Part shown: positions 1 to 64,000 of the stretch, piece by piece
Numbering within the stretch: position 1 is the stretch's first letter
Layout: every line of letters starts with the position of its first letter
Source: an uncultured Siphonobacter sp.
GTDB lineage: Bacteria > Bacteroidota > Bacteroidia > Cytophagales > Spirosomataceae
Length of the DNA stretch: 64,000 nt
Direction: 5' to 3'
NCBI GenBank assembly: GCA_913775095.1
Contig: CAJYIW010000020.1
Span: 1-64,000, forward strand
Program-made: the position numbers and the translations under genes
The notes under the pieces: model-generated
The model's database searches: none
Seen by the model: only the letters and a program-made list of their open reading frames with translations
What the model was told of the DNA's origin: nothing

Positions 1-147
1 CAAAACTCAAAACTCAAAACTCAAAACTCAAAACTCAAAACTCAAAACTCAAAACTCAAAACTCAAAACTCAAAACCCAAAACCCAAAACCCAAAACTCA
101 AAACCCAAAACCCAAAACTCAAAACCCAAAACTCAAAACCCAAAACC
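1..147. repeat. Heptamer tandem repeat CAAAACT/CAAAACC
   Basis: Twenty-one uninterrupted 7-bp units fill the start of the window. The first ten are all CAAAACT; the next eleven mix CAAAACC and CAAAACT. The array is already in progress at base 1, so its true length is unknown. It stops 3 bp before the stop codon of the neighbouring kinase gene, whose last codons also read AAAACTCAA, so the array may have expanded from the 3' end of that gene. Such arrays slip easily and often cause assembly breaks. Confidence 0.97.
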
Positions 148-149
148 GC

Positions 150-1424
150 TTAAAACTCAATTCGAAAAACGGTCCAGCCGTCACTTTGGGTTTTTAGCGT
201 GAAGTTGTACCCGTGGTTGACCAGAATTTCCCGGATCAGGGTTAAGCCGATACCTTGCCCGTTGCTTTTTGAACTGTAAAATGGATTGAATAACTGCGAA
301 GACTCTTCGGTTGTAATGGGCTTGCCATTATTAAAAATGCACAGTTCCTGAGCACGGATCTCCGTTCGCAGGTCACTGCTATCCGCCTCAATGGCATTTT
401 TGTAAATGTTGACTAATACCTGTTCCAGCTGGGCAACATCTGCGTATAGAGAACAAGGTTCGATGGATTGGGGCGGGTGAATGGTAACGGCCCGATCCGT
501 AGCTGAGGCCCGCATAAATACGCTCACTTGTTCGGCCAGAGCATTCAGGGACATGGTTTCCTTTCGGGGATGGGGTAAGCGTACGACATCGGCAAAATTC
601 CGCATGAACTGCGAAAGTCGACCGTTTCGGTGACTGGCGACGCGAAGAGCTTCCACAAAATCCGAATACTCAGGTTCGGGTAACGAATGAAGGGTGGTTT
701 GTAAAATGGAATCCGTAGCCCCCAGGGTATTGTTCACTTCATGAGCCATCATCCGGATGACCTTCCCATACGCCTCTTTCTCCGTTCTGTATATCTCATT
801 AGTAAGTTCTTCCAGCATAAAAAATGAACGCCGAAAACCCTGATTCATCAGGTAGGAACGCTGCACTTTGTACATTTGAATTCCTTCGGTTTTCAGAATC
901 CGGGCTTCGCCATCAGCCATCTGACTCATCTGTACCAACAAATCGTTCTCCGATTCCTCCAGCTTTTTTCCCAGTACGGCCGGGCCAAAGGCTTCCCGAG
1001 CCGAGGGATTAAGTACGGCTATTCGTTCATCAAAATCCAGAATAAGCAGGGATACGGGCGAAGCCTCAATGAGTTTATCCAGGAAAAAGTGCTGTTCCTG
1101 CAAACGCGTTCGTTCCTCCCGCAGCTGGTCAATCATCAGATTGTACACCTCAATCAGCGTATCTACTTCCCCCCTTCCGGTCGGCACAAATTTGATCGTA
1201 AAGTCTTTCTCTTTAATGGCCTCGATACCCGAGCGAATGAAGGCAATGGGCTGATGGAAACTACGGTATAAATGAATTGCCACCGCAACAGAAATCAACA
1301 GAATTACTTCGGTGGCAATAAAAAGGGCTTTATTCTGAAACAAAAGCTGATACACCAGCCCCATCAACAACAAATGCAGGGCGGTGATGTAAAGAATATA
1401 CTGAAGTCGGTTGGATACGTTCAT
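150..1424 (-). CDS. NtrY/NtrB-like sensor histidine kinase
   Basis: A 424-residue membrane sensor kinase. Two hydrophobic segments (about 8-28 and 34-52) are followed by a HAMP-like linker (about 52-105), a PAS-like region (about 115-160), a phospho-acceptor box with His228 in MMAHEVNN, and an ATPase domain with N-box Asn343 (NIYKNAIEA) and G-box GQGIGL (389-394). This layout is that of NtrY/NtrB kinases, which phosphorylate sigma-54 activators. Its ATG overlaps the stop of the NtrC-like gene upstream by 4 bp (ATGA), so the two are translationally coupled. It is the last gene of the export operon. The signal it senses cannot be read from sequence; an envelope stress or export cue is inferred from the neighbours. 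Confidence 0.93.
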   Translation of the reverse strand: MNVSNRLQYILYITALHLLLMGLVYQLLFQNKALFIATEVILLISVAVAIHLYRSFHQPIAFIRSGIEAIKEKDFTIKFVPTGRGEVDTLIEVYNLMIDQLREERTRLQEQHFFLDKLIEASPVSLLILDFDERIAVLNPSAREAFGPAVLGKKLEESENDLLVQMSQMADGEARILKTEGIQMYKVQRSYLMNQGFRRSFFMLEELTNEIYRTEKEAYGKVIRMMAHEVNNTLGATDSILQTTLHSLPEPEYSDFVEALRVASHRNGRLSQFMRNFADVVRLPHPRKETMSLNALAEQVSVFMRASATDRAVTIHPPQSIEPCSLYADVAQLEQVLVNIYKNAIEADSSDLRTEIRAQELCIFNNGKPITTEESSQLFNPFYSSKSNGQGIGLTLIREILVNHGYNFTLKTQSDGWTVFRIEF

Positions 1425-2788
1425 ACGTCGTCGGCATCGTAATAGATACCGTATTTTTCGAGCCTGCGATACAGCGTAAACCGGGTTATTCCTAAAGAAC
1501 GGGCTACTTTGGCTACTTTGTTCTGGTGAAAATCCATGGCTCGTTTAATCATGTGGAACTCCATTTCTTCCAGCGTCAAGGTTCCTACTTCGGGCAGACT
1601 GCGGGCCGAGGCCGGGCTCATCGTCAGGTTCGACTGAAAATCCCTGACCTCCAGTCGATCATGCCGGGAAAGTAACACCGTTCGTTCGACCAGATTTTTC
1701 AGTTGCCGGATGTTACCCGGCAAGGCCAGCGTCTTAAGCCACTGTACGCTGGCGGCACTTAGTTGCAGAGCCGGGCGATGATAGATTTCCTTGAGGTTAT
1801 TCATGAAAAATTCCGCCAGCAGCGGAATGTCCTCTGGTCGCTCGCGAAGGGCGGGTAACTTCACCGAAATCAGGTTAATGCGGTAATACAAATCCTCCCG
1901 GAACGTACCCTGAGCGACCATTTCTTCCAGATTGCGATTGGTGGCACAAATGATTCGCACATCTGCCGTGCGGCTTTTGCTACTGCCGAGCGGTTCAAAA
2001 CTTCGCTCCTGTAACACCCGCAGTAATTTCACCTGACTCGACAAATCCAGTTCGCCAATTTCATCCAGAAAAATAGAGCCCCGATTAGCCAGTTCAAAAC
2101 GACCGATCCGATCCGTTTTAGCATCGGTAAAGGCTCCGCGAACGTGACCGAAAAGTTCGCTTTCAAACAAACTCGCCGAGATTCCTCCCAGGTTCACTTT
2201 TACGAAGGGTCGGCTCCTGCGGCGACTGTTCAGGTGAATGGCTTCGGCGATGAGTTCTTTTCCCGTACCACTTTCGCCCGTAATTAAAACGGAAGCTTCT
2301 GTGGGAGCTACCCGGCCAATGGTTTCCAGGATTTCCAGCAATTTGGGATCCTGGCCCACAATGTGCTGAAACTGATACTTTTCCTGTAACTTCTGCCTTC
2401 CCAGCGAAACACCCGCGGTTTGGGAGAGATTTAAAATGGTTCGGATGGACTGCACCAGGTGCTCATTCTGCCAGGGTTTGGTGATAAAATCCCGGGCTCC
2501 TTTTTTCATTCCCTCCACGGCCAGATCAATACTTCCCCAGCCCGTAATCAGAATGACCGGGAGATTTGGTTTCAGTTGCTGAATTTCATCCAGCAACTGC
2601 ATGCCTTCACGGCCGGAGGTTGCCATCGAAAAATTCAAATCCAGCAAAACCAGCTCGGGCGTTTGCTGCTTCAAAATCTCCAGCGTCTCCGGGGCAGAAC
2701 CGGCACCCGCCACTTTAAACCCTTCTTTTTTGAGGAGAAGGGATAAAGAAGTACGGATGGCTATATCGTCGTCAACGATTAAAATCAT
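1421..2788 (-). CDS. Sigma-54-dependent NtrC-family response regulator
   Basis: 455 residues in three parts. The receiver domain has acidic residues DDD (6-8) and phospho-acceptor Asp50. The AAA+ domain has Walker A GESGTGKE (171-178), a sigma-54 contact loop GAFTDA (218-223) and Walker B FLDEIGE (240-246). A Fis-type helix-turn-helix covers about 415-450. Family knowledge: such proteins use ATP to open promoters bound by sigma-54 RNA polymerase. The contact loop has Asp where the classic motif is GAFTGA. It sits 45 bp after the permease genes and overlaps the kinase gene. A sigma-54-type promoter and a palindromic upstream site precede the first gene of this operon, so this regulator probably controls its own operon. 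Confidence 0.95.
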   Translation of the reverse strand: MILIVDDDIAIRTSLSLLLKKEGFKVAGAGSAPETLEILKQQTPELVLLDLNFSMATSGREGMQLLDEIQQLKPNLPVILITGWGSIDLAVEGMKKGARDFITKPWQNEHLVQSIRTILNLSQTAGVSLGRQKLQEKYQFQHIVGQDPKLLEILETIGRVAPTEASVLITGESGTGKELIAEAIHLNSRRRSRPFVKVNLGGISASLFESELFGHVRGAFTDAKTDRIGRFELANRGSIFLDEIGELDLSSQVKLLRVLQERSFEPLGSSKSRTADVRIICATNRNLEEMVAQGTFREDLYYRINLISVKLPALRERPEDIPLLAEFFMNNLKEIYHRPALQLSAASVQWLKTLALPGNIRQLKNLVERTVLLSRHDRLEVRDFQSNLTMSPASARSLPEVGTLTLEEMEFHMIKRAMDFHQNKVAKVARSLGITRFTLYRRLEKYGIYYDADDV

Positions 2789-2833
2789 GAAAATGAGGGA
2801 TTAACAAAGGCTGAAGGGAAAACTCCGTCCGGC

Positions 2834-3997
2834 CTAGTCTTCGTGCAGGGCCACCGCCGGAGCAATCAGGGAAGCCTGACGACTGGGATACCAGGCACAA
2901 AGGGTAACGATTAAATAGATCACCACTACCGCCACGGCCATCGCCAGCAGGTAAATACCAGCGTCCATATCAAAGACGTGAAGCAGGGGAAACTGAACGG
3001 CGAACAACAAGCCCAGCAGAATACTAAAGCTTGCCAATACCCAGATTTCACCCAGAAATTGCAGGGATATACTTCTTTCGGTGGCTCCCATCGCCCGTCG
3101 TAACCCAATTTCACCCCGGCGGCGGGCAATGTTCAAATTTAGAACACCAAACAGGCCTAATCCTACATTAATGAGCAGAAAAGTACTGATGATCCCGAAG
3201 ATGATGACGGGAACCAGCGTCAGGTTATGCTGCGTCTTCCGGGATTCGGTCAGGTACGTCACCTCCGCTCCCCAGTTACGCACCATTGCCAGAACGTCCT
3301 TCACCAGATTAGCCTCAAAGGTGGCATCCGTTCCGGGCCTGGTCTTGATGAGAATGCTCATGTCCCAGTCTTTTTCGGTCAGCGGTTCGAAGATGGCAGG
3401 CGTATTATTCATGTACTCTCCCTTGCCTTTGAACGTTTCGACTACTCCTACCACCTTCCAGAAATGGGTATCGTCTTTTTTAATCGTCTTTCCGATCGGA
3501 TTTTCACCCGGAAAGAGTTTTTCCTGTAATTTCTGATTAATGACCAGCGGCGTGTACCGGGCAGAGCGATCCTGCGGCCCAAACCAGCGGCCCTTCTGCA
3601 TGGTGATATCCAGCGTTCGGTACAGCGATTCATCCGTTCGGTAAAACTCAGCCAGGGTGCTGGCATTTTGATAGCTGACGCTGTTATTCATGTTATTCAT
3701 GGTGAAGGGCGTGTTCGAGCTCATGCGACTGGCACTTTCCACTTCGGGATACGCCCGGATGCGTCGCAAGATGCTTTCTACTTTGGCGGGCACGTCGGTG
3801 GTATCCTGATTGTTAGTCAGTTCCATACTCCATACCTGCTCGTAGGAGAAACCGATGGGTTCGCGGTAATTACGCAGATTGGATAGCAAAAACGTCAGCA
3901 CGCCGAAGAGCACCAGAAAAGAGGCCCAGATTTCAACGATAAGCAGGGCGTGCGTTTTCCGCTTATTCCAGATGAGAGTGAAAAAATGACGAAGCAT
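2834..3997 (-). CDS. MacB/FtsX-like ABC transporter permease (second)
   Basis: 387 residues: an N-terminal membrane segment (about 17-40), a large periplasmic MacB-type core domain (about 45-255), then three C-terminal membrane segments with the motif RRGEIGLRRAMGAT between them. This is the FtsX/MacB permease fold with four transmembrane helices. It follows a homologous permease by 43 bp, and the two probably form a heterodimer driven by the ATPase encoded upstream. MacB-like pumps move substrates from the periplasm to a TolC channel rather than across the inner membrane. The substrate is unknown. Confidence 0.92.
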   Translation of the reverse strand: MLRHFFTLIWNKRKTHALLIVEIWASFLVLFGVLTFLLSNLRNYREPIGFSYEQVWSMELTNNQDTTDVPAKVESILRRIRAYPEVESASRMSSNTPFTMNNMNNSVSYQNASTLAEFYRTDESLYRTLDITMQKGRWFGPQDRSARYTPLVINQKLQEKLFPGENPIGKTIKKDDTHFWKVVGVVETFKGKGEYMNNTPAIFEPLTEKDWDMSILIKTRPGTDATFEANLVKDVLAMVRNWGAEVTYLTESRKTQHNLTLVPVIIFGIISTFLLINVGLGLFGVLNLNIARRRGEIGLRRAMGATERSISLQFLGEIWVLASFSILLGLLFAVQFPLLHVFDMDAGIYLLAMAVAVVVIYLIVTLCAWYPSRQASLIAPAVALHED

Positions 3998-4040
3998 AAA
4001 GCTGGATTTTATAGCTGATCAATAGCTTTAGATGAACCGA

Positions 4041-5288
4041 TTACGACTTAAGAGCATCGACGATTTTCAGTTTCGACATGCGGAAGGCGGGCAATACGCC
4101 CGACAGTAACCCGAAAAGAAAACAGACCGCCAGACTCACCAGAAAAACGGTTGGGTTAATGGCGAGATCGGCGTAAGCAATCCAGCCGCTGTTATTAATG
4201 AGCTGAATAATGACGAACGAAAACACCAGAGCCAGGCTGCCGCCAATGAAGGTAATGAAGATATTTTCGACAATGAACTGATAGAGTAAGGTTTTGGCCG
4301 GAGCTCCGAACGCTTTTCGAACGCCGATCTCCGAAGCCCGTTCCATCATGCGTCCCACGTTGACATTGACCAGATTCAGGGCCGGTAAACCCATAAACAT
4401 CAGCAGGATAATGGCGACGGCGGTGAAGAAAAATACCCTTCGGCTGTCGTCATCCCCAAAAAAAGAAGTCATGTACTGATCGGCGTAGCCTTCGGCTTTG
4501 ATGGTAAAATTGGTGTACTTCGATCCGTATTCTGTACCCGACTGCGGAATTCGGCTCATGGCCTGCTGAAATTCAGACTGCATGGTGGTCAATTCGGATT
4601 TATCCTTCGCCATCAGGATCGCAATGAAATTGCCCCGCATATTTCCGCGTTCGTAGTTACTCTTGGGTACGGTATAGGGAAAATACACATCCGCGTACGA
4701 ATACGGGCGGGTTGCGGGGCTGCCTTTCACCACGCCAATCACGCGGTACCGCAGCCCTTCGATTTCGACTTCGCGGCCAATGACGGTCTTGCCGTCGTCC
4801 TCAAAATACTGTTTCTGAAAATCGTCCGTAATGACGACTACCTGATCGCCCGTTTTGATTTGTTGCTCGGCGAAAGGCTTTCCGTCCAGAAATTCAAACG
4901 TACAGACCCGCCAGAAATCAGCGTCGGTGTATTTGGTAAAAAGTTTGATTCGTTTCCCATTCACGTACGCATTGGCGAAAGTAAACATCGAGGTCATCCC
5001 CACCCGTTCGGGGGTCTGCATGGTTTTCAGGTACGTCTGAATAAACCGGACGCTCATCGGGCTGCTGCTTCGACTGCTTCGAGTCGTGTCTTTCTGCACC
5101 ACGCTGGTTACAAAAAGCGAACGGTCGCGGTTGCCTTCGGGGTAATGCACCCCCAGCAGGTGATCCATGAAGGAGGTAACGACCATCAGCACCGTCAGGG
5201 TGATGCTGATGCCGAAGAGGGTAATGAAGGTATAGAAAGGATGCCGCAGCAGGACTTTCCAGGCAATTTTGATGTAATTAAGTATCAT
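4041..5288 (-). CDS. MacB/FtsX-like ABC transporter permease (first)
   Basis: 415 residues with an N-terminal membrane helix (about 12-36), a periplasmic core domain, and three C-terminal helices that include ERASEIGVRKAFGA, the FtsX-family signature also found in the second permease. It is about 30 residues longer than its partner, mostly in the periplasmic domain. It lies 36 bp downstream of the ATPase gene in the same operon. Two different permease chains rather than a MacB homodimer with fused ATPase suggest a heterodimeric export pump of the type common in Bacteroidota. Confidence 0.92.
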   Translation of the reverse strand: MILNYIKIAWKVLLRHPFYTFITLFGISITLTVLMVVTSFMDHLLGVHYPEGNRDRSLFVTSVVQKDTTRSSRSSSPMSVRFIQTYLKTMQTPERVGMTSMFTFANAYVNGKRIKLFTKYTDADFWRVCTFEFLDGKPFAEQQIKTGDQVVVITDDFQKQYFEDDGKTVIGREVEIEGLRYRVIGVVKGSPATRPYSYADVYFPYTVPKSNYERGNMRGNFIAILMAKDKSELTTMQSEFQQAMSRIPQSGTEYGSKYTNFTIKAEGYADQYMTSFFGDDDSRRVFFFTAVAIILLMFMGLPALNLVNVNVGRMMERASEIGVRKAFGAPAKTLLYQFIVENIFITFIGGSLALVFSFVIIQLINNSGWIAYADLAINPTVFLVSLAVCFLFGLLSGVLPAFRMSKLKIVDALKS

Positions 5289-5324
5289 AGCAGAAAAGCT
5301 GAAAACAGTGAATCGATGGACGGA

Positions 5325-5987
5325 TTACTGCACCTGGGTGCCGTCAAACAGGCGGATGAGGCGGTGCGTCTGACGGGCCATGGAATCGTCGTGCGTCACC
5401 ATGATGATCGTGGCTCCGTCGGCGTTGAGTTTCTGAAGGATTGCCAGGATTTCATTTCCCATCACGCTGTCGAGGTTACCCGTGGGCTCATCGGCCAGAA
5501 TGATTTCGGGTCGGCCCACAATGGCCCGGGCAATGGCGACGCGTTGTTTCTGTCCGCCGGAAAGCTGCTTCGGGAAGTGTTTCATACGGTTACTCAGGCC
5601 CACTTTTTCCAGGGCTTCGCGGGCCAGTTCACGGCGTTCTTTGGCGGAAGTGTTGCGGTATAACAAAGGGATTTCGACGTTATCCAGCACCGACAAATCG
5701 TTAATCAGGTGAAAGCTTTGAAAAATGAAACCCAGCTTTTCGTTACGTAAGCGGGCCAGCTTCTGGTCCTGGTAACTTTCCACCCGCCGTCCGTCAATTT
5801 CGATATGGCCCTGCGAAGGCTCGTCGAGTAGACCCATTATGTTTAACAGCGTACTTTTCCCGCATCCGGACGGCCCCATGATGGAGACAAATTCGCCCTT
5901 GTTTACCGTCAGGTTAATGTTATTCAGAGCCAGCGTTTCCACCGAGCTGGTGCGGTACACTTTTTCGACGTTCTGAAGCTTGATCAT
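5325..5987 (-). CDS. ABC transporter ATP-binding protein (LolD/MacB type)
   Basis: 220 residues with every motif of an ABC ATPase: Walker [10 protein letters not shown] (about 39-47), signature [14 protein letters not shown] (about 142-155), Walker [12 protein letters not shown], and switch His in VTHDD. Length and sequence fit the LolD/MacB/FtsE subgroup, which pairs with FtsX-type permeases. It begins 12 bp after the TolC-like gene and is followed by two permease genes, so it most likely powers both. Confidence in the family is high; the transported molecule is unknown. Confidence 0.96.
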
Positions 5988-5999
5988 AATGATTTTCAG

Positions 6000-7448
6000 T
6001 TAGTTATAAACAATTTTTTCGTTTCGTTCAAAATCATAAAGGGTTAATAACCGCAGGCTGTAGTACGACTGCCAGTAGTCCCGCAAAGCCAGAATATAAT
6101 CCCGTTTGGCCCGGTCTTTTTCCTGCGTGGCGATGACTAAATCCGTCACGCTGAGGTTACTTAAAATGAACCGCTCCTGAGCAATCTGATACCGATTCGC
6201 GGCAATTTCGTCGGCCAGACGGGTGAGTTTCACCTGTTTCTGGAGCATTTCCAACAGGGTTACCTGCGTAAAAATCTGCTGTTCAAAGGTAATCTTATCC
6301 TGTTCGACCGACTGCTGAGCAAATTCCCGGTTGGCCCGGGCCACTTCCGTTCGGGCTTTGTTGCGGCCCCAGGTCAGAATGGGTAAGGTAAACTGCAACT
6401 CCACAAACTCCCGGTCCTGCGGTTTTCGGTACACCTCGGCTGGTCGAATGCCCTGATTGGAAAGTCCGAAATTGGCATTCAGTGAAGCATTTAATCCGTT
6501 TTCTTTTACCGCCTGTTGCACGTCGCGTTCGGCTTCGAGCAGTCTTCGCTGAAAGGTAATGGCATCCGCCCGGTTCATAAAGGCCTCCTGAATGGCCTTT
6601 TGAGATTCCACCCTGAACTCCCGCAGTTCCGTCGGTATTTCCAGTTCCGGCATTTGATCCGTTCGTAAACCCATGTAGCGATTCAATTGCAAAGAAGTAA
6701 CCGTTGCCGATTGCTGAGCCGAGGCCAGATCTTTCTCTGCCGTTAACACCCCCATCTGTAACTGCAACAGATCATTTTGGGAAAGTCGGCCCAGATCGAG
6801 CTTATGCTTTGCAATCGTATAAAGGGTATCGTTATTACGACGGTTCTTCTCCGCAATTTGCAGGTTTACCTGAGCCACCAGCAGTTCAAAGTAATACTGC
6901 GACGTTCGCAGAGCTACTTCTTCCATCGAAGAAATGAACTCCTGCATGCCTTCCTGATACTTCAGCGGCTGGATTTTACGGTCCCACTTCATGGCATTGT
7001 ATCGGAACAAGGGCTGCGTAATGCCGATTTCAAAGGGTACTCCGTTATACCGGGTATTATTCCGGGCAAAATCGTCGAACCGCTGAAGCTGATTCTGGAC
7101 GTAAAGTGTTCCACCCGTGGGTGCAATGCTCTGACTAAGGGAGAGATTCAGCAGCGAATTATTATTGGATACGGGCTGAAAAGCAATGGTTCCGTCGGGC
7201 TGAACGACTTCGATAAAGGACCTCGTAAACCCCGGCAGTGTTCCGTTCAGACTCAGCTGGGGTTTGTAATCCGAAAGGAAGGACCGATACTGCCAGTAGA
7301 CCGTTTTTTTCTGGGTTAAGGCCTGCTTCGCCGCCAGCGATTCGTTCCGGGCCAGTTCTACCGCCTGACCGAGCGTCAGCTTACGTTCCTGAGACCAGCA
7401 GTACTGAAACGAAATCAGCAGTACGAGTATGTAAAGGACTGTTCTCAT
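6000..7448 (-). CDS. TolC-family outer-membrane efflux protein
   Basis: 482 residues with a signal peptide ending near residue 19 and two repeats of long amphipathic helices rich in Gln, Arg and Leu, as in the outer-membrane factor (OEP) family. These form trimeric channels spanning the outer membrane and periplasm. Its ATG overlaps the stop of the adaptor gene by 4 bp, so the adaptor and channel are coupled, and the ATPase gene starts 12 bp later. Together they make a tripartite export system: adaptor, inner-membrane ABC unit and channel. Confidence 0.94.
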   Translation of the reverse strand: MRTVLYILVLLISFQYCWSQERKLTLGQAVELARNESLAAKQALTQKKTVYWQYRSFLSDYKPQLSLNGTLPGFTRSFIEVVQPDGTIAFQPVSNNNSLLNLSLSQSIAPTGGTLYVQNQLQRFDDFARNNTRYNGVPFEIGITQPLFRYNAMKWDRKIQPLKYQEGMQEFISSMEEVALRTSQYYFELLVAQVNLQIAEKNRRNNDTLYTIAKHKLDLGRLSQNDLLQLQMGVLTAEKDLASAQQSATVTSLQLNRYMGLRTDQMPELEIPTELREFRVESQKAIQEAFMNRADAITFQRRLLEAERDVQQAVKENGLNASLNANFGLSNQGIRPAEVYRKPQDREFVELQFTLPILTWGRNKARTEVARANREFAQQSVEQDKITFEQQIFTQVTLLEMLQKQVKLTRLADEIAANRYQIAQERFILSNLSVTDLVIATQEKDRAKRDYILALRDYWQSYYSLRLLTLYDFERNEKIVYN

Positions 7449-8692
7449 GGCTTGATCGTAATTTCCTGTAAATGCTCGTATTGATTCAAATCCGTGAGAA
7501 TGACCCGGTCTCCCGCGTTCAGGCCGCTTTTAATTTCTACAAAATCAAAATTGGAAAGTCCGATTTCCACTTCCCGACGCGAAGCCGTATTTCCGTTGAG
7601 TACGTACACAAACTGTTTGCGTTTACCCGTAAAAGCCGGGCCATTTTTTACCCGCAACGTGTGTATACTGCGACTGGTAACGATGAATACCTCTACCTTC
7701 AGGTTGGGTCGGAGCTGGGCCGTGGAGGCCTGATCGAGCTGTACGACAAACTTGACAATGCCGTTGGTAATGGCAGGTTTGACCTGACTGATCATCCCCC
7801 GCAGGTTTGATTCGCCAATTTTAACGATCACGGGTAAGCCGGCTTTTACCTCTTCAGCGTATACGTCAGAGCAGGAACCGTCGATCCGGAAACTGCCCAG
7901 GTCGGCCACCTTGGCCAGCATTTCCCCTTCACTGACCGAAGAACCAATGTTTTCGTTTACCCAGGTCAGTACGCCTTTGCGGTCGGCAACGATGTCGGCT
8001 TTGTTCAGTTTATGCTCCAGTTCTTTCAAGTTTTTGCCTTCGATCTGGGCTCCTAACTCGGTTTCCCGCAAACTCGCTCCCATCGACTGGCGGTTATAGG
8101 TCAGGTCATTTTCCAGTTGCTGTTTTTCCAGCTCGGCAATTCTCAAGGCGTTTTCGGCCCGGGTAATGTCTTCGCGGGTAGCACCGCCTACTTTCTGCAA
8201 ACGCCGGTAATCTTCCACATCGGCCCGCAGTTTATTAATGTTCAGGGATTTGATTTTATCGCTTATTTCCGCGTCGTACAGATTTTTGTTCAGCTTCATC
8301 CGCAGTTGCTCAATGCTGTTGCGTTTTAGTTCGAGCTGATCCTGCATTTTTTCGTACTCGATCTGAGTCAGGGATTTGTCCAGTTCCAGAATGGCCTTAC
8401 CCGGCTCTACGGGTGTTCCCGAAGTTAGTAATACCCGTTTGATACTGGCCCGGATGGGACTCGTCATGATTTGTTCGAAAGCCGGAATGACTTCTCCCGA
8501 AGCAGTGAGTGTGTTTTCTACATCCCCCGTACTTACCGTAGCCGTACGGATTTTTGAGCTTTCGATGGAACTCTGTAAGGTAGTTCTGACGGCGTAAATA
8601 CCCGCAATGATGACCAGCACCAGACCCGAGGCAATGAGCCATCTCCGGTTGCGTTGCCGATTGCGGTATTCGATTTGTACTTCCCGATCCAT
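7445..8692 (-). CDS. HlyD-family periplasmic adaptor (membrane fusion protein)
   Basis: 415 residues: one N-terminal membrane anchor (about 17-38), a lipoyl/barrel-sandwich region, a coiled-coil hairpin (about 110-215) rich in Leu, Glu and Lys, then a beta-barrel and C-terminal membrane-proximal domain. This is the MacA/HlyD architecture that links an inner-membrane pump to a TolC channel. It is the first gene of the seven-gene operon. The start ATG lies about 30 nt after the transcription start predicted from the sigma-54-type promoter at 8734-8749. Confidence 0.93.
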   Translation of the reverse strand: MDREVQIEYRNRQRNRRWLIASGLVLVIIAGIYAVRTTLQSSIESSKIRTATVSTGDVENTLTASGEVIPAFEQIMTSPIRASIKRVLLTSGTPVEPGKAILELDKSLTQIEYEKMQDQLELKRNSIEQLRMKLNKNLYDAEISDKIKSLNINKLRADVEDYRRLQKVGGATREDITRAENALRIAELEKQQLENDLTYNRQSMGASLRETELGAQIEGKNLKELEHKLNKADIVADRKGVLTWVNENIGSSVSEGEMLAKVADLGSFRIDGSCSDVYAEEVKAGLPVIVKIGESNLRGMISQVKPAITNGIVKFVVQLDQASTAQLRPNLKVEVFIVTSRSIHTLRVKNGPAFTGKRKQFVYVLNGNTASRREVEIGLSNFDFVEIKSGLNAGDRVILTDLNQYEHLQEITIKP

Positions 8693-8733
8693 GTAACAAT
8701 TGAAATTTGATAGGCTATGACTACCTTACTACA

Positions 8734-8749
8734 TGCCACAACCGTGCCA
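8734..8749 (-). promoter_or_regulatory. Sigma-54-type (-24/-12) promoter of the export operon
   Basis: Read on the minus strand the sequence is TGGCACGGTTGTGGCA. It has the invariant GG and GC separated by exactly 10 bases and matches the consensus TGGCAC-N5-TTGCA at all but one fixed position. It predicts transcription start near 8723, about 30 nt before the adaptor ATG. The operon itself encodes an NtrC-type activator, which such promoters require. Confidence 0.75.
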
Positions 8750-8803
8750 AAGATCAACTCACTATTAATCAGCTATTTACAATTTTTAACACGAAAGAAA
8801 AGC

Positions 8804-8836
8804 GTGCGAATTCGCACACCTTGTGCAGATTGACAC
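8804..8836. promoter_or_regulatory. Candidate enhancer sites for the NtrC-type activator
   Basis: A perfect 14-bp palindrome GTGCGAATTCGCAC (8804-8817) is followed 19 bp later by a weaker copy GTGCAGATTGACAC (8823-8836). They lie about 80-115 bp upstream of the predicted sigma-54 start site, the usual distance for activator binding, and two turns apart on the same DNA face. Binding by the co-encoded regulator is inferred. Confidence 0.55.
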
Positions 8837-9400
8837 GAAGTGCGTAATGGAATTTTAAACTGGTATTGTTGGACTGATACTCATATCAAAACCCCTGGAT
8901 ACCAGAAACGTATTCTTCAGGTATATGATCATGTCTCCGCAACTTCCCCGGTTTCACCCAGCGAAGCAGGATAAAAGGGTAGAGAAATCTCAGGCACTCA
9001 TCGCGAACGCCGGGAGAGGCTATACCTAACCTTCAGATCAGACTCCCTCATTTTCTGAAGTTTCATAGACTCCTTTAAGAAAGGGGTAACGTACCCAATA
9101 GGCTTCTCATTTAGAAGTAGCGGTAGCTTTAACAAACCGGATAGGTTTGTAATGCTTAACTGCCCGACGAATAGTAACTTTTGATTGATCATTTAACCAG
9201 TTTGCTTCCTTACTAATTAAAACCTCTGAATGGTCAGGTATCATAGTTGATTAGTAACTATTCAATTATATATTTTACTACTAAAACATGGCTCAGATAA
9301 TATGATTAGTTATTTTATTTGTGTGAGGTTTGTTGATGATTTTTGACTTAATAGACAGACACTTATACAACTCACCACTTGCCCTCTAAACCCACCTGTT
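8837..9400. other. AT-rich gap without a convincing gene
   Basis: Between the enhancer-like sites and the next gene there is AT-rich sequence with many stop codons. The only sizeable reading frame (64 codons, minus strand, 8998-9192) has no recognisable domain and no clear ribosome site. I see no RNA gene here. Confidence 0.5.
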
Positions 9401-10000
9401 ATGAAGAAGATCGTTTTATGTACTGTTGCCCTTTTGTATTTCCAGCTTGCGTCTGCTCAGGTAACCCAGTTGAAAAACAGTATCAGTGTAGGTACTTTAT
9501 ATTTGCATACACCCTCTCATTCGTTTCGAGGCCTAGGGATATACCATGAGTATAACTTGCATATTAACCGATACTTCACCTTTTCTCCTACTTTGTCCTA
9601 TTCATATTCCTGGCATACCATACATAGTTTTCCCTATTACTTCTATCATAACGCTACCATTGGTACTGATTTCAATGTGTTCGTCTCCACTGATAAATTA
9701 AAATCATTTAGGCTTAGACTAGGAGGCGGACCTTCCACACGATTTGCCTCTGGCAGCAATGAATTAGAGTTTGCATTAATACCTAATGGATCGGTCGGTG
9801 GTGAATTTAGCACACCTATAATTTTTACACCCTATAAAGTTATTGATAGAAAATATTTAAGTATTGGATATTCACTACTAGTAGAAATAGAGAAAGACTT
9901 ATCGACAAAATGGAAAGTGGGAGCTAGAGTAGGTTACTCTAGTCATTCAAGAAAAATGACTAGCTTTCTAATGGGTCTCAATATAGGGCTGAATCTATAA
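9401..10000 (+). CDS. Secreted protein, probable small outer-membrane beta-barrel
   Basis: 199 residues with a clear signal peptide (cleavage after ASAQ, about residue 20). The rest alternates polar and aromatic residues with many Tyr, Phe, Ser and Gly, and ends LNIGLNL, consistent with an 8-10-stranded outer-membrane barrel. I do not recognise a named family. The gene is visibly AT-richer than the export operon or the utilisation locus, as is the next gene, so this patch may have a different origin. It stands alone. Confidence 0.7.
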   Translation: MKKIVLCTVALLYFQLASAQVTQLKNSISVGTLYLHTPSHSFRGLGIYHEYNLHINRYFTFSPTLSYSYSWHTIHSFPYYFYHNATIGTDFNVFVSTDKLKSFRLRLGGGPSTRFASGSNELEFALIPNGSVGGEFSTPIIFTPYKVIDRKYLSIGYSLLVEIEKDLSTKWKVGARVGYSSHSRKMTSFLMGLNIGLNL

Positions 10001-10154
10001 TGTAAAAGGTAGTGCTGGGTTTTATAAGCTAGTAATGGCTTTATAACCTTTTACAAACGACTCTTCAGAACCCTTTAATAGGTATAAAAGCCCTTCTGCC
10101 TGATCGCTTTCATTCTTTTGACGGTCGCTTGTGAAAGGTTATAGAGGCAACTTT

Positions 10155-11162
10155 CTATTTTTTTGATTTTCCTAAAAAGGTTATCAAGCTTGGGAAATAG
10201 CACTGCTGATCAGTCCAAAACAAATTGTGGTGCCCCTTTGGACAGATAGTCACTTCAGCATTGGGAATCTGCCGGGCCATCCAGCGAGCATTCTGAGGGG
10301 AAATTGCATAATCCCGATCTCCCGTTAAGATCAGGGTGGGCATGTTTAGCTTCCCCAGCCGAGTAGTGAAATCCCAATTTCCTAATTCCCCTGAGCGTAT
10401 GAATTCTGCAGAGATGGCTTTAAATTGATCCATGACTAAGGGATTTAAACAGGCGGCTTGGTAGGGTAACCATTCAGGCAGACACTGATCCATGTAATTA
10501 AACTCACTTTTATTAAATAAATCAGTAATCACATTACTTGCTTTCTGCATGATACCTGCATATGCTGTTGACTTAGCATCAAGGGCAGATGCCTGCTTTA
10601 GTAGGGATTGAACGTAAGGATCCTTTGTAGCCAGACTATCCCTAATCGATTCATTTCGCTCAATCCAGGCCTGACTGCTATGGCTCATGTTAGAAAGGAT
10701 AAGTCCTTTTAAACGGTTTGGATAAGCGTCTGCATATTCCAAGGCTAGTATGACACCGAAGGAATGTCCCAAGAGATAGATCTTCTCAAAACCTAATTGC
10801 CTTCTCACTTCTTCAATGTCAGAAACAAAATTTTTGATGTTCCAGTACTCGGGTCTGCTGGTACGATCTGAAAAACCGCAATCGACCATGTCCAGTACCG
10901 AGACCCAATAGCCTGCCTTAGATAATGTGGCAACAATGGGGGCATAGCCATTATGATGCCCTCCCGGTCCTCCTGGTAGAATGAGGATTGGTTGCTGGCT
11001 ATTATCACCGGCCTGCTGGACCCAAACTTGGTAACCTTTAGAAGTCAGAATGAGTTGACCTATTTCTTTGGATCGCAAAGAGGTTAATACCGAATCAGCT
11101 AGTTGGGCAAAACAAGAGCATGAATACAAAAGCAGAGTTAGAGCAAGTACAATTCTATTCAT
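10155..11162 (-). CDS. Secreted alpha/beta hydrolase (proline iminopeptidase-like)
   Basis: 335 residues from the ATG at 11162, which gives a signal peptide (MNRIVLALTLLLYSCSCFAQ). An in-frame start 75 bp upstream would put extra residues before it. The catalytic domain shows the oxyanion segment LPGGPGGHHNGY, a nucleophile elbow GHSFG, a late Asp in LTGDRDYA, and a His in KGHHN near the C terminus: the Ser-Asp-His triad of the alpha/beta hydrolase fold. The HGGPG-like loop is typical of proline iminopeptidases and related lactone or ester hydrolases; the substrate is not certain. It is convergent with the gene at 9401-10000. Confidence 0.85.
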   Translation of the reverse strand: MNRIVLALTLLLYSCSCFAQLADSVLTSLRSKEIGQLILTSKGYQVWVQQAGDNSQQPILILPGGPGGHHNGYAPIVATLSKAGYWVSVLDMVDCGFSDRTSRPEYWNIKNFVSDIEEVRRQLGFEKIYLLGHSFGVILALEYADAYPNRLKGLILSNMSHSSQAWIERNESIRDSLATKDPYVQSLLKQASALDAKSTAYAGIMQKASNVITDLFNKSEFNYMDQCLPEWLPYQAACLNPLVMDQFKAISAEFIRSGELGNWDFTTRLGKLNMPTLILTGDRDYAISPQNARWMARQIPNAEVTICPKGHHNLFWTDQQCYFPSLITFLGKSKK

Positions 11163-11237
11163 AAACCTGTTGTATAAATATCTGTATGTTAGTTCACAAA
11201 GAAAATACAAAAAACAAAGAAGATAAGTGGCAGACAT

Positions 11238-11822
11238 TCATCTTCTGGCTACTTCATAGCTAGAAGATGAATGATTTTCTTTAAAACTCCGCTGCCTTCG
11301 TTTTCCTTTTTTCACTGAGTTGCCTGATTGCCACTTGTCCTTGCAGTCCCAGGTATTAAGCCTACTAGTCATTCCATGCGGGGCATTCCATGCCGGGCAT
11401 CCCATGCCGGGCATCCCATGCCGGGCCTCACTTGGAGTAGTGGATAGAGCTCATTCGATGACTAAAGGCAGTTTCAAACTGCTTTTACATCATTCGATCC
11501 AAGTGGCGTCTTTCAGACGAACACTTGGATCAGTTGCAGTGCTCCCAGGTCTGTCCTCTCAAACGCAGGCAGGGATTTATCTGATGTGAAGACGAGCTTT
11601 TGACGTACGGTCCTCTTCTGGTTATGCTACCAGCGGAAAAGCTGGTAGCGGCTGGGCCGAGTTATCTCTATTCGCTTCGCTCTGGATGACCTTGGTAAGG
11701 AAATTAACAGGATAGTAGCATACCCTCTGTATCGGTAAATTAGTCTGGGTTGCTGGTACTATCTACCCGGTACTTTATCTATTTTCGCAAAGCCTTTTAC
11801 TAACCCGTTAACCTTCATTCAA
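11238..11822. repeat. Hairpin-rich noncoding zone with 14-bp tandem repeats
   Basis: This stretch holds no convincing gene. It contains four tandem 14-bp units at 11370-11425 (last two both CATCCCATGCCGGG), a GCAGTTT/AAACTGC hairpin (about 11469-11483), a nested hairpin at 11496-11531 and another at 11626-11649 (GCTACCAGC/GCTGGTAGC). The density of near-perfect hairpins suggests a dispersed intergenic repeat or a folded RNA rather than simple spacer. Confidence 0.6.
11496..11531. repeat. Nested perfect hairpin
   Basis: Outer arms GATCCAAGTG (11496-11505) and CACTTGGATC (11522-11531) are perfectly complementary. Inside them CGTCT and AGACG form a second stem around TTC. No T-tract follows, so a simple terminator is unlikely. 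Confidence 0.7.
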
Positions 11823-12380
11823 ATGTCTGGAAACCTCTCCGTTGAAGAAAAAGAAAACCTACTTCAGGTCCTACAGTCGCGGTTTGAGAAATTTAAAAGT
11901 CGGCATCCTTCGATAGACTGGGCAGACGTTCGGGCTAAACTGGAAGCCAATCCAGCCAAACTCTGGTCGCTCAACGCAATGGAGGTAAGCGGTGGCGAAC
12001 CCGATGTTGTGGCTTACGACAAACCAACCGATGAATACATTTTTTTCGACTGCTCGGCTGAAAGTCCCAAAGGTCGGCGGAGCGTTTGCTATGACGAGGA
12101 AGGGCAATTATCCCGAAAAGAACACCAGCCCGAATATAACGCTCTGGACCTGGCTGCGGAAATGGGCATTGAGTTATTAACGGAAGAGCAATACCGGGAG
12201 CTACAAAAGCTGGGAACTTTCGATGCCAAAACTTCCAGCTGGATTCAGACCCCAGCCGCTATTCGCCAGCTCGGCGGAGCCTTATTCGCTGATTTCCGGT
12301 ATGGACACGTCTTTGTGTATCACAACGGAGCCCAGTCGTATTACGCCGCCCGGGCATTCCGAGGTTCGCTTCGGGTCTAA
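11823..12380 (+). CDS. DUF4256 family protein
   Basis: 185 residues, cytoplasmic, with no signal or membrane segment. The blocks LWSLNAMEVSGGEPDVV, DCSAESPKGRRS and FRYGHVFVYHNGAQSYYAA are the hallmark conserved stretches of the DUF4256 family, which is widespread in bacteria and has no established function. Length is as usual for the family. It ends 8 bp before the convergent GH5 gene with no hairpin between them. Confidence 0.9.
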   Translation: MSGNLSVEEKENLLQVLQSRFEKFKSRHPSIDWADVRAKLEANPAKLWSLNAMEVSGGEPDVVAYDKPTDEYIFFDCSAESPKGRRSVCYDEEGQLSRKEHQPEYNALDLAAEMGIELLTEEQYRELQKLGTFDAKTSSWIQTPAAIRQLGGALFADFRYGHVFVYHNGAQSYYAARAFRGSLRV

Positions 12381-12388
12381 CGTACACC

Positions 12389-13378
12389 TTATTTTTTAAG
12401 AGGAGAATGGCTCCGTAATACTGCACGAATATACTGGCCCGCTGGTGTTAAATCCTGCTCTTTCCAGCCTCCTTTGGCACTAGCTCCGGGATTTAATACG
12501 GCGGTCGTTTCCCGCTTATCGGTGATGTTCCAGTTGACCCAGCTGAGTTTGTTTTTTTCCATCCAGTTCATCCAGTCCTGGGTACGCTGGCGGTCAAACC
12601 TTCCGTCTCCGCTGGCTTCGCCCACGCCCCACTCCGTCACCATCAAAGCCAGCCCCTTAGCCATCGCTTCTTCTGCTTTCTTTTTCAGTCGCTGGTCATG
12701 GCTGGATTCGGAGGCGTAAAAGTGGAACGAATACGCAATGTTTTTATATCCTCTGATCGGATCCTGAGCGGCCACGTGCACGTCCTGGTTCCAGTGCGGA
12801 CTTCCTACGATGATCAGGTTCTCCGGGTCCTGTGCCCGAATTTCCCGGATGACTTCTTCGGAATACGCCTTAATCGTGGGCCAGTCCTGACGTTCCGGTT
12901 CGTTCCATATTTCATAGATGACGTTCGGCGTTCCGGCATAGCGTTGAGCCATGGCTTTAAAAAATGCCTTCGACTCCTTCAGATGCTGTTCAGCGTTATG
13001 ATCGTGCCAGTCAATGAGTACATAAATGCCCCGTTTAATGGCCCGGTCTATCACTCCGGTAATCAGGTTCTTCTGAGTCACGGGATCTTGCAGGTAACCC
13101 GAATCGGGCTGTATGGCCATCGATGCTCTCAAAAGATTAATGTTAAAATCCCGGCATAGCCAGTCTACTACCTCCGCAGTGTAATACTTCCGGCCTCCCC
13201 AGACACTCCAGGATAAACTAATGCCCCGAAGCTGTGGAGGCAGGCCCTGACGGTTGACTACCTGGTTCCCTTCCACGCGTAAGGCTCCATTTTTTTTAAC
13301 GGGCAACTGAGCGTAACCGTTAGTCAACAAAGTCAGGCTTAGGATGAAAGCCCTAAAAGCCGTGCGATACGTTTGCAT
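12389..13378 (-). CDS. GH5 endoglucanase/cellulase, secreted
   Basis: 329 residues from the ATG at 13378; a possible start at 13399 lies in the T-rich tail of a terminator hairpin and is less likely. A signal peptide ends near TNGYAQ. The fold is a GH5 barrel: Arg in LLRASM, His in LIDWHDHN, acid/base Glu160 in IWNEP, aromatic platform SFHFYASE, and nucleophile Glu249 in VTEWG. The motif set is closest to endo-beta-1,4-glucanases of subfamily 2. It is the last gene of the utilisation locus and would cut a beta-glucan captured by the SusCD complex. It lacks a lipobox, so it is probably periplasmic or secreted. The exact polysaccharide is inferred, not shown. Confidence 0.9.
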   Translation of the reverse strand: MQTYRTAFRAFILSLTLLTNGYAQLPVKKNGALRVEGNQVVNRQGLPPQLRGISLSWSVWGGRKYYTAEVVDWLCRDFNINLLRASMAIQPDSGYLQDPVTQKNLITGVIDRAIKRGIYVLIDWHDHNAEQHLKESKAFFKAMAQRYAGTPNVIYEIWNEPERQDWPTIKAYSEEVIREIRAQDPENLIIVGSPHWNQDVHVAAQDPIRGYKNIAYSFHFYASESSHDQRLKKKAEEAMAKGLALMVTEWGVGEASGDGRFDRQRTQDWMNWMEKNKLSWVNWNITDKRETTAVLNPGASAKGGWKEQDLTPAGQYIRAVLRSHSPLKK

Positions 13379-13395
13379 CAAATTGGTAAGAAAAA

Positions 13396-13426
13396 TCACC
13401 TTACCGGAATGAATCCGGTAAGGTGA
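13396..13426 (-). terminator. Hairpin terminator between the IPT lipoprotein and GH5 genes
   Basis: Arms TCACCTTACCGGA (13396-13408) and TCCGGTAAGGTGA (13414-13426) are perfectly complementary around a 5-nt loop. On the minus strand a T-rich tract follows. It would end or attenuate transcription just before the GH5 gene. Confidence 0.8.
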
Positions 13427-13436
13427 AGCCGTTCAT

Positions 13437-14501
13437 TTATTTAATCAGGATGATGTCGTCAAAGTAAAACGTTTCATCCTGTTTGTCGGGTCCCTGAATG
13501 CGGAAGCCCAGCGATTTCAACGTTTTTCCGGCTGACCAGAAATCAGCATCAGCGATTTTGATTTTGAAATACGTCCACGTGCCCGCTTTTACGTCAATCT
13601 TATTAGCATTGACGTAGTTACCAAAGCCTTCTTTGCTGGCGTCGGTCGTCAGGTAGAGTGAATAATCCGCGGAAGCTCCTTTGATCCAGCCCGAAACATA
13701 GGTGTAACTGGACGCATACGCGAGTCCGGGTAAGGAGAAACCAATGAGGTGCCAGTTCCCTTTCTGATACGTCTTACCGACGGAAGCCGTTCCTGACTTG
13801 AATTCCTTCGTAGAAACTACCCCGGCATCGCCCCAGGAGGCATCCGTAATACCCGTTCCATAAGCATCCAGGAAAAGGGGATAGGCCTGTTCGAGGTTCA
13901 CGAATTCCTGCGTGGTTTTCATGGGTCCCGTCGAGTTGACGATATCCAGCGTAGTTCGGGCGGCGGTCGTTACGGGCATCTCAATGGTAAGCTGCTTTTT
14001 CGCTTTAGAAATAATTTTGGCTGTTACCGTCGTGCCCGTGAGTTTCACGGAGGTTACATCGTCCAGGTTATTACCCGTCAGCGTAAGCTGCGATCCCTTC
14101 GTGAAGTTATAGTTCGAAACGTCCGTCACCGTAGGATACGCCAGCACCCGAAAGGGAACCGATACGGCTTTTCCCTCGCTATTCGTAAAGGTAATGTTCT
14201 GACTTCCGCCAATGGCCTCTTCCGGTATTCTGAAAATCAGAGCATCGGCCGTGTTCAGCGTGGGCATAATGCCCGCCGGAACGTTGTCTTTTTCCAGAAC
14301 GATACTCCGCATATCTCCCAGACCCGTGCCCCGCAGGGTAACTACGGTTCCGCCCGCCGCAGAGTCAGGGGCAATCGTGGTGGCTACGGGTGTGCCGGGA
14401 TTCACCTGCGGCCTGCCGTCGGTATCTTTTTCGCAGGAACTCATCAGGAAGCCCATGCTCAGAGCCGCCAGTCCCATGTATAACGCTTTCATAGAATGCA
14501 T
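13437..14501 (-). CDS. IPT/TIG-domain surface glycan-binding lipoprotein
   Basis: 354 residues with a lipoprotein signal (Cys in FLMSSCEK). Two IPT/TIG immunoglobulin-like domains follow (about 40-120 and 125-205, marked by GTGL and GNNLDDV turns), then a C-terminal jelly-roll-like domain (about 210-354) that ends in FYFDDIILIK, as in carbohydrate-binding modules. This build matches SGBP-B-type proteins that sit next to SusD in polysaccharide loci and hold glycan at the cell surface. It starts 10 bp after the SusD gene. Another ATG nine bases downstream (14492) is an equally good start. Confidence 0.85.
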   Translation of the reverse strand: MHSMKALYMGLAALSMGFLMSSCEKDTDGRPQVNPGTPVATTIAPDSAAGGTVVTLRGTGLGDMRSIVLEKDNVPAGIMPTLNTADALIFRIPEEAIGGSQNITFTNSEGKAVSVPFRVLAYPTVTDVSNYNFTKGSQLTLTGNNLDDVTSVKLTGTTVTAKIISKAKKQLTIEMPVTTAARTTLDIVNSTGPMKTTQEFVNLEQAYPLFLDAYGTGITDASWGDAGVVSTKEFKSGTASVGKTYQKGNWHLIGFSLPGLAYASSYTYVSGWIKGASADYSLYLTTDASKEGFGNYVNANKIDVKAGTWTYFKIKIADADFWSAGKTLKSLGFRIQGPDKQDETFYFDDIILIK

Positions 14502-14511
14502 TGATTAGGTC

Positions 14512-16080
14512 TTATTTATAGTAAGGAACGGGGTCTTTGGCCAGTTCAGGATCCTGCACGATTTCACCCGCAGGAATGGGTAAGTACATCCGGTCTTCGC
14601 TGAAGTTCGTCAGGTAATTCGCTCCGGTTACGGTGCCACGATTCTGTTTTTCAATCATGGCCTTTGCTTTTGCGTATCCCTGCCGCTGAATGTCATACCA
14701 GTAATCCCCTTCGAAGGCAAACTCCACCCGGCGTTCGTGCAGAATCTGATCCAGTGTAAACGACGTTCTCGGGGCCAGGCCCGCCCGCGAGCGAACCAGA
14801 TTCAGGGCCTGTAAGGCCTTGGCATCGCTTGAAGAAGACCCTCCGGCCAGGGTCGCTTCGGCGTAAATCAGCAATACATCGGCATAGCGAAGCAGAACGA
14901 CGTTATTGCCCGAGTTTTGACCCAGCACGGCATCACCGCCAAAGCTTTTGCCCGGTCCGGCGAAGTATTTGGCAATATTAGAGCGGGTCGGGCTCAGGCT
15001 GCCGCCGTCTTCCACGGGTTGCAGGGTATCGTACTTAAACCCATTCGCCATGAACGCATTATACTTGGGAGCATTGACACGTTGAGGCTTCCAGGCGGTA
15101 TTGGCCCAGCCGTGTTCCATCACCGACCACTTGCGACGTAAATCCCCAAACTCGTATTCTTTCAAAAGATCCAGGGAAGGAACGTACATTTCCCAGGCAT
15201 CGGCTTCAGCCGTTCGCAGGGCCCCGGCTCCCCGATCCGGGTTTTTGATGTTACCCGTTCCCCAGGGATCGCCCGAGAGCTGGTGCTGAATGCTGAATAA
15301 CGTTTCTTCGTTATTATTCAGGCTCATTTTGGTGAACATCCCGTTGTAATCCGTCACCAGTCGGTACTTGCCGGAGTCGATTACTTCCTGAGCCTTGGCT
15401 TTCGCATTCGCATAGTCTTTCTGATACAGGTACACTTTAGCCATCATGCCCTTGGCGGAATACTTCGTCAACCGTCCGGCCACGTCCGATTCGGGTAGTC
15501 CGGCTTCGGCCAGCTTTAATTCTTCCAGAGCAAAGCGAAGCACATCCGATTGCAGGTAACGCGGAATGTTGAAGTTACCCGACAAAGCCGTTGCTCCCGG
15601 ATCGGTAATAATCGGAGCCGCTCCCCAGGTGCGGGCAATGTAAAAATAGACCGTTCCGCGAATAAAATGACACTCGGCAATGGCAGGATCGAGGTACGAA
15701 GCACCGCCCCCCGACGCTTTCTTTTCCTCGAACGTTTTAATCATCACGTTCGCGTATCCAATGATTTTATAGAAAGCCCCCCAGGCGGCTCCGATGCGTT
15801 CGGAAGCCGACGACATGGTGAAGTTCAGGTACTCGACGTCGGTATAGGTGAACATGTTTCCGCCCATCACGTCGCCGATGGCATCCTGAGCCCGGCTCTC
15901 GTAATTCCGCCAGGGTAAGCCACTGTATAAGGTACTCGTGGCAGCCCGAACTTCTTCGGCGGAGTTATAGTAGTTCCCCGTGGTGGTTCCCGACAGAGAG
16001 GGTCGCTCGATAAATTCTTTACCGCAGGCGGTAAGCAGTAATCCCGCTGCTACCAGACCGTATATGGATTTGATTGTCAT
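14512..16080 (-). CDS. SusD/RagB-family outer-membrane lipoprotein
   Basis: 522 residues with a lipobox (LLLTACGKE, Cys near 19), tetratricopeptide-like helices, and the SusD C-terminal block with LNLVRSRAGL, HERRVEFAFEGDYWYDIQR and LPIPAGEI, typical of RagB/SusD proteins. It forms the lid over the SusC channel and binds the oligosaccharide to be imported. It begins 20 bp after the SusC stop and belongs to the same transcript. Length is normal. Confidence 0.96.
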   Translation of the reverse strand: MTIKSIYGLVAAGLLLTACGKEFIERPSLSGTTTGNYYNSAEEVRAATSTLYSGLPWRNYESRAQDAIGDVMGGNMFTYTDVEYLNFTMSSASERIGAAWGAFYKIIGYANVMIKTFEEKKASGGGASYLDPAIAECHFIRGTVYFYIARTWGAAPIITDPGATALSGNFNIPRYLQSDVLRFALEELKLAEAGLPESDVAGRLTKYSAKGMMAKVYLYQKDYANAKAKAQEVIDSGKYRLVTDYNGMFTKMSLNNNEETLFSIQHQLSGDPWGTGNIKNPDRGAGALRTAEADAWEMYVPSLDLLKEYEFGDLRRKWSVMEHGWANTAWKPQRVNAPKYNAFMANGFKYDTLQPVEDGGSLSPTRSNIAKYFAGPGKSFGGDAVLGQNSGNNVVLLRYADVLLIYAEATLAGGSSSSDAKALQALNLVRSRAGLAPRTSFTLDQILHERRVEFAFEGDYWYDIQRQGYAKAKAMIEKQNRGTVTGANYLTNFSEDRMYLPIPAGEIVQDPELAKDPVPYYK

Positions 16081-16100
16081 TGCTGAATCATTTAAATGCT

Positions 16101-19100
16101 CTAGAACTGGAAGTTGGCACCCAAAGTGAACGTCCGTGGATTGGGGTAATGCCCGGTGTCTACATTCATGAGCTTGATGCTGTTGTTGAGAGCTCCGATT
16201 TCCGGATCATAGCCCGAATACTTCGTGAAGGTCTTCAGGTTCTGAATAGTCCCATAAATGCGGAGGTTACTCATTTTAATGCGGCTCAGCAGGGTTTGGG
16301 GTAATCGATAGCCCAGCGTGATATTCTGAATTCGCCAGAAAGAAGCATCTTCTACGTAGCGATCCGACATGGCCGTGTTGTTTTTATTAGTCACCGTGAA
16401 ACGGGGCAATTTTCCGTCCGTATTATCAGCCGTGTAGCGATCCGTAACCGTCCGCAGCTGGTTAGACCAGGCATTGTTCAGACCCTCGAGCTGCCAGCGT
16501 AAGAAGTTGAACGCCTTGGCTCCCTGACTACCCTGGAAGAAGACGGAGAAATCCAGATTTTTGTAATTGAATGAGTTCGTCAGACCCCAGGAAAATTTGG
16601 GTAAGGGGCTTCCGATGAAGGTCATGTCCGACGCATCGATTTTATTATCCCCATTAATATCCTTGAATCGGATATCGCCCAGCCAGGTTTCGTTCTGATT
16701 GACTTTATAGCCAAACTGAGGCAGACTATTATCGAGATCCGATTGATTCCGATAGAGTCCATCCGTAACCAGTCCCCAGAACGATCCCACGGGTCGGCCC
16801 GGCGTGGTATGGGTCACGAGGTAGTTGTTGTAATACACCTTCCCGTCCAGGGCCGAAGCCGCACTGGCGGCCTTGTCGTAGGTGTTGGTAAACTGGGTAA
16901 AGACTACATTCGTCTTCCAGTTGAAGTCTTTGGTCTTGATGTTGGTAGAGGTAATGCCAATATCAATTCCTTTGTTCGTCATCTGACCGGCATTGCCCAG
17001 CGGAGCCTTCAGATCGTCCCATTGATCGCCCACGCCGATGAGGTTAGGTCCGGTCAGGAAAATGATCATGTCGGAAGTCACCTTGCGGTACACATCAATC
17101 GTGGCATCGATTCTTCCGTTCAGGAATCCCATGTCTACGCCAATGTTGGTGGTTTTCACGGACTCCCATTTCAAATCCGGATTGGGAATCCCGTTGATCA
17201 TGTTCGACGTACCAAACCCAACCGGACCGGAGAAGAACTGTACCGACCCCACGTAAGCCGGGTTGGGAGCTCCGCCGGGGAAGTTCTGGTTACCCACCGA
17301 ACCGTACCCGGCCCGGAGTTTCAGATGATTGACCACATTAGAGAAACTACCTTTGGCAAAGTTTTCGTTGGAGACGGTCCAGCCCACGGAAACTCCGGGG
17401 AAGCTGCCCCAGCGGTTGTTGGGACCAAAGTTGGAAGAACCATCCGCCCGAAAACTGGCCGACACCGAATAGCGGTCGCCGTAGGTATAATTGGCCCGGG
17501 CAAAGTAAGACTCCATGGCCCATTGTCCTTTTCCGCCCCCTAATCCCCAGGTAGTCTGGTCGGAGCTTCCGGTATTTAAATCGAATATATTGGCCTGTAA
17601 ATCAACTTTCGAACCTGAAATGGACTGGTAATAGGAAGCCTGAGCCTGATGACCGAGCGTTAACTGAATGCCGTGTTTGCCCACGTATTTATTATAGCTC
17701 AGGTAATTCGTCAACGAGTAATAGTAACTGTCCGAACGGGAGTCAATCAATCGGCTGCGGAAGGAAGTTCCACCGACGTTACCCGCCTTTTGAAAGGCTA
17801 CGTTGTTATCCTGACCGAGCGAATAGGAAAGTTCGTTTCTCAGCGACAGATCTTTGGTAAACTGTAACTCCGCATACATATTTCCGAAAACGGTGTTCGT
17901 CGTTTTGGTATTTCCGCGAAACTGGGCATTCCCCACCAGGTTGGCGTTGTTATACTGCACGCCGCCGATGGTCTGTCCACCGCCCCAGGAACCGTCCAGA
18001 TTCTTCACCGGAATCAATGGGCTCGTCACGGCTCCCCACCAGATGGTACTTTCAGCGGCATCGGCCAGGGTTACATTCTGCACCGTCCGCGAGACGTTCG
18101 CACTTAAACCCACTTTGGCCCAGCTTTTCAACTGATTATCCAGGCTCAGTCGGGTCGAATATCGCTTGAAGTCCGAACCCAGCAGGATTCCTTTATTATC
18201 GAAATAGTTGAGAGAAAGGTAATACGTCGTCCGTTCCTTTCCTCCCGAAAAACTCAGCTGATGGTTTTGAATGTTACCCCGCTGGAACATGGCATCCTGC
18301 CAGTCGGTGCCTCGTCCGAGAATGGACGGATCCTTGAATTCATCCGCCACGGGGTTGCCAATGATGGGTAATACTTCATTTTGATAGCGGGCGAAATCTC
18401 GTAAATCCATCAAATCGATTTTACGGGCTACTTCGGATACGCCGTAATACACGTCGTAGTTAATCTTTCCTTCGCCAGCTTTGCCTTTTTTAGTAGTAAC
18501 CATGATCACGCCATTGGCCGCCTGAGATCCATAAATCGCTTGGGCTGAAGCATCTTTCAGCACGTCAATCGACTCAATATCGTTGGGATTCAGCATGGCC
18601 ATGACGCTGTTTCCGGTCTGCCCATCGCTACCGCCCAAACCCGCGTAACCCGAGCTGGCCGAGGTGTTGCCATTGACGAAAGGAACCCCGTCAATCACAA
18701 ATAACGGATCATTACTGTTGATCGACGTAACCCCGCGTACTTTCACCGAAACGCCTCCGCCGGGCTGTCCGCCATTGCTGGTGACCGTTACCCCAGCCGC
18801 TTTGCCCTGCAAAAGCTGATCGATTCCCGCCGCCGGCATGTCCTTGAGTTCGGAAGCTTTCAGAGTGGTAATGGACGACGTAACATCCGAACGTTTGGCC
18901 GTTCCATACCCAATCACGACGACCTCGTCGAAGTTTTTATCGTTATCAAGAAGGGTAATGGCCAGTTCCGTTTTGGTACCGATTTCTACGTCCTGACTCT
19001 GCATCCCCACGTAGGAAACCGTCAGTGTTTTGGAATCGGCCGGAATCGTCAGGCTAAACTTGCCGTTCACATCGGTAGTGGCTCCCAGTTGCAGGCCTTT

Positions 19101-19232
19101 GACGTACACCGAAGCTCCCGGCAATTGAGAACCCCGGCTGTCTGAAACGACGCCCCGGATGGTTCGCTGCTGAGCCCAGACGCTCAGGCAGACGCTCATT
19201 CCCAGAAAGATGAGCAGTAGTTGTCTTATCAT
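16101..19232 (-). CDS. SusC/RagA-family TonB-dependent transporter
   Basis: 1043 residues from the ATG at 19232, which is followed by a signal peptide ending in VWAQ. An upstream in-frame start would put unlikely residues before it. A carboxypeptidase-like domain (TIRGVVSDSRG to KFSLTI) comes first, then the plug with SusC hallmarks (DMPAAGIDQLLQGKAAGV, VKVRGVTSINSNDPLFVIDGVPF), and a large beta-barrel ending FTLGANFQF. It imports oligosaccharides using TonB energy. A GTACG-TT-CGTAC dyad lies 84-96 bp upstream of its start. The two-component genes just upstream on the same strand probably control it. Confidence 0.96.
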   Translation of the reverse strand: MIRQLLLIFLGMSVCLSVWAQQRTIRGVVSDSRGSQLPGASVYVKGLQLGATTDVNGKFSLTIPADSKTLTVSYVGMQSQDVEIGTKTELAITLLDNDKNFDEVVVIGYGTAKRSDVTSSITTLKASELKDMPAAGIDQLLQGKAAGVTVTSNGGQPGGGVSVKVRGVTSINSNDPLFVIDGVPFVNGNTSASSGYAGLGGSDGQTGNSVMAMLNPNDIESIDVLKDASAQAIYGSQAANGVIMVTTKKGKAGEGKINYDVYYGVSEVARKIDLMDLRDFARYQNEVLPIIGNPVADEFKDPSILGRGTDWQDAMFQRGNIQNHQLSFSGGKERTTYYLSLNYFDNKGILLGSDFKRYSTRLSLDNQLKSWAKVGLSANVSRTVQNVTLADAAESTIWWGAVTSPLIPVKNLDGSWGGGQTIGGVQYNNANLVGNAQFRGNTKTTNTVFGNMYAELQFTKDLSLRNELSYSLGQDNNVAFQKAGNVGGTSFRSRLIDSRSDSYYYSLTNYLSYNKYVGKHGIQLTLGHQAQASYYQSISGSKVDLQANIFDLNTGSSDQTTWGLGGGKGQWAMESYFARANYTYGDRYSVSASFRADGSSNFGPNNRWGSFPGVSVGWTVSNENFAKGSFSNVVNHLKLRAGYGSVGNQNFPGGAPNPAYVGSVQFFSGPVGFGTSNMINGIPNPDLKWESVKTTNIGVDMGFLNGRIDATIDVYRKVTSDMIIFLTGPNLIGVGDQWDDLKAPLGNAGQMTNKGIDIGITSTNIKTKDFNWKTNVVFTQFTNTYDKAASAASALDGKVYYNNYLVTHTTPGRPVGSFWGLVTDGLYRNQSDLDNSLPQFGYKVNQNETWLGDIRFKDINGDNKIDASDMTFIGSPLPKFSWGLTNSFNYKNLDFSVFFQGSQGAKAFNFLRWQLEGLNNAWSNQLRTVTDRYTADNTDGKLPRFTVTNKNNTAMSDRYVEDASFWRIQNITLGYRLPQTLLSRIKMSNLRIYGTIQNLKTFTKYSGYDPEIGALNNSIKLMNVDTGHYPNPRTFTLGANFQF

Positions 19233-19316
19233 TGGAAAAAGTATTAGGAAAACATAATTGGTAAGAAAAGCGTTGGAAAAGCCATAGCAGCACCCGCTCA
19301 CTTCGGGAAGAAACGA

Positions 19317-19328
19317 GTACGTTCGTAC
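19317..19328. promoter_or_regulatory. Short dyad upstream of susC
   Basis: GTACG and CGTAC flank TT to give a perfect 12-bp dyad in the 157-bp gap before the SusC gene. It is a plausible regulator site. Response-regulator binding is a guess from position. Confidence 0.3.
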
Positions 19329-19389
19329 GGCTGGTTTTACCGAAATCAGGGGTCAGAAACAGAAGATAATTTTTGCATAAGGTATTGAT

Positions 19390-21117
19390 TTAGAGGGATT
19401 CCTGTTTAGGTAAAGAAATTAAAACGGAGGTACCTTTGGTGAGTACGCTATTCCAGATGACCTGTCCACCGAGGTAGTCTATACGCGACTGAATATTGGA
19501 GAGTCCGTTTCCGGTATGATTCTCTGGAATAAAGCCTTTGCCATCGTCTTCCACACTGATCAGGATACTGGCCTCGGTCACCATCACCTGAAGCGTAATG
19601 GTGTCGGCCTCGGCGTGTTTGAGTGCGTTATTGAGTAATTCCTGAATCACCCGATACAGCATCACCGAACTTTCATCATTAAGCTCCGGCATTTCGCCGT
19701 AGTATTCAAAAACGACGCTGGTTTCGTTGACCATGTCCAGCTTCTGAATCAGATCTTCCAGGGCCGAAATCAATCCAAACGTCGATAAAGCATAGGGTCG
19801 TAAGTCATTGGATATCAAACGGGTTTCCGTACAGGCTTCATCCAGAAACTGATTCAGCGGTTCCCGGACTTCGGTGGGCAAAGCTTCCTGATGAGCTTCC
19901 ACGAAAAGCTTGATTCGGGAAAGCTGAATGCCCAGCCCATCGTGCAAATCCCGGGCAATGCGGCTTCGTTCGCCTTCCTGTCCTTCAATCATGGCCTTGA
20001 GCGATTTAAGCTCCAGCTCCCGGATCTGCTGACCGGCAATGACAGCCTGCTGACGGGCAATGAGTTTCTGTTGCCGACGCAGGTAAATCAGCGTTCCGAC
20101 ACCAATGACGCTAATCAGTAATCCAATGACCAGCATGGTATTGATGACATTCTGATTCCGGTTTTGTTCTTCAACCAGCCGCTTTTCAACCGACAGGTTT
20201 TTAATCTGACTGTCCAGCTCCTGCAAACGGATGCTTTTGGTTTGCTCAGAATTATAAAATTGCTGGGTGTACTCCAGGGTTTTTAACAGCGACTCGTAGG
20301 CCAGCTGATACTTACCCATGTAACTGTAACATTCCGCCGAATGCCGGGTTATTTCCCGCAACATCGACAGATTACGAATCGAATCCGCAATGTGATAGCT
20401 TTCCTCGTAATAGTCTATGGAAGCCTGATGCCGACTTTTGAACTGCTCGGTGATACCCAAGTAAAACAGGTTCAGGGCAATCAGCCAGCCTATCTTCTCT
20501 TTACGGGCAATGACCAGACTGCGTTCGGCAAAAAAACGGGCTGAATCCGGCTGTTTGGTTCGGGAATAGGTCGTGGCTAATAAATTCTGGGCATAGGCCT
20601 GAGAATAGGGCTGTTTATACTGGGCACTTAATTGTTCGGTTTGCCGGAGTTCGGTGAACAGCGATTTGGGTATGGGTTCTTTATTCTGGAGGATGTTCCC
20701 GAGGTACAGCCGGCACTCAATGACTTTTGGAATATTCTGGGTACGCCTGAAGTACGCTAAAGCCTGATTCAGGTACTTCTCGGCATGATTCTGCATGAAA
20801 AAATCGTGCGTATAATAATCACCGATGAGCATGTGTATATTATAGTACCCGACGGAATCACCCCTGAGGTGGTAATACTTCATGCTGTTCAAGTACGACT
20901 CAATGGTGTACTTGTTATAACCGTAATGCTGGTGGTAATAGAGTCCGAGCCGTTCACTGGCTTTGGCTGCTTCGCCGTACTTCTCGGATTTGACGAATCG
21001 GTTTATTTTTTCCTGCAGGGTATCCAGACCCGGCAAATCCGTTTGGGACCAGCCCTGCGACATGCCCAAAAACAGATAACTAAGGCAACCGATTAACAAA
21101 CGTACATTTCTGAGCAT
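19390..21117 (-). CDS. TPR-containing sensor histidine kinase (NarX/LiaS-like)
   Basis: 575 residues from the ATG at 21117; a TTG three codons upstream is less likely. After a signal peptide come tetratricopeptide-like helical repeats (about 35-290) that would lie in the periplasm, one membrane helix (about 327-347), a HisKA_3 dimerisation box with His392 in RDLHDGLGIQ, and an ATPase domain with N-box ELLNNALKHAEA and GNGLSNIQSR. Such kinases pair with NarL-type regulators; the regulator gene ends 47 bp upstream of this start. Position next to susC suggests it senses a breakdown product of the polysaccharide. Confidence 0.93.
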   Translation of the reverse strand: MLRNVRLLIGCLSYLFLGMSQGWSQTDLPGLDTLQEKINRFVKSEKYGEAAKASERLGLYYHQHYGYNKYTIESYLNSMKYYHLRGDSVGYYNIHMLIGDYYTHDFFMQNHAEKYLNQALAYFRRTQNIPKVIECRLYLGNILQNKEPIPKSLFTELRQTEQLSAQYKQPYSQAYAQNLLATTYSRTKQPDSARFFAERSLVIARKEKIGWLIALNLFYLGITEQFKSRHQASIDYYEESYHIADSIRNLSMLREITRHSAECYSYMGKYQLAYESLLKTLEYTQQFYNSEQTKSIRLQELDSQIKNLSVEKRLVEEQNRNQNVINTMLVIGLLISVIGVGTLIYLRRQQKLIARQQAVIAGQQIRELELKSLKAMIEGQEGERSRIARDLHDGLGIQLSRIKLFVEAHQEALPTEVREPLNQFLDEACTETRLISNDLRPYALSTFGLISALEDLIQKLDMVNETSVVFEYYGEMPELNDESSVMLYRVIQELLNNALKHAEADTITLQVMVTEASILISVEDDGKGFIPENHTGNGLSNIQSRIDYLGGQVIWNSVLTKGTSVLISLPKQESL

Positions 21118-21164
21118 TCCAGCCAATCAATCGTATAGAGGTTAGGGTACCATTCCATCAAAGG

Positions 21165-21821
21165 TTAATCAATGTACTGCATTTCCATCGCCATTTTGAT
21201 GAGTACCGCCGTATTGGGTACATCAAACTTGAGTAACAAACTACTCCGGTGAAACTCAATGGCCTTGATACTCACAAAAAGCTGGCTGGCCATTTGCTGC
21301 GTAGTGAGCCCCTGAGCAATGAGTGCTAATACTTCCGACTCCCGGGGGGTCAGGTTCAGGCGACTGCCGTTCGCTTTTTTCGACCGGGATCCTCGCGTAA
21401 GCAGAATCTGGGTGATTACTTCATTAAAGTAATGTTTGCCCTCGTGAACTTTACCAATGGCCTCGAGCAATTCCAGTTTCGTGGTGTTTTTCAGTAGATA
21501 CCCCTGTGCTCCTTTCTTGACTACCCGCTTGATTAAGCTGGCATCGTCGTGCATGGTCAGGGCAATGATTTTACAATCTGGATACTGACGGGCGATCATT
21601 TCACAAAGACCCAGTCCATCCTCGATGTGAGGAAACGAAATATCCAGTAAGATCACATCAATAGGGTGCGTACCCAGACTTTTCAGAACTGAAGCACAGG
21701 AGTAGCACCGATCTACCACCTCAATGTGGGCCGCCCCGGATAACAGGGAATCAATTCCTTCTACGAAAACATTATGATCATCGGCAATCAGCACCCGTAT
21801 CATGTTATTACTTTGGTTCAT
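21165..21821 (-). CDS. NarL/LuxR-family response regulator
   Basis: 218 residues: a receiver domain with phospho-acceptor Asp60 (VILLDISFP) and switch Lys in GAQGYLLKNTT, then a LuxR-type helix-turn-helix (LTPRESEVLALIAQGLTTQQMA, about 152-205). The usual start is ATG 21821; a second ATG six codons later is possible. It is the first gene of the regulator-kinase pair next to the SusCD locus and most likely its activator. Two inverted repeats lie in its upstream gap, a possible autoregulatory site. Confidence 0.95.
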   Translation of the reverse strand: MNQSNNMIRVLIADDHNVFVEGIDSLLSGAAHIEVVDRCYSCASVLKSLGTHPIDVILLDISFPHIEDGLGLCEMIARQYPDCKIIALTMHDDASLIKRVVKKGAQGYLLKNTTKLELLEAIGKVHEGKHYFNEVITQILLTRGSRSKKANGSRLNLTPRESEVLALIAQGLTTQQMASQLFVSIKAIEFHRSSLLLKFDVPNTAVLIKMAMEMQYID

Positions 21822-21854
21822 ATACTCAACTGGATGCCAACGCCTGTGTCCCCG

Positions 21855-21879
21855 ATTCTATTAAATCTATTAATAGAAT
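21855..21879. promoter_or_regulatory. 10-bp-arm inverted repeat upstream of the NarL-type regulator
   Basis: ATTCTATTAA (21855-21864) and TTAATAGAAT (21870-21879) are perfect complements around 5 bases, 33 bp upstream of the regulator start. It is AT-rich with no T-tract pattern, so it suits an operator better than a terminator. Confidence 0.45.
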
Positions 21880-21920
21880 ATTGTTCATCAAAAATAGGAT
21901 TAATTAAATATATAATCACT

Positions 21921-21960
21921 AGGGGAAACCCTCAAGCCGGAAAAATCTAGGGTTTTCCCT
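21921..21960. repeat. 12-bp-arm hairpin in the gap before 22082
   Basis: AGGGGAAACCCT (21921-21932) pairs with AGGGTTTTCCCT (21949-21960) with one mismatch around a 16-nt loop. It lies between two divergent genes. Its role is unknown. Confidence 0.45.
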
Positions 21961-22081
21961 AATACCCGTTTCCAGGTACTCGTCCGCTGATTTTTCTTCA
22001 AAAGTGCCTATTCTTTTGGAGAACAAAGACAATCATTTGCAGGATATGGGCTAATTTGTTGAGGTCTTAATCAGCCTTGCC

Positions 22082-22624
22082 ATGAAAGGTATCTTCTGCT
22101 TATTCATCATTGGACTCAGTTACAGCTCCGGGGCTCAGGTAACTCCGGTCCTTCCGGACTCAATTCCAGTGAACCGCCTTCCTCTTTATACAGCAAACGG
22201 TATCGTGGTATCCATGCATGAAATAAATGCTGACTTCGTTTCATCCCTGCACGTGGAACATCCCACAAAAGCGGATCACGAGCGAACCTGTCTGACCCGA
22301 AACGGAAAAATCGTACTGACAACCGATCAGCGATTTGATGTAATCACGCCGAAGGAATACGGCAATCGAAAAAAATTTCCTGCATCAGTTAACGCTCGGG
22401 TCTATTGGCTTAACGGGTGTCTGGTATCCGAAGATCTTCCGATTTCGAAAGCCGCCATCCGTAAAAGTGAGGTGTTACTTTCCTCCGATGACTCCCGTAT
22501 TCCGGCGGGGGCTGCCTGCCTGAGTTTATGGACCTTAACTGACGAAGAAAGAGGAATCCGGAAGAAAGGAATCTGGATCAGGGGATTGGAGAAGGAAGAG
22601 TCCTTAGGCCTTCAAAACAGGTAA
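22082..22624 (+). CDS. Secreted protein of unknown function
   Basis: 180 residues with a signal peptide (cleavage after SSGAQ, about 19). The mature part is rich in charged residues and has two Cys (DHERTCLTRN and GAACLSLW) plus one in WLNGCLV. I recognise no family. The gene is divergent from the NarL-type regulator and shares a strong bidirectional terminator with the sugar dehydrogenase gene downstream. It could be a periplasmic protein with a TonB-C-like fold, but I cannot support that from motifs. Confidence 0.65.
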   Translation: MKGIFCLFIIGLSYSSGAQVTPVLPDSIPVNRLPLYTANGIVVSMHEINADFVSSLHVEHPTKADHERTCLTRNGKIVLTTDQRFDVITPKEYGNRKKFPASVNARVYWLNGCLVSEDLPISKAAIRKSEVLLSSDDSRIPAGAACLSLWTLTDEERGIRKKGIWIRGLEKEESLGLQNR

Positions 22625-22632
22625 ACTTTCGG

Positions 22633-22689
22633 TTAATCAAAGAGGTCAGGCTCTGAATCATTTGACCAGAACCTGACCTCTTTGATTAA
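22633..22689. terminator. Bidirectional hairpin terminator
   Basis: Perfect 18-bp arms (22633-22650 and 22672-22689; core AGAGGTCAGG/CCTGACCTCT) enclose a 21-nt loop between two convergent genes, with A/T-rich ends on both sides. Confidence 0.85.
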
Positions 22690-22699
22690 AATCAATCCC

Positions 22700-23923
22700 T
22701 TAATTCCGATCCATCCGATACAGTCGGCCCTGATCGGTGATGGCGTAGAGAGCTCCGTCGGTTCCCTGGGTGATGTCTCGGAAACGCTGACCTTCATTCG
22801 CCAGTAACCGCTCTTCACCCACGACTCGATTGTTTTCAATAACCAGCCGGACGATGTGCTGAGCACTCAGGGAACTCACGAAAAGGTTATTCTGCCATTC
22901 GGCCACGCGGTTACCCGTGTAAAACGTCATCCCGCTGGGTGAAACCACCGGATCCCAGTAATAGACGGGTTGCTCCATTCCCTGCTGTTGCTGGATACCG
23001 GCCCCAATGGTAGCTCCGCTGTATTCAATTCCGTAGGTAATGATGGGCCAGCCGTAGTTGGCACCGGGCTGAATCCGGTTGATTTCATCGCCGCCCCGTG
23101 GACCGTGTTCCCCCTGCCATAGTTCATTTGTGACGGGGTGCCAGGCCAGTCCCTGCGGATTTCGGTGACCGTAGGAATAAATCTCGGGACGATTACCGGA
23201 TTGCCCCACCGAAGGATTTCCCGGAGCGGCCTGTCCTTCTTTCGTAATCCGGACAATTTTACCCAGACCCGAACTCAGAGACTGAGCCTGGGGACGCGTA
23301 GCCATATCCGAACGCTCGCCCGTGCTCACCACCAGATGACCCGACTGGTCAAATAAAATTCGTCCTCCATAGTGAAGATTTCCGGCGTAAGCGGGCAGAG
23401 CCCGGTAAATCACTACAGCGTTTTCTATTTTAGTTTCGTCCGTTGACAGGCGGCCTTTGGCTACTGACGTGACATTACCCCCCGTGACGGCTTCCGAAAA
23501 CACCCAGTAGACCATGCGGTTGCTTGCAAAATCAGGATCCAGTCGTACGCCCAGTAAGCCCCCCTGTCCGGCGGGATTCACCGCCGGAATGCCGGTGATG
23601 GGTTGACTTACCTGACCGGCAGGAGTCACGATCCGCATGGTTCCGGCTTTCTGGGTGATGAGCAAACGGCCGTCAAGCATAGCCGTGATTCCCCAGGGTG
23701 CCTGTAGCGATTGCGTCAGTACCCGGCCCTCGTAAGCGGTCGAGGTTCTGACTCCCGCAACCCGGGTCTGGCCTTCAAAAGCGGGTTTATAGGAAGTATT
23801 GGGTTGTTCGGTCTCTACCGGAGTGCCTTCTCCCGAAGGTTCGGTTTCGTCGGGCTCATTGGTTCGGCAGGAAGACAGAGCGAGTACTGCCGCGAGCATT
23901 AGTAAAGAATAGTGACGTTTCAT
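22700..23923 (-). CDS. PQQ-dependent soluble sugar dehydrogenase (YliI/GSDH type), lipoprotein
   Basis: 407 residues with a lipoprotein signal (LALSSCRTN) and an acidic linker, then a six-bladed propeller of the GSDH family: QAPWGITAMLDGRLLI, GLLGVRLDPDFASN, STGERSDMATRPQAQ, YGHRNPQGLAWHP, EHGPRGGDEIN and GANYGWP. Family members oxidise aldose sugars with the cofactor PQQ and calcium. It would work in the periplasm or on the cell surface. No PQQ-synthesis gene is in the window. A promoter is expected between 23924 and 24116. Confidence 0.92.
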   Translation of the reverse strand: MKRHYSLLMLAAVLALSSCRTNEPDETEPSGEGTPVETEQPNTSYKPAFEGQTRVAGVRTSTAYEGRVLTQSLQAPWGITAMLDGRLLITQKAGTMRIVTPAGQVSQPITGIPAVNPAGQGGLLGVRLDPDFASNRMVYWVFSEAVTGGNVTSVAKGRLSTDETKIENAVVIYRALPAYAGNLHYGGRILFDQSGHLVVSTGERSDMATRPQAQSLSSGLGKIVRITKEGQAAPGNPSVGQSGNRPEIYSYGHRNPQGLAWHPVTNELWQGEHGPRGGDEINRIQPGANYGWPIITYGIEYSGATIGAGIQQQQGMEQPVYYWDPVVSPSGMTFYTGNRVAEWQNNLFVSSLSAQHIVRLVIENNRVVGEERLLANEGQRFRDITQGTDGALYAITDQGRLYRMDRN

Positions 23924-24116
23924 AAATGATCATTTATAGTGGATTTAAATCAGGTAACTAAAGAATTGTACCTGCTTATGCTGGCTCCAGTATTGATCAG
24001 TATCTCCGGCTTCTTAGCATAGATCTGGATTTCCTTCCGGTGAACGCCTTCCCGGTAAACGGTTAGGAAAGAGTAGCCCGTCAACCCCTGCGATACAAAT
24101 TTTCCTCACTAAAACA

Positions 24117-24151
24117 GCGAAAGCCCGTAACTCCTGGTTACGGGCTTTCGC
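24117..24151 (-). terminator. Terminator after the SDR epimerase gene
   Basis: Perfect 15-bp arms GCGAAAGCCCGTAAC and GTTACGGGCTTTCGC around a 5-nt loop, 46 bp beyond the stop of the SDR gene. Confidence 0.8.
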
Positions 24152-24197
24152 GAAGGATTGGAGAAGTACTTTTTTGATAAGTCTGGAGAATCCTTTA

Positions 24198-25085
24198 CTA
24201 CCTGTTGGTAAAATAATGACCCAGTTGCAGGTCTTCCAGCAGACTTGTCTGAGTAGGTTTCCATCCCAGTTCCTGCTGGGTTAACGTAGCCGAGGCTGGA
24301 TTATCGAAGGTAATGAACCGGCCCATCCATTCGAAATGACTTTCCGCTTCGTCCGCCGGAATCGAAGTAACCGGCAGGTTTAACTGGGAGCCAATGACTT
24401 CCGCAATCGCCCGCAGAGGAATTCCCTGATCACCAATGGCATTATAGCGTTTGCCCCGGGCTGCCTTTTCCAGAGCCAGTCTGAACAGCAAAGCGGCATC
24501 CCGTCGGTGCACCGCAGGCCAGCGGTTTTGGCCCTCAGCTACGTAGGCCGATACTCCTTTCTCCCGGGCTTTGTTAATGATAAACGGAATAAAGCCCTGA
24601 TCGCCCGCATCATGCACGGAAGGAGGAAGCCGAATAACGGAGGCGTATACGCCTGCCTCGGCCCATGTCATAGCGGCTGCCTCAGAGGCCCGGGGAAAGC
24701 CCGGAGCAGGATCGTTTTCCGTACCCAGGTTTCCATCCGTTCGCAGACCCAAAATGCCAGCGGTTACGATGAATGGGCGATCTGATCCGGCCAGGACCGA
24801 GCCCATGGCTTCAATGGCTCGTTTGTCCGTTTCGGCGGCAGCCAGGTAGTTGGAAAAGTCGTGGATAAACGCCGTATGAATAACGCCTTCCGCTTCGGCT
24901 ACTCCCTTTTTGAGAAGGTCCAGGTCTTCCAGCGTTCCTTTGAACGCCCTCGCTCCGCTCGCTTCCAGTTTGCGGGCTGATTCTTCTGAACGAACCAGTC
25001 CGACTACCTCATGACCAGCCCCTAGCAACTCCTCAACAATCGCAGAACCGATAAAACCCGTGGCTCCAGTTACAAAAACTCTCAT
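24198..25085 (-). CDS. Extended SDR-family NAD(P)-dependent epimerase/reductase
   Basis: 295 residues with an N-terminal Rossmann motif TGATGFIGSA (7-16) and a following basic stretch VRSEESARKL that suggests NADP preference. The usual YxxxK is not obvious, and the middle shows VTAGILGL where extended SDRs carry the catalytic Ser/Tyr region. It is therefore an atypical SDR close to NAD-dependent epimerase/dehydratase and NmrA-like reductases. It is divergent from a Crp-type regulator gene with a dyad in the gap, so that regulator probably controls it. Confidence 0.88.
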   Translation of the reverse strand: MRVFVTGATGFIGSAIVEELLGAGHEVVGLVRSEESARKLEASGARAFKGTLEDLDLLKKGVAEAEGVIHTAFIHDFSNYLAAAETDKRAIEAMGSVLAGSDRPFIVTAGILGLRTDGNLGTENDPAPGFPRASEAAAMTWAEAGVYASVIRLPPSVHDAGDQGFIPFIINKAREKGVSAYVAEGQNRWPAVHRRDAALLFRLALEKAARGKRYNAIGDQGIPLRAIAEVIGSQLNLPVTSIPADEAESHFEWMGRFITFDNPASATLTQQELGWKPTQTSLLEDLQLGHYFTNR

Positions 25086-25135
25086 AATTGATTTAGTTCG
25101 TAGTTAATATGGAGATGTGTTGTGTTACTTCACAA

Positions 25136-25172
25136 AAATGTCCGATTGAGGTACGCAGAATCGAGGACATTT
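25136..25172. promoter_or_regulatory. Operator-like inverted repeat between SDR and Crp-type genes
   Basis: AAATGTCC (25136-25143) and GGACATTT (25165-25172) face each other across 21 bp in the 160-bp divergent gap. Half-site length and position suit a dimeric regulator. Confidence 0.45.
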
Positions 25173-25245
25173 GACACAAATTCGAGGCCTGAAAACCCTA
25201 CCTGCCGGTGCGGCCCGATCACTCCTTCTCAACGAATGATAGTCC

Positions 25246-25824
25246 ATGGAAACTTTTGAAGATTATTTACGATCGTTTACCCAGCTTACCGAGCTGGAAA
25301 TCAAACAAATTCAGGGCTGTTCTCTCCCCGTATCCTTACGCAGGCGGCAGCTGCTGTTGCGGGAGGGCGACGTATGCCGCCATAAAATCTTCGTTGCCAG
25401 GGGACTTCTGAGAACCTTTCGGGTCAGGCCCGATGGCCTGGAATCCACCATGCGGTTTTCGGCCGAAAAGGGCTGGGCCATTGATCCGGAAAGCTACGTG
25501 GATCAGACCCCCTCCCATTATCGCATTGAAGCCCTGGAAAGCACGAAGGTATTGCTCTGGACCCGCGAGTGCATGGAAGAGTTGTTTGAGACCATCCCCA
25601 GCTTCCGTCTCATTTCGGAACGTCTCCGGGAAAAAAGTTTAAACTACAGCCAGCAACGCATTTTTATTAATATCAGTCATACCGCTGAAGAAAAATACGA
25701 AGATTTCATTCAAAATCACCCCGACCTTTTCCGACGAATTCCCCTTCACCTGGTAGCCTCTTACCTCGGCGTTTCGAGAGAAACGTTAAGCCGAATCCGG
25801 CATAAACGCCACGGCGGCCATTGA
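25246..25824 (+). CDS. Crp/Fnr-family transcriptional regulator
   Basis: 192 residues: a cyclic-nucleotide-binding-like beta-roll (about 20-115) with RRQLLLREGDVCRHKIFVARGLLR, a dimer helix, and a C-terminal winged helix with IPLHLVASYLGVSRETLSRIR (about 164-186). There is no Cys cluster for an iron-sulfur centre. This subgroup is common in Bacteroidota beside oxidoreductase genes, and its ligand is usually unknown. It is divergent from the SDR gene and 33 bp ahead of a secreted-protein gene. Confidence 0.93.
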   Translation: METFEDYLRSFTQLTELEIKQIQGCSLPVSLRRRQLLLREGDVCRHKIFVARGLLRTFRVRPDGLESTMRFSAEKGWAIDPESYVDQTPSHYRIEALESTKVLLWTRECMEELFETIPSFRLISERLREKSLNYSQQRIFINISHTAEEKYEDFIQNHPDLFRRIPLHLVASYLGVSRETLSRIRHKRHGGH

Positions 25825-25857
25825 TCTGATAAAACCCCACTTTCTAAACCTAACCTG

Positions 25858-26388
25858 ATGTACCGTTCTCCCACCTGCCTTTGTGTTATTTTATTTCTAT
25901 TCTCCATTCAGTCTTTTGCCCAGCAGCAATCCGGCTACTGGGCTTCCGTAGGAGCCGGTTCAGGCACACTTCCCAATGTTACGGTGGCTCTGGCCTACGA
26001 AGCTCCGAAAAAGCCGCACCTGATCATGACCCGTCTGGCCCTTAACTTCGAACTGATGACGGATAACTGGCCCCGTGAACAAATAAATGATCTGGGCGTA
26101 CTGTATGGCTACTCCTTTTTAGAAAAATTTCGGGTCGGTGCCGGTTTAAGTGGCGTATGGGGCGTAAAACGGGGAACATTACGAAGTGTCGATCCCGACC
26201 CCCTTACCTACGCCAACCGCATGCACGACTCCAGGTCTTTTGCGGGCGTGGGCATTCCCGCCGAAATTCGATACCTCATGGGTAAACAGAATGCCCGGCT
26301 GGGATTAACGGCATACGCCAACCTGAACCCGCATTATTCTTATGCCGGTTTGAACATTTGCCTGTACCTGGGAGAATTCAAAAATTAG
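25858..26388 (+). CDS. Secreted or outer-membrane protein of unknown function
   Basis: 176 residues with a signal peptide (cleavage after QSFAQ, about 21). The mature region alternates hydrophobic and polar residues, is Gly/Tyr-rich and ends YAGLNICLYLGEFKN, suggesting a small beta-barrel. No named family is recognised. It follows the Crp-type regulator closely on the same strand and may share its transcript. Confidence 0.65.
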   Translation: MYRSPTCLCVILFLFSIQSFAQQQSGYWASVGAGSGTLPNVTVALAYEAPKKPHLIMTRLALNFELMTDNWPREQINDLGVLYGYSFLEKFRVGAGLSGVWGVKRGTLRSVDPDPLTYANRMHDSRSFAGVGIPAEIRYLMGKQNARLGLTAYANLNPHYSYAGLNICLYLGEFKN

Positions 26389-26451
26389 GAAAACGGACGG
26401 CAACCCTTTCCTGAACTGTGGTGTCCGGTAGTTATACCTTTCGAACAACCT

Positions 26452-26895
26452 ATGAAATCACTCTTCTGCTTGGCTTCTTTTCTTGGTTTCAGTACGCTCC
26501 TGTCCTGCACTTCATCCCAAATGGTGGATGGGAACGCGGGAAACAGCACCTATTATATTGACAACCAGACGGGGAAAGATTTAAGCATGACTTTCCCAAT
26601 TCAGGTATATAGAGCAGGCGGAGAAGTCAAGGAAATTGACAGCACCATTGCTCTGTATCGGAATACCCGGCTGCGATTTTATGAAGATCTGGGCTATTGG
26701 GGTGCCAATCCACATCCGGAAATGGCTCTTAAATTCATCCGGTTTTATACCCAGGAGAATAACGGGCGTAAACTGGTGTACACCATGGAACCCGTAAAGA
26801 CGGCTTACTGGACCAAAAATATCATCAGCCGGGATAAAGACGGCATCGGAACCACGGATTATATCTTTGTACTGACGCCTGATCATTTAAAATAG
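26452..26895 (+). CDS. Lipoprotein of unknown function
   Basis: 147 residues with a lipobox (FSTLLSCTSS, Cys19). The mature part is probably a beta-rich domain: alternating strands such as STYYIDNQTGKDLSMTFPIQVY and a Tyr/Asp-rich end. I recognise no family. It is 63 bp after the preceding secreted-protein gene and may belong to the same unit. Confidence 0.65.
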   Translation: MKSLFCLASFLGFSTLLSCTSSQMVDGNAGNSTYYIDNQTGKDLSMTFPIQVYRAGGEVKEIDSTIALYRNTRLRFYEDLGYWGANPHPEMALKFIRFYTQENNGRKLVYTMEPVKTAYWTKNIISRDKDGIGTTDYIFVLTPDHLK

Positions 26896-27049
26896 AGCTA
26901 TTCATCCCTGCCAAAGACGACTTTTTTCGACGATTCGGAAAAAGCCGTTTTATTTTCAGACCTTCCCGGCAGGTATGACATAAGGCTGTCACCAGCGGCC
27001 CCGACCTTTGTTAAGTCATCAGAAAGATGGTCTATCTTAACAACTTAAC

Positions 27050-27442
27050 ATGGAAAAGCGAACGATTGATCCCTGGGCATGGGGTAAGTACACGAATTCA
27101 GTTCAGGCCGTAGAAATCACACAACCCGCGGGTACGCTTTACTGCTCGGGGCAGGTCGCCATTGATGAAAATGGACAAGCCCTGAACGGCGATATGCGAA
27201 TGCAGCTGATCCAGACTTTTAAAAATCTGGAACAACTGATTACCGAATCGGGCTACGAATGCCGGGGAATCGTCCGTCTGAATGTGTTCACCACTTCTAC
27301 CAACGAATTTTTCAGCACCTGCCTGGATCTGTATCAGGACTGGATCACCCGGCACGGCGTGCAGCAGGCCACTACGTTGATCGAAGTAAAAGGGCTCTTT
27401 CAGGGCTTAGGGGTAGAACTGGAGGCGACGGTAGTCAGGTAA
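27050..27442 (+). CDS. RidA/YjgF-family protein
   Basis: 130 residues, the usual RidA length, with GTLYCSGQVAIDENG near the N terminus, the middle block TFKNLEQLITESGYECRGIVRLNVF, and GVQQATTLIEVKGL followed by ELEATVV at the end. Family members hydrolyse reactive enamine/imine intermediates. The canonical Arg of RidA lies in the xxxRxxV region that here reads QQATTLIEV, so the residue may be missing and the protein could be a RidA-like subgroup with another role. It is a single gene with its own terminator. Confidence 0.88.
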   Translation: MEKRTIDPWAWGKYTNSVQAVEITQPAGTLYCSGQVAIDENGQALNGDMRMQLIQTFKNLEQLITESGYECRGIVRLNVFTTSTNEFFSTCLDLYQDWITRHGVQQATTLIEVKGLFQGLGVELEATVVR

Positions 27443-27462
27443 CCACAAATAAATTCATCCGC

Positions 27463-27493
27463 AAAAGGGTTCGATTCGGCATCGAACCCTTTT
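27463..27493 (+). terminator. Terminator after the RidA-like gene
   Basis: Arms AAAAGGGTTCGAT and ATCGAACCCTTTT around a 5-nt loop, ending in a run of T. Confidence 0.85.
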
Positions 27494-27606
27494 TTAGTTA
27501 GCACCCAACGAACCCTCCGCCTTGGCACACGGCCGGGAAGAAGCGTAAAACCTGCTTCGTTTTTGTTTTCTTTAAATCGAAGTTTGTTCCATATCCTCTA
27601 TTCATT

Positions 27607-29409
27607 ATGAAGCCTACCCTTATCCTGCTCCTGTTATCCGGTCTGTCAGGAGCCTGTTCCCGACAGACTCAGGTGTACACTCGGGAACTCCAGCAACTGA
27701 AAGCCGAATCCCGGCGTACGCTTTCCACGCATGTCGATGAGTTTAACGGTTACAAGAACCGTCCTGCCAGCGATGGCCCTTTCCATGCCGGGAATAATAA
27801 AGGTTTTTTACTGAATACTATTCCATTGTTTGCTAGCTCGGATACCGCTATTAGCAAGGTATATAACTATCGCTGGTGGATGATTAGCAAGCACCTCAAG
27901 GAATACCACGATCCCGAGGACTCTAAAAATTACTGGGTGGTGACGGAGTTCTTCGGCGTAAAGCCCTGGGCCTCCCTGAGCGGAGCCATTACCTGTCCGG
28001 CGGGCCATCAGTTTTACGACGTTCGCTGGCTGCGGGATGATACCTATCTGAAATCGTACGCCGATTATTTCATGCGGGGCTCGGCTTCGCGATTGAATCA
28101 GCGGGAAAACGACAATTTTCTGACGTATCTGAGCCGGCCCGAAAGTCATCATTTTTCAAGCTGGATGGTGAATGGCGTGGAGGCTTTCCAGAAAATTCAC
28201 CCCGACCGCACCTGGACCCGCGGGATTATGCCTTCGATGGAAAAACACCAGCAGGTCTGGGACAGCCTCTTTACCGTCAAGAACCCTACGGCAAAAACCC
28301 ATGGCATGTATAAAATTCTGGACCTGTATGATGGCATGGAATTCAGCCTTTCGGCCGTTCTGGGCTTGATTCAAAGTGACGGTCCGTACAGCCTCTATAC
28401 CAAAGACAACTGGCGGAAGTATTACCTGGGCTGGGAAACGACGGGTAATGCCGCGAGGTCTCCACAAGCCAGAGAGTATCCCACCGCTTTCCGGAAGGGC
28501 TACCCGGATTACTACCTCGTGCGTCCGTCGGTAAATAGTTACGCGTACGGAAATTTGCAGGCTCTGGCGAATCTTTACCAACTGGACCCAGGGTCCGCCG
28601 ATAAAGCAGCCCATTACGGAAAACGGGCCACAGAAGTACAGCAGAAGACACTGTCTGTTTTATGGAATAAAGAAGATCAGTTTTTTAATACCTACAGTGC
28701 CGGAGATAACACCTTCGGAGCGGGTGATTACGAGGCTCGCGTTCGCGAATCCGTGGGGTACACGCCCTGGTATTTCCGTATGATTCCGGCCCAGTCCTAC
28801 CAGAACTACGACCAGGCATGGGAGCTGTTTTCTTCGCGAAAAGGCTTTTATCACAACTCCGGCATGACCACCGCTGAACAGCAACATCCCTATTACAACG
28901 AACGGGCCTACGCCTGGAACGGACGGGGCTGGCCTTTCGAAAATTCGGTGGTCTATAAAGGGTACGCCAACTACTTACGGACGTATAAAAAGAACGTTAC
29001 GGAATCTGAAAAGCAATTGTTGTACGATTACGTAGCCAAACTCGCCCGGATGCACGGCACGGCCGAACTGAATATTGGCGAATGGTACATCCCCAGCGAT
29101 GGCCAAACATTCGGCGGTGAATCCGATTATTTCCACTCCACTTTTCCCGATATTATTATTGAAGATCTGCTCGGGTTTCAGGCTTCGCACGAAAACGCTT
29201 TTTCCATTACTCCCCTCCTGCCCGAAAATCAGTGGGACTATTTCTATCTGGGTAATCTTCGTTACCATAAACACGACATTGATATCATCTGGAAAAAAGA
29301 CTGGAATCCGAATCAGCCGGGCGATCAGAGCAGGCTTTGCGTTTGGGTAGACCAGAAACTGGTGGCTAGTCAGCAGAACTTGAATAAAGAGCTGAAAGTA
29401 AAGTTATAG
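27607..29409 (+). CDS. MGH1-like (GH63-related) glycosidase, lipoprotein
   Basis: 600 residues with a lipobox (LSGACSRQ, Cys17). The body is a helical (alpha/alpha)6-type glycosidase: WLRDDTYL, LDLYDGMEFSLSAVLGL, YAYGNLQALANLY, YTPWYFRMIP, AYAWNGRGWPFENSVVYKGYANYL and NIGEWYIPSDGQTFGGESDYFHSTFPDIIIEDL. This set matches the MGH1-like/GH63-type domain (mannosylglycerate hydrolase, glucosidase). The exact linkage is unknown. The gene stands alone, without SusCD neighbours, and is followed by a repeat-like hairpin element. Confidence 0.8.
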   Translation: MKPTLILLLLSGLSGACSRQTQVYTRELQQLKAESRRTLSTHVDEFNGYKNRPASDGPFHAGNNKGFLLNTIPLFASSDTAISKVYNYRWWMISKHLKEYHDPEDSKNYWVVTEFFGVKPWASLSGAITCPAGHQFYDVRWLRDDTYLKSYADYFMRGSASRLNQRENDNFLTYLSRPESHHFSSWMVNGVEAFQKIHPDRTWTRGIMPSMEKHQQVWDSLFTVKNPTAKTHGMYKILDLYDGMEFSLSAVLGLIQSDGPYSLYTKDNWRKYYLGWETTGNAARSPQAREYPTAFRKGYPDYYLVRPSVNSYAYGNLQALANLYQLDPGSADKAAHYGKRATEVQQKTLSVLWNKEDQFFNTYSAGDNTFGAGDYEARVRESVGYTPWYFRMIPAQSYQNYDQAWELFSSRKGFYHNSGMTTAEQQHPYYNERAYAWNGRGWPFENSVVYKGYANYLRTYKKNVTESEKQLLYDYVAKLARMHGTAELNIGEWYIPSDGQTFGGESDYFHSTFPDIIIEDLLGFQASHENAFSITPLLPENQWDYFYLGNLRYHKHDIDIIWKKDWNPNQPGDQSRLCVWVDQKLVASQQNLNKELKVKL

Positions 29410-29474
29410 GTCGCTAAAGTGAGTGGTGAGGAAACCGACCCTGGAGAGTGCCGAAAACCTGAAAATGACAGTAA

Positions 29475-29537
29475 CAACCCCAGAGGAGTTCGATAGGTAT
29501 AGCCCCGGATGTCAGTCCGGGGTACTGATGGGGGTTG
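29475..29537. repeat. Nested-hairpin intergenic element (REP-like)
   Basis: Outer arms CAACCCC (29475-29481) and GGGGTTG (29531-29537) enclose an inner perfect hairpin CCCCGGA (29503-29509)/TCCGGGG (29516-29522). This two-level CCCC/GGGG design resembles dispersed intergenic repeats of Bacteroidota. Only one copy was noticed in the window. Confidence 0.55.
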
Positions 29538-29610
29538 CCTTCTGTCCGGTCTGGTATCTCACTAACCACTAGGGCAGTGGTTGGCAAATCGTTAAACAGA
29601 AAAATTATAA

Positions 29611-29650
29611 TGCGATTTTATACTATTTTGCATAGTATTGCATAATTAAT
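29611..29650 (+). promoter_or_regulatory. Shared promoter/operator element, copy A
   Basis: The first 32 bases match copy B (31857-31888) at all but two positions, including TGCGATTTTATAC and ATTTTGCATA. It ends about 44 bp before the DUF1080 gene. The core TTGCA-TAGTAT-TGCA is a dyad of the kind bound by DeoR- or LacI-type regulators, and a TATTTTGC stretch resembles the Bacteroidota -7 box. Confidence 0.65.
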
Positions 29651-29685
29651 ACTCATTCCTGAGATCAGCTTCTAACTCATTTACC

Positions 29686-30420
29686 ATGAAAAAGTGTATT
29701 TTTTCGATTTCTGCGTGGGCCGTCATCCTACTTACTATGTCATCCTTTTCTACTGATCCTCAGCCCGTTAATCAGCTATCAGCTCAGGAGAAAAAAGAGG
29801 GCTGGCAATTACTTTTCGACGGCAAAACCACCAAAGGCTGGCATTTGTACAATCAGGGCCAAAAAGCTTCGGTATGGAAGGTACAAAGCGGTGAACTGCA
29901 ATGCCAGCCGAATGCCCCCGGATCTACCCTGGAACACGGAGATCTGGTGACCGATCAGGAATACAAAAATTTTGATCTGAAGTTTGACTGGAAGATTTCG
30001 AAAGAAGGCAACAGTGGCGTTTTTATTAACGTGGTTGAAAAAAAAGAAAACCCTACCGCCTGGACTTCCGGTCCCGAGTACCAGTTACTCGAACCTTCGC
30101 ACTACGATTACAAGGCCGACCCCAAAAAGCGGGCGGGCTGTCTGTATGGCTTCGCTCCTCAGAAAAATGAAGCCGTCACCAAACCCGTCGGGGAATGGAA
30201 TCATTCGGAAATAAAACAGACGAATGGCAAAATTCAGTTCTACCTCAATGGCGTATTGACGGCCGAACAGGACCTTACCTCTGCCCAGTGGAAGCAGATG
30301 ATTCAGAATTCAAACTTCAGGAATTATCCCGCCTTCGGAAAAGTGACCAAAGGCCGCATCGGGCTTCAGGACTGGATGAAAGGCATTGCTTTTCGCAATA
30401 TCAAAGTAAAAGAATTATAA
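29686..30420 (+). CDS. DUF1080 protein (3-keto-disaccharide hydrolase family), secreted
   Basis: 244 residues with a signal peptide (through about residue 26). The domain is the concanavalin-like DUF1080 fold: GWQLLFDGKTTKGWH, WKVQSGELQC, DLKFDWKISKEGNSGVFI, SGPEYQLLEP and FRNIKVKEL. Members of this family cleave 3-keto-glycosides made by periplasmic oxidoreductases (established knowledge). The next gene encodes a Tat-exported isomerase-like barrel, the usual partner. A regulatory element shared with the MFS/DeoR unit precedes it. Confidence 0.9.
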   Translation: MKKCIFSISAWAVILLTMSSFSTDPQPVNQLSAQEKKEGWQLLFDGKTTKGWHLYNQGQKASVWKVQSGELQCQPNAPGSTLEHGDLVTDQEYKNFDLKFDWKISKEGNSGVFINVVEKKENPTAWTSGPEYQLLEPSHYDYKADPKKRAGCLYGFAPQKNEAVTKPVGEWNHSEIKQTNGKIQFYLNGVLTAEQDLTSAQWKQMIQNSNFRNYPAFGKVTKGRIGLQDWMKGIAFRNIKVKEL

Positions 30421-30531
30421 GTGTTAACCCGGCCCTGCGGATTCAGCGAAGTGTACATTTTACTAAACAGACCTTATCGAGATCCGGGCAGAAACCTGAC
30501 GAACCCTCTATTTTCACTGATTCCCAAACCT

Positions 30532-31401
30532 ATGAACAGACGACTTTTTTTGAAGCAATCGGGCCTGCTGACGGCGGGTATTGCTTCTTTATCCTCACTC
30601 GAGGCACTGGCCAGTGCTCCGGCTAAAAAGATTTCACCCCTCGGCGTTCAGCTTTTCAGCGTTCGGGAGTTATTACCCAAAGATCCTAAGGGCGTGATGG
30701 CCGAGCTGGCTCAGATGGGCTACAGGCAGTTTGAAAGTTTCAGCGGTCCGAAAGGATTTCTCTGGGGCTACGAACCCCGGGACATGAAGTCGTTTCTGGA
30801 CGATCTGGGCGTAAAGATGCTTTCCACGCACTTCGACTACCGGAAGGCTGCCAAAGATTCGGAGGTATTGAAAAAGAATATCGAAATGGCTCAGGGAGCT
30901 GGACTGAGTTATCTGCTCTGCCCTTCCATTGGTGCCCAGAAAAGCTGGGATGACTGGAAGAAAATCGCGGATGATTTCAATCGGGTGGGTGAAGAAGTAA
31001 AGAAAGCGGGGATTCAGTTTGGCTATCATAACCACGATTATTCCTTCAAACCACTGGAAGGCAAGTTACCGCAGGAATTTTTACTCGAAAATACGGATTC
31101 CAGGAATGTGACTTTCGAACTGGATTTATGCTGGATTGACGTGGCGGGTGTAGATACCGAAGCTCACCTGAAAAAATACGGGAAGCGTTACCAGCTTTGT
31201 CACATCAAAGATTATAAAAAAGTGAATGGTAAACCCGTTCAAAACGATCTGGGACAGGGTAGCGTAGATTTCAAAAAGACGCTTCGACTGGCCATGAACA
31301 GCGGGATTAAGCATTACATCGTCGAACAGGAGCAGTATCCTGAATCGCCCCTGGTAAGTCTGAAAAACGACATTGCGTACATCAACAAGCTTTCCGTTTA
31401 A
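30532..31401 (+). CDS. Tat-exported sugar phosphate isomerase/epimerase-like TIM barrel
   Basis: 289 residues from the ATG at 30532, which gives a twin-Arg signal (NRRLFLKQSG). A longer frame begins at 30421 with GTG but leaves an odd leader. The domain is the xylose-isomerase-like/AP-endonuclease-2 barrel, with metal-ligand candidates in MLSTHFDYR, FGYHNHDYSF, FELDLCWIDVAG, CHIKDYK and YIVEQEQ. Such exported barrels act beside DUF1080 hydrolases in 3-keto-sugar breakdown. It follows the DUF1080 gene by 111 bp and ends in a strong hairpin. Confidence 0.9.
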   Translation: MNRRLFLKQSGLLTAGIASLSSLEALASAPAKKISPLGVQLFSVRELLPKDPKGVMAELAQMGYRQFESFSGPKGFLWGYEPRDMKSFLDDLGVKMLSTHFDYRKAAKDSEVLKKNIEMAQGAGLSYLLCPSIGAQKSWDDWKKIADDFNRVGEEVKKAGIQFGYHNHDYSFKPLEGKLPQEFLLENTDSRNVTFELDLCWIDVAGVDTEAHLKKYGKRYQLCHIKDYKKVNGKPVQNDLGQGSVDFKKTLRLAMNSGIKHYIVEQEQYPESPLVSLKNDIAYINKLSV

Positions 31402-31402
31402 A

Positions 31403-31446
31403 GTAAACCCATCCAGGCAGCCGAACGGCTGCCTGGATGGGTTTAC
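31403..31446. terminator. Bidirectional 21-bp-arm terminator
   Basis: Perfect 21-bp arms (31403-31423 and 31426-31446) with a 2-base centre sit between the convergent isomerase and VOC genes. The right arm covers the VOC stop codon. Confidence 0.85.
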
Positions 31447-31832
31447 GCTGTAATTTCTACAATATTTCCTTCGGGGTCCAGTACGACACTCTCGTAATAC
31501 CCATCTCCGGTCACGCGGGGTAAGCCCACCACCGAAAAACCGTCCCGTTCCAGGCGAAGGGTCAGCTCATCCACCCGCGTTCGGGAGCCTGCTGCCATTG
31601 CAAAATGAACCAGCCCTTTCTGCTGATCCGAGAACTCGTTTCGCCGGTCACCAATCTCAGGTTTACGCATCAATTCCAGCCGACAGCCGCCTGCAAAGGC
31701 AAGAAAATACGACTCAAAGTTTTTCTCGGGATTGTGATACTTTTCTGACGCTTTCGCCTCGAAGTACGTTTCATAGAAATGCCGCATTTCTTCCAGATTT
31801 TCCACCCAAACGGCAAGATGTTCTATTTTCAT
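31443..31832 (-). CDS. VOC-family (glyoxalase/bleomycin-resistance-like) protein
   Basis: 129 residues from the ATG at 31832; the frame is open further upstream but would overlap the divergent MFS gene. Blocks MKIEHLAVWVENLEEMRHFYE, YFLAFAGGCRLELM, GLVHFAMAAGS and SVVLDPEGNIVEI are those of the vicinal oxygen chelate fold, with metal ligands His5, Glu (LELM) and His/Glu further on. Members include glyoxalases and dioxygenases; the substrate is unknown. It is divergent from the MFS transporter and may share its control region. Confidence 0.87.
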   Translation of the reverse strand: MKIEHLAVWVENLEEMRHFYETYFEAKASEKYHNPEKNFESYFLAFAGGCRLELMRKPEIGDRRNEFSDQQKGLVHFAMAAGSRTRVDELTLRLERDGFSVVGLPRVTGDGYYESVVLDPEGNIVEITA

Positions 31833-31856
31833 ACAATCAATTGATAGAATAGTTTT

Positions 31857-31897
31857 TGCGATTTTATACAATTTTGCATAATATTGCAAAAATAAAT
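31857..31897 (+). promoter_or_regulatory. Shared promoter/operator element, copy B
   Basis: Nearly identical to copy A at 29611 over 32 bases. Here the dyad is TTTTGCA-TAATAT-TGCAAAA with perfect 7-bp arms (31872-31878 and 31885-31891). It ends about 24 bp before the MFS start codon and lies in the 79-bp divergent gap. Confidence 0.7.
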
Positions 31898-31911
31898 ACG
31901 TCTTTTTCCTG

Positions 31912-33093
31912 ATGAATGCATTACCTGTCAATACGACAAAAGCCCGATTTGCTACCCAGGCCATTTTTCTGGTTTGCGGTTTGGGCATTTCCAGCTGGGC
32001 ACCTATGGTTCCCTATGTAAAAGATCAGCTGGGTCTCAATGAAAGCAGCATGGGTCTGCTCCTGCTGTTTCTCGGAGCCGGAGCCATTTTAATGATGCCC
32101 CTCACCGGCTGGCTGCTTTCCAGACTGGGTTCACGCCGGGTCATACTGGGATCGACCGTAGTCATGGCAACGGCCTTACCCTTGTTATTGCTCATGAATT
32201 CCCCGATCACGATGGCCCTGATGTTGTTCATTTTTGGCTCTGGCGTGGGTAGTATAGACGTAGCCATGAACGCCCACGGCGTACAGGTACAAAACCTCTC
32301 TGATAAACCTATTATGTCCTCGCTGCACGGTCTGTTCAGCGTCGGAGGCTTGCTGGGCTCCCTGGGTCTTGGATTCCTGATCCGGTCGGGACTGGCTCCC
32401 TTATGGGCGGCCGTGGCTATTTCGTGCCTCCTGGTAGTGCTGGTGCTGAGTCAGTATAAAGTTCTGCTCGATGCCGTTACGGAACAACAGGTCATGGCTC
32501 GCTTCACCAGCCCGCCCGGCGAAACCTCGGGTTCTAAGGTATCGTGGCTTCACGGACAGGTAATTTTTTTAGGGGCTCTCTGCTTCGCTACCTTTCTTTC
32601 CGAAGGAGCCATGCTCGACTGGAGTGCCATTTTTTTACGTGACACCCGAGGCGTAGACGAATCCCTGTCGGGCATTGGTTACGCGGCTTTTTCGGTAGCT
32701 ATGGCAGTCATGCGATTGCTGGGTGATCGGATCGTTTCCCGGATTTCGTCGGCTACGGTCGTGATTGGGGGCAGCCTGATCGGCGTGGCTGGATTCGGTC
32801 TTCTGATCTTCTCCCCCTGGCTGATTCTGACGCTGATGGGCTTCGTTCTGGTAGGCATTGGGGCCGCCAATATCGTCCCGGTCTTTTTCAGTGAAGGCGG
32901 TCGGTTGCGGGAAGTGCCCAGTTCGGTGGCCATCCCGGCCATCACCACGATGGGGTACGCAGGCCAGCTGGCCGGGCCCGCCATTCTCGGTTTTCTGGCT
33001 CAGCATACATCTCTGTCGGCCGCTTTCGGTTTCACGGGATTGCTGTTGCTCGGCGTAGCCATTGCCTATGCGTTGAAAGGCAATCGCACGTAA
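31912..33093 (+). CDS. MFS transporter (YbjJ-like)
   Basis: 393 residues with about 12 hydrophobic helices. It has the MFS loop motif GWLLSRLGSRRV between helices 2 and 3, a GVGSIDVAMNAHG stretch in helix 4 and SLHGLFSVGGLLGS in helix 5, typical of the YbjJ/FucP-like subgroup. The substrate is unknown; sugars are plausible because a DeoR-type sugar regulator follows after 37 bp. The start is ATG 31912, 14 bp after a regulatory element shared with the 3-keto-sugar genes. Confidence 0.92.
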   Translation: MNALPVNTTKARFATQAIFLVCGLGISSWAPMVPYVKDQLGLNESSMGLLLLFLGAGAILMMPLTGWLLSRLGSRRVILGSTVVMATALPLLLLMNSPITMALMLFIFGSGVGSIDVAMNAHGVQVQNLSDKPIMSSLHGLFSVGGLLGSLGLGFLIRSGLAPLWAAVAISCLLVVLVLSQYKVLLDAVTEQQVMARFTSPPGETSGSKVSWLHGQVIFLGALCFATFLSEGAMLDWSAIFLRDTRGVDESLSGIGYAAFSVAMAVMRLLGDRIVSRISSATVVIGGSLIGVAGFGLLIFSPWLILTLMGFVLVGIGAANIVPVFFSEGGRLREVPSSVAIPAITTMGYAGQLAGPAILGFLAQHTSLSAAFGFTGLLLLGVAIAYALKGNRT

Positions 33094-33130
33094 CCGTAAT
33101 TAAAAGCCCAGGATTTTTGACCACTCTGAT

Positions 33131-33880
33131 ATGTTGAAAGAAGAACGTTTTAACCACATTTTAAAGGAGCTGAAATCCAGCAATAAGGTGTTTTTTGAAA
33201 ACCTGTCGAAAGAGCTACGGGTTTCGGAAGACACCATTCGCCGGGATATTGATCACTTAAGCAAAAGTGGCTTACTCGTAAAAGTCCGGGGCGGTGCCAT
33301 GAGTCCTTCCGTGAATCCTCTGTCTTTTCAGGATCGAACGGGTCTGTTTTCGGATGCCAAAAAAGTCATTGCCTTAAAGACCCAGCAGTTACTCAGGGAC
33401 GTGCAAACGGTCATCATGGATGGCGGCACGACCCTGCTGGCCGTGGCGGCGAGTATTCCGATTCAAAGCAAGCTTCGGATTATTACCAATAATATGGCCC
33501 TGATTCCGATACTGGCCCATCACGAGCAGGTAGACATTATCGTGCTGGGGGGAATGTACAATCGCGTGACTCAAACCAACCTGGGGATTCAGACGGCTCT
33601 GGAAGCTCAGAAATACCAGGCGGATTTATACCTCATGGGCACTTGTGCCATCCACAGCAGCAAAGGGCTGACGGCGGCGGTACACGAAGACGGCGAACTT
33701 AAGAAAGTATTCATGAAAGCTGCGGCCCAAACGGCGGTACTGAGTAACCACGAAAAACTGGAAACCGTTGAATTCTTTAACGTAACCGGACTTTCGGACG
33801 TGGATACGCTCATCACCGACCTCCCCAGCAACGATGCCCGACTCAACGCCTACCGTCCCTTCGGTCTGGAAATTCTATAA
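33131..33880 (+). CDS. DeoR-family transcriptional regulator
   Basis: 249 residues: an N-terminal winged helix (RFNHILKELKSSNKVFFENLSKELRVSEDTIRRDIDHLSKSGLLVKVRGGA, about 5-57) and a C-terminal DeoRC sugar-phosphate sensor domain with IMDGGTTLLAVA and the NNMA and LGGMYN loops. Such proteins usually repress sugar catabolic genes until a sugar phosphate binds. It is co-transcribed with the MFS gene. The shared palindromic element at 29611 and 31857 is the natural candidate for its operator. Confidence 0.93.
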   Translation: MLKEERFNHILKELKSSNKVFFENLSKELRVSEDTIRRDIDHLSKSGLLVKVRGGAMSPSVNPLSFQDRTGLFSDAKKVIALKTQQLLRDVQTVIMDGGTTLLAVAASIPIQSKLRIITNNMALIPILAHHEQVDIIVLGGMYNRVTQTNLGIQTALEAQKYQADLYLMGTCAIHSSKGLTAAVHEDGELKKVFMKAAAQTAVLSNHEKLETVEFFNVTGLSDVDTLITDLPSNDARLNAYRPFGLEIL

Positions 33881-33911
33881 GCGTAAAATCCTCCGTTGCT
33901 TTCCTAAGAAA

Positions 33912-33940
33912 AAAGGCCCGGTAGAATTTACCGGGCCTTT
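33912..33940. terminator. Bidirectional terminator after the DeoR gene
   Basis: Arms AAAGGCCCGGTA and TACCGGGCCTTT with a 5-nt loop, A-run before and T-run after, between convergent genes. Confidence 0.9.
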
Positions 33941-33945
33941 CTTTT

Positions 33946-35661
33946 TTAGTCCCAGCTGAGCTGGAGGAGCGATACTCCCTGACGGGGCAGAGGAAAGCTG
34001 ATCAGGCTTTCTCCTTTGGTAATCTTCAGTCGGGACGGAGCGGCTAGTAGCTGCAACTGTCCGGCTTTTTCAAGCTGAGCAATCTGGGCGGCGGTGGGTG
34101 ATTGCGGCGACCCCATCTGTTTCCAGGCCTCGTAGGAATTACTGTGCTTCTGATCAATGCGGTAATGCGTCAGTTTGATGTTTTTTCCGGTTAATCCGGT
34201 TAATTTCACCTCGACGGGAGCATCAGCACCCGGCACATTATCATCGTGGTAATGCCAGACCATCACCGCCGCCGATTTCTTGTCTTTTGAAGCCAGAGCA
34301 TTCACATCCACTTCTTCCCGAACGCTCTGATCCCGTACCCGTACGTAATCGTAGGCCAGACCGTTTTTGACTTCTACCCTGGTTCCAGGCATCATTCCGA
34401 ACATTCGAAATACGTTCAGCACGGGTTTGTCTACTCCATTGGTGGCCAGATCCCGAAATCCCCGAAACCAGGCCTGGTCTTCAAATTCAAAAGCCCAGGT
34501 AACGGCCCCGGCCAGATTCACCCCCCGGGCCTGAGCCAGGTCATACTTTCGGGCAAATGAAGCAGCGGTATAGCTCGAATACATGGTGCCATTCCGGTAA
34601 GCATTCTGCGGGCTGTAGTCCTCCGAACAGGCCGCACAACCCTCAGGGTCCGATTCGCCAATAATAATCGGCAGATTTTTCAGCGTCGGATACGAGGCTA
34701 CAATCTCAAACCCCTTATCAATGTCGCGTAGCTGCGTACCCATGTTCATCTGGACGTGACCATCCACCAGCTTCGGTGCTCCTTTGGCATGGTAGGTAAT
34801 GAAATCAATCGGCGTGCCCGTTTTTCCGGTAACGTAATTTTTTCCATTCACCACGTGATCCATAAAGGCTTTGAAGAATTTCTGTGAATTCTTATCGCCG
34901 GGTCCGGTCACTTCGGGGCCACCGATGCGAGCCGTGGGTAAAGCCCGCTTGACGGCATCGGCCGTGTAGTCGTATAACTTAATGTATTCTTCAGTGGTGC
35001 CTTTCCAGTAGGGAATGTTGGGTTCATTCCATAATTCCCAATACCAGCTCTCTACTTCTTTCTGGCCGTATTTTTCGACGGAATGCCGAACCCACTGATA
35101 TACCAGTTCAGCCCATTTGTTGTAATCTTTGGGAGGATACGCCCAGCCGAGGTAGATGTCGTTATAGTTGTCGCCGGGCTTCCAGTGGTGACGATACGGC
35201 TGTGGCTTGGTGGAGAGGGCTTCGGGCATGAATCCAATCTGGGCGATGGGTTTCATACCCCGTTCCAGAAATGTATCGAATATTTTGTCAACAATGGTCC
35301 AGTTATAAATCGGATTTCCCTGAGCATCTTCGGTATAAGCGTTGGTAGAGCCCCACTTTAGAGCCGCCTCGCCGTCGCCCGTTACCAGCAGGCTGTGCAC
35401 CCGAACGTAGACCGGCACTTTACTAAGTCTGGAAATCTCGGTTAATAACTTCTTCCCGTCTTTCATGTACGTATAATTGGGCTCGTCGTAGCCAAACCAG
35501 GCCCAGATGGGTTTCAGCGGTCCTTTTTCCTGAGCCAGATCCACCTGAATCCGGACGGGTTTACTGGGAGTGTCCTGAGACCAGGCTGCTGAAGTGGGAA
35601 GACAGGCGAAGGCCGCTGCCGCCAGTGTAAGCTGACGAAACGAATGAATCCAGAAGTTCAT
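33946..35661 (-). CDS. GH39 glycosidase (beta-xylosidase-like), secreted
   Basis: 571 residues with a signal peptide (cleavage after AAWSQ, about 29). The catalytic barrel shows WGSTNAY, acid/base Glu213 in WNEPNIPYW, FITYHAKG and nucleophile Glu336 in IIIGESDPEG, followed by a C-terminal beta-sandwich (about 440-571). The pattern fits GH39, whose members include beta-xylosidases and iduronidases; the family is a better claim than the substrate. The gene is alone on its strand, 207 bp from its divergent neighbour. Confidence 0.83.
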   Translation of the reverse strand: MNFWIHSFRQLTLAAAAFACLPTSAAWSQDTPSKPVRIQVDLAQEKGPLKPIWAWFGYDEPNYTYMKDGKKLLTEISRLSKVPVYVRVHSLLVTGDGEAALKWGSTNAYTEDAQGNPIYNWTIVDKIFDTFLERGMKPIAQIGFMPEALSTKPQPYRHHWKPGDNYNDIYLGWAYPPKDYNKWAELVYQWVRHSVEKYGQKEVESWYWELWNEPNIPYWKGTTEEYIKLYDYTADAVKRALPTARIGGPEVTGPGDKNSQKFFKAFMDHVVNGKNYVTGKTGTPIDFITYHAKGAPKLVDGHVQMNMGTQLRDIDKGFEIVASYPTLKNLPIIIGESDPEGCAACSEDYSPQNAYRNGTMYSSYTAASFARKYDLAQARGVNLAGAVTWAFEFEDQAWFRGFRDLATNGVDKPVLNVFRMFGMMPGTRVEVKNGLAYDYVRVRDQSVREEVDVNALASKDKKSAAVMVWHYHDDNVPGADAPVEVKLTGLTGKNIKLTHYRIDQKHSNSYEAWKQMGSPQSPTAAQIAQLEKAGQLQLLAAPSRLKITKGESLISFPLPRQGVSLLQLSWD

Positions 35662-35868
35662 AGGGGTTTAGATGAGGTTTGTAAACCGGTATACAGCAAA
35701 AACAAGTTTTTAATATTACTGATTCCTGTCGTCTAAATACTCTGATTAGAAAAATAAAATCATACTTTCACTTTCCTTCCAGAGCGGGTATCTACTGATG
35801 CCTATAAAATTTCGCGTCCTTCCAACCTTTTTTAATTTAGAAGAGTCCTGATTAAAAAACGCTAATTC

Positions 35869-36330
35869 ATGAAATCACTGCTCCTAACCTTCTTCACTAT
35901 TAGTCTGGCTTTATGTATTCAATCCTGTAGCAGAGTCTGTGGATGCGTATCACCGCCCATAAGTTCTGAATTAATGGGACAATGGGAATGGACGCGGACT
36001 GAAACGCCCAGTCGAACGATTACTCCGCAAACGGCGGGTTATACGCAAACCCTGGAGTATGGCAATGATCAAACGAACAATTACCTGGCCATCTATCGGA
36101 ACGATACGCTATCCATGCGGCTCGGTTTAGTTCGTGGCAGTACCCAGGAGAATACCCGCGAGTTTTCGGTTCTGGAAAAGTATGCTTCACTGTACCTGAA
36201 GTCCTACCTCATCCGAAATTCAACGCACCCCAACCGGGAAATATACACCAGTGAACTCATGGAAAATTACTCGGCCAAAGCAGATACCGTCCGGCATTAT
36301 TACAAGTTCAAGGGTTACGTAGCCCGTTAG
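35869..36330 (+). CDS. Small lipoprotein of unknown function
   Basis: 153 residues with a lipobox (LCIQSCSRVCGC, Cys20). The mature domain contains LMGQWEWTRTETPSRTITP and a C-terminal VRHYYKFKGYVAR, a lipocalin-like pattern often seen in Bacteroidota lipoproteins where a WxW-type opening starts a beta-barrel. Function unknown. No close neighbour on the same strand. Confidence 0.68.
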   Translation: MKSLLLTFFTISLALCIQSCSRVCGCVSPPISSELMGQWEWTRTETPSRTITPQTAGYTQTLEYGNDQTNNYLAIYRNDTLSMRLGLVRGSTQENTREFSVLEKYASLYLKSYLIRNSTHPNREIYTSELMENYSAKADTVRHYYKFKGYVAR

Positions 36331-36410
36331 TGACCCATTCGTGAAAGTGGGGATAAGGCCGGGGTAAGGTTTGAAGTTATACGGTTCCCCCAACTACCTA
36401 TTGGATTCAT

Positions 36411-36746
36411 TTATACCAGCCCTTCGAGTTGCCGGAACACGGGAACAAGGGCTTTTCCTTTTTCAGTCAGGTAATACTCGATGTGCAGGGGTTTTTCGCG
36501 AACGGTAACTTTTTCGAGTAAGCCCAGTTCTTCCAGCTCCCTCAGGGCAATGGATAAAGTCTGCTTGTTAGAGCCTTCAATCTGCCGTTGCAAACTACCG
36601 AATCGCAGGGGCGACTCCATGGCCAGCCGGAAGACTTCGGGTTTGAATTTTCCCGAAAGCATTTTCAGCAGACTCTGGGCCGGGCAGATCGTGGATTCCT
36701 CTTTTTCGCTGGTCAGGTTTTTCTGACTAATTGACTCGTCTTGCAT
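36411..36746 (-). CDS. HxlR-family transcriptional regulator (near the DsbA-like gene)
   Basis: 111 residues from the ATG at 36746; a GTG six codons upstream is possible. It has the HxlR winged helix: LLKMLSGKFKPEVFRLAMESPLRFGSLQRQIEGSNKQTLSIALRELEELGLL, then the wing HIEYYLTEKGKALVPVF. The single Cys near the N terminus (TICPAQ) fits the redox-sensing position seen in many HxlR proteins. It is divergent from the DsbA-family gene and probably controls it. Confidence 0.92.
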   Translation of the reverse strand: MQDESISQKNLTSEKEESTICPAQSLLKMLSGKFKPEVFRLAMESPLRFGSLQRQIEGSNKQTLSIALRELEELGLLEKVTVREKPLHIEYYLTEKGKALVPVFRQLEGLV

Positions 36747-36870
36747 AGCTTCCAATCTTTGCACAAAAAAAGGGTAAATATATGAAACCCGAAACTCAGC
36801 CCTTGACTGCCCAGATTTTCTACCTACCCACGTTACCCAATTTGTTCACACTTATTGTTTTATTACTAGG

Positions 36871-36885
36871 CCTTTTATTAAAAGG
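36871..36885. promoter_or_regulatory. HxlR operator candidate
   Basis: CCTTTT-ATT-AAAAGG is a perfect dyad 22 bp before the preferred DsbA start and between the divergent genes. It also argues that translation starts at 36908 rather than at 36782. Confidence 0.5.
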
Positions 36886-36907
36886 GTATTCACAAGATAC
36901 AAAAGCC

Positions 36908-37819
36908 ATGAACACCAATCCACTTTTATGCGATCCTGAAACCGGCGTTTGCGAAATGCCCGCCGCACCGGAAACGGCCCCCCAGGCTTCCATTAAAGCC
37001 GCAACTAAACCGATCAAAATTATTTACTTCACCGATCCCATCTGTTCGACCTGCTGGGGCATTGAACCTCAGTTACGTAAACTGAAACTGGAATACGGGG
37101 AATCCGTTGACGTAGAGTATCACATGGGCGGACTGCTGCCCGACTGGAGTTATAACAGCGGCGGGATCAGCAAGCCTTCGGACGTGGCTCACCACTGGGA
37201 TGAAGTCAGTGCTTACTACAAGATGCCCATTGACGGGGACGTCTGGCTGGAAGACCCTCTTGACTCCTCCTACCCCCCTTCCATTGCCTTCAAAGCGGCT
37301 CAGTTACAGAATCAGACGAAAGCCATCGCCTTTTTAAGAGTGTTGCGGGAAATGGTTTTTATGGAGAAAAAGAACATTACCCGTTGGGAACATATTGCCA
37401 AAGCGGCTACGCTCAGCGGACTTAACCCCGACCAGTTAAAGCAGGATTACGAAGGAAAAGCCCGGGATCTATTTAAAGAAGATCTGGCTCTGGGCCGTCA
37501 GTTAGGCGTTCGCGGGTTTCCCTCGATCTTTATAACGGATGCTTCGGGGAAACGGGAGTTTATCTACGGGTATAAACCGTACGCCCAGTACGAAACCGGC
37601 CTTCATGCCCTGAACCCTGAGTTAACCAAAACCCCCTACATTACCACCTGGGAGAATTTATTCAATCATTATCCCACATTAACCATCCGGGAATTCGCCG
37701 AATTGAGCAATGTATCTCTGGAAGAAAGCGAAAAAACCCTCGACAACCTAACCCATAAGCAGCAGTTACGCAAGCTACCCAGCAAAAACGGACCGCTGTA
37801 TCAGTACGCCAGGCAGTAA
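36908..37819 (+). CDS. DsbA-family thioredoxin-fold protein
   Basis: 303 residues from the ATG at 36908, where the sequence MNTNPLLCDPETGVCEMP begins. The frame is open from 36782, but the extra leader would hold the promoter and a dyad. The thioredoxin fold has active site CSTC (about residues 46-49) after IIYFTDPI and a cis-Pro in GVRGFPSIF. A C-terminal domain (about 240-303) resembles a winged helix (TIREFAELSNVSLEESEKTLDNL). Cytoplasmic DsbA/FrnE-like proteins reduce or isomerise disulfides under stress. It is divergent from an HxlR gene. Confidence 0.88.
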   Translation: MNTNPLLCDPETGVCEMPAAPETAPQASIKAATKPIKIIYFTDPICSTCWGIEPQLRKLKLEYGESVDVEYHMGGLLPDWSYNSGGISKPSDVAHHWDEVSAYYKMPIDGDVWLEDPLDSSYPPSIAFKAAQLQNQTKAIAFLRVLREMVFMEKKNITRWEHIAKAATLSGLNPDQLKQDYEGKARDLFKEDLALGRQLGVRGFPSIFITDASGKREFIYGYKPYAQYETGLHALNPELTKTPYITTWENLFNHYPTLTIREFAELSNVSLEESEKTLDNLTHKQQLRKLPSKNGPLYQYARQ

Positions 37820-37869
37820 TTCAGATCGGTGATACGGATCTGAGGCAGGTATCCAGGAAAATCCCTTTT

Positions 37870-37901
37870 ACGCTGAAGCAGGCTTAGGCCTGCTTCAGCG
37901 T
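37870..37901 (+). terminator. Terminator after the DsbA-like gene
   Basis: Perfect arms ACGCTGAAGCAGGC and GCCTGCTTCAGCGT around TTAG, followed by eight or more T. Confidence 0.92.
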
Positions 37902-38105
37902 TTTTTTTGACACAAAGATACCCTTGACTTCATCGCCCCTACCCTTTTCAGGGGTAGTTTTACGCGTTTGCGAGCCGTTTTGAGGGTATTGTTTTCTTCA
38001 GATGAGTTGAAGCCGAGAGAAACGCCCTTTTTCCTGAGAGGGATCGGTCTTCTTTCCCTAAACCATCCATTACTACCAGGGTTTTGCCTGAAACTTCCAT
38101 TTGAA

Positions 38106-40163
38106 ATGAAATTATTCCGCCGTGCGAGTCTATTTCTCCTCTCCTCTTTAAGCCTGATCATCAGTCAAACCCTTCTGGCCCAGACCGAGCAGGTCAATGT
38201 CTTTTTAGGTTCCTCGGGCGATCACGGACAGCTTTCACCAGCGGCGTCCTCCCCGTTCAGCCAGTTAAGCATTTTACCCAAAACGACTCCTGGTACGCAC
38301 ACGGGTTATGAATACCTGGCGAAGGAAGTATGGGGTTTTACTCACAATCGCTTTGAAGGCGTGGGTTGTCAGGGCAGCGGCGGCCTGTTATTACTCAAGC
38401 CCTTTCTGGGTAACAGGGACGATGGAAAGCCCCTGCTGAAACTTTCCGACCAGGCCCGACCTGGTACCTACGCGATTCGTTTCCGTAACCAGATCAGTGC
38501 TGACATCGCCGTTCACCAGAATTTTGGGATAACTGAATATCATTTTCCCGAGGGGGAAAAGGGCTTCCGGCTGGATCTGGAGCATACCTTCAACCGGGCG
38601 TTTGTCGCCGAAGAACATGCGGTGGAAGGGAGCCTGGTAACGGGCTGGATTCAGGCAAATACTACCTGCCATGCCGGGGTTTACAAAATTTATTTTGCGA
38701 TGGACCTCGGCCATTCTGCTCAGTGGAAAACCGAAAGTGATCACGTACTGGTAGCTCAACTTCCCTCCAACTTACGTCAGTGTCAGGTACGGGTGGCTTT
38801 CTCGGCCGTGGATCTGAATTCGGCGAAACAGCGACTCCTTCCGCAGCAATCGCTACCCGAAGTGAAGAAAGAGTCAAACGCTTTGTGGAACGAGTACATC
38901 GGAGCTATTCAGGTGCAGGGGCCCAACGATCGGAAGTCCCTGTTTTATTCGCTGCTTTATCGGACCATGCAGTCGCCTTTTCTCATCTCCGAAGAAGACG
39001 GTCGCTTCCGGGGAACCGATGGAAACCTTCACCAGGCTAGCGGGAAACGGTACCACGGTTGGGCCATCTGGGATAACTACAAAACGCAGTTACCCCTGCT
39101 TTCCATCTTATATCCCAGGTTTTATCAGGACATTACCAGCTCCATCAGTAACCTGTATCAGTACGGGAAGTTCGATTTTGCCGGACCTCACGAACCCGCC
39201 AATTCGGTTCGGACCGAGCACGCGGCGGTGGTGTTACTGGACGCGGCAAAGAAGGGGTATGACATCCATTTCAAGGCCATTCGGGATTCGTTACTGGCCG
39301 ATACGGCCCGTTTTGATTTCAGTAAACCGGATAAATACCTCGAAGCCGCTTTTGATATGTGGACGATGGCGAAGCTTTTTGACCGCTTTGGGGAAAAGGA
39401 GAAAGCCCGCCATTTTCTGAGTCGTTCCCGATCATACCAACCCGTCTGGGAACGCGAGTTTAAAGACCTCAACAAGAACGATGTGGACCGCATGTCGGCC
39501 CGACGCATGTATCAGGGAACCATTCGCCAGTATCGCTGGTCGGTGCCTTTTGATATGACGGGACTGGTTTCGCTGGCGGGTGGAAAAAAGGCTTTCACGG
39601 AACAACTCGATGAATTCTTCGACGGTTATTATTTCAACCGGGCCAATGAACCGGATTTGCAATCGCCGACCTTATACTATACCAGCGAAAAGCCCTGGAA
39701 ATACCAGCAGTTGGTGCATCAGCTGGCCGTAGACACGGTGGTTCAGTATTATTTCAATGATAACAGTCGCGGCATTGGTGCTCACATCGACCGGATTTAC
39801 AAGAATGAACCCAAGGCTATGGTACGCACCATGGACGACGATGCCGGAGCCATGTCGGGCTGGTTCGTATTGACGGCTCTGGGTTTCCAGCAACCGCTGG
39901 TTGGCGAGCCGGTTTATTACCTCAACGTGCCATTATTCGAAAAAATCAGCATCCGTCAGCCCAAAGGAAAACTGGACATTTCGGTACCTAACTTTTCCGA
40001 TAAAAATCGATACATCCGCCGGGTTACCTTAAACGGCAAAGACCTGAAACGCGTCTGGTTAACGCATCAGGAAATCACCGCCGGAGGAACCTTAGTGATT
40101 GAATCGACCGATAACCCTTCTACTTACGGAGCTGATTCGATGTGGGTATCGGATGGAAAGTGA
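38106..40163 (+). CDS. GH92 alpha-mannosidase-like glycosidase, secreted
   Basis: 685 residues from the ATG at 38106, which starts a signal peptide ending near LLAQ; an upstream in-frame ATG gives an odd leader. It carries GH92 marks: VFLGSSGDHGQLSPAASSPF at the N terminus, WAIWDNYKTQLPLLSILYP, the EPANSVRTEHAAVVLLDA stretch, and the C-terminal DDDAGAMSGWFVLTALGFQQP. GH92 enzymes are calcium-dependent exo-alpha-mannosidases. It is somewhat shorter than many family members. It is not next to a SusCD pair. Confidence 0.88.
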   Translation: MKLFRRASLFLLSSLSLIISQTLLAQTEQVNVFLGSSGDHGQLSPAASSPFSQLSILPKTTPGTHTGYEYLAKEVWGFTHNRFEGVGCQGSGGLLLLKPFLGNRDDGKPLLKLSDQARPGTYAIRFRNQISADIAVHQNFGITEYHFPEGEKGFRLDLEHTFNRAFVAEEHAVEGSLVTGWIQANTTCHAGVYKIYFAMDLGHSAQWKTESDHVLVAQLPSNLRQCQVRVAFSAVDLNSAKQRLLPQQSLPEVKKESNALWNEYIGAIQVQGPNDRKSLFYSLLYRTMQSPFLISEEDGRFRGTDGNLHQASGKRYHGWAIWDNYKTQLPLLSILYPRFYQDITSSISNLYQYGKFDFAGPHEPANSVRTEHAAVVLLDAAKKGYDIHFKAIRDSLLADTARFDFSKPDKYLEAAFDMWTMAKLFDRFGEKEKARHFLSRSRSYQPVWEREFKDLNKNDVDRMSARRMYQGTIRQYRWSVPFDMTGLVSLAGGKKAFTEQLDEFFDGYYFNRANEPDLQSPTLYYTSEKPWKYQQLVHQLAVDTVVQYYFNDNSRGIGAHIDRIYKNEPKAMVRTMDDDAGAMSGWFVLTALGFQQPLVGEPVYYLNVPLFEKISIRQPKGKLDISVPNFSDKNRYIRRVTLNGKDLKRVWLTHQEITAGGTLVIESTDNPSTYGADSMWVSDGK

Positions 40164-40278
40164 TCGGGTACGTCACTACATCGCTCGCTTCAATTATTTA
40201 CAATTTCATAACCTGGTCCGGACTACGCCATTCCTTGGCCGACTGTAAGTTTGCAGAAATGTAAGTCTGCTTATACTG

Positions 40279-40303
40279 CCGCCTGCCATTACCTAGCAGG
40301 CGG
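40279..40303. repeat. 8-bp-arm hairpin before the GDPD gene
   Basis: CCGCCTGC (40279-40286) and GCAGGCGG (40296-40303) pair around 9 nt, 20 bp before the start codon at 40324. No T-tract follows, so it may be in the leader RNA. Confidence 0.5.
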
Positions 40304-40323
40304 TACTACTAACTCCTGCCCCC

Positions 40324-41229
40324 ATGTTCCGCTTTTCTATTTTCTGTGTTGCTTTCTGGATAACGGGTCTGGCTCAGGCCCAGCACCGCCCGGTGCAGGA
40401 TATCATTCGTGCCCTGCATGATCCTCAGTCGAAAGAAGTGTTAGTCGTCGCTCATCGGGGAGACTGGCGATATGCCCCGGAAAATTCCGTTTTAAGTCTG
40501 GAGCGTTCCATTTCCATGGGCGTCGATATTGTAGAAATTGACCTCAAAAAGAGTAAAGACGGCGTGCTTATTCTGCTGCACGATCAAACGCTGGATCGGA
40601 CCACAAGCGGCAAGGGTAAGCCCGGTGACTATACCTGGCAAGAACTGCAGAAATTTACCCTGAAGAACGAACACGGCGGCCCTACGCGTCAGAAAATCAT
40701 GACGTTTGAAGACTGCATGCAGCGGGCCAAAGGGAAGGTGATGATCAATATTGACAAGGGGTATGACTATTACCAGGAGGCCTATGCCATTCTGGAAAAA
40801 ACCGGAACGGTCGATCACGCCATTATCAAGTCGAACAAAACGTATGAAGAGGTAAAACGTGAAAACGGGGATTTGCTGGGCGGTAAACTGGCCTTCATGC
40901 CCATTGTCAATCTGGCGAATCCTCAGGCAAAATCAGTCATTACGACTTACGAGAAGCAGTTAAAACCCGTTGCATATGAATTAAATTTCAACACCGATCA
41001 GGCACTGGAAGAATCCGGTTACCAGACCATTCCCCAAACGGGTTCTAAAATCTGGTTTAACAGCCTCTGGGCCAGCCTGAATGCGGGCCATGACGACGAG
41101 AAAAGCGTAGAAGAAAACGACCCCGAAGCGGGTTGGGGCTGGCTGATCAGTCACGGAGCCAGACTCCTTCAGACGGACCGCCCCCAGGAGTTACTGAATT
41201 ATCTTCAAGGTAAGGGGCTGCATCCTTAA
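40324..41229 (+). CDS. Glycerophosphodiester phosphodiesterase, secreted
   Basis: 301 residues with a signal peptide (cleavage after AQAQ, about 21). Active-site blocks are VVAHRGDWRYAPENSVLSLE, DIVEIDLKKSKDGVLILLHDQTLDRTT and VMINIDKG, the GDPD barrel with two catalytic His and metal-binding Glu/Asp. Family members release glycerol phosphate from deacylated phospholipids. It is a single gene with its own terminator. Confidence 0.93.
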   Translation: MFRFSIFCVAFWITGLAQAQHRPVQDIIRALHDPQSKEVLVVAHRGDWRYAPENSVLSLERSISMGVDIVEIDLKKSKDGVLILLHDQTLDRTTSGKGKPGDYTWQELQKFTLKNEHGGPTRQKIMTFEDCMQRAKGKVMINIDKGYDYYQEAYAILEKTGTVDHAIIKSNKTYEEVKRENGDLLGGKLAFMPIVNLANPQAKSVITTYEKQLKPVAYELNFNTDQALEESGYQTIPQTGSKIWFNSLWASLNAGHDDEKSVEENDPEAGWGWLISHGARLLQTDRPQELLNYLQGKGLHP

Positions 41230-41294
41230 CCAGTAGCAGTGCCCAAACGCCTTTGTGGTAGTAAAATACTTAAAATAGGCTTCACAAGTAACAG

Positions 41295-41343
41295 GCCATT
41301 AGTTGCTATACTTAATTCGTACAGATGTATAGCAACTAATGGC
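41295..41343. terminator. 17-bp-arm hairpin, likely bidirectional terminator
   Basis: Perfect arms GCCATTAGTTGCTATAC and GTATAGCAACTAATGGC around 15 nt, between the GDPD gene and the convergent 41526 gene. T-rich sequence follows on the plus strand. Confidence 0.7.
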
Positions 41344-41525
41344 TTTAATTTAGGTAACGGTTACTCAGACTATATTAAATACTGAAAATGGTAAAAATTT
41401 GATACGATAAGAGGCCTCAATATCTACTAGTAGCAGTATCAGAATTTGTCTATAAGCTTCAAAAATGAAGGCAAAAAACTGATAATTAATCTGGATTATT
41501 TGGCTTTTAAATAATTTAAAAATTG

Positions 41526-42365
41526 TTATTTTAAAAAGTCACCCAACATGCTCTTGGACTTGGCCAATGCTCCCTGCTGATGGCAAGCCTGCCGATAGAC
41601 TTTCATTTCCGTTAACCATTTCTGCCAAATCGCAATTACCAATTCTGCTTCCTCTAACTGATCAAACTTGGGATGAATTTCACTAACGCATACCGATAAA
41701 TGAGGAAATTTTTTAGCGACTGGAATAAGCCCTTCCTGAGGGTTTTTTATCGTTTGTCGCCAATTCCGATCTTTTCTCAACCGATCATGAACGCTTGAGT
41801 CAGTAAAGCGATTACCCTGTCGTAAAGGATGAGTATTTTTCTGAAAATCAAAATATCCATCATTTAGCACCACCAGTACGTTTGAGTAAGTGTCATCTAA
41901 ATCCGTAGGTAAGTGTTCATTTACATATTGCCACAGATCACATCCTGCAAAGTCTCCTGACTTCTTTTTACCACGTAAGGCATCCGCATAAAGTGATTTC
42001 AGATGAGTAGGTAAATTTGCTTTCATCTGCTCTAATTTTGTGCGTTTATCTCCTATCTTTTCTGCCGACATATCTAAATAGAGATCATTCATGTAGGTGT
42101 CTGTCCGGTAAGAAACACCTAGTTGAGGAGCAATAGCAATTCGAAAACGATCTTTTGAATTGATAATCATTTTACGACGAACTTTTTTTTCAAATGCGTC
42201 AAAAACCTTTTGAATTAACGCAATGTCTCGTGAGGACTGATCCTGCTGCAGTAACCGGTCTGATAAATCCAACAGAACTATATAATTAGTAGGTTGGCCC
42301 GTCTGAGCCAAGAGCGTAGAGAATCCACCCAGCCAGAAAAGCAGGAGCATTAATATAAATTTCAT
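41526..42365 (-). CDS. Secreted partner protein with von-Willebrand-A-like start, unknown function
   Basis: 279 residues with a signal peptide (cleavage after TLLAQ, about 21). The mature protein opens with NYIVLLDLSDRLL, similar to the first strand and metal site of VWA folds (DxSxS-like, but the second Ser is not conserved). It later has a strand-like NVLVVLNDGYFDF and a C-terminal helix. I recognise no family. It begins 18 bp after the coiled-coil membrane gene, so the two are a unit, and both are markedly AT-richer than flanking genes. A VWA role is inference. Confidence 0.72.
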   Translation of the reverse strand: MKFILMLLLFWLGGFSTLLAQTGQPTNYIVLLDLSDRLLQQDQSSRDIALIQKVFDAFEKKVRRKMIINSKDRFRIAIAPQLGVSYRTDTYMNDLYLDMSAEKIGDKRTKLEQMKANLPTHLKSLYADALRGKKKSGDFAGCDLWQYVNEHLPTDLDDTYSNVLVVLNDGYFDFQKNTHPLRQGNRFTDSSVHDRLRKDRNWRQTIKNPQEGLIPVAKKFPHLSVCVSEIHPKFDQLEEAELVIAIWQKWLTEMKVYRQACHQQGALAKSKSMLGDFLK

Positions 42366-42383
42366 AAGACTACGTTAGATTTA

Positions 42384-43637
42384 TTAAGCGGCTATTGTAA
42401 GAGGAGTGTCATTAATATACTGGCTATAAAATGCTTTGCGAATGGCATCACATTCTTCACGCAACGAATCATTATGCAATCGATTATTAACGTACTCTAG
42501 CCAACCGTCGTAAAAGTCTGTAATATATTTTTCCAGCTCGGACTTGCTGAAAATAAGAATCTTTTGATTCTCCTTCAACTGCTTGATTTCCAATTCCATA
42601 GTAGTGATACTACCCTCCAGAGCAGCCGATTGCATTTGGAATTCTGCTATTTGACTTACTAATTCTGCCTTTTTCTTTTTAAGAACAGCTATCTCAATTC
42701 CCAGCATCCGATTTCCATTTTTCTTACCAATCTCCTCAGTGAGAGCGTGTAAGATGCCACTCCAAACCAAGCATGCTACGAAGCCCATCATGATCACTAG
42801 ATAGAAAACCGGTTCTTCGATCCATTTGTGGTCTTTGATATCTGCCATACCCATCATCACTTTAGCATTGAAACTTTTTTCTTCTATGAAATAAGCTAAT
42901 AACCCGTCAGTCAAGAGAATAATAGAGAGCATTCCTACTAATAATATTCTACCGAATAAAGTTTTCTTTTCATAAAGTATATGCAGAAATCCACCAAAAG
43001 CGAATAACAGTAAAGGACCAAGCCAGTGAAAGTCAAAACGTTTAAAAGACTCATTAACAAAAATTGCACTTATTATAGCCGTTACACTTTGTCCAGAGTC
43101 CTCAGCAAGTTGAGCTTCATTATTAATATCTCGATAAAAGGCAGAATAGAAACTGGATACATAAAAAAAGAAAACGAAAATGCTAATGAGTACGAACAAA
43201 GTAGAATACAATCCAAATTTGAAACGATCCAAATGATCCGCCTGCCTGGGACCTGCATCTCTCTGTTTTCTTAGATCAAGAATCTCAGCTTCAAGCGACT
43301 CTATTTGTCTGTTTAACGCTGGGATTTGCGTATCATTCGTTGTACGAATTTTTGTTCGAGCAGTTTCAATTTCTTTTTGTAAGTCTGTAATTTTTGTTTC
43401 TATTTCAGCTCGCTGTTGGGTTCTCCGGTCTTCATTCAGATTTTCATCAATGATGAATCCATGGCGAATCTGGTTAAAGAGGTTTTCGAGTGCTAATGCA
43501 TTTCCTCGGTGATGTTCTGCTTTTTCATAACCGTAAGAATGAAGATTTACACGCTTGGCTGGAGTGCCATCCTGTACTTCAGTAGATATACTTTCTTGGG
43601 GTTGATCGGACAGGGAGGGAAAAGAGAATAATTTCAT
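42384..43637 (-). CDS. Coiled-coil/multi-helix membrane protein of unknown function
   Basis: 417 residues from the ATG at 43637; a longer frame exists to 43682. Residues about 50-130 form a cytoplasmic coiled coil (AEIETKITDLQKEIETARTK and onward). Then come one membrane helix near 140-165, a soluble loop, two helices near 205-255 and a fourth near 285-310. A second coiled coil (about 320-390) with KKKAELVSQIAEFQ follows. The symmetric coil-membrane-coil design suggests an oligomeric scaffold or motor-like assembly. No family recognised. It pairs with the secreted 41526 gene. AT-rich, so possibly acquired. Confidence 0.72.
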   Translation of the reverse strand: MKLFSFPSLSDQPQESISTEVQDGTPAKRVNLHSYGYEKAEHHRGNALALENLFNQIRHGFIIDENLNEDRRTQQRAEIETKITDLQKEIETARTKIRTTNDTQIPALNRQIESLEAEILDLRKQRDAGPRQADHLDRFKFGLYSTLFVLISIFVFFFYVSSFYSAFYRDINNEAQLAEDSGQSVTAIISAIFVNESFKRFDFHWLGPLLLFAFGGFLHILYEKKTLFGRILLVGMLSIILLTDGLLAYFIEEKSFNAKVMMGMADIKDHKWIEEPVFYLVIMMGFVACLVWSGILHALTEEIGKKNGNRMLGIEIAVLKKKKAELVSQIAEFQMQSAALEGSITTMELEIKQLKENQKILIFSKSELEKYITDFYDGWLEYVNNRLHNDSLREECDAIRKAFYSQYINDTPLTIAA

Positions 43638-43728
43638 GAGTGTGCGTTTACTTTTATACTTGTATATGGCACAGTCATGCAAAAAGATAACATCAAACTA
43701 GAAAAAAATATTATCAATTATAGCTAAG

Positions 43729-44106
43729 TCATTCTTCCGAGATACCTGACTTCCTGGCTCGTTCTTCCATCAGGGCCTCAAACTTTTCCTGGTATCTCAT
43801 CCCCCAGTCATCAATCGCTTTGGTGATGGGCAGCAGGGATTCCCCGAATTCCGTCAGGTAATATTCCACTTTGGGTGGCAGCACCGGATATATTTTTTTG
43901 GTGATGATCCCGTGTTCTTCCAATTCCTTCAATTGCTGATTCAACACCCGACGGCTGGCGTCGGGGACCATCCGCTGTAACTCGCTGGGTCTCCGTTTCC
44001 CACTATTAATGCTGAAAATAAGAGCAGGCTTCCACTTGCCGCCGATGATCTCGAGGGTAACGGCCGTTCCGCAGGTGTATTGTCGGGGAATTTTACGTTC
44101 GTACAT
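43729..44106 (-). CDS. HxlR-family transcriptional regulator (near the OYE gene)
   Basis: 125 residues from the ATG at 44106. HxlR winged helix: TCGTAVTLEIIGGKWKPALIFSINSGKRRPSELQRMVPDASRRVLNQQLKELEEHGII, then the wing VEYYLTEFGESLLPI. The N-terminal Cys of YTCGTA is at the usual redox-sensing position. It is divergent from an Old Yellow Enzyme-like gene, the common arrangement for electrophile-responsive HxlR regulators. Confidence 0.93.
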   Translation of the reverse strand: MYERKIPRQYTCGTAVTLEIIGGKWKPALIFSINSGKRRPSELQRMVPDASRRVLNQQLKELEEHGIITKKIYPVLPPKVEYYLTEFGESLLPITKAIDDWGMRYQEKFEALMEERARKSGISEE

Positions 44107-44144
44107 GGGTAAAAAGGTTAATAGGTACAAAATTATCCCTATGT

Positions 44145-44156
44145 GATAAATTTATC
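44145..44156. promoter_or_regulatory. HxlR operator candidate between HxlR and OYE genes
   Basis: GATAAATTTATC is a perfect 12-bp palindrome 38 bp from the regulator start. A further TTATCC half-site lies at about 44133. Position and symmetry suit a dimeric HxlR protein. Confidence 0.5.
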
Positions 44157-44297
44157 CATACTTGCAAAACTGAACCTACGTGTCCAGCTTTGCGGTAGTA
44201 GTCAGAATGAACCTGCAAAGATTTCTTAAAAATTCTGATTTATCCAAATAAGCCATTGAATATTAGCTTTTTATCAAAGCCAGGTAATTGTTTTCCC

Positions 44298-45419
44298 ATG
44301 AATACCATCACAGAAATAGAAAAATTAGAGACGCTTTTTCGTCCCTTTGAATTAAAATCCCTGCGTTTACGCAATCGCATCGCCATGGCACCCATGACCC
44401 GGGCCTTTTCACCGGAGGGCGTTCCGACGGAGGATGTTGCCGCCTATTACCGCCGCCGGGCCGAGGGTGAAGTAGGATTAATCATCTCGGAAGGTACGGT
44501 TATTGATCGTCCGGCTTCTTCTAATGAACCCAGCATTCCTCATTTTTACGGAGATAAAGCTCTGGCTGGCTGGAAACAGGTGATTGACGAAGTACATGAG
44601 GCCGGTGGGGCCATGGCTCCGCAGCTCTGGCACATGGGTGTCATGCAGCCCAGCCGCTCGGGCTGGTTACCTTCCCAACCTTTCGAAGGTCCGTCCGGAC
44701 TGGTCTTGCCCGGCCAGACGGGAGGCATTGCCATGACTGACCAGGACATTGCGGATACCATTGCCGCTTTTGGTAAAGCAGCCGGAGAAGCCAGGCGTTT
44801 AGGCTTTGATTCCCTCGAAATTCACGGAGCCCACGGGTATCTGGTGGATCAGTTTTTCTGGGATGGACTCAATCAGCGAACGGATATTTTTGGCGGAAAA
44901 ACACTGGCGGAACGCAGCCGTTTTGCGGTTGAAGTCGTGAAGGCCATGCGGGCCGCCGCCGGGGAGGATTTCGTAATCATCCTTCGCCTTTCCCAGTGGA
45001 AACAACAGGACTATACCGCTAAACTGGCTCAAACGCCGCAGGAACTCGAAGCCTGGCTGAATCCGCTGGCCGATGCCGGCGTTGATATCTTCCACTGTTC
45101 GCAACGTCGTTTCTGGCAAAATGAATTTGAAGGCTCTGACCTGAATTTTGCCGGATGGGCCAAGAAAGTAACCGGAAAAGCTACGATCAGCGTAGGTTCG
45201 GTAGGCCTGAACAGCGATTTCATGGGAGCCTTCATGGGCGAAAGCTCGGAACCCCGCTCCATTGATGATTTGTTGCGGCGAATGGATCGCGGTGATTTTG
45301 ACCTGGTAGCCATCGGTCGTTCCCTACTGTCTGATCCTGACTGGGCAAAGAAAGTGCGTGAAGGTCGGCTGAATGAACTGGAAGGGTACACCAGCGAATC
45401 ATTGGCGAAGCTGGTTTGA
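44298..45419 (+). CDS. Old Yellow Enzyme-family NADH:flavin oxidoreductase
   Basis: 373 residues from the ATG at 44298. The FMN barrel shows LRLRNRIAMAPMTRAFS, LIISEGTVID, APQLWHMG, the active-site segment EIHGAHGYLVDQFFW, and FDLVAIGRSLLSDPDW near the end. Members reduce activated alkenes with NAD(P)H. The gene is divergent from an HxlR regulator and is followed by a 48-bp palindrome. Confidence 0.94.
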   Translation: MNTITEIEKLETLFRPFELKSLRLRNRIAMAPMTRAFSPEGVPTEDVAAYYRRRAEGEVGLIISEGTVIDRPASSNEPSIPHFYGDKALAGWKQVIDEVHEAGGAMAPQLWHMGVMQPSRSGWLPSQPFEGPSGLVLPGQTGGIAMTDQDIADTIAAFGKAAGEARRLGFDSLEIHGAHGYLVDQFFWDGLNQRTDIFGGKTLAERSRFAVEVVKAMRAAAGEDFVIILRLSQWKQQDYTAKLAQTPQELEAWLNPLADAGVDIFHCSQRRFWQNEFEGSDLNFAGWAKKVTGKATISVGSVGLNSDFMGAFMGESSEPRSIDDLLRRMDRGDFDLVAIGRSLLSDPDWAKKVREGRLNELEGYTSESLAKLV

Positions 45420-45448
45420 TAACGGTTGAGGTAGTTCGATAACGTTTG

Positions 45449-45496
45449 AATGGGGATGAGAGGGGTTGAATGCATTCAACCCCTCTCATCCCCATT
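45449..45496. terminator. Perfect 48-bp palindrome, bidirectional terminator
   Basis: Two perfectly complementary 24-bp arms (45449-45472 and 45473-45496, core GATGAGAGGGG/CCCCTCTCATC) meet with no spacer between the convergent OYE and GH51 genes. A/T-rich flanks suit termination on both strands. Confidence 0.85.
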
Positions 45497-45503
45497 TACT
45501 AAC

Positions 45504-47069
45504 TTAGACCATTTTATACCGCAGCAGAGTAATGGATGCAGCAGGTACGGTGATAGTCGCTGGATGATGCGTTAATACCGTTTGTTGATACGTAACTACG
45601 TCTTTCTTAGGATTTTCGAGCGAATTACAGGCCATTAGTCCACTTGCTGTCAATTCGTGACGTTCGAACAGCTTCAGCCCGGTGCCTCCCTCCCACTCGA
45701 CCGAAGTTTCTATTCCCTCAGCAGGATGACGATTGACCAGTGCCACTGTAGCGGTTCCGGTCTTTTCATCAAAACTGACACTGGAATCCAGCATTGGCAG
45801 GTTTTCTCCCCCCCGCTGCCGTAACTCTTCGCTTTTCACCTCGGCGTGTAAACTTACGCCCTGGCAATACCGACGGTATAATTCCAGGGGATAAAAGACG
45901 GTCTGGCAAATGGATTCGCGGTCATTGCTCATAATCGGAGCCAGGACATTAACCGTTTGTGCCCAGGTTGCCATGGTTACAATTTCGGCCTGACGCTGGA
46001 ACATATTCAAAAACGAGGCCACTCCCAAGGCATGAAACCATTGGTAGGTTACTTCCAGATTGTAGCGGCCTTTGCCTTCGTTTTCCCAGATCCCCCATTC
46101 ATCAATGGCTAACTTCACTCCTTTGGACCGGGGCGGAAAACGATACCAGCGGTCAAACTTTTCTATTTTTTCAGGAGCTAATCGTTTGATTTGCTGATGC
46201 GTTTGTTCGATCTGCTTCTCAAATCCAGCCAGCTGCGTGAAGAGCGAAGCCGGTTCGCCCTTTCTCGAACTGGCGTATAAGTGCATCGATAGATAGTCGG
46301 TGATCGGATGCAGTTCCCTCAGAACCGTTTCATTCCAGTGTTCATCGTGCCCAGCCATGATTAAAGAAATGCCGGGGTCCTGTAACTTCATCAGCTTGGC
46401 GTATTGCCAGGCTACTTCCGCATAGGTGGCGGGATTCTGTAAACGTCCCGTATCGGGTCCGGCGTTTTCTTCATTCCCCAGCCCCCAGTATTTGACGTTG
46501 TGAGCCTTCGCAAAGCCGTGCTTGCGGCGAAGCTCCGCGAAAGAAGTTTTTCCCTGTCCGTTGCAGTATTCCACCCAGTTAGAAGCCTCTTCGGGCGTTC
46601 CGGTGTTCATGTTCACCACGAGAAAAGGATCAGTTTTTAATTGCCGGCAATACTGAATGAACTCATTGGTACCAAACTGGTTGGTTTCCTCTCCTCCCCA
46701 GATCAGATTGGGCCGGACCGGGCGGTTGGCCTTCGGACCGATTCCATCCTGCCAGTGATAGATTTTTGTGACCGTGCCGCCGGGAAAACGGAGTACGGGC
46801 GGAGCCAGACGCTTGATCTTTGCCAGCACATCCGTTCGAACCGCATTCGTTTTTGCGTCCACAATTCCACCCGTGATGGACCGCCCGAGGTATTCAATAA
46901 ACTGCCCGTAAATTTCGGGTTCAATGGTTCCTCTGGATTGGTTCAGGTTAATATGGACCGAAGCCTTACTTACTTTTTCGGAAGAAGCCCACAACGAAGA
47001 AGGGAACAGGGAAGCAACTGCTGCCTGACTGGTTTGCCGCAGAAAGCTGCGACGACTGGTATGAAACAT
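45504..47069 (-). CDS. GH51 alpha-L-arabinofuranosidase-like, Tat-exported
   Basis: 521 residues with a twin-Arg signal (TSRRSFLRQ) ending near residue 28. Barrel marks: GQFIEYLGRSITGGI, LRFPGGTVTKIYHWQDGIGP, acid/base Glu200 in GLGNEENAG, nucleophile Glu324 in AIDEWGIW, and a C-terminal beta domain (about 380-521). This is the GH51 pattern; the usual acid/base motif is GNEMDG, so this one is slightly divergent. It would remove arabinose side chains. It shares the palindromic terminator with the OYE gene. Confidence 0.88.
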   Translation of the reverse strand: MFHTSRRSFLRQTSQAAVASLFPSSLWASSEKVSKASVHINLNQSRGTIEPEIYGQFIEYLGRSITGGIVDAKTNAVRTDVLAKIKRLAPPVLRFPGGTVTKIYHWQDGIGPKANRPVRPNLIWGGEETNQFGTNEFIQYCRQLKTDPFLVVNMNTGTPEEASNWVEYCNGQGKTSFAELRRKHGFAKAHNVKYWGLGNEENAGPDTGRLQNPATYAEVAWQYAKLMKLQDPGISLIMAGHDEHWNETVLRELHPITDYLSMHLYASSRKGEPASLFTQLAGFEKQIEQTHQQIKRLAPEKIEKFDRWYRFPPRSKGVKLAIDEWGIWENEGKGRYNLEVTYQWFHALGVASFLNMFQRQAEIVTMATWAQTVNVLAPIMSNDRESICQTVFYPLELYRRYCQGVSLHAEVKSEELRQRGGENLPMLDSSVSFDEKTGTATVALVNRHPAEGIETSVEWEGGTGLKLFERHELTASGLMACNSLENPKKDVVTYQQTVLTHHPATITVPAASITLLRYKMV

Positions 47070-47119
47070 GTACTTTTTGTTAAGGAACTTTCATGCCGTT
47101 AATCCATTCAATCCGCATG

Positions 47120-47181
47120 AACAGGTATGAATCGGCCTGGCTATGAATCATTAAGACGGCTGAGGCCCATTCATACCTGTT
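47120..47181 (-). terminator. Hairpin after the pirin gene
   Basis: AACAGGTATGAATCGGCC (47120-47137) and GGCCCATTCATACCTGTT (47164-47181) pair over 18 bp with one mismatch, between the pirin stop and the GH51 start. Confidence 0.6.
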
Positions 47182-47198
47182 GACTTCCTGAAATCGGT

Positions 47199-48113
47199 TC
47201 AGGACAAGGCGGGAGGCGGGGGCGATCCGGCGGGTTTGGAACGGTCTTCAGGTAATGGGATAAACTCCAGATGATCATTGGGAGGTAAGGGAATTCGGCC
47301 CGCAATCCAGTCGGCTTTGGCCTGTTCAATTCGCTCTTTACTGGAAGAAACGAAGTTCCACCAGATGTACCGTTCCCCTAAATGCTCTCCGCCCAGCATC
47401 ATTACCGTGGTTGCTTCCTGAGCAACGATCACCGGATCAATCCCGGCCGTAAACACCAGTAACTGCCCTATTCCATAGCGATGCCCGTTGACTTCCACGC
47501 TTCCCCTGGCTACGTAAATGCCTCGTTCGGCATACCCCAGGGGCAAGCCAAACCGCGTACCGGGCTGTAGTACGACGTGTAGATAAAACAGCGGTGAATG
47601 GGTCTTGACTTCATTTTTAAGTCCGAAGGCTTCCCCCGCAATGAGTCGCATCCAGACTCCCTTATCCGTGTAAACGGGCAGCTGCTGGGGCTGGTAATTA
47701 GTAAACGACGGGTCTTCTTCTTCCGCTGCCGTGGGCAGGGCCACCCAGGTCTGAATCATTTCCAGCGACCCCCCAGCCAGAGCCGCCGGATCTTCAAACC
47801 GCTCGGAATGGGCAATACCCTTACCGGCGGTCATCCAGTTTACTTCTCCGGGACGAATGACTTGTTCTACTCCTAAACTATCGCGATGAGTAACAATGCC
47901 ATTGAACAGATAACTTACCGTTGACAGACCAATATGCGGATGCGGTAACACATCCATGTTGGGAATCTGATCGGCCGAAAAAGATACGGGGCCAGCGTGG
48001 TCCATAAAAATAAACGGCCCCAGCATTCGGCGTAACCGATAAGGCAATATGCGGCGAACTGAAAAATGAGGGCCCAGATTGGCCTGCCGGGCCTCAATGA
48101 TGATATCAAGCAT
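47199..48113 (-). CDS. Pirin-family protein
   Basis: 304 residues of the two-cupin pirin fold: LGPFIFMDHAGP, VLPHPHIGLSTVSYL with two metal-ligand His, and TAGKGIAHSERFED with the third His and the Glu. C-terminal cupin with LPLGYAERGIYVARGSVEVNG. Bacterial pirins bind iron; some act as quercetin dioxygenases, others as redox-linked regulators. It is a single gene. Confidence 0.94.
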   Translation of the reverse strand: MLDIIIEARQANLGPHFSVRRILPYRLRRMLGPFIFMDHAGPVSFSADQIPNMDVLPHPHIGLSTVSYLFNGIVTHRDSLGVEQVIRPGEVNWMTAGKGIAHSERFEDPAALAGGSLEMIQTWVALPTAAEEEDPSFTNYQPQQLPVYTDKGVWMRLIAGEAFGLKNEVKTHSPLFYLHVVLQPGTRFGLPLGYAERGIYVARGSVEVNGHRYGIGQLLVFTAGIDPVIVAQEATTVMMLGGEHLGERYIWWNFVSSSKERIEQAKADWIAGRIPLPPNDHLEFIPLPEDRSKPAGSPPPPALS

Positions 48114-48325
48114 AGCGGTGCGGATGATGCGTGAAAAAGCTACTCATGTCTTTTAATTTTAGTTTATTTATTGGTATCCATTTTATGAAAATCATCAAAG
48201 GATTCATGTCAATAAAATACAATTAAACTTCAAGTAAGTTATTTGCTTATCAATGATTTAACAAATAGAAAACCGTTAAAATTTATATTTTTTTAATTCG
48301 GATACTGGTTATAACAATTCAAAAG

Positions 48326-48341
48326 GTGAGTTTTGGACTAA
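48326..48341 (+). other. Outlying iteron-like copy
   Basis: GTGAGTTTTGGACTAA differs from the main iteron sequence by one base. It lies in the pirin/quinoprotein gap, about 6 kb from the main array and about 2.6 kb beyond the rep stop, in the same orientation. Confidence 0.65.
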
Positions 48342-48364
48342 TTGAAAAGCTGTATCAGAAAAGA

Positions 48365-50464
48365 TTAAGGTAAGGCAAAAGCTACGTAACTATCTCCTTT
48401 CTTCGTTCCGAGTTTGGTACCTCCGCAGGCGATTACTACGTATTGCTTTCCATTGACCTGATACGTACTGGGGGTAGCAAACCCGGCGGCGGGTAACTCC
48501 CGTTCCCAGAGAATAGCACCCGTTTTTTTATCAAACGCCCGAAATTTTCCGTCTTTGGTTGCGGCAATGAAAATTAAACCACTGCCGGTTACTACGGGAC
48601 CACCGTAGTTTTCAGTACCCGTCGGAGCAATGCCCCGTTCCGATAATTCCCTGAACTCTCCCAAGGTTTTTTGCCACACGTGTTTCCCCGTGTTCAGATT
48701 GATGGCGGTTAGCGTTCCCCAGGGTGGAGCAATCCCCGGATAGCCTTTGGAATCGAGAAATTTGTGATACCCATTGAACCGGTAAGGAACGTACGGTGCA
48801 GTAGATTCTTTTCCTTCTTTAGCCATGACTTCTATTTTTTCATCCCCAAACAGGAACGCCACCAGAGCCTGCTTTTCTGCGGGGCTCAGACTGGAAAATC
48901 CGGGCATCATTCCTTTGCCGCTCGTGATGAGTTTAGAGACAAACTCCCGATCTCTCCGTTCCTGAATATGGATCAGTGAGGGATAACCACTCTTCGGATT
49001 TCCCTTTCGATCGGTGCCATGACAGGCTACGCAATTTCTGGTGTAGAGCCGCTGACCGGGACTCAGGTGAGCTAATTCTTCTTCTTTTGGCGTCGGGCTC
49101 AGGCTAAACAACCAGGCCATTTCATTCGCATTCACGTACATGATCCCTTCAGGATCAACGGCGGCCCCACCCCATTCGGCTCCTCCGTCCGCCCCCGGAA
49201 ACACCAGCGTAGGGGTTTCGCTAAGCGGCTGAAAAAAACCTTTTTTAGCTTTTCGGTACGTTTCCAGTAACTCGGTCTGGTTGGCGGCATAGGGATTCAA
49301 ATCGCTTTCCGCAATCATTTGCCGGGTGAAAGGAGCGGGCATTCGTGGGATGGGTTGCGTAGGCCAGACCACTTCGCCGGGTATCGTGGACTTAGGAGCT
49401 GCTTTTTCATCAATGGGGAATAACGGCTTACCGGTCACCCGGTCAAACACGTACACATAACCCGTCTTTGTCACCTGAGCGACGGCATCCACCCGTTTCC
49501 CCTGAATCGTTAAAGTAATTAAATTCGGCGGGGCTGGCAGATCCCGATCCCAGACGTCATGATGCACCATCTGGTAATGCCAGATTCGCTTTCCGGTCCG
49601 GGCATCCAGGGCCAGCAGACAGTTGGCGAACAGATTTTTACCCTTACGATTACCTCCGTAGAAATCAAACGCGGGGGAGCCCGTTGGTACATATACGATG
49701 CCCCGTTTCCGGTCAATCGCCATACCGGCCCAGTTGTTGGCCGCTCCCACGTCCCGGTGGGTATGGGCGGTTTTGGGCCAGGTCTCGTAGCCGTACTCAC
49801 CGGGCTTCGGAATGGTATGAAAGACCCAGGCTAGTTTCCCCGTCCGTACATCAAAAGCCTGGATGTATCCCGGAGCGGCATCAGCCCCCTCCGACAGACG
49901 CAGGGGCATGATGATCAGGTCTTCGAAAAGAGTGCCCGGCGTATTAGAAATGACAAATTTGTTTTCAGCCGTCGGCCCCAGCCCCGAACGTAAACTCACC
50001 CGGCCATTCTCTCCAAAATCCGCGATAACGTTTCCGTGGATTGCATCCAGTGCATAGAGATAGGCACCCGACGCATAGAGAATCCGGCGTTCCTTACGGT
50101 CCTGCCAGTAGGTCAGTCCCCGATTCGTATTCAAGTTGCCCCCGCCGGGCTGGGCGAATCTCCAGCGTTCTTTTCCCGTGGAAGCATCCAGAGCGAATAC
50201 CTGATTGGAAGCCGTCACTCCGTACAGAATCCCGTTAACGATCAGGGGATTGCATTGCACCTGCCCGGTATCACGCGAATGATACTCCCAGGCCACCTCC
50301 AGCTGATTAACATTCTCGGGGGTAATTTGGCGAAGACTGGAGTAATGGTTTCGGTCAGGACCTCCCAGGTATTCCGGCCATTCTTCGTCAGAAGTTTCAC
50401 TCGTGAATTGCAGGGCTATTAATACGGATGTTGCGGTGATTAGAGGTAGTATGAATCGTCTCAT
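48365..50464 (-). CDS. PQQ-dependent quinoprotein dehydrogenase with cytochrome c domain
   Basis: 699 residues, starting with a hydrophobic leader. A PQQ propeller (WPEYLGGPDRNHYSSLRQITPENVNQLEVAWEY, ALDASTGKERWRF and similar W-motif repeats) is interrupted by a cytochrome c insertion with haem motif CVACH (about 478-482), then closes at the C terminus (WERELPAAGFATPSTYQVNGKQYVVIACGG). It would oxidise an alcohol or sugar in the periplasm and pass electrons to its own haem. No PQQ-synthesis genes are in the window, so the cofactor is made elsewhere or scavenged. Confidence 0.92.
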   Translation of the reverse strand: MRRFILPLITATSVLIALQFTSETSDEEWPEYLGGPDRNHYSSLRQITPENVNQLEVAWEYHSRDTGQVQCNPLIVNGILYGVTASNQVFALDASTGKERWRFAQPGGGNLNTNRGLTYWQDRKERRILYASGAYLYALDAIHGNVIADFGENGRVSLRSGLGPTAENKFVISNTPGTLFEDLIIMPLRLSEGADAAPGYIQAFDVRTGKLAWVFHTIPKPGEYGYETWPKTAHTHRDVGAANNWAGMAIDRKRGIVYVPTGSPAFDFYGGNRKGKNLFANCLLALDARTGKRIWHYQMVHHDVWDRDLPAPPNLITLTIQGKRVDAVAQVTKTGYVYVFDRVTGKPLFPIDEKAAPKSTIPGEVVWPTQPIPRMPAPFTRQMIAESDLNPYAANQTELLETYRKAKKGFFQPLSETPTLVFPGADGGAEWGGAAVDPEGIMYVNANEMAWLFSLSPTPKEEELAHLSPGQRLYTRNCVACHGTDRKGNPKSGYPSLIHIQERRDREFVSKLITSGKGMMPGFSSLSPAEKQALVAFLFGDEKIEVMAKEGKESTAPYVPYRFNGYHKFLDSKGYPGIAPPWGTLTAINLNTGKHVWQKTLGEFRELSERGIAPTGTENYGGPVVTGSGLIFIAATKDGKFRAFDKKTGAILWERELPAAGFATPSTYQVNGKQYVVIACGGTKLGTKKGDSYVAFALP

Positions 50465-50557
50465 GCGTCATTGAAAAGGGGAAAATACTACTTTTTATTT
50501 CCGTATGCCAGCAACTTTAGCTCCCTGAAACGGGTCCTGTTCATAAATCCAGTATTT

Positions 50558-50935
50558 ATGAAAAAAATCATGATTGGGGTGGCCCTTTTGCTACTGGGGA
50601 GCTGCCGAAAAGAGGACGCATTGCTGCCCTCTGAAATCTGGTCTAAAGGATGTTCATCATTGACGAAGCAACAGGAGATGTATCGACTGGATGGCATTTG
50701 CTGCGAATACGTAGAGTTTCCCGCTTCGGTCAGATTGAAACATAAAGCTTTCGAGATCGAGGGAACTCAGTATGTGTTCAATGGAGCAAAAATGATCCCT
50801 TATCCGGTGCTGGTCAAGGGGCATCTGGAAGGAGATGGTGTACTTTCACTTCATTTTCAAAGCCTGGGCAAACAGCAGTCCTACCGATTAAATCCGGGAC
50901 CTGCTCAGGTGGCCTGCCAATGTGGCTGTGATTGA
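50558..50935 (+). CDS. Small Cys-rich lipoprotein of unknown function
   Basis: 125 residues from the ATG at 50558; the frame is open upstream to 50471 but the signal peptide begins here (MKKIMIGVALLLLGSCRKE, Cys16). Mature Cys residues include CS, ICCEY and the C-terminal CQCGCD, which could bind metal or form disulfides. No family recognised. It is divergent from the quinoprotein gene, and its stop is 4 bp before an iteron-like copy. Confidence 0.6.
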   Translation: MKKIMIGVALLLLGSCRKEDALLPSEIWSKGCSSLTKQQEMYRLDGICCEYVEFPASVRLKHKAFEIEGTQYVFNGAKMIPYPVLVKGHLEGDGVLSLHFQSLGKQQSYRLNPGPAQVACQCGCD

Positions 50936-50938
50936 AAG

Positions 50939-50954
50939 GTGAGGTTTGGACTAG
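50939..50954 (+). other. Outlying iteron copy at the 3' end of rep
   Basis: GTGAGGTTTGGACTAG matches the main iterons in all but the last base. It sits 5 bp beyond the rep stop codon, in the same orientation as the main array. Confidence 0.75.
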
Positions 50955-50959
50955 AATAC

Positions 50960-51946
50960 TTAAGCTTTTTTACGGGTAGTTGCCGATTTTTGAGCTTTGA
51001 AGCCCAGGACTGTGGCCATGTACTGCGTTTTTGAAGTTTTAACCGTGATTTTTCCGTTTTCGATTTCAGCATTTACCTGTACGAATTTTTCCAGTTTTTC
51101 CTTCGACAGTAAGATTTCTTCAATTTGCTGAGCCGAAAAGGTGTATTGCGTTTCCAACAGGTTCCGGGCGACCAGGTATCGATTGGTGTCGGTGGTGCTG
51201 TAAAAGCTTTCCATTTCTTCTTCCACTGCATCGTTTACTACGTCCATGAAGGACTTAATCGTAAACTCCAGTTCCAGAATTTTTTTTCGTTCTTTCTTAC
51301 TGGGGGCGTACTCAAAAACAATGTTGGCTTTGGCAAATAATTCTGCCTGAGCCACTTTCAGAGCCCAGCGTTGAATTTCCTTGTAGTTGTAACTCTCCGG
51401 GCAATTGAGCATGAATTTCAATTTCTCAACGGAATAGGTAAATACCCGCTGCCCACGATTATAATACATCATCATCAGCTCATAGAGTCGTTGGGAATAC
51501 ACCGATTCCAGCGATAGCATGACATCAATGCTGTACTTAGTATATCGGCTACCTAACTCAATAAACTGAGGAACAACGTTCGCTAACATGGTAATTTCCA
51601 GGAAATTACGTCCGTCTTCATTCACGGTACGAACCAGAGGAAAGGGAACCAGCGAAGCAAAGCTGGGATTCCGGGGATTGGAAAAGTCCTCGTAAAGAAT
51701 CTTTTTATCCGTCAGGGATTTGGCGGCCAGATACAGCTTACGGTAATTATTGGATTTGGCCAGTTCAGTAATGGGAATGGTAAAACGCAGGTTTTGACCT
51801 TCCTGGTAATCCTTTACATTCCGAATCTGATTGATGATCATGACCACAATTCGCTTCTCCAGTTCAGAAAACTGTTGTTTCGATTCGGTGATGAAATTAG
51901 GCTGAAAATTGTTAAGTCTTTTCTGAAAAACAATTGAATTATCCAT
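50960..51946 (-). CDS. Replication initiator protein (Rep_3/RepB superfamily)
   Basis: 328 residues: FITESKQQFSELEKRIVVMIINQIRNVK at the start of the first winged-helix domain, LESVYSQRLYELMMMYYNRGQ in the middle, and a second winged helix with YSVEKLKFMLNCPESYNYKEIQRWALKVAQAEL (about 170-215). This is the initiator family that binds iterons as monomers and represses its own gene as a dimer (known for RepE, pi and RepA of pSC101). Iteron copies upstream of parA and an inverted half-iteron pair just before its ATG fit that model. It defines the window as a plasmid-type replicon. Confidence 0.93.
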   Translation of the reverse strand: MDNSIVFQKRLNNFQPNFITESKQQFSELEKRIVVMIINQIRNVKDYQEGQNLRFTIPITELAKSNNYRKLYLAAKSLTDKKILYEDFSNPRNPSFASLVPFPLVRTVNEDGRNFLEITMLANVVPQFIELGSRYTKYSIDVMLSLESVYSQRLYELMMMYYNRGQRVFTYSVEKLKFMLNCPESYNYKEIQRWALKVAQAELFAKANIVFEYAPSKKERKKILELEFTIKSFMDVVNDAVEEEMESFYSTTDTNRYLVARNLLETQYTFSAQQIEEILLSKEKLEKFVQVNAEIENGKITVKTSKTQYMATVLGFKAQKSATTRKKA

Positions 51947-51977
51947 AGGCTGAAGGCTTTCCGTTGGAAAAGTACAG

Positions 51978-52016
51978 AATAAAAGTGAGATTCCTTTTCA
52001 TTTTCTCACTTTTATT
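51978..52016. promoter_or_regulatory. Inverted half-iteron operator before rep
   Basis: AATAAAAGTGAGA (51978-51990) and TCTCACTTTTATT (52004-52016) are perfect 13-bp complements across 13 bp. The left arm continues as AAAAGTGAGATTC, identical to the first 13 bases around the iteron at 54605. It is 31-70 bp upstream of the rep ATG, where a Rep dimer would shut off rep. Confidence 0.75.
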
Positions 52017-52095
52017 ATTTCCCGTAACGGAATACCGAACATTGGTAACTCATGCTTTGATAACCAGCCTTAGGGGGCCAGGGTAGAGAAGGGGA

Positions 52096-52254
52096 TAATG
52101 TGGTAACTGTTACCACGTTTTTTCAAAGTCCTGAGCAGATGGTCTGTTTAGGAGTTGTTTTTAGTAATGTGGTAACTTCTGCCACATTAATTTGTTTGGT
52201 CAAGGTTAAGGATAGCTGGAAAAGGGAGCGTAGTAATGTGGTAACAATTACTAC
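52096..52254 (+). other. Candidate centromere (parS): three 69-bp-phased 12-mers
   Basis: TAATGTGGTAAC occurs at 52096, 52165 and 52234, each exactly 69 bp apart, between parB and rep. Each copy is continued by a dyad-like partner: GTGGTAAC-T-GTTACCAC (perfect, 52100-52116), TAATGTGG/CCACATTA (52165-52172 and 52182-52189), and GTGGTAACAATTACTAC (52238-52254). Repeated dyads beside parAB are the usual form of plasmid partition sites. ParB binding is inferred. Confidence 0.6.
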
Positions 52255-52268
52255 GCTCCCTTTTCCAG
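52216..52268 (-). terminator. 22-bp-arm perfect hairpin at the 3' end of parB
   Basis: Arms 52216-52237 and 52247-52268 are perfectly complementary (core GGGAGCGTAG/CTACGCTCCC), with a 9-nt loop GTGGTAACA that holds the third centromere-like motif. The right arm covers the parB stop codon, so it probably ends the parAB transcript while presenting the motif. Confidence 0.65.
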
Positions 52269-53105
52269 TAGCGTTTGGGCAACCTCAATAATTTCTTTGC
52301 ATAGTTCGGGGCTGTTACCCCCGGCTCGTTCCAACTGATCAACTAGTGTTTTCAGCCGATCGACCTCCGTCAGAACCGATTTCCTGGTTTTCCCTGACTT
52401 CGTCAGTACCTGATTGATTTCTTCAACGCTTTCAAAGGCTGGAAGGCCCTCTGACGCATGAGCAAGCTCTACAATCGATTTTTTTGAAACTTTCGATTTA
52501 CGACTCAGAATTTCTTTTTTAAGGGCTGGAGAGGTCTTATCGAGGCCTTTCGCAAATTCGGCGTCCGTACGAATGGTTTTCGGACTAACGTTGAATTGTT
52601 CCGCCAGGACCTCTTCCGTTCGTTTACCACCGCTGCTTCCTGTGGGACGCCCGGAACCTTTTTTCATTGATAAATACTTCTGTCCACGCAGGTAGGAAGT
52701 TTGTTCCGGCGTTAGATTGCGGCGGCCTAACTGGTTATCAATCATAAAGGCCCTTACCTCCTCAATGGAAGCAAATTCCTTCATCAAAATCCGATAAGGA
52801 ATGCCATGACTGGTGCAGATCTGGTAACGGTTGTGGCCATCAATCAATACGAACAGTGAAGTCGTGTCGTCCGTATTCCGAACCGTATGAGCCGCCGTTT
52901 CCCAAACGAGCAGGGGTTCCCGGCAACCTTCCCGGATCAGGTTGGTCTCCAGTTGCTTAAATTCATCGTCGAGCAGGGGCGGAATGAGCGATTCGAGTTC
53001 AGGAATGATGGTGAGCTGATTTTTGATCAATTCCTGCTGCACCAGCGAACCACTATCTTTCTTGATCAGCTCTTTCGTACCAAACTGGTTGACAATTTTT
53101 TTCAT
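52251..53105 (-). CDS. parB: ParB-like partition protein
   Basis: 284 residues: a ParB/sulfiredoxin-fold N-terminal domain with IPPLLDDEFKQLETNLIREGCREPLLVW and LIDGHNRYQICTSHGIPYRI, where HNRY stands in place of the usual GERRY-type nucleotide-binding motif; a helix-turn-helix (TEEVLAEQFNVSPKTIRTDAEFAKGLD, about 160-190); and a coiled, Leu-rich C-terminal part (about 240-284) for dimerisation. It would bind the phased repeats downstream and work with ParA. It begins 25 bp after parA on the same strand. Confidence 0.88.
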   Translation of the reverse strand: MKKIVNQFGTKELIKKDSGSLVQQELIKNQLTIIPELESLIPPLLDDEFKQLETNLIREGCREPLLVWETAAHTVRNTDDTTSLFVLIDGHNRYQICTSHGIPYRILMKEFASIEEVRAFMIDNQLGRRNLTPEQTSYLRGQKYLSMKKGSGRPTGSSGGKRTEEVLAEQFNVSPKTIRTDAEFAKGLDKTSPALKKEILSRKSKVSKKSIVELAHASEGLPAFESVEEINQVLTKSGKTRKSVLTEVDRLKTLVDQLERAGGNSPELCKEIIEVAQTLLEKGA

Positions 53106-53130
53106 ACAAATTCAATTAGGAATGGATAAC

Positions 53131-54084
53131 TTATCGGTTCTGGCGGGTCAGCAGTTCCTGAGCCAGCTGTTTGTAATCAATGGCTCCGGGAGAGGTAGCT
53201 CCATAACGAAAGATATCAACCTGAGCGTACTGAGACTCTTTCAGGGCTGCGTTCAGCCGAATTTCGGTGTTGAATACCTGAAAATCCTTTAAATCTTTGC
53301 GTATGGTCTGAATGAGTTCCTTGTGCAGAACGAGGCGTCGGTCTACGCGGGTGAATAACAACCCTTCAATACTCAGGTGTTCGTTGAAAAACTGCCGGAT
53401 TTCGTTGATGAGTTCGAACAGGTTATTGATGCCTTTGATAGCAGAGGTTTCGGGTTCCAGTACCACCAGGGCAGAATTGGAGGCGATCAGGGCAGAATTA
53501 GTAAAAACGTTTAGGGCGGGAGGGCAATCGATCAGGATGTAATCATACTGCCCCACAACGGTCTGCAGAGCCGTTCGCAGCCGCAAAGCACCACTAGGGG
53601 AGTGGGTGAGCTCGCGTTCGTATTTAGCCAGTTCCAGGTTACTGGGAATCAGGTCCAGATTAGGAATGACTGAAACAATCGGAAGCGGCTTGTTATGCAG
53701 CAGGGCTTCGTACAATTGTGATTCCGGATTATCCAGTCCCAGACTCTGGGAGAGATTTCCCTGGGAGTCAATATCAATGACGAGAACTTTAAACCCTTCC
53801 ATCACCAGAGCACTGCCCAGGTTAATGGTCGTCGTTGTTTTACCCACTCCACCTTTGTGATTGACGATGCTAATCACACGGGCTTTCCGGTTTCTGAACT
53901 CTTCCAGACCATACTGAAGCAAAATGGGTTCAAGGGCTTTGAGATGTTTTTGATTCAGGGTTCGCTGACCCGCCAGTGCCTTAGGCAGGGTGCTAAGGGG
54001 AAGACCAGATTCTTTCTCAATAACGGACATGGAAAGAGCCGTCTTCTTTTTGAAAAAGTGCAGAACCTCTTCGTGAGTGAGCAT
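53131..54084 (-). CDS. parA: ParA-family partition ATPase
   Basis: 317 residues: a short N-terminal helix-turn-helix region (about 5-55, SVIEKESGLPLSTLPKALAGQ), then the Walker-type ATPase with deviant P-loop NHKGGVGKTTT (about 74-84), A' motif VIDIDSQGN and B motif LIDCPPAL. The DNA-binding extension is that of type Ia plasmid ParA proteins, which also repress their own operon. It drives replicon segregation over the nucleoid and heads the parA-parB unit upstream of rep. Confidence 0.94.
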   Translation of the reverse strand: MLTHEEVLHFFKKKTALSMSVIEKESGLPLSTLPKALAGQRTLNQKHLKALEPILLQYGLEEFRNRKARVISIVNHKGGVGKTTTTINLGSALVMEGFKVLVIDIDSQGNLSQSLGLDNPESQLYEALLHNKPLPIVSVIPNLDLIPSNLELAKYERELTHSPSGALRLRTALQTVVGQYDYILIDCPPALNVFTNSALIASNSALVVLEPETSAIKGINNLFELINEIRQFFNEHLSIEGLLFTRVDRRLVLHKELIQTIRKDLKDFQVFNTEIRLNAALKESQYAQVDIFRYGATSPGAIDYKQLAQELLTRQNR

Positions 54085-54361
54085 GTACGAACTGTTTTGT
54101 CAATTTTAAAAGACAATACTAAGGATATTTTCCTGAAGGCGTCTGCATTCTTTGACATTTTTTGACAAGACGAGGGTATTGCATTGAAACTAAAATATTA
54201 GTTCACGGTGTGTTTGTTTTTTTGCTACAACGAAAATGGTATGACCTTTGCTTTCAATGAAAAAAAACATCAGTCTTTGATTATTATTTTATTTATCAAT
54301 ATTTTGATTGATTTAGAAGGTCTGTAACTCACTGATAAACAATGATTTAAGGGTATGAAAA
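54085..54361. other. parA upstream region, AT-rich
   Basis: This 277-bp stretch between parA and the iterons holds the parA promoter by position and an AT-rich run (about 54255-54315) that could be the DNA-unwinding element. No exact TTATNCACA DnaA box is seen by eye. Confidence 0.4.
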
Positions 54362-54823
54362 GTGAGGTTTGGACTAAGGTAAGGTGAGGTTTGGAATAAA
54401 TTAAGAATTCATAAGGTGAGCTTTGGAATAAGCCAAAAGTGAGGTTCAGACTAAACAGAAACCGACAAAAGTGAGCTTCGGACTAAGCGAAAGGTGAGGT
54501 TCAGACTAAGCAAAAGTTGAGAAAATAGGGTGCTGATAATGAGCAAACAAGCCCGAAACCATTCGGTCAGCCCCGGTAAAAGTGAGGTTTGGAATACAGG
54601 AAAAGTGAGATTCGGACTAAAAACGTAAGGGGTTTCAAAACCAAACATCTTCTCAAATTTTGTCCGGATTCTAGCGATAAGGTGAGCTTTGGACTAAGCT
54701 AAGGGGTAAAAAAATGTCATTATGCAGACGTAATCCCGAATGCTTCCAGCGAACCAGGGCAAACGCCCGGAACGGAGCCTAAGATTCCAGAAAACACGTT
54801 TTGAAAAGTGAGGTTTAGACTAA
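54362..54823 (+). other. Replication origin iteron array (10 copies)
   Basis: Ten same-strand 16-mers, consensus GTGAG(G/C/A)TT(T/C)(G/A)GA(C/A)TAA, start at 54362, 54384, 54416, 54439, 54471, 54494, 54582, 54605, 54682 and 54808. Nearly all are preceded by AAAA or AAG. The first six form three pairs: 22-23 bp within pairs and 32 bp between pairs, so about two and three helical turns. A further 23-bp pair is at 54582/54605. A degenerate copy is near 54512. Rep binding here would open the origin. Confidence 0.9.
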
Positions 54824-55239
54824 GTCGCCAGGGAGCCAGAATTGTATGAATTAGAAAATCTGCTGCTGAACCCTTCTACTTCTAAGCGTGTAGGTATGAA
54901 GCCAGGATGATGTCTGAAGGAATTTTATACCCTGGTTGAGGGTTCTCCAATTGACCGGAAAAAGGAAGATCTACAGGCCTGTGATAAGTATTGATTAGTA
55001 TCAATAAATTTTGTTTTTAATTATTATTAATAGTTTATGTTCTGTCTAATGAGTAATATTTAATATAATATAACTAAAAAGTAATATAATTCAGTAGTTT
55101 ATATAAATGGATATTGTCGATGCGGGAAGGTACTTTGTGAAGGCCAATCAAGAGAAAGTACCTTGCCATCATTGTTGAATGATTATAAAGACGTGGTAAA
55201 ACTTTTTACGTAAGTATCGGCAACTAACGCTCTGAACCT
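54824..55239. other. AT-rich stretch beyond the iterons
   Basis: No gene is seen. Bases about 54985-55115 are strongly AT-rich with many TTTAATTATTA-like runs, a good candidate for the origin unwinding region or a matrix-like spacer. The rest is ordinary. Confidence 0.45.
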
Positions 55240-55500
55240 ATGAACATCTCCAAACTATTCAGCATCGTCACTCCGCTAACGCTTGCCTCATTGATGGGTC
55301 TGATCATGATCGGTACTGGAATTGTGAATACAGGTCGTGAGAATAACGTTCTTCAATACTTTTTCGGTGTGCCTTTCATGGTCGGGCCTTTGATCCTGCA
55401 CTTTCTGATTCGAATCGTCTGTTTAAAAAACAATGTAATCATCTGGGTAGTCGAAGGCCTTCTGGTGATTGTAGGGTATATGGCTTTCCTGCGAATGTAG
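55240..55500 (+). CDS. Small membrane protein of unknown function
   Basis: 86 residues with three predicted membrane segments (about 8-30, 42-58 and 63-84) joined by short loops, for example IVNTGRENNVLQYF. No family is recognised. It stands alone between the origin and the LytTR pair. As a short membrane protein next to a replicon origin it could be an orphan small protein or part of an immunity-type unit, but there is no motif to support either. Confidence 0.6.
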   Translation: MNISKLFSIVTPLTLASLMGLIMIGTGIVNTGRENNVLQYFFGVPFMVGPLILHFLIRIVCLKNNVIIWVVEGLLVIVGYMAFLRM

Positions 55501-55594
55501 AAGCCACAGAAAGTCCGCGTAATCGAAGTTCTTTTCAACGCTCCAAACCGTTCGGGTAAGGCCTGCCTGCCTCAGATTTGAATCAGGACGTGTG

Positions 55595-56749
55595 TTATAA
55601 ATCAAGAATTACTTCAGCGGTAAAAACTCCGCCGCCCGAGCTCAGGTTCAGTTGATAACGCTGGGGATATAAAAGATCCAGTCGCTTGCGGGTATTGGCC
55701 AGTCCCACACCGCCATTAGGGGAGGGGGAGACTCCCGTGGTCGGCACGCTATTTACCACGCGAAATGTAAAACGGGAGCCCTGGAGATGAGCTTCCACCC
55801 GAACGAAAGCCTTCTCGCGGGTTTTACCAGCCCCGTGCTTAAAAGCGTTTTCGACGAATGAAATTAACAACAGGGGGGCAATAAACTGATGCTGGAAATT
55901 ACCCGTGGTTTCAAAACGGATGTCTACCCGCTCGCCGTGACGGACGCGTTCCAGGGCCAGATAACTTTCGATGAAGTGTAGTTCTTTTGTAATTTCCGTG
56001 CGGTCTACGTTCGACTCGTACAGATTATACCGCATCAGATCCGATAGTTTCAGCACAATCTCGGCGGCTTCATCATCCAGATCAATTACTCTGACGTACA
56101 GACTGTTAAGGGTATTGAAAAGAAAATGAGGATTGATCTGGGATCGCAGGAAGTCCAGCTCGAGGGTGAGGTTATTTTTCTCCAGCAATAATTGTTTACG
56201 ATCCATCTCCAGCTTGTCCCGTTCGAGTCGCGAAGCCCGGTTCTGGTAGGAAACGATATCATTGACGGCTTTAAAAAACAACAGAATGGTAGGGACGAAC
56301 AGGCTGTACGCGTAATTCCACAAGGCCGTGGGAAGGTTGGTAAAACAGCCCAGCAATCCGTACGGCTGAATAAACTGAAGCCAGATGCGTTCCACGTACG
56401 ATTCCAGAAGCTGCCTGTATCCATCCGAAAACGACTGAATCCACTGGAAGCTGAAGTAATTAATCAGGTAATGAATAAAGAAAGCAAGGCCTATACATAC
56501 TACCAGGTGGCCGATGCGACGGGTGTACAGATACCTTGGGAAGACCACATAACCCAGGCCATAAAAAGTGGCAAGTTCAGTCAGCCAGGAAATCAGGGCC
56601 AGGCGTTGAACTACCTCGGAGTTATCTTTGACCAGCCGGGGTATGAAATACGAAAGGTCCATGAAATACAGCAGAACCCAGCCAATCAGATGGACGAGCA
56701 ACGTTTGCAGGCGGCGGCGATGCTTACTGGCGAACGAATGAATAGTCAA
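55595..56749 (-). CDS. LytS/YehU-type sensor histidine kinase
   Basis: 384 residues: four hydrophobic helices (about 15-35, 50-72, 80-100 and 130-160), a coiled linker (RLERDKLEMDRKQLLLEKNN), then the His_kinase box with His208 in LRSQINPHFLFNTLNSLYV and N-box FVENAFKHGAGK, ending in GVGLANTRKRLDLLY. It begins with TTG at 56749, just one codon after the response-regulator stop, with GGAG in the regulator end as a ribosome site. Translation is thus coupled. It pairs with the LytTR regulator; its signal is unknown. Confidence 0.93.
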   Translation of the reverse strand: MTIHSFASKHRRRLQTLLVHLIGWVLLYFMDLSYFIPRLVKDNSEVVQRLALISWLTELATFYGLGYVVFPRYLYTRRIGHLVVCIGLAFFIHYLINYFSFQWIQSFSDGYRQLLESYVERIWLQFIQPYGLLGCFTNLPTALWNYAYSLFVPTILLFFKAVNDIVSYQNRASRLERDKLEMDRKQLLLEKNNLTLELDFLRSQINPHFLFNTLNSLYVRVIDLDDEAAEIVLKLSDLMRYNLYESNVDRTEITKELHFIESYLALERVRHGERVDIRFETTGNFQHQFIAPLLLISFVENAFKHGAGKTREKAFVRVEAHLQGSRFTFRVVNSVPTTGVSPSPNGGVGLANTRKRLDLLYPQRYQLNLSSGGGVFTAEVILDL

Positions 56750-56752
56750 AAC

Positions 56753-57490
56753 TTAGCTCCGGTTTTTACGTAAAACATCCATGACGGATTCCCGAAAGGT
56801 AACGCCAATGGGCACTTTCTTGCCGTCAATAGTGGTAATGACATTGCCATCAATCTCCTGAATCGCTCCTTTCCGAACGATGTACGAACGATTTACCCGC
56901 AGGAACAAAGTCGGCGGTAACAGGGCTTCGAGCTTAATCATGGTCAGGTGCGTAACCAGCACACGGTTGGGAAGATAGATTTTCAGGTAATCCTTCATGC
57001 CTTCAATAAATACGATGTCGCTGGGTTCCACCCGCACCAGTTTTTTATCTTCTTTGATCAGGATAAAGTCTGTTTGCTCCGGTTTGGGTTCCGGAAGGGC
57101 AACAGGGGAGGACAGCGTTCGGTGGGCGGTAGCTTTGTTAACCGCCCGCATGAACCGCTCAAAGGACACGGGTTTCAGCAGGTAGTCCGTTACCTGATGC
57201 TCAAAGCCTTCTACGGCGTAATGCGGAAAGGCAGTTACCATGATAATCTCAGGTCTGGGCACGGGTAATACCCGAAGAAACTCAAACCCGGTCATTTCCG
57301 GCATTTCAACATCCAGAAAAATAAGGTCCGGTTGCAGCTCTTCAATCCGAAAGAGAGCATCGACGGCATTATCACAGCTGCCGGCCAGCTCCAGAAAAGG
57401 AACCCGATTGACAAATTTTTCGAGCAACTGGCGAGCGGGTAATTCATCGTCAATAATAAAGCAGCGAACGGGTGGTACGGAGGTGGTCAT
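56753..57490 (-). CDS. LytTR-family response regulator
   Basis: 245 residues: receiver domain with acidic DDE (14-16) and phospho-acceptor Asp60 in LIFLDVEMPEM, then a LytTR DNA-binding domain (about 140-243) with FILIKEDKKLVRVEPSDIVFIEGMKDYLKIYL and FLRVNRSYIVRKGAIQEIDG. LytTR proteins bind pairs of short direct repeats. It heads the regulator-kinase pair and is divergent from the membrane protease genes, so those genes are candidate targets. Confidence 0.95.
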   Translation of the reverse strand: MTTSVPPVRCFIIDDELPARQLLEKFVNRVPFLELAGSCDNAVDALFRIEELQPDLIFLDVEMPEMTGFEFLRVLPVPRPEIIMVTAFPHYAVEGFEHQVTDYLLKPVSFERFMRAVNKATAHRTLSSPVALPEPKPEQTDFILIKEDKKLVRVEPSDIVFIEGMKDYLKIYLPNRVLVTHLTMIKLEALLPPTLFLRVNRSYIVRKGAIQEIDGNVITTIDGKKVPIGVTFRESVMDVLRKNRS

Positions 57491-57660
57491 ACAGTCGGAA
57501 TCTGAGGCTGGGGCAATATACGTCTAATTTATTGATGCGTCAGGCCGCTTCATTGGTCGAACGTAAGTCTTCACTGGTCTAAAAAGTTTGAGAAGCGGGG
57601 TCTCCAGTTTGAATTTCGAAGCACGAAACGTACCTCCGAACGCCATTAAAGGATCTATCG

Positions 57661-57801
57661 ATGAACAACACGTTAACCGTTATCAGAGAAATTTCAAGCC
57701 TTGGTACGGACCTCCTCAGGTTTTGGAAGATGGCTGAACCCATTCTGCAACGGGTCTCCGATCTGTTTTCAAAGCTGCCTGAAACCTTGCTATGGGTTTA
57801 A
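57661..57801 (+). CDS. Possible 46-residue peptide gene
   Basis: An ATG-started frame of 46 codons ends in TAA, giving an amphipathic chain with MNNTLTVIREISSLGT at the start and LFSKLPETLLWV at the end. It is not below any longer gene and lies 70 bp before the CPBP gene on the same strand. It has no Gly-Gly leader or Cys. It may be a small peptide processed or held in check by the two proteases, or chance coding. Confidence is low because codon evidence from 46 codons is weak. Confidence 0.35.
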   Translation: MNNTLTVIREISSLGTDLLRFWKMAEPILQRVSDLFSKLPETLLWV

Positions 57802-57871
57802 TTAAGGTCCTGACCCATCAGACTGGTTTAGTATATCAAAGGCCAGTATTTAAATTCCTGAACAGAAGACC

Positions 57872-58609
57872 ATGAAAGAAACAGTTATCGCGTTTTCGTT
57901 TTTTCTAATGAAGAATATCCAATTCTTCTCCAGGGAAACAGGGGTCAGTATCCGACATAAAATGCTGGGGATCACTCAAGCATATGTTACCCTTTTTCTG
58001 TTTAAGCTGATCTGGGGATTGATACTGTTTCAACTGGAAAAACAGGGAGTCATTCCACTAACGAAGGGAGCCGGGAACCTGGACGTATGGATAGCCGAGG
58101 TATCCGTGTCCACCTTTGTCTGGCAAGTACTCATTCTGGCTCCCCTTTTGGAAGAAACGGCGTTCCGGGGGTTTTTGCAGAAAGAACCTGTATGGCTGGC
58201 TTTGTCCCTTTGCACCCTGTTTTACTTACTGGTCTGCAAATCGCTGGGGTTGGAATTTTATTCATTATCCATGAAGACGGCGGGAGTAATGGCGGGAAGT
58301 GCCCTTGGGTATAGTTTATTAGTTCAGGGCAATGGGTGGCTGTTAACGCAGCTGGCAAAAGTGATCGATCGCGGTAAAACCTGGCTGATGTGGCTCAGTG
58401 CCGCAAGTTTTGCCTTCTGGCACTATCACAACTACGAATTTGCCGCTGCCGGCCCGCTGACTGTGTTGCTTGTCCTTTTTCCACTTTTCATCTCCGGCTT
58501 ATTTTTTACCTGGACGTCTTTGCGTCATGGTTTTCTCTGGGGGATTGCTTTGCATATGCTTACCAATGCAATTCCCGTGCTCATGACCCTCCTTAAGTTC
58601 AGGACCTGA
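57872..58609 (+). CDS. CPBP-family intramembrane protease
   Basis: 245 residues with about seven hydrophobic segments and the three CPBP (Abi) motifs: EETAFR (Glu94, Glu95, Arg99), FxxxH (Phe180, His184 in FAFWH) and HxxxN (His228, Asn232). All metal/catalytic residues are present, so the enzyme is probably active. ATG 57872 is used here; ATG 57908 is also possible. Family members mature prenylated proteins or confer bacteriocin self-immunity. It is followed after 47 bp by a second membrane protease gene. Confidence 0.92.
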   Translation: MKETVIAFSFFLMKNIQFFSRETGVSIRHKMLGITQAYVTLFLFKLIWGLILFQLEKQGVIPLTKGAGNLDVWIAEVSVSTFVWQVLILAPLLEETAFRGFLQKEPVWLALSLCTLFYLLVCKSLGLEFYSLSMKTAGVMAGSALGYSLLVQGNGWLLTQLAKVIDRGKTWLMWLSAASFAFWHYHNYEFAAAGPLTVLLVLFPLFISGLFFTWTSLRHGFLWGIALHMLTNAIPVLMTLLKFRT

Positions 58610-58656
58610 CAGGCTGGGAATGATCCTGTGAACTCAAAACCTTAAATGAAAAACGC

Positions 58657-59196
58657 ATGAATCAGGATTTAACCATTTCGACTTTAAAAGCTCAGCTGTA
58701 TGGCACGCTTGCCAGTGGAATTGCGGTAGGTGTGCTCTGGTTACCCTTTCAGAAATGGTGGGGAGTACCCCTGCTGGATGTGGAAACCGTGCCCGCCAGC
58801 GTTTGGGTTGCCGGGCTGGGAGTGCTGCTGATCGGGGCGTGGATCCACGAGGGTATTCATGGCCTGACGGCGGTGTATCACGCTGGATTGGAATGGAAGC
58901 AGATACAGTTGGGGATTCAGTGGAAAACCCTGACTCCCTATTTTCATAGTAAAGTTCCTATCTCGGTTGCTAAATATCGGGTAGTAGTGCTTATGCCGCT
59001 GGTAATCATGGGGGTACTGCCTTATGGTCTGGCCTTGCTGACGGGAAATGGCTGGCTGCTGACCTTCGGAATGGCCTTCATCATCACCGCTTTTGGGGAT
59101 TTATTAATTTTATGGATGATGCGAAATTTGTCACCCTTACAGTCGGTGCAGGACCATCCTTCAAAAGTAGGTTTGATTGTCAGTAGTGCTGCTTAA
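58657..59196 (+). CDS. DUF3267-family putative zincin membrane protease
   Basis: 179 residues with four hydrophobic segments. It has the zinc motif HEGIH (His64, Glu65, His68) inside a membrane helix and a C-terminal Asp148 in FGDLLILWMM that could be the third ligand, a site-2-protease-like plan. DUF3267 proteins are predicted metalloproteases; no substrate is known. It is the partner of the CPBP gene. Confidence 0.88.
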   Translation: MNQDLTISTLKAQLYGTLASGIAVGVLWLPFQKWWGVPLLDVETVPASVWVAGLGVLLIGAWIHEGIHGLTAVYHAGLEWKQIQLGIQWKTLTPYFHSKVPISVAKYRVVVLMPLVIMGVLPYGLALLTGNGWLLTFGMAFIITAFGDLLILWMMRNLSPLQSVQDHPSKVGLIVSSAA

Positions 59197-59211
59197 TTTG
59201 TATAGGTTACT

Positions 59212-59242
59212 TACACGCATGGGCTTCTGGCTGGTGCGTGTA
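59212..59242 (+). terminator. Hairpin after the DUF3267 gene
   Basis: TACACGCA (59212-59219) and TGCGTGTA (59235-59242) pair around 15 nt, followed by T/A-rich sequence. Confidence 0.55.
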
Positions 59243-59266
59243 TTTAGTAAGTAACAATAAAAAAAC

Positions 59267-59290
59267 GGCCTTCCATGGCAATGGAAGGCC
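59267..59290. terminator. Bidirectional terminator between DUF3267 and DUF4374 genes
   Basis: GGCCTTCCAT and ATGGAAGGCC around GGCA, with an A-run before and a T-run after, between convergent genes. Confidence 0.88.
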
Positions 59291-59319
59291 ATTTTGAATC
59301 AAATCTATTGATTGGAGAA

Positions 59320-60648
59320 TTAGAAGATCCCAATGTAATGGTTACCGGCTTTGTTCACCAGTTTGGCTCCTTTGGTCACGGCACCCGTTGCACGGTTGAT
59401 CACGTAGATGTTCCCATCTTTTCCAACGGGAGTTAAAGCAATGTACACTTCTTCGCCACTCACCAGGATACCCTGATACTGACCGAAATCAAGACCCTCT
59501 TCGTAAGGTAAATCTACTTTGGTAGCCGTTTTCGCGTTCAGATCCAGACGGGCCACGTAGCCCTGATCGGAGTCAGCCTGGCTGTACAGAGCGTAAGCAA
59601 TGCCATTTCCGGCGTATTTCCAGCAATCCACGTAGACATTCTTAACGCCGAGAGCGGCATCCAGGCTGAAGACATACGAGTTATCGTACTCATTGTTCTG
59701 ATTGATTTTCAGGATGTGTGAACCTTTCGAATCACGTTGCGTAGCCTGATAAATGTTACCATCGTCACCCAGGAACGAGTTATGACTGCGGTAACCGCTG
59801 TTATCTCCAAAACCTACCGTCGAAGTGATGACTTTAGGGTTTTCCAGAGAAGGAAAATCCACGATAACCGCTTTGCTACCCAGTCGGGTAAAACCTGATT
59901 CCGTGGTTCCCGTAGCTGGGTTTCTTTTCTGCATCCAGGTACCAACAATAAGTTTATTCTGAGCTTTGTTCAGCACGGGGGCATCCAGACGGAAAATGGT
60001 ATGGCCCTGTAATTCCTCCGCCGCGGTCAGGGGAATCTGATATTGTTTGTAACTCGTAATTTTAGGATTTTGTAAATCAAGAGCTAAAATCGTAGAAGTC
60101 CCGCGGAAATAAGCGAATGGAGCATTTGCGTTTTGCCCACCCGCCGCATTATTCGCCGTTGGCGTCGTTACGTTTACGGCAATACCCGTTTTGTCCCCAT
60201 CAAATAGCTTTACCCAGCGAGGAGTGGTACCGGCGTACTGCGAGATGTTCACGGTTACGTCTTCCTGCGTGTATTTTCCGGCTCCTTCCACTTTGTAACG
60301 GGCAAATTCACCGCCGTTATCCCCATTATAAGCAATGTTGAAAAGAGTCTTGCCGTCTTCTGAAGCCTGTAAACGAGCCGTGCGGGTTGATTTTACACCA
60401 AAACCGTTTTCGTACACACTGATCGAAACGTTTGGGTTTTTGGCGTCTTCCTTACTCACGGAATATACCATCGTTCCGCCGTTTCCATCCCCGGGCGTGG
60501 TTCCCATCAAAGCCCCGGCTACGGTAATCCAGCGGTCTGCGTTTGAATTATCGTCGGGTTCGGTGGAATTCGTATCGTTACAACCCGTGAGGGCAACCGT
60601 CATCAGTAGTCCGGCCAACAGAGAAAAATTCAGAACTTGTTTTTTCAT
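59320..60648 (-). CDS. DUF4374 lipoprotein (XusB-like xenosiderophore-binding)
   Basis: 442 residues with a lipobox (VALTGCNDTN, Cys23), then a beta-propeller-like chain of short repeats (DRWITVAGALMGT, TLFNIAYNGDNGGEFARYKVEG, FRLDAPVLNKAQNKLIVGTW and similar) ending YVINRATGAVTKGAKLVNKAGNHYIGIF. DUF4374 lipoproteins are partners of TonB receptors in iron uptake; Bacteroides XusB binds foreign siderophores at the cell surface. It begins 12 bp after the TonB receptor gene in one unit. A PepSY (XusC-like) gene is not in the window. Confidence 0.85.
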   Translation of the reverse strand: MKKQVLNFSLLAGLLMTVALTGCNDTNSTEPDDNSNADRWITVAGALMGTTPGDGNGGTMVYSVSKEDAKNPNVSISVYENGFGVKSTRTARLQASEDGKTLFNIAYNGDNGGEFARYKVEGAGKYTQEDVTVNISQYAGTTPRWVKLFDGDKTGIAVNVTTPTANNAAGGQNANAPFAYFRGTSTILALDLQNPKITSYKQYQIPLTAAEELQGHTIFRLDAPVLNKAQNKLIVGTWMQKRNPATGTTESGFTRLGSKAVIVDFPSLENPKVITSTVGFGDNSGYRSHNSFLGDDGNIYQATQRDSKGSHILKINQNNEYDNSYVFSLDAALGVKNVYVDCWKYAGNGIAYALYSQADSDQGYVARLDLNAKTATKVDLPYEEGLDFGQYQGILVSGEEVYIALTPVGKDGNIYVINRATGAVTKGAKLVNKAGNHYIGIF

Positions 60649-60660
60649 TTAAGCTATTGA

Positions 60661-63072
60661 TTAAAAATTGTTTATAGTGTAATTTAACTTCAGATAAAAG
60701 GCTCGTCCGGGCTTCTGAACCGCGAAATTGTCATAAGCCTGCCGGTCGAACATATTTTTGGCATCGACACTCACGATGAAGCGTTTATTGGGAAACATGT
60801 AACTCGCTCCCAGATCCTGGATGTACTGACGCGGCGTGCGGAAATCTTCAATGATCATCCAGGTCGTGTAAAACCGCTCAACAAAACGGAAGCCGTAGTA
60901 TACATTCAGCCGTGAGTTGGGAGTAAGGACGTTTTTGAAGGAATACTGAATCGTGCTGTTGATGGTAAAAAAAGGTTCGTTAGGTAACTGGCGACCGTAA
61001 TAATCGTACTCCCGGCCATTGGGGTCATACTGCATGTTGAAGACCGAATTGAACTTGGAGGCACTCAGTCCAATGGTCAGGTTATTATTATAGATGTAGT
61101 TACCTTCCACTTCAAAACCAATGGATTTCGTCTTGCCCAGGTTTTCGAACGGATCGGTTTGCACGGCATCGTTCAGACGGGGGTTCACCCGTTGCACAAT
61201 CTTATCCCGCGTGTCCCGAATGAAGCCCGACAGAGCAAAGTTGTATTTGTGCAAACCCGAGGTGTAAGTGCCTGCCCGGAAACCCACATTGAGATTATCA
61301 CTGATTTCAGGACGAATGCCGAAGTTTTCGACGATGTTCTCGCCCGGACTCCCAAAAACTTCATTTTCGGAGGGCAGACGAACGGCCCGTTCCGCTGAAG
61401 TAAGCAGGTACAGGTTAGGAATGATGGCGTACGAAAGTGCCGCTCCGTAACCCGTGGTGGTTTTATTACTTGACGTCCGGTTTTCCCGGCGGTTGTTTTC
61501 GACCAGCACGGGATCCATACGGTCAATTTTCTGCTGATAGTATTTCCCGAAAACGTTTGCTCTTAATTTGGAATCCAGGGCTTTCAGTTCGTAAGCTACG
61601 GAGGTAATGTTTTTCGCCAGATTCCGGGTGCCAATGAACTCCCGTTCGACGGCCGACCGCATGAAATCCTGCTGATCCCGGTCGATGTTGTAATAGATGT
61701 GATTAACCACGAATCGGTGATTTTTATGAAGGTCATAGTTAACCCCCGCCCGAAACGTCGACACATTCCGGTTAATGTGGTTAATGGTCGGGGCACCCTG
61801 CTGGGCTCCGGTGGGCCGTAAAATGGGTCGGCCATCGAGTCCAACGCTCCGCTCACCGTACCAGTTATAGTTCCATTTAACGGTATCAACCACCACCTGT
61901 TTCCGCATGCTGGACATCCCGCTTATGGTTAGTTCGAGGCCTTTTACCATAAAGTTTTTCTTGCGGTAATTCAGACTGAAAACGTGGGCTTCGGATTCCG
62001 TAAAACGGCCTTTGTAGGGAATAGACATGTACGTTCCGTGCTGAACCTCTTTATAATCACTCGAACCATTGTACCCAATGAAGAACTGATCGGCCCATTT
62101 CACGTCGGTAAAACCCAGCTCAATCTGGCCTCCTGCGGAACGATACGCATCATTGAAGCGACGGGCTCTGACATAATCGTAACGACCATTGGGCAGGATG
62201 TTTCGCACAAATTTTCCCCAGACTTCGTAATCATTATCCGAGTAATTGTAGAAGCCGGAAGCTTTCACCGTCAACCCACTTTTTGCCGAGCGGTGCGTGC
62301 CGCTTACGTTGGCCTGAAGCGTGTTGAATGAGCCGTAAGAAACGGAACCCGTCAGGTTATTACTCATGCCTTTTTTCAGAATCACGTTAATGGCTCCACC
62401 CAGAGCATCGTCCGACAGATGAGCCGGAATCACCCCTTTGTACACCTCAATTCGCTCGATCAGTGCGGGAGGAATGCTGTTGAGGCTAAAGGAAGCTCCA
62501 TACGTCGAAATCGGAATACCGTCTATGAATATACGTACGGATTCTCCCGACATTCCGTTCAGGTTATACGTTACGGCTGAACCCAGGCCACCATTCTGCC
62601 GGACCCGCACCCCAACGGTACGATCCAGCATTTCATTGGTCTGGAAATTACGGGTCGCTACGTCTTTGGTTTCAATGACATTCACCGCGAACCCCTGCGT
62701 TTCGATTTCTTTCTTTTCCGTCCTGTGCGTAACCTGAACTTCCGATAAATCTAAAATGGCTTTATTCACCAGAACGGCCAGGTGATGCGAAGATTTACTC
62801 ACGTGCAGTTTCACCGTTCTGGGTTGAATTTCTACGGAAGTAATCAGAATTTCCTGAGGACCGTAGGGAACATTGCTTAGTTCAAAGCTGCCCTTTGCAT
62901 CCGACATGGTCGCTGTTTTTGAATTCCTGAGGCGAACCGTTACGTGCTCCACACCGTCGCCTCCCTCAAAGTGAATTTTCCCTTTGACCGTCGCTACCGG
63001 CAAGGCGGCACTGGTTTGAGCGGAAGCATGACAGCTGAGAAAGAAAAAGGAAATCAGATACAGGTATTTCAT
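60661..63072 (-). CDS. TonB-dependent receptor (XusA-like, siderophore)
   Basis: 803 residues with a signal peptide (ending CHASAQ), an N-terminal carboxypeptidase-like domain (TVKGKIHFEGGDGVEHVTVRLRNSKTATMSDAKGSFELSNV), a TonB plug (QGFAVNVIETKDVATRNFQTNEMLDRTVGVRVRQNGGLGSAV, RIFIDGIPIS, GVIPAHLSDDALGGAINVIL), and a 22-strand barrel ending FYLKLNYTINNF. It is not a SusC type. It is the first gene of the pair with the DUF4374 lipoprotein. A dyad 24 bp upstream of the ATG points to metal control. Confidence 0.93.
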   Translation of the reverse strand: MKYLYLISFFFLSCHASAQTSAALPVATVKGKIHFEGGDGVEHVTVRLRNSKTATMSDAKGSFELSNVPYGPQEILITSVEIQPRTVKLHVSKSSHHLAVLVNKAILDLSEVQVTHRTEKKEIETQGFAVNVIETKDVATRNFQTNEMLDRTVGVRVRQNGGLGSAVTYNLNGMSGESVRIFIDGIPISTYGASFSLNSIPPALIERIEVYKGVIPAHLSDDALGGAINVILKKGMSNNLTGSVSYGSFNTLQANVSGTHRSAKSGLTVKASGFYNYSDNDYEVWGKFVRNILPNGRYDYVRARRFNDAYRSAGGQIELGFTDVKWADQFFIGYNGSSDYKEVQHGTYMSIPYKGRFTESEAHVFSLNYRKKNFMVKGLELTISGMSSMRKQVVVDTVKWNYNWYGERSVGLDGRPILRPTGAQQGAPTINHINRNVSTFRAGVNYDLHKNHRFVVNHIYYNIDRDQQDFMRSAVEREFIGTRNLAKNITSVAYELKALDSKLRANVFGKYYQQKIDRMDPVLVENNRRENRTSSNKTTTGYGAALSYAIIPNLYLLTSAERAVRLPSENEVFGSPGENIVENFGIRPEISDNLNVGFRAGTYTSGLHKYNFALSGFIRDTRDKIVQRVNPRLNDAVQTDPFENLGKTKSIGFEVEGNYIYNNNLTIGLSASKFNSVFNMQYDPNGREYDYYGRQLPNEPFFTINSTIQYSFKNVLTPNSRLNVYYGFRFVERFYTTWMIIEDFRTPRQYIQDLGASYMFPNKRFIVSVDAKNMFDRQAYDNFAVQKPGRAFYLKLNYTINNF

Positions 63073-63095
63073 GAGTTAGGGAATTCAACCAAATG

Positions 63096-63118
63096 TTATT
63101 TAGACCAAGACTAAATAA
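63096..63118. promoter_or_regulatory. Metalloregulator-type dyad before the TonB receptor
   Basis: TTATTTAG (63096-63103) and CTAAATAA (63111-63118) are perfect 8-bp complements across 7 bp. The 23-bp site lies 24-46 bp from the start codon. Fur and DtxR/MntR sites have this size and AT-rich symmetry; which regulator binds cannot be told from sequence. Confidence 0.65.
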
Positions 63119-63647
63119 ATTGCCCTGCGAAAGTATAAAAACGAGATTAAAATTCCGAACACAGTTTTTAAAAATCGTAAATTTTTTTATTGAACTCCGT
63201 TGGCCTACCCGTGAAAACAAAACACAACCCTGACGGAAGAATGGAGAAGAACGCTGCAAAGGCAGCGTTCAAGGGGTTACTGATTGAATAATACAGTGAA
63301 TGGTATATTAAGCTATTGATATACAGTAGTATAGGATTGATATTTCTGGAATACCTGCATTATAAAGCTACGGAACTGCTAATTTTTTTCAGATTGACTG
63401 ACTCTATGCTGAATGAAAAGCAGTGGTTAAATGGGTTATTCTGAAATTCCATTGAAACGTGTACCTATGAATTTCGAAAGTCAGATAGGCCTGAAAAGTA
63501 GATTCGCCAGGGCTTTCTTCGTTTAATGTACATTAAAATAGGTTTAAAATTTTGAAAAGGCTTTTGGGCTACTTGATCAGCTGTGCACCCGGTAATGAAA
63601 AAGACCCGCTACAGGAGCGGGTCTTTCAACGAAGTAGAAAAGAGCTA
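63119..63647. other. Noncoding gap with a hairpin
   Basis: No gene is seen here. It contains a perfect hairpin GAACGCTGC-AAAG-GCAGCGTTC (63249-63270), otherwise AT-rich sequence. A promoter for the receptor gene lies in the first 100 bp. Confidence 0.5.
63600..63626 (-). terminator. Terminator after the edge gene
   Basis: Perfect arms AAAGACCCGCT and AGCGGGTCTTT around ACAGG, with T-rich ends on the minus strand. Confidence 0.9.
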
Positions 63648-64000
63648 TTACAGCTTAGCCCAGCTTAATTGAATGGAATTTTTGCCGGCGGCAGTTGCTA
63701 TCTCGCTGGCCACCAGTAACTGATTTCCGAGAACCAGTGCACTTGGATTCATGGTATTCGCTGAAGCCTCAATCCATTGGGTTTCGGATACCTGATCTCC
63801 CTTTACTTTGCGGTAAGCCACGGCTTTATTCGTCGTACCGGGTTTGTTCTGATCCCAGAGCAGGGCTCCGGTTTCTTTCGAACTGGTTACGTACATATTT
63901 TTAGCCGAAGGGTCATTGATGACGGTTAGCTTTTTGCCACCCGTCGTAGCCAGACGAATGCCGGGTTCGGTTTTAGCGGCGGAAAACCAGGTAATCAAGC
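63648..64000 (-). CDS. C-terminal part of a beta-rich (propeller-like) protein, truncated by the window edge
   Basis: The last 117 or so residues are visible; the frame stays open past base 64000, so the start is outside. The sequence has short repeated strands (RLATTGGKKLTVINDPSAKNMYV, GALLWDQNKPGTTNKAVAYRKV, NPSALVLGNQLLVASEI), suggesting a beta-propeller of the sialidase/WD type, but no catalytic motif is in view. It has its own terminator downstream. Confidence 0.6.
   Translation of the reverse strand, partial: LITWFSAAKTEPGIRLATTGGKKLTVINDPSAKNMYVTSSKETGALLWDQNKPGTTNKAVAYRKVKGDQVSETQWIEASANTMNPSALVLGNQLLVASEIATAAGKNSIQLSWAKL

Follow-up and report, generated by a model that had tools for sequence, protein, structure and literature searches.

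The ten direct iterons upstream of parA in a Siphonobacter genome probably serve as oriV, the origin from which a secondary replicon of low copy number replicates under its own Rep_3 initiator, as judged from an inverted pair of half-iterons upstream of rep, iteron sequences that track Rep, the TTTGATTGATTTAG element beside the array, and nearby minima of GC skew. The iterons closest to this element are arranged pair-gap-pair, in steps of two, three, and two helical turns, approximately 35–44 bp from the putative unwinding sequence. This layout appears to define a class of origins common to a large set of Rep_3 replicons in the Spirosomataceae, where it has been kept while the initiators and the letters that they recognize have diverged. 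On balance, we favor the reading that the layout is the selected core of this class and that the initiators assemble as spaced couples instead of an even row. To our knowledge, most of what is known about iteron initiator assembly comes from a small number of Proteobacterial plasmids whose sites are evenly spaced. An origin class that conserves spacing and an unwinding element, and not the binding letters, would separate geometry from sequence, and the layout could serve as a recognition rule for locating origins and building vectors in this bacterial group, which has few genetic tools.

Replicon Setting

The window, the whole 64,000-bp stretch of DNA analyzed here, comprises bases 1–64000 of contig C20 (78,890 bp) of a 5.65-Mb genome assembled in 27 contigs, in which seven Rep_3 matches are found. 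Three genes follow one another on the minus strand: parA (53131–54084; 317 aa; AAA_31 match, 2.5e-52), a parB-like gene (52251–53105; 284 aa), and rep (50960–51946; 328 aa). The array is positioned upstream of parA, 2.4 kb from rep, and is inverted relative to rep. The cumulative GC skew of the contig has its minimum at 50.5 kb, 4 kb from the array. Similarly, on a 463-kb contig of the Siphonobacter relative G002, the minimum is at 92 kb and the interval from rep to the array is at 95.4–99.5 kb (a distance of 7 kb). The skew amplitude of each contig was reached by none of 1000 window shuffles. No tRNA genes were found on contig C20 or on the 463-kb stretch of G002, which agrees, if weakly, better with a large plasmid than with a chromosome.

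Two other tandem arrays are present in the window. Positions 1–146, at the start of the contig, contain approximately 21 copies of the heptamer CAAAACT. Nine further contigs of the genome have this heptamer too, in several cases at their ends, so that it is a dispersed repeat and a probable cause of breaks in the assembly. The second, at 11370–11426, is composed of 4.1 copies of a 14-bp unit, CATCCCATGCCGGG.

Architecture of the Iteron Array

A repeat finder and a pattern search allowing up to three mismatches returned the same ten plus-strand copies of the iteron, starting at 54362, 54384, 54416, 54439, 54471, 54494, 54582, 54605, 54682, and 54808, with start-to-start steps of 22, 32, 23, 32, 23, 88, 23, 77, and 126 bp. 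The iteron core is AAAAGTGAGGTTTGGACTAAG, and AAnGTGAGnTTnnGAnTA is unchanged across all ten copies. The pattern matches 12 times in the 64 kb compared with 0.51 times expected (100 shuffles, largest value 3), such that same-strand direct repeats occur near rep far above chance, as in an iteron-type theta replicon. The 22/32/23/32/23 series departs from the single spacing of ~22 bp that characterizes a classic evenly spaced origin.

The first six copies form three plus-strand pairs. Pair 1 (54362–54399) has starts at 54362 and 54384, a 22-bp step that is the same in all four Siphonobacter copies. Pair 2 (54416–54454; starts at 54416 and 54439) and pair 3 (54471–54509; starts at 54471 and 54494) each have a 23-bp step and follow the preceding pair at 32 bp. 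In the distal part, a fourth plus-strand pair (54582–54620; starts at 54582 and 54605), which is not kept in G002 and G004, is followed by single plus-strand iterons at 54682–54697 and, 126 bp further, at 54808–54823; the 126-bp step is found in all four relatives.

The two additional matches are lone plus-strand iterons with one mismatch each. One (50939–50954) is located just past the rep stop codon and is also present in G005; the other (48326–48341) lies between a pirin gene and a PQQ-dehydrogenase gene, and G005 has a copy at a comparable distance. In G002 (locus L039, 7405–7420) and G004 (locus L040, 8530–8545), an iteron is found within the last rep codons, in the orientation opposite to the array. 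The first-pass annotation of this DNA had described ten same-strand copies, the first six spaced 22/32/23/32/23, and a further pair at 54582/54605 with a 23-bp step, all of which both searches reproduce; its ten array copies stand, and its inventory lacked the two lone copies at 48326 and 50939 as well as the inverted half-copy pair upstream of rep described below.

The Rep Initiator and Its Probable Operator

Rep matches PF01051 at 2.5e-17 and PF21205 at 8.3e-14, with 64 bits for Rep3_N (WH1; cut-off 22.4) and 52 bits for Rep3_C (WH2; cut-off 21.1), and it matches RepE structures by profile at 5.7e-11. The protein is a member of the known Pfam Rep3_N plus Rep3_C family, related to RepE, and is not a new kind of initiator.

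A probable rep operator is located at 51978–52016, where AATAAAAGTGAGA and TCTCACTTTTATT flank 13 bp and contain inverted half-iterons, AAAAGTGAG, at 51981–51989 (plus strand) and 52005–52013 (minus strand). All four Siphonobacter copies conserve this dyad, which is upstream of rep, 31 bp from its start. Reps of the RepE-like kind repress their own gene from such half-sites, and repression is predicted here as well. In 10 of the 50 Rep clusters of the family survey described below, half or more of the iterons share a 7-mer with an inverted repeat close to the start of rep, compared with a mean of 0.2 and a maximum of one cluster in 20 shuffles of those upstream stretches, which in some loci can contain iterons proper. 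In 32 of the 50, no upstream inverted repeat shares any iteron 7-mer. Across 45 clusters, moreover, iteron consensus sequences are more alike where the Reps are more identical (Mantel r 0.65, a value reached in 0 of 999 permutations). Taken together, the half-iteron dyad, this correlation, and the observation that iterons do not track ParB (see below) point to Rep as the binder of the array. The earlier proposal of iterons bound by Rep is very probable, although the initiator family, for which a little-studied one had been considered at first pass, is known and RepE-related.

Spacing among Siphonobacter Relatives

Iteron copies in the relatives were called at up to four mismatches. Read in the iteron direction, the steps are 22, 32, 23, 32, 23, 55, 32, 23, 77, and 126 bp in G005 and 22, 32, 23, 32, 23, 88, and 126 bp in both G002 and G004. 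Comparison of these series shows that the three pairs proximal to the AT-rich element are fixed and that the distal part is variable. G002 and G004 are near-copies, and the four genomes thus amount to approximately three lineages. The alignment of the six-iteron block has no gap columns; gaps occupy 17 columns in 255 bp of the upstream flanking block and 130 of 346 columns downstream. With the G002–G004 pair left out, 84% of iteron cells (506/600) and 34% of spacer cells (55/160) are identical. A conserved protein site in the 32-bp gaps was rejected because they hold no conserved letters at this level of identity. The pair spacing, 22/32/23/32/23 in all four Siphonobacter copies, is conserved; free variation between close relatives, which the first-pass annotation had named as evidence against its idea, is absent from the six proximal sites and is seen among the distal ones.

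Alternatively, the pairing might merely reflect past duplication of a 55-bp segment carrying two iterons, with a spacing that has no function. A 55-bp unit is detectable, in that 54413–54467 and 54468–54522 are 80% alike. This origin of the pattern is nonetheless unlikely, because spacers that have lost most of their sequence identity between relatives retain their exact lengths, and because Rep clusters with as little as 23% identity have the same 22/32/22 start built from other iteron sequences. Shared descent would explain part of this recurrence, but not the retention of length after the loss of sequence.

Spacing across the Spirosomataceae

A Rep match at 1e-30 is present in 48 of 150 genomes of the family. 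The 93 Rep loci were grouped into 50 clusters at 80% identity, and 45 clusters were used; L060, L125, L128, L131, and L145 were dropped before counting (very long, off-strand, or missing arrays), and three of these would have fitted the layout (L060, 22/33/22/22/30; L128, 21/32/22; and L146, the mate of L145, 22/32/21). The 198 spacings within dense runs fall into discrete classes, with 130 at 19–24 bp, 63 at 28–35 bp, four at 40–46 bp, one at 56 bp, and none at 25–27 or 36–39 bp.

In the tree, 33 clusters form one group with support of 93/94, just under the 95/80 mark of the tool. The group contains all 31 clusters that have the TTTGATTGATTTAG element at up to two mismatches and two that fall outside this limit, L062, in which the 14-mer has three mismatches, and L130, which has an apparent one-base deletion. 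Its Reps share a median identity of 31.6% (minimum 22.6%). Step 1 is 21–22 bp in 33 of the 33, step 2 is 31–33 bp in 32, and step 3 is 21–23 bp in 31, with the first hit of L170 set aside and L024 counted as a miss at step 3. Scored as a whole pattern, with L170, whose first hit was considered spurious, and L024, in which two steps together span 45 bp, taken as fitting, the layout is found in 30 of the 31 clusters with the element versus 2 of the other 14, a Fisher comparison that ignores shared descent. L020 has the element, yet breaks the pair-gap-pair order. Patterns outside the group of 33 include 22/22/34/22, 22/33/33, even steps of 21, and 21/21/33/22/22/21.

The near constancy of steps 1–3 across such divergent Reps indicates that the pair-gap-pair start is an old layout that has been retained. 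In the window, it continues into three strict pairs, for which L127 (22/33/22/33) and L130 (22/32/22/32) provide close counterparts; on these comparisons, the strict alternation of three pairs is a special case of a more general two-turn/three-turn rule. In the comparison of spacing among Rep_3 origins that was suggested at first pass, 31 to 33 of 33 divergent clusters are thus pair-gap-pair at the element-proximal end. Other arrangements were also observed in the family. L160 and L162 have a second, wide-spaced iteron set upstream of the dense run, with steps of 74–77 and 99 bp in L160 and alternating steps of 98 and 75 bp in L162. On the L060 contig, from a Persicitalea MAG, 39 iteron-like copies, most of them ~42 bp apart, come after a normal 22/33/22/22/30 start.

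Rep_3 Origins outside the Family

Two origins from another family of the order, neither of which was placed on the tree, lack the 14-mer and yet have a pair-gap-pair start: 22/32/22/32 in L222 and 21/32/21/22 in L223. Further examples were drawn from 19 named plasmids. Main-run steps of 20–24 bp are observed in five of five Bacillota and four of six Gammaproteobacteria plasmids; the E. coli plasmid L238, in which the only repeats were 36 bp in size and a long way downstream of rep, was excluded from the iteron controls. A Thiothrix plasmid has 33/21/21/55, and two Salinibacter arrays and one from Hymenobacter include steps of 32–33 bp. One Parabacteroides array has a 30-bp step and another a 44-bp step, Persicobacter has 20/41/31, and Segatella and Bacteroides have three copies at 21 bp. 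Mixed steps are therefore not unique to the Spirosomataceae, given the three-turn steps in Salinibacter, Hymenobacter, and Thiothrix. A survey for PF01051 across the Bacteroidota gave matches in 7 of 198 genomes, too few for a rate.

The AT-Rich Element

AT content is 0.84 in the 50–100 bp on the 5′ side of the array. A probable DNA unwinding element, for which melting is predicted, occupies approximately 54256–54320 (plus strand) beside the array, and its conserved end, TTTGATTGATTTAG (54303–54316, plus strand), is 41 bp from iteron 1. This exact 14-mer occurs once in the 5.65-Mb genome. The element is partly conserved in the four relatives, being present with small changes in G005, G002, and G004.

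With up to two mismatches, TTTGATTGATTTAG is found in 31 of 45 Rep clusters, a descriptive count since the 14-mer was derived from the same 45 flanks, and 29 of the 31 copies are 35–44 bp 5′ of iteron 1. The corresponding values are 0.75% for shuffled flanks and 0 of 45 for the opposite flank. In most clusters, the AT-rich flank ends in TTTGATTGATTTAG and is followed, in the iteron orientation, by a TGTAAC...TGAT...CAAT-like stretch. The window has the element on this same side of the iterons despite the inversion of its array relative to rep. Base content alone places the AT maximum 50–110 bp upstream in 20 of 45 clusters, too weak a result for an independent test. Blocks resembling GTAACT...TGAT...CAAT lie between the AT-rich element and iteron 1 in the window (54324–54343) and at 1298–1317 of L222; the latter origin, from another family of the order, thus seems to share this second block though it is without the 14-mer.

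Among 30 other Rep_3 loci (25 outside the family and five divergent ones within it), one, from a Priestia plasmid (L236), contains TTTGATTGATTTAG, at up to two mismatches, within 150 bp on the 5′ side of its array. The sequence in question, TTTTATTGTTTTAG at L236 946–959, differs from the 14-mer at two positions and is located 39 bp 5′ of evenly spaced iterons. It may be there by chance, or the element may be older than the family; its occurrence beside an even array indicates that the element and the pair layout can part. In an order-wide scan, exact TTTGATTGATTTAG was found at 61 places in 47 of 291 genomes, compared with 12 for a reversed control pattern. At 30 of these places, all outside the family, there is no Rep match and the array scores are 16–36, no better than the 26–36 of shuffled sequence; a chromosomal use of TTTGATTGATTTAG was rejected on these grounds.

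The DnaA box TTATNCACA, whose consensus in this host is uncertain, has no match in the 64-kb window and a single one-mismatch site, at 54720, in the region 53.9–55.2 kb. A DnaA requirement is optional and host-dependent, according to the accessible part of a review (PMC4980987). In L042, L043, L044, and L161, four origins outside the pair-gap-pair group, the flanks contain DnaA-box sequences of the TGTGGATAA type close to iteron 1; such sequences are absent from the window origin.

The array could also be viewed as a site of copy control (incompatibility) at which Rep is titrated or handcuffed, with the true origin elsewhere, since two or more additional iterons are found beyond the dense run in 26 of the 33 clusters and the distal copies vary between relatives. 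We consider this highly improbable: a conserved AT-rich element stands at a fixed distance from the dense run, GC-skew minima fall within ~8 kb of it, and the tandem-repeat scan of the window contained no second iteron-like array.

Partition Genes and the Candidate Centromere

Beyond the clear ParA, the parB-like product has no Pfam match and a sub-threshold match to TIGR00180. Three candidate parS sites are located near its gene: a AATGTGGTAAnnnTTACCACATT-type site at 52097–52119, a palindrome between parB and rep at 52166–52188, and a third at 52235–52257 that overlaps the parB 3′ end. All four relatives have three or four copies of the palindrome GTGGTAAnnnTTACCAC (up to two mismatches) between parB and rep. 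Outside the genus, it lies beside three of the four ParB homologues that are at least 55% identical (L176, L189, and L195) and is absent from L201 (ParB 57% identical) and from the remaining 22 of the 26 scanned ParB loci, which are more distant. It is absent from all 22 Rep loci outside the genus, and within the genus its exact form occurs at this locus only, in four of six genomes. The palindrome thus tracks close ParB homologues, not Rep loci, and is locus-restricted in its exact form; GTGGTAAnnnTTACCAC is likely the parS of this ParB, distinct from the iterons. In addition, a TTGTC-10 bp-GACAA dyad at 54097–54116, upstream of parA and conserved in the four-relative alignment, is a possible ParA operator.

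The position of the repeats, next to parA on its upstream side and 2.4 kb away from rep, would suit a partition centromere bound by ParB in place of an origin. That the array has this role is extremely unlikely, and it was rejected as a centromere: the separate palindrome between parB and rep accompanies three of the four closest ParBs outside the genus, and the iterons follow Rep. No iteron with up to three mismatches was found at any of the 26 ParB loci outside the genus, with 1.5 kb scanned on each side.

Helical Phase and a Model for Initiation

The six proximal sites are in helical phase at a best-fit repeat of 10.95 bp per turn (R 0.965) and are poorly phased at 10.5 bp (R 0.41); to call them in phase therefore presumes underwound or bent DNA. 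In the available portion of PMC5043065, plasmid iterons are described as generally in helix phase, and disturbed phase as able to inactivate an origin.

In the proposed mechanism, Rep dimers would repress rep through the inverted half-iterons upstream of the gene, and Rep monomers would bind the direct iterons, two roles that draw support from the comparisons above. The active replicator would consist of the three element-proximal pairs. In each of them, two monomers approximately two helix turns apart could be in contact, and the 32-bp step, by adding one turn, would separate the couples while holding them on approximately the same face of the DNA. Filled couples may then bend the DNA and open the AT-rich element that ends in TTTGATTGATTTAG, 41 bp away, where the helicase would be loaded. 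Distal and lone iterons might bind spare Rep and help to keep the copy number down.

Comparison with Known Systems

The even 22–23 bp iteron spacing of F, R6K, and RK2 is the standard against which the window can be compared. Similar to RepE/F-type replicons, the window has a two-domain Rep_3 initiator, direct iterons, an AT-rich element beside the array, and inverted half-iterons upstream of rep. The main differences are that two-turn and three-turn steps alternate in the window in place of even 22–23 bp steps, that the order is array, parA, parB, and rep, and that no exact DnaA box is found in the window. There is also a likeness to Rep_3 plasmids of Spirosoma, Larkinella, Persicitalea, and Rudanella (L020–L024 and L059–L071), which have Reps 34–45% identical to that of the window and, in 7 of 13 clusters, iterons with a GAGGTTT core. 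They share the AT-rich element with the window, and most of them have the same 22/33/22 start. In these plasmids, however, the fourth step is 22 bp rather than 32 bp, the array is directly upstream of rep in the same orientation, and there is no such palindromic parS nearby.

The evenly spaced origins of Bacillota and Gammaproteobacteria (L206, L209, L211, L212, L233, L235, L236, L237, and L239) likewise have direct iterons upstream of a Rep_3 gene, but their main-run steps are 20–24 bp, with wider steps only at or near the ends or beyond. RctB, of V. cholerae chromosome II, belongs to a different initiator family from Rep_3. The origin of V. cholerae chromosome II, as presented in the accessible part of PMC6090056, resembles the window in combining dense replicator sites with spare regulatory sites on a secondary replicon, and differs in that its 12-mers are regular at 10–11 bp. 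The part of PMC10645730 that was available covers Rep_3 plasmids of the Persicobacteraceae and does not describe spacing.

No account of the pair-gap-pair layout or of the 14-mer was found in the open literature, subscription journals being mostly outside the scope of the search. Phased iterons are known; as far as the open literature searched extends, the conserved pair-gap-pair layout would be an undescribed variant of them. From sequence comparison, the layout is real and well conserved, and it is best filed under the known iteron replicons.
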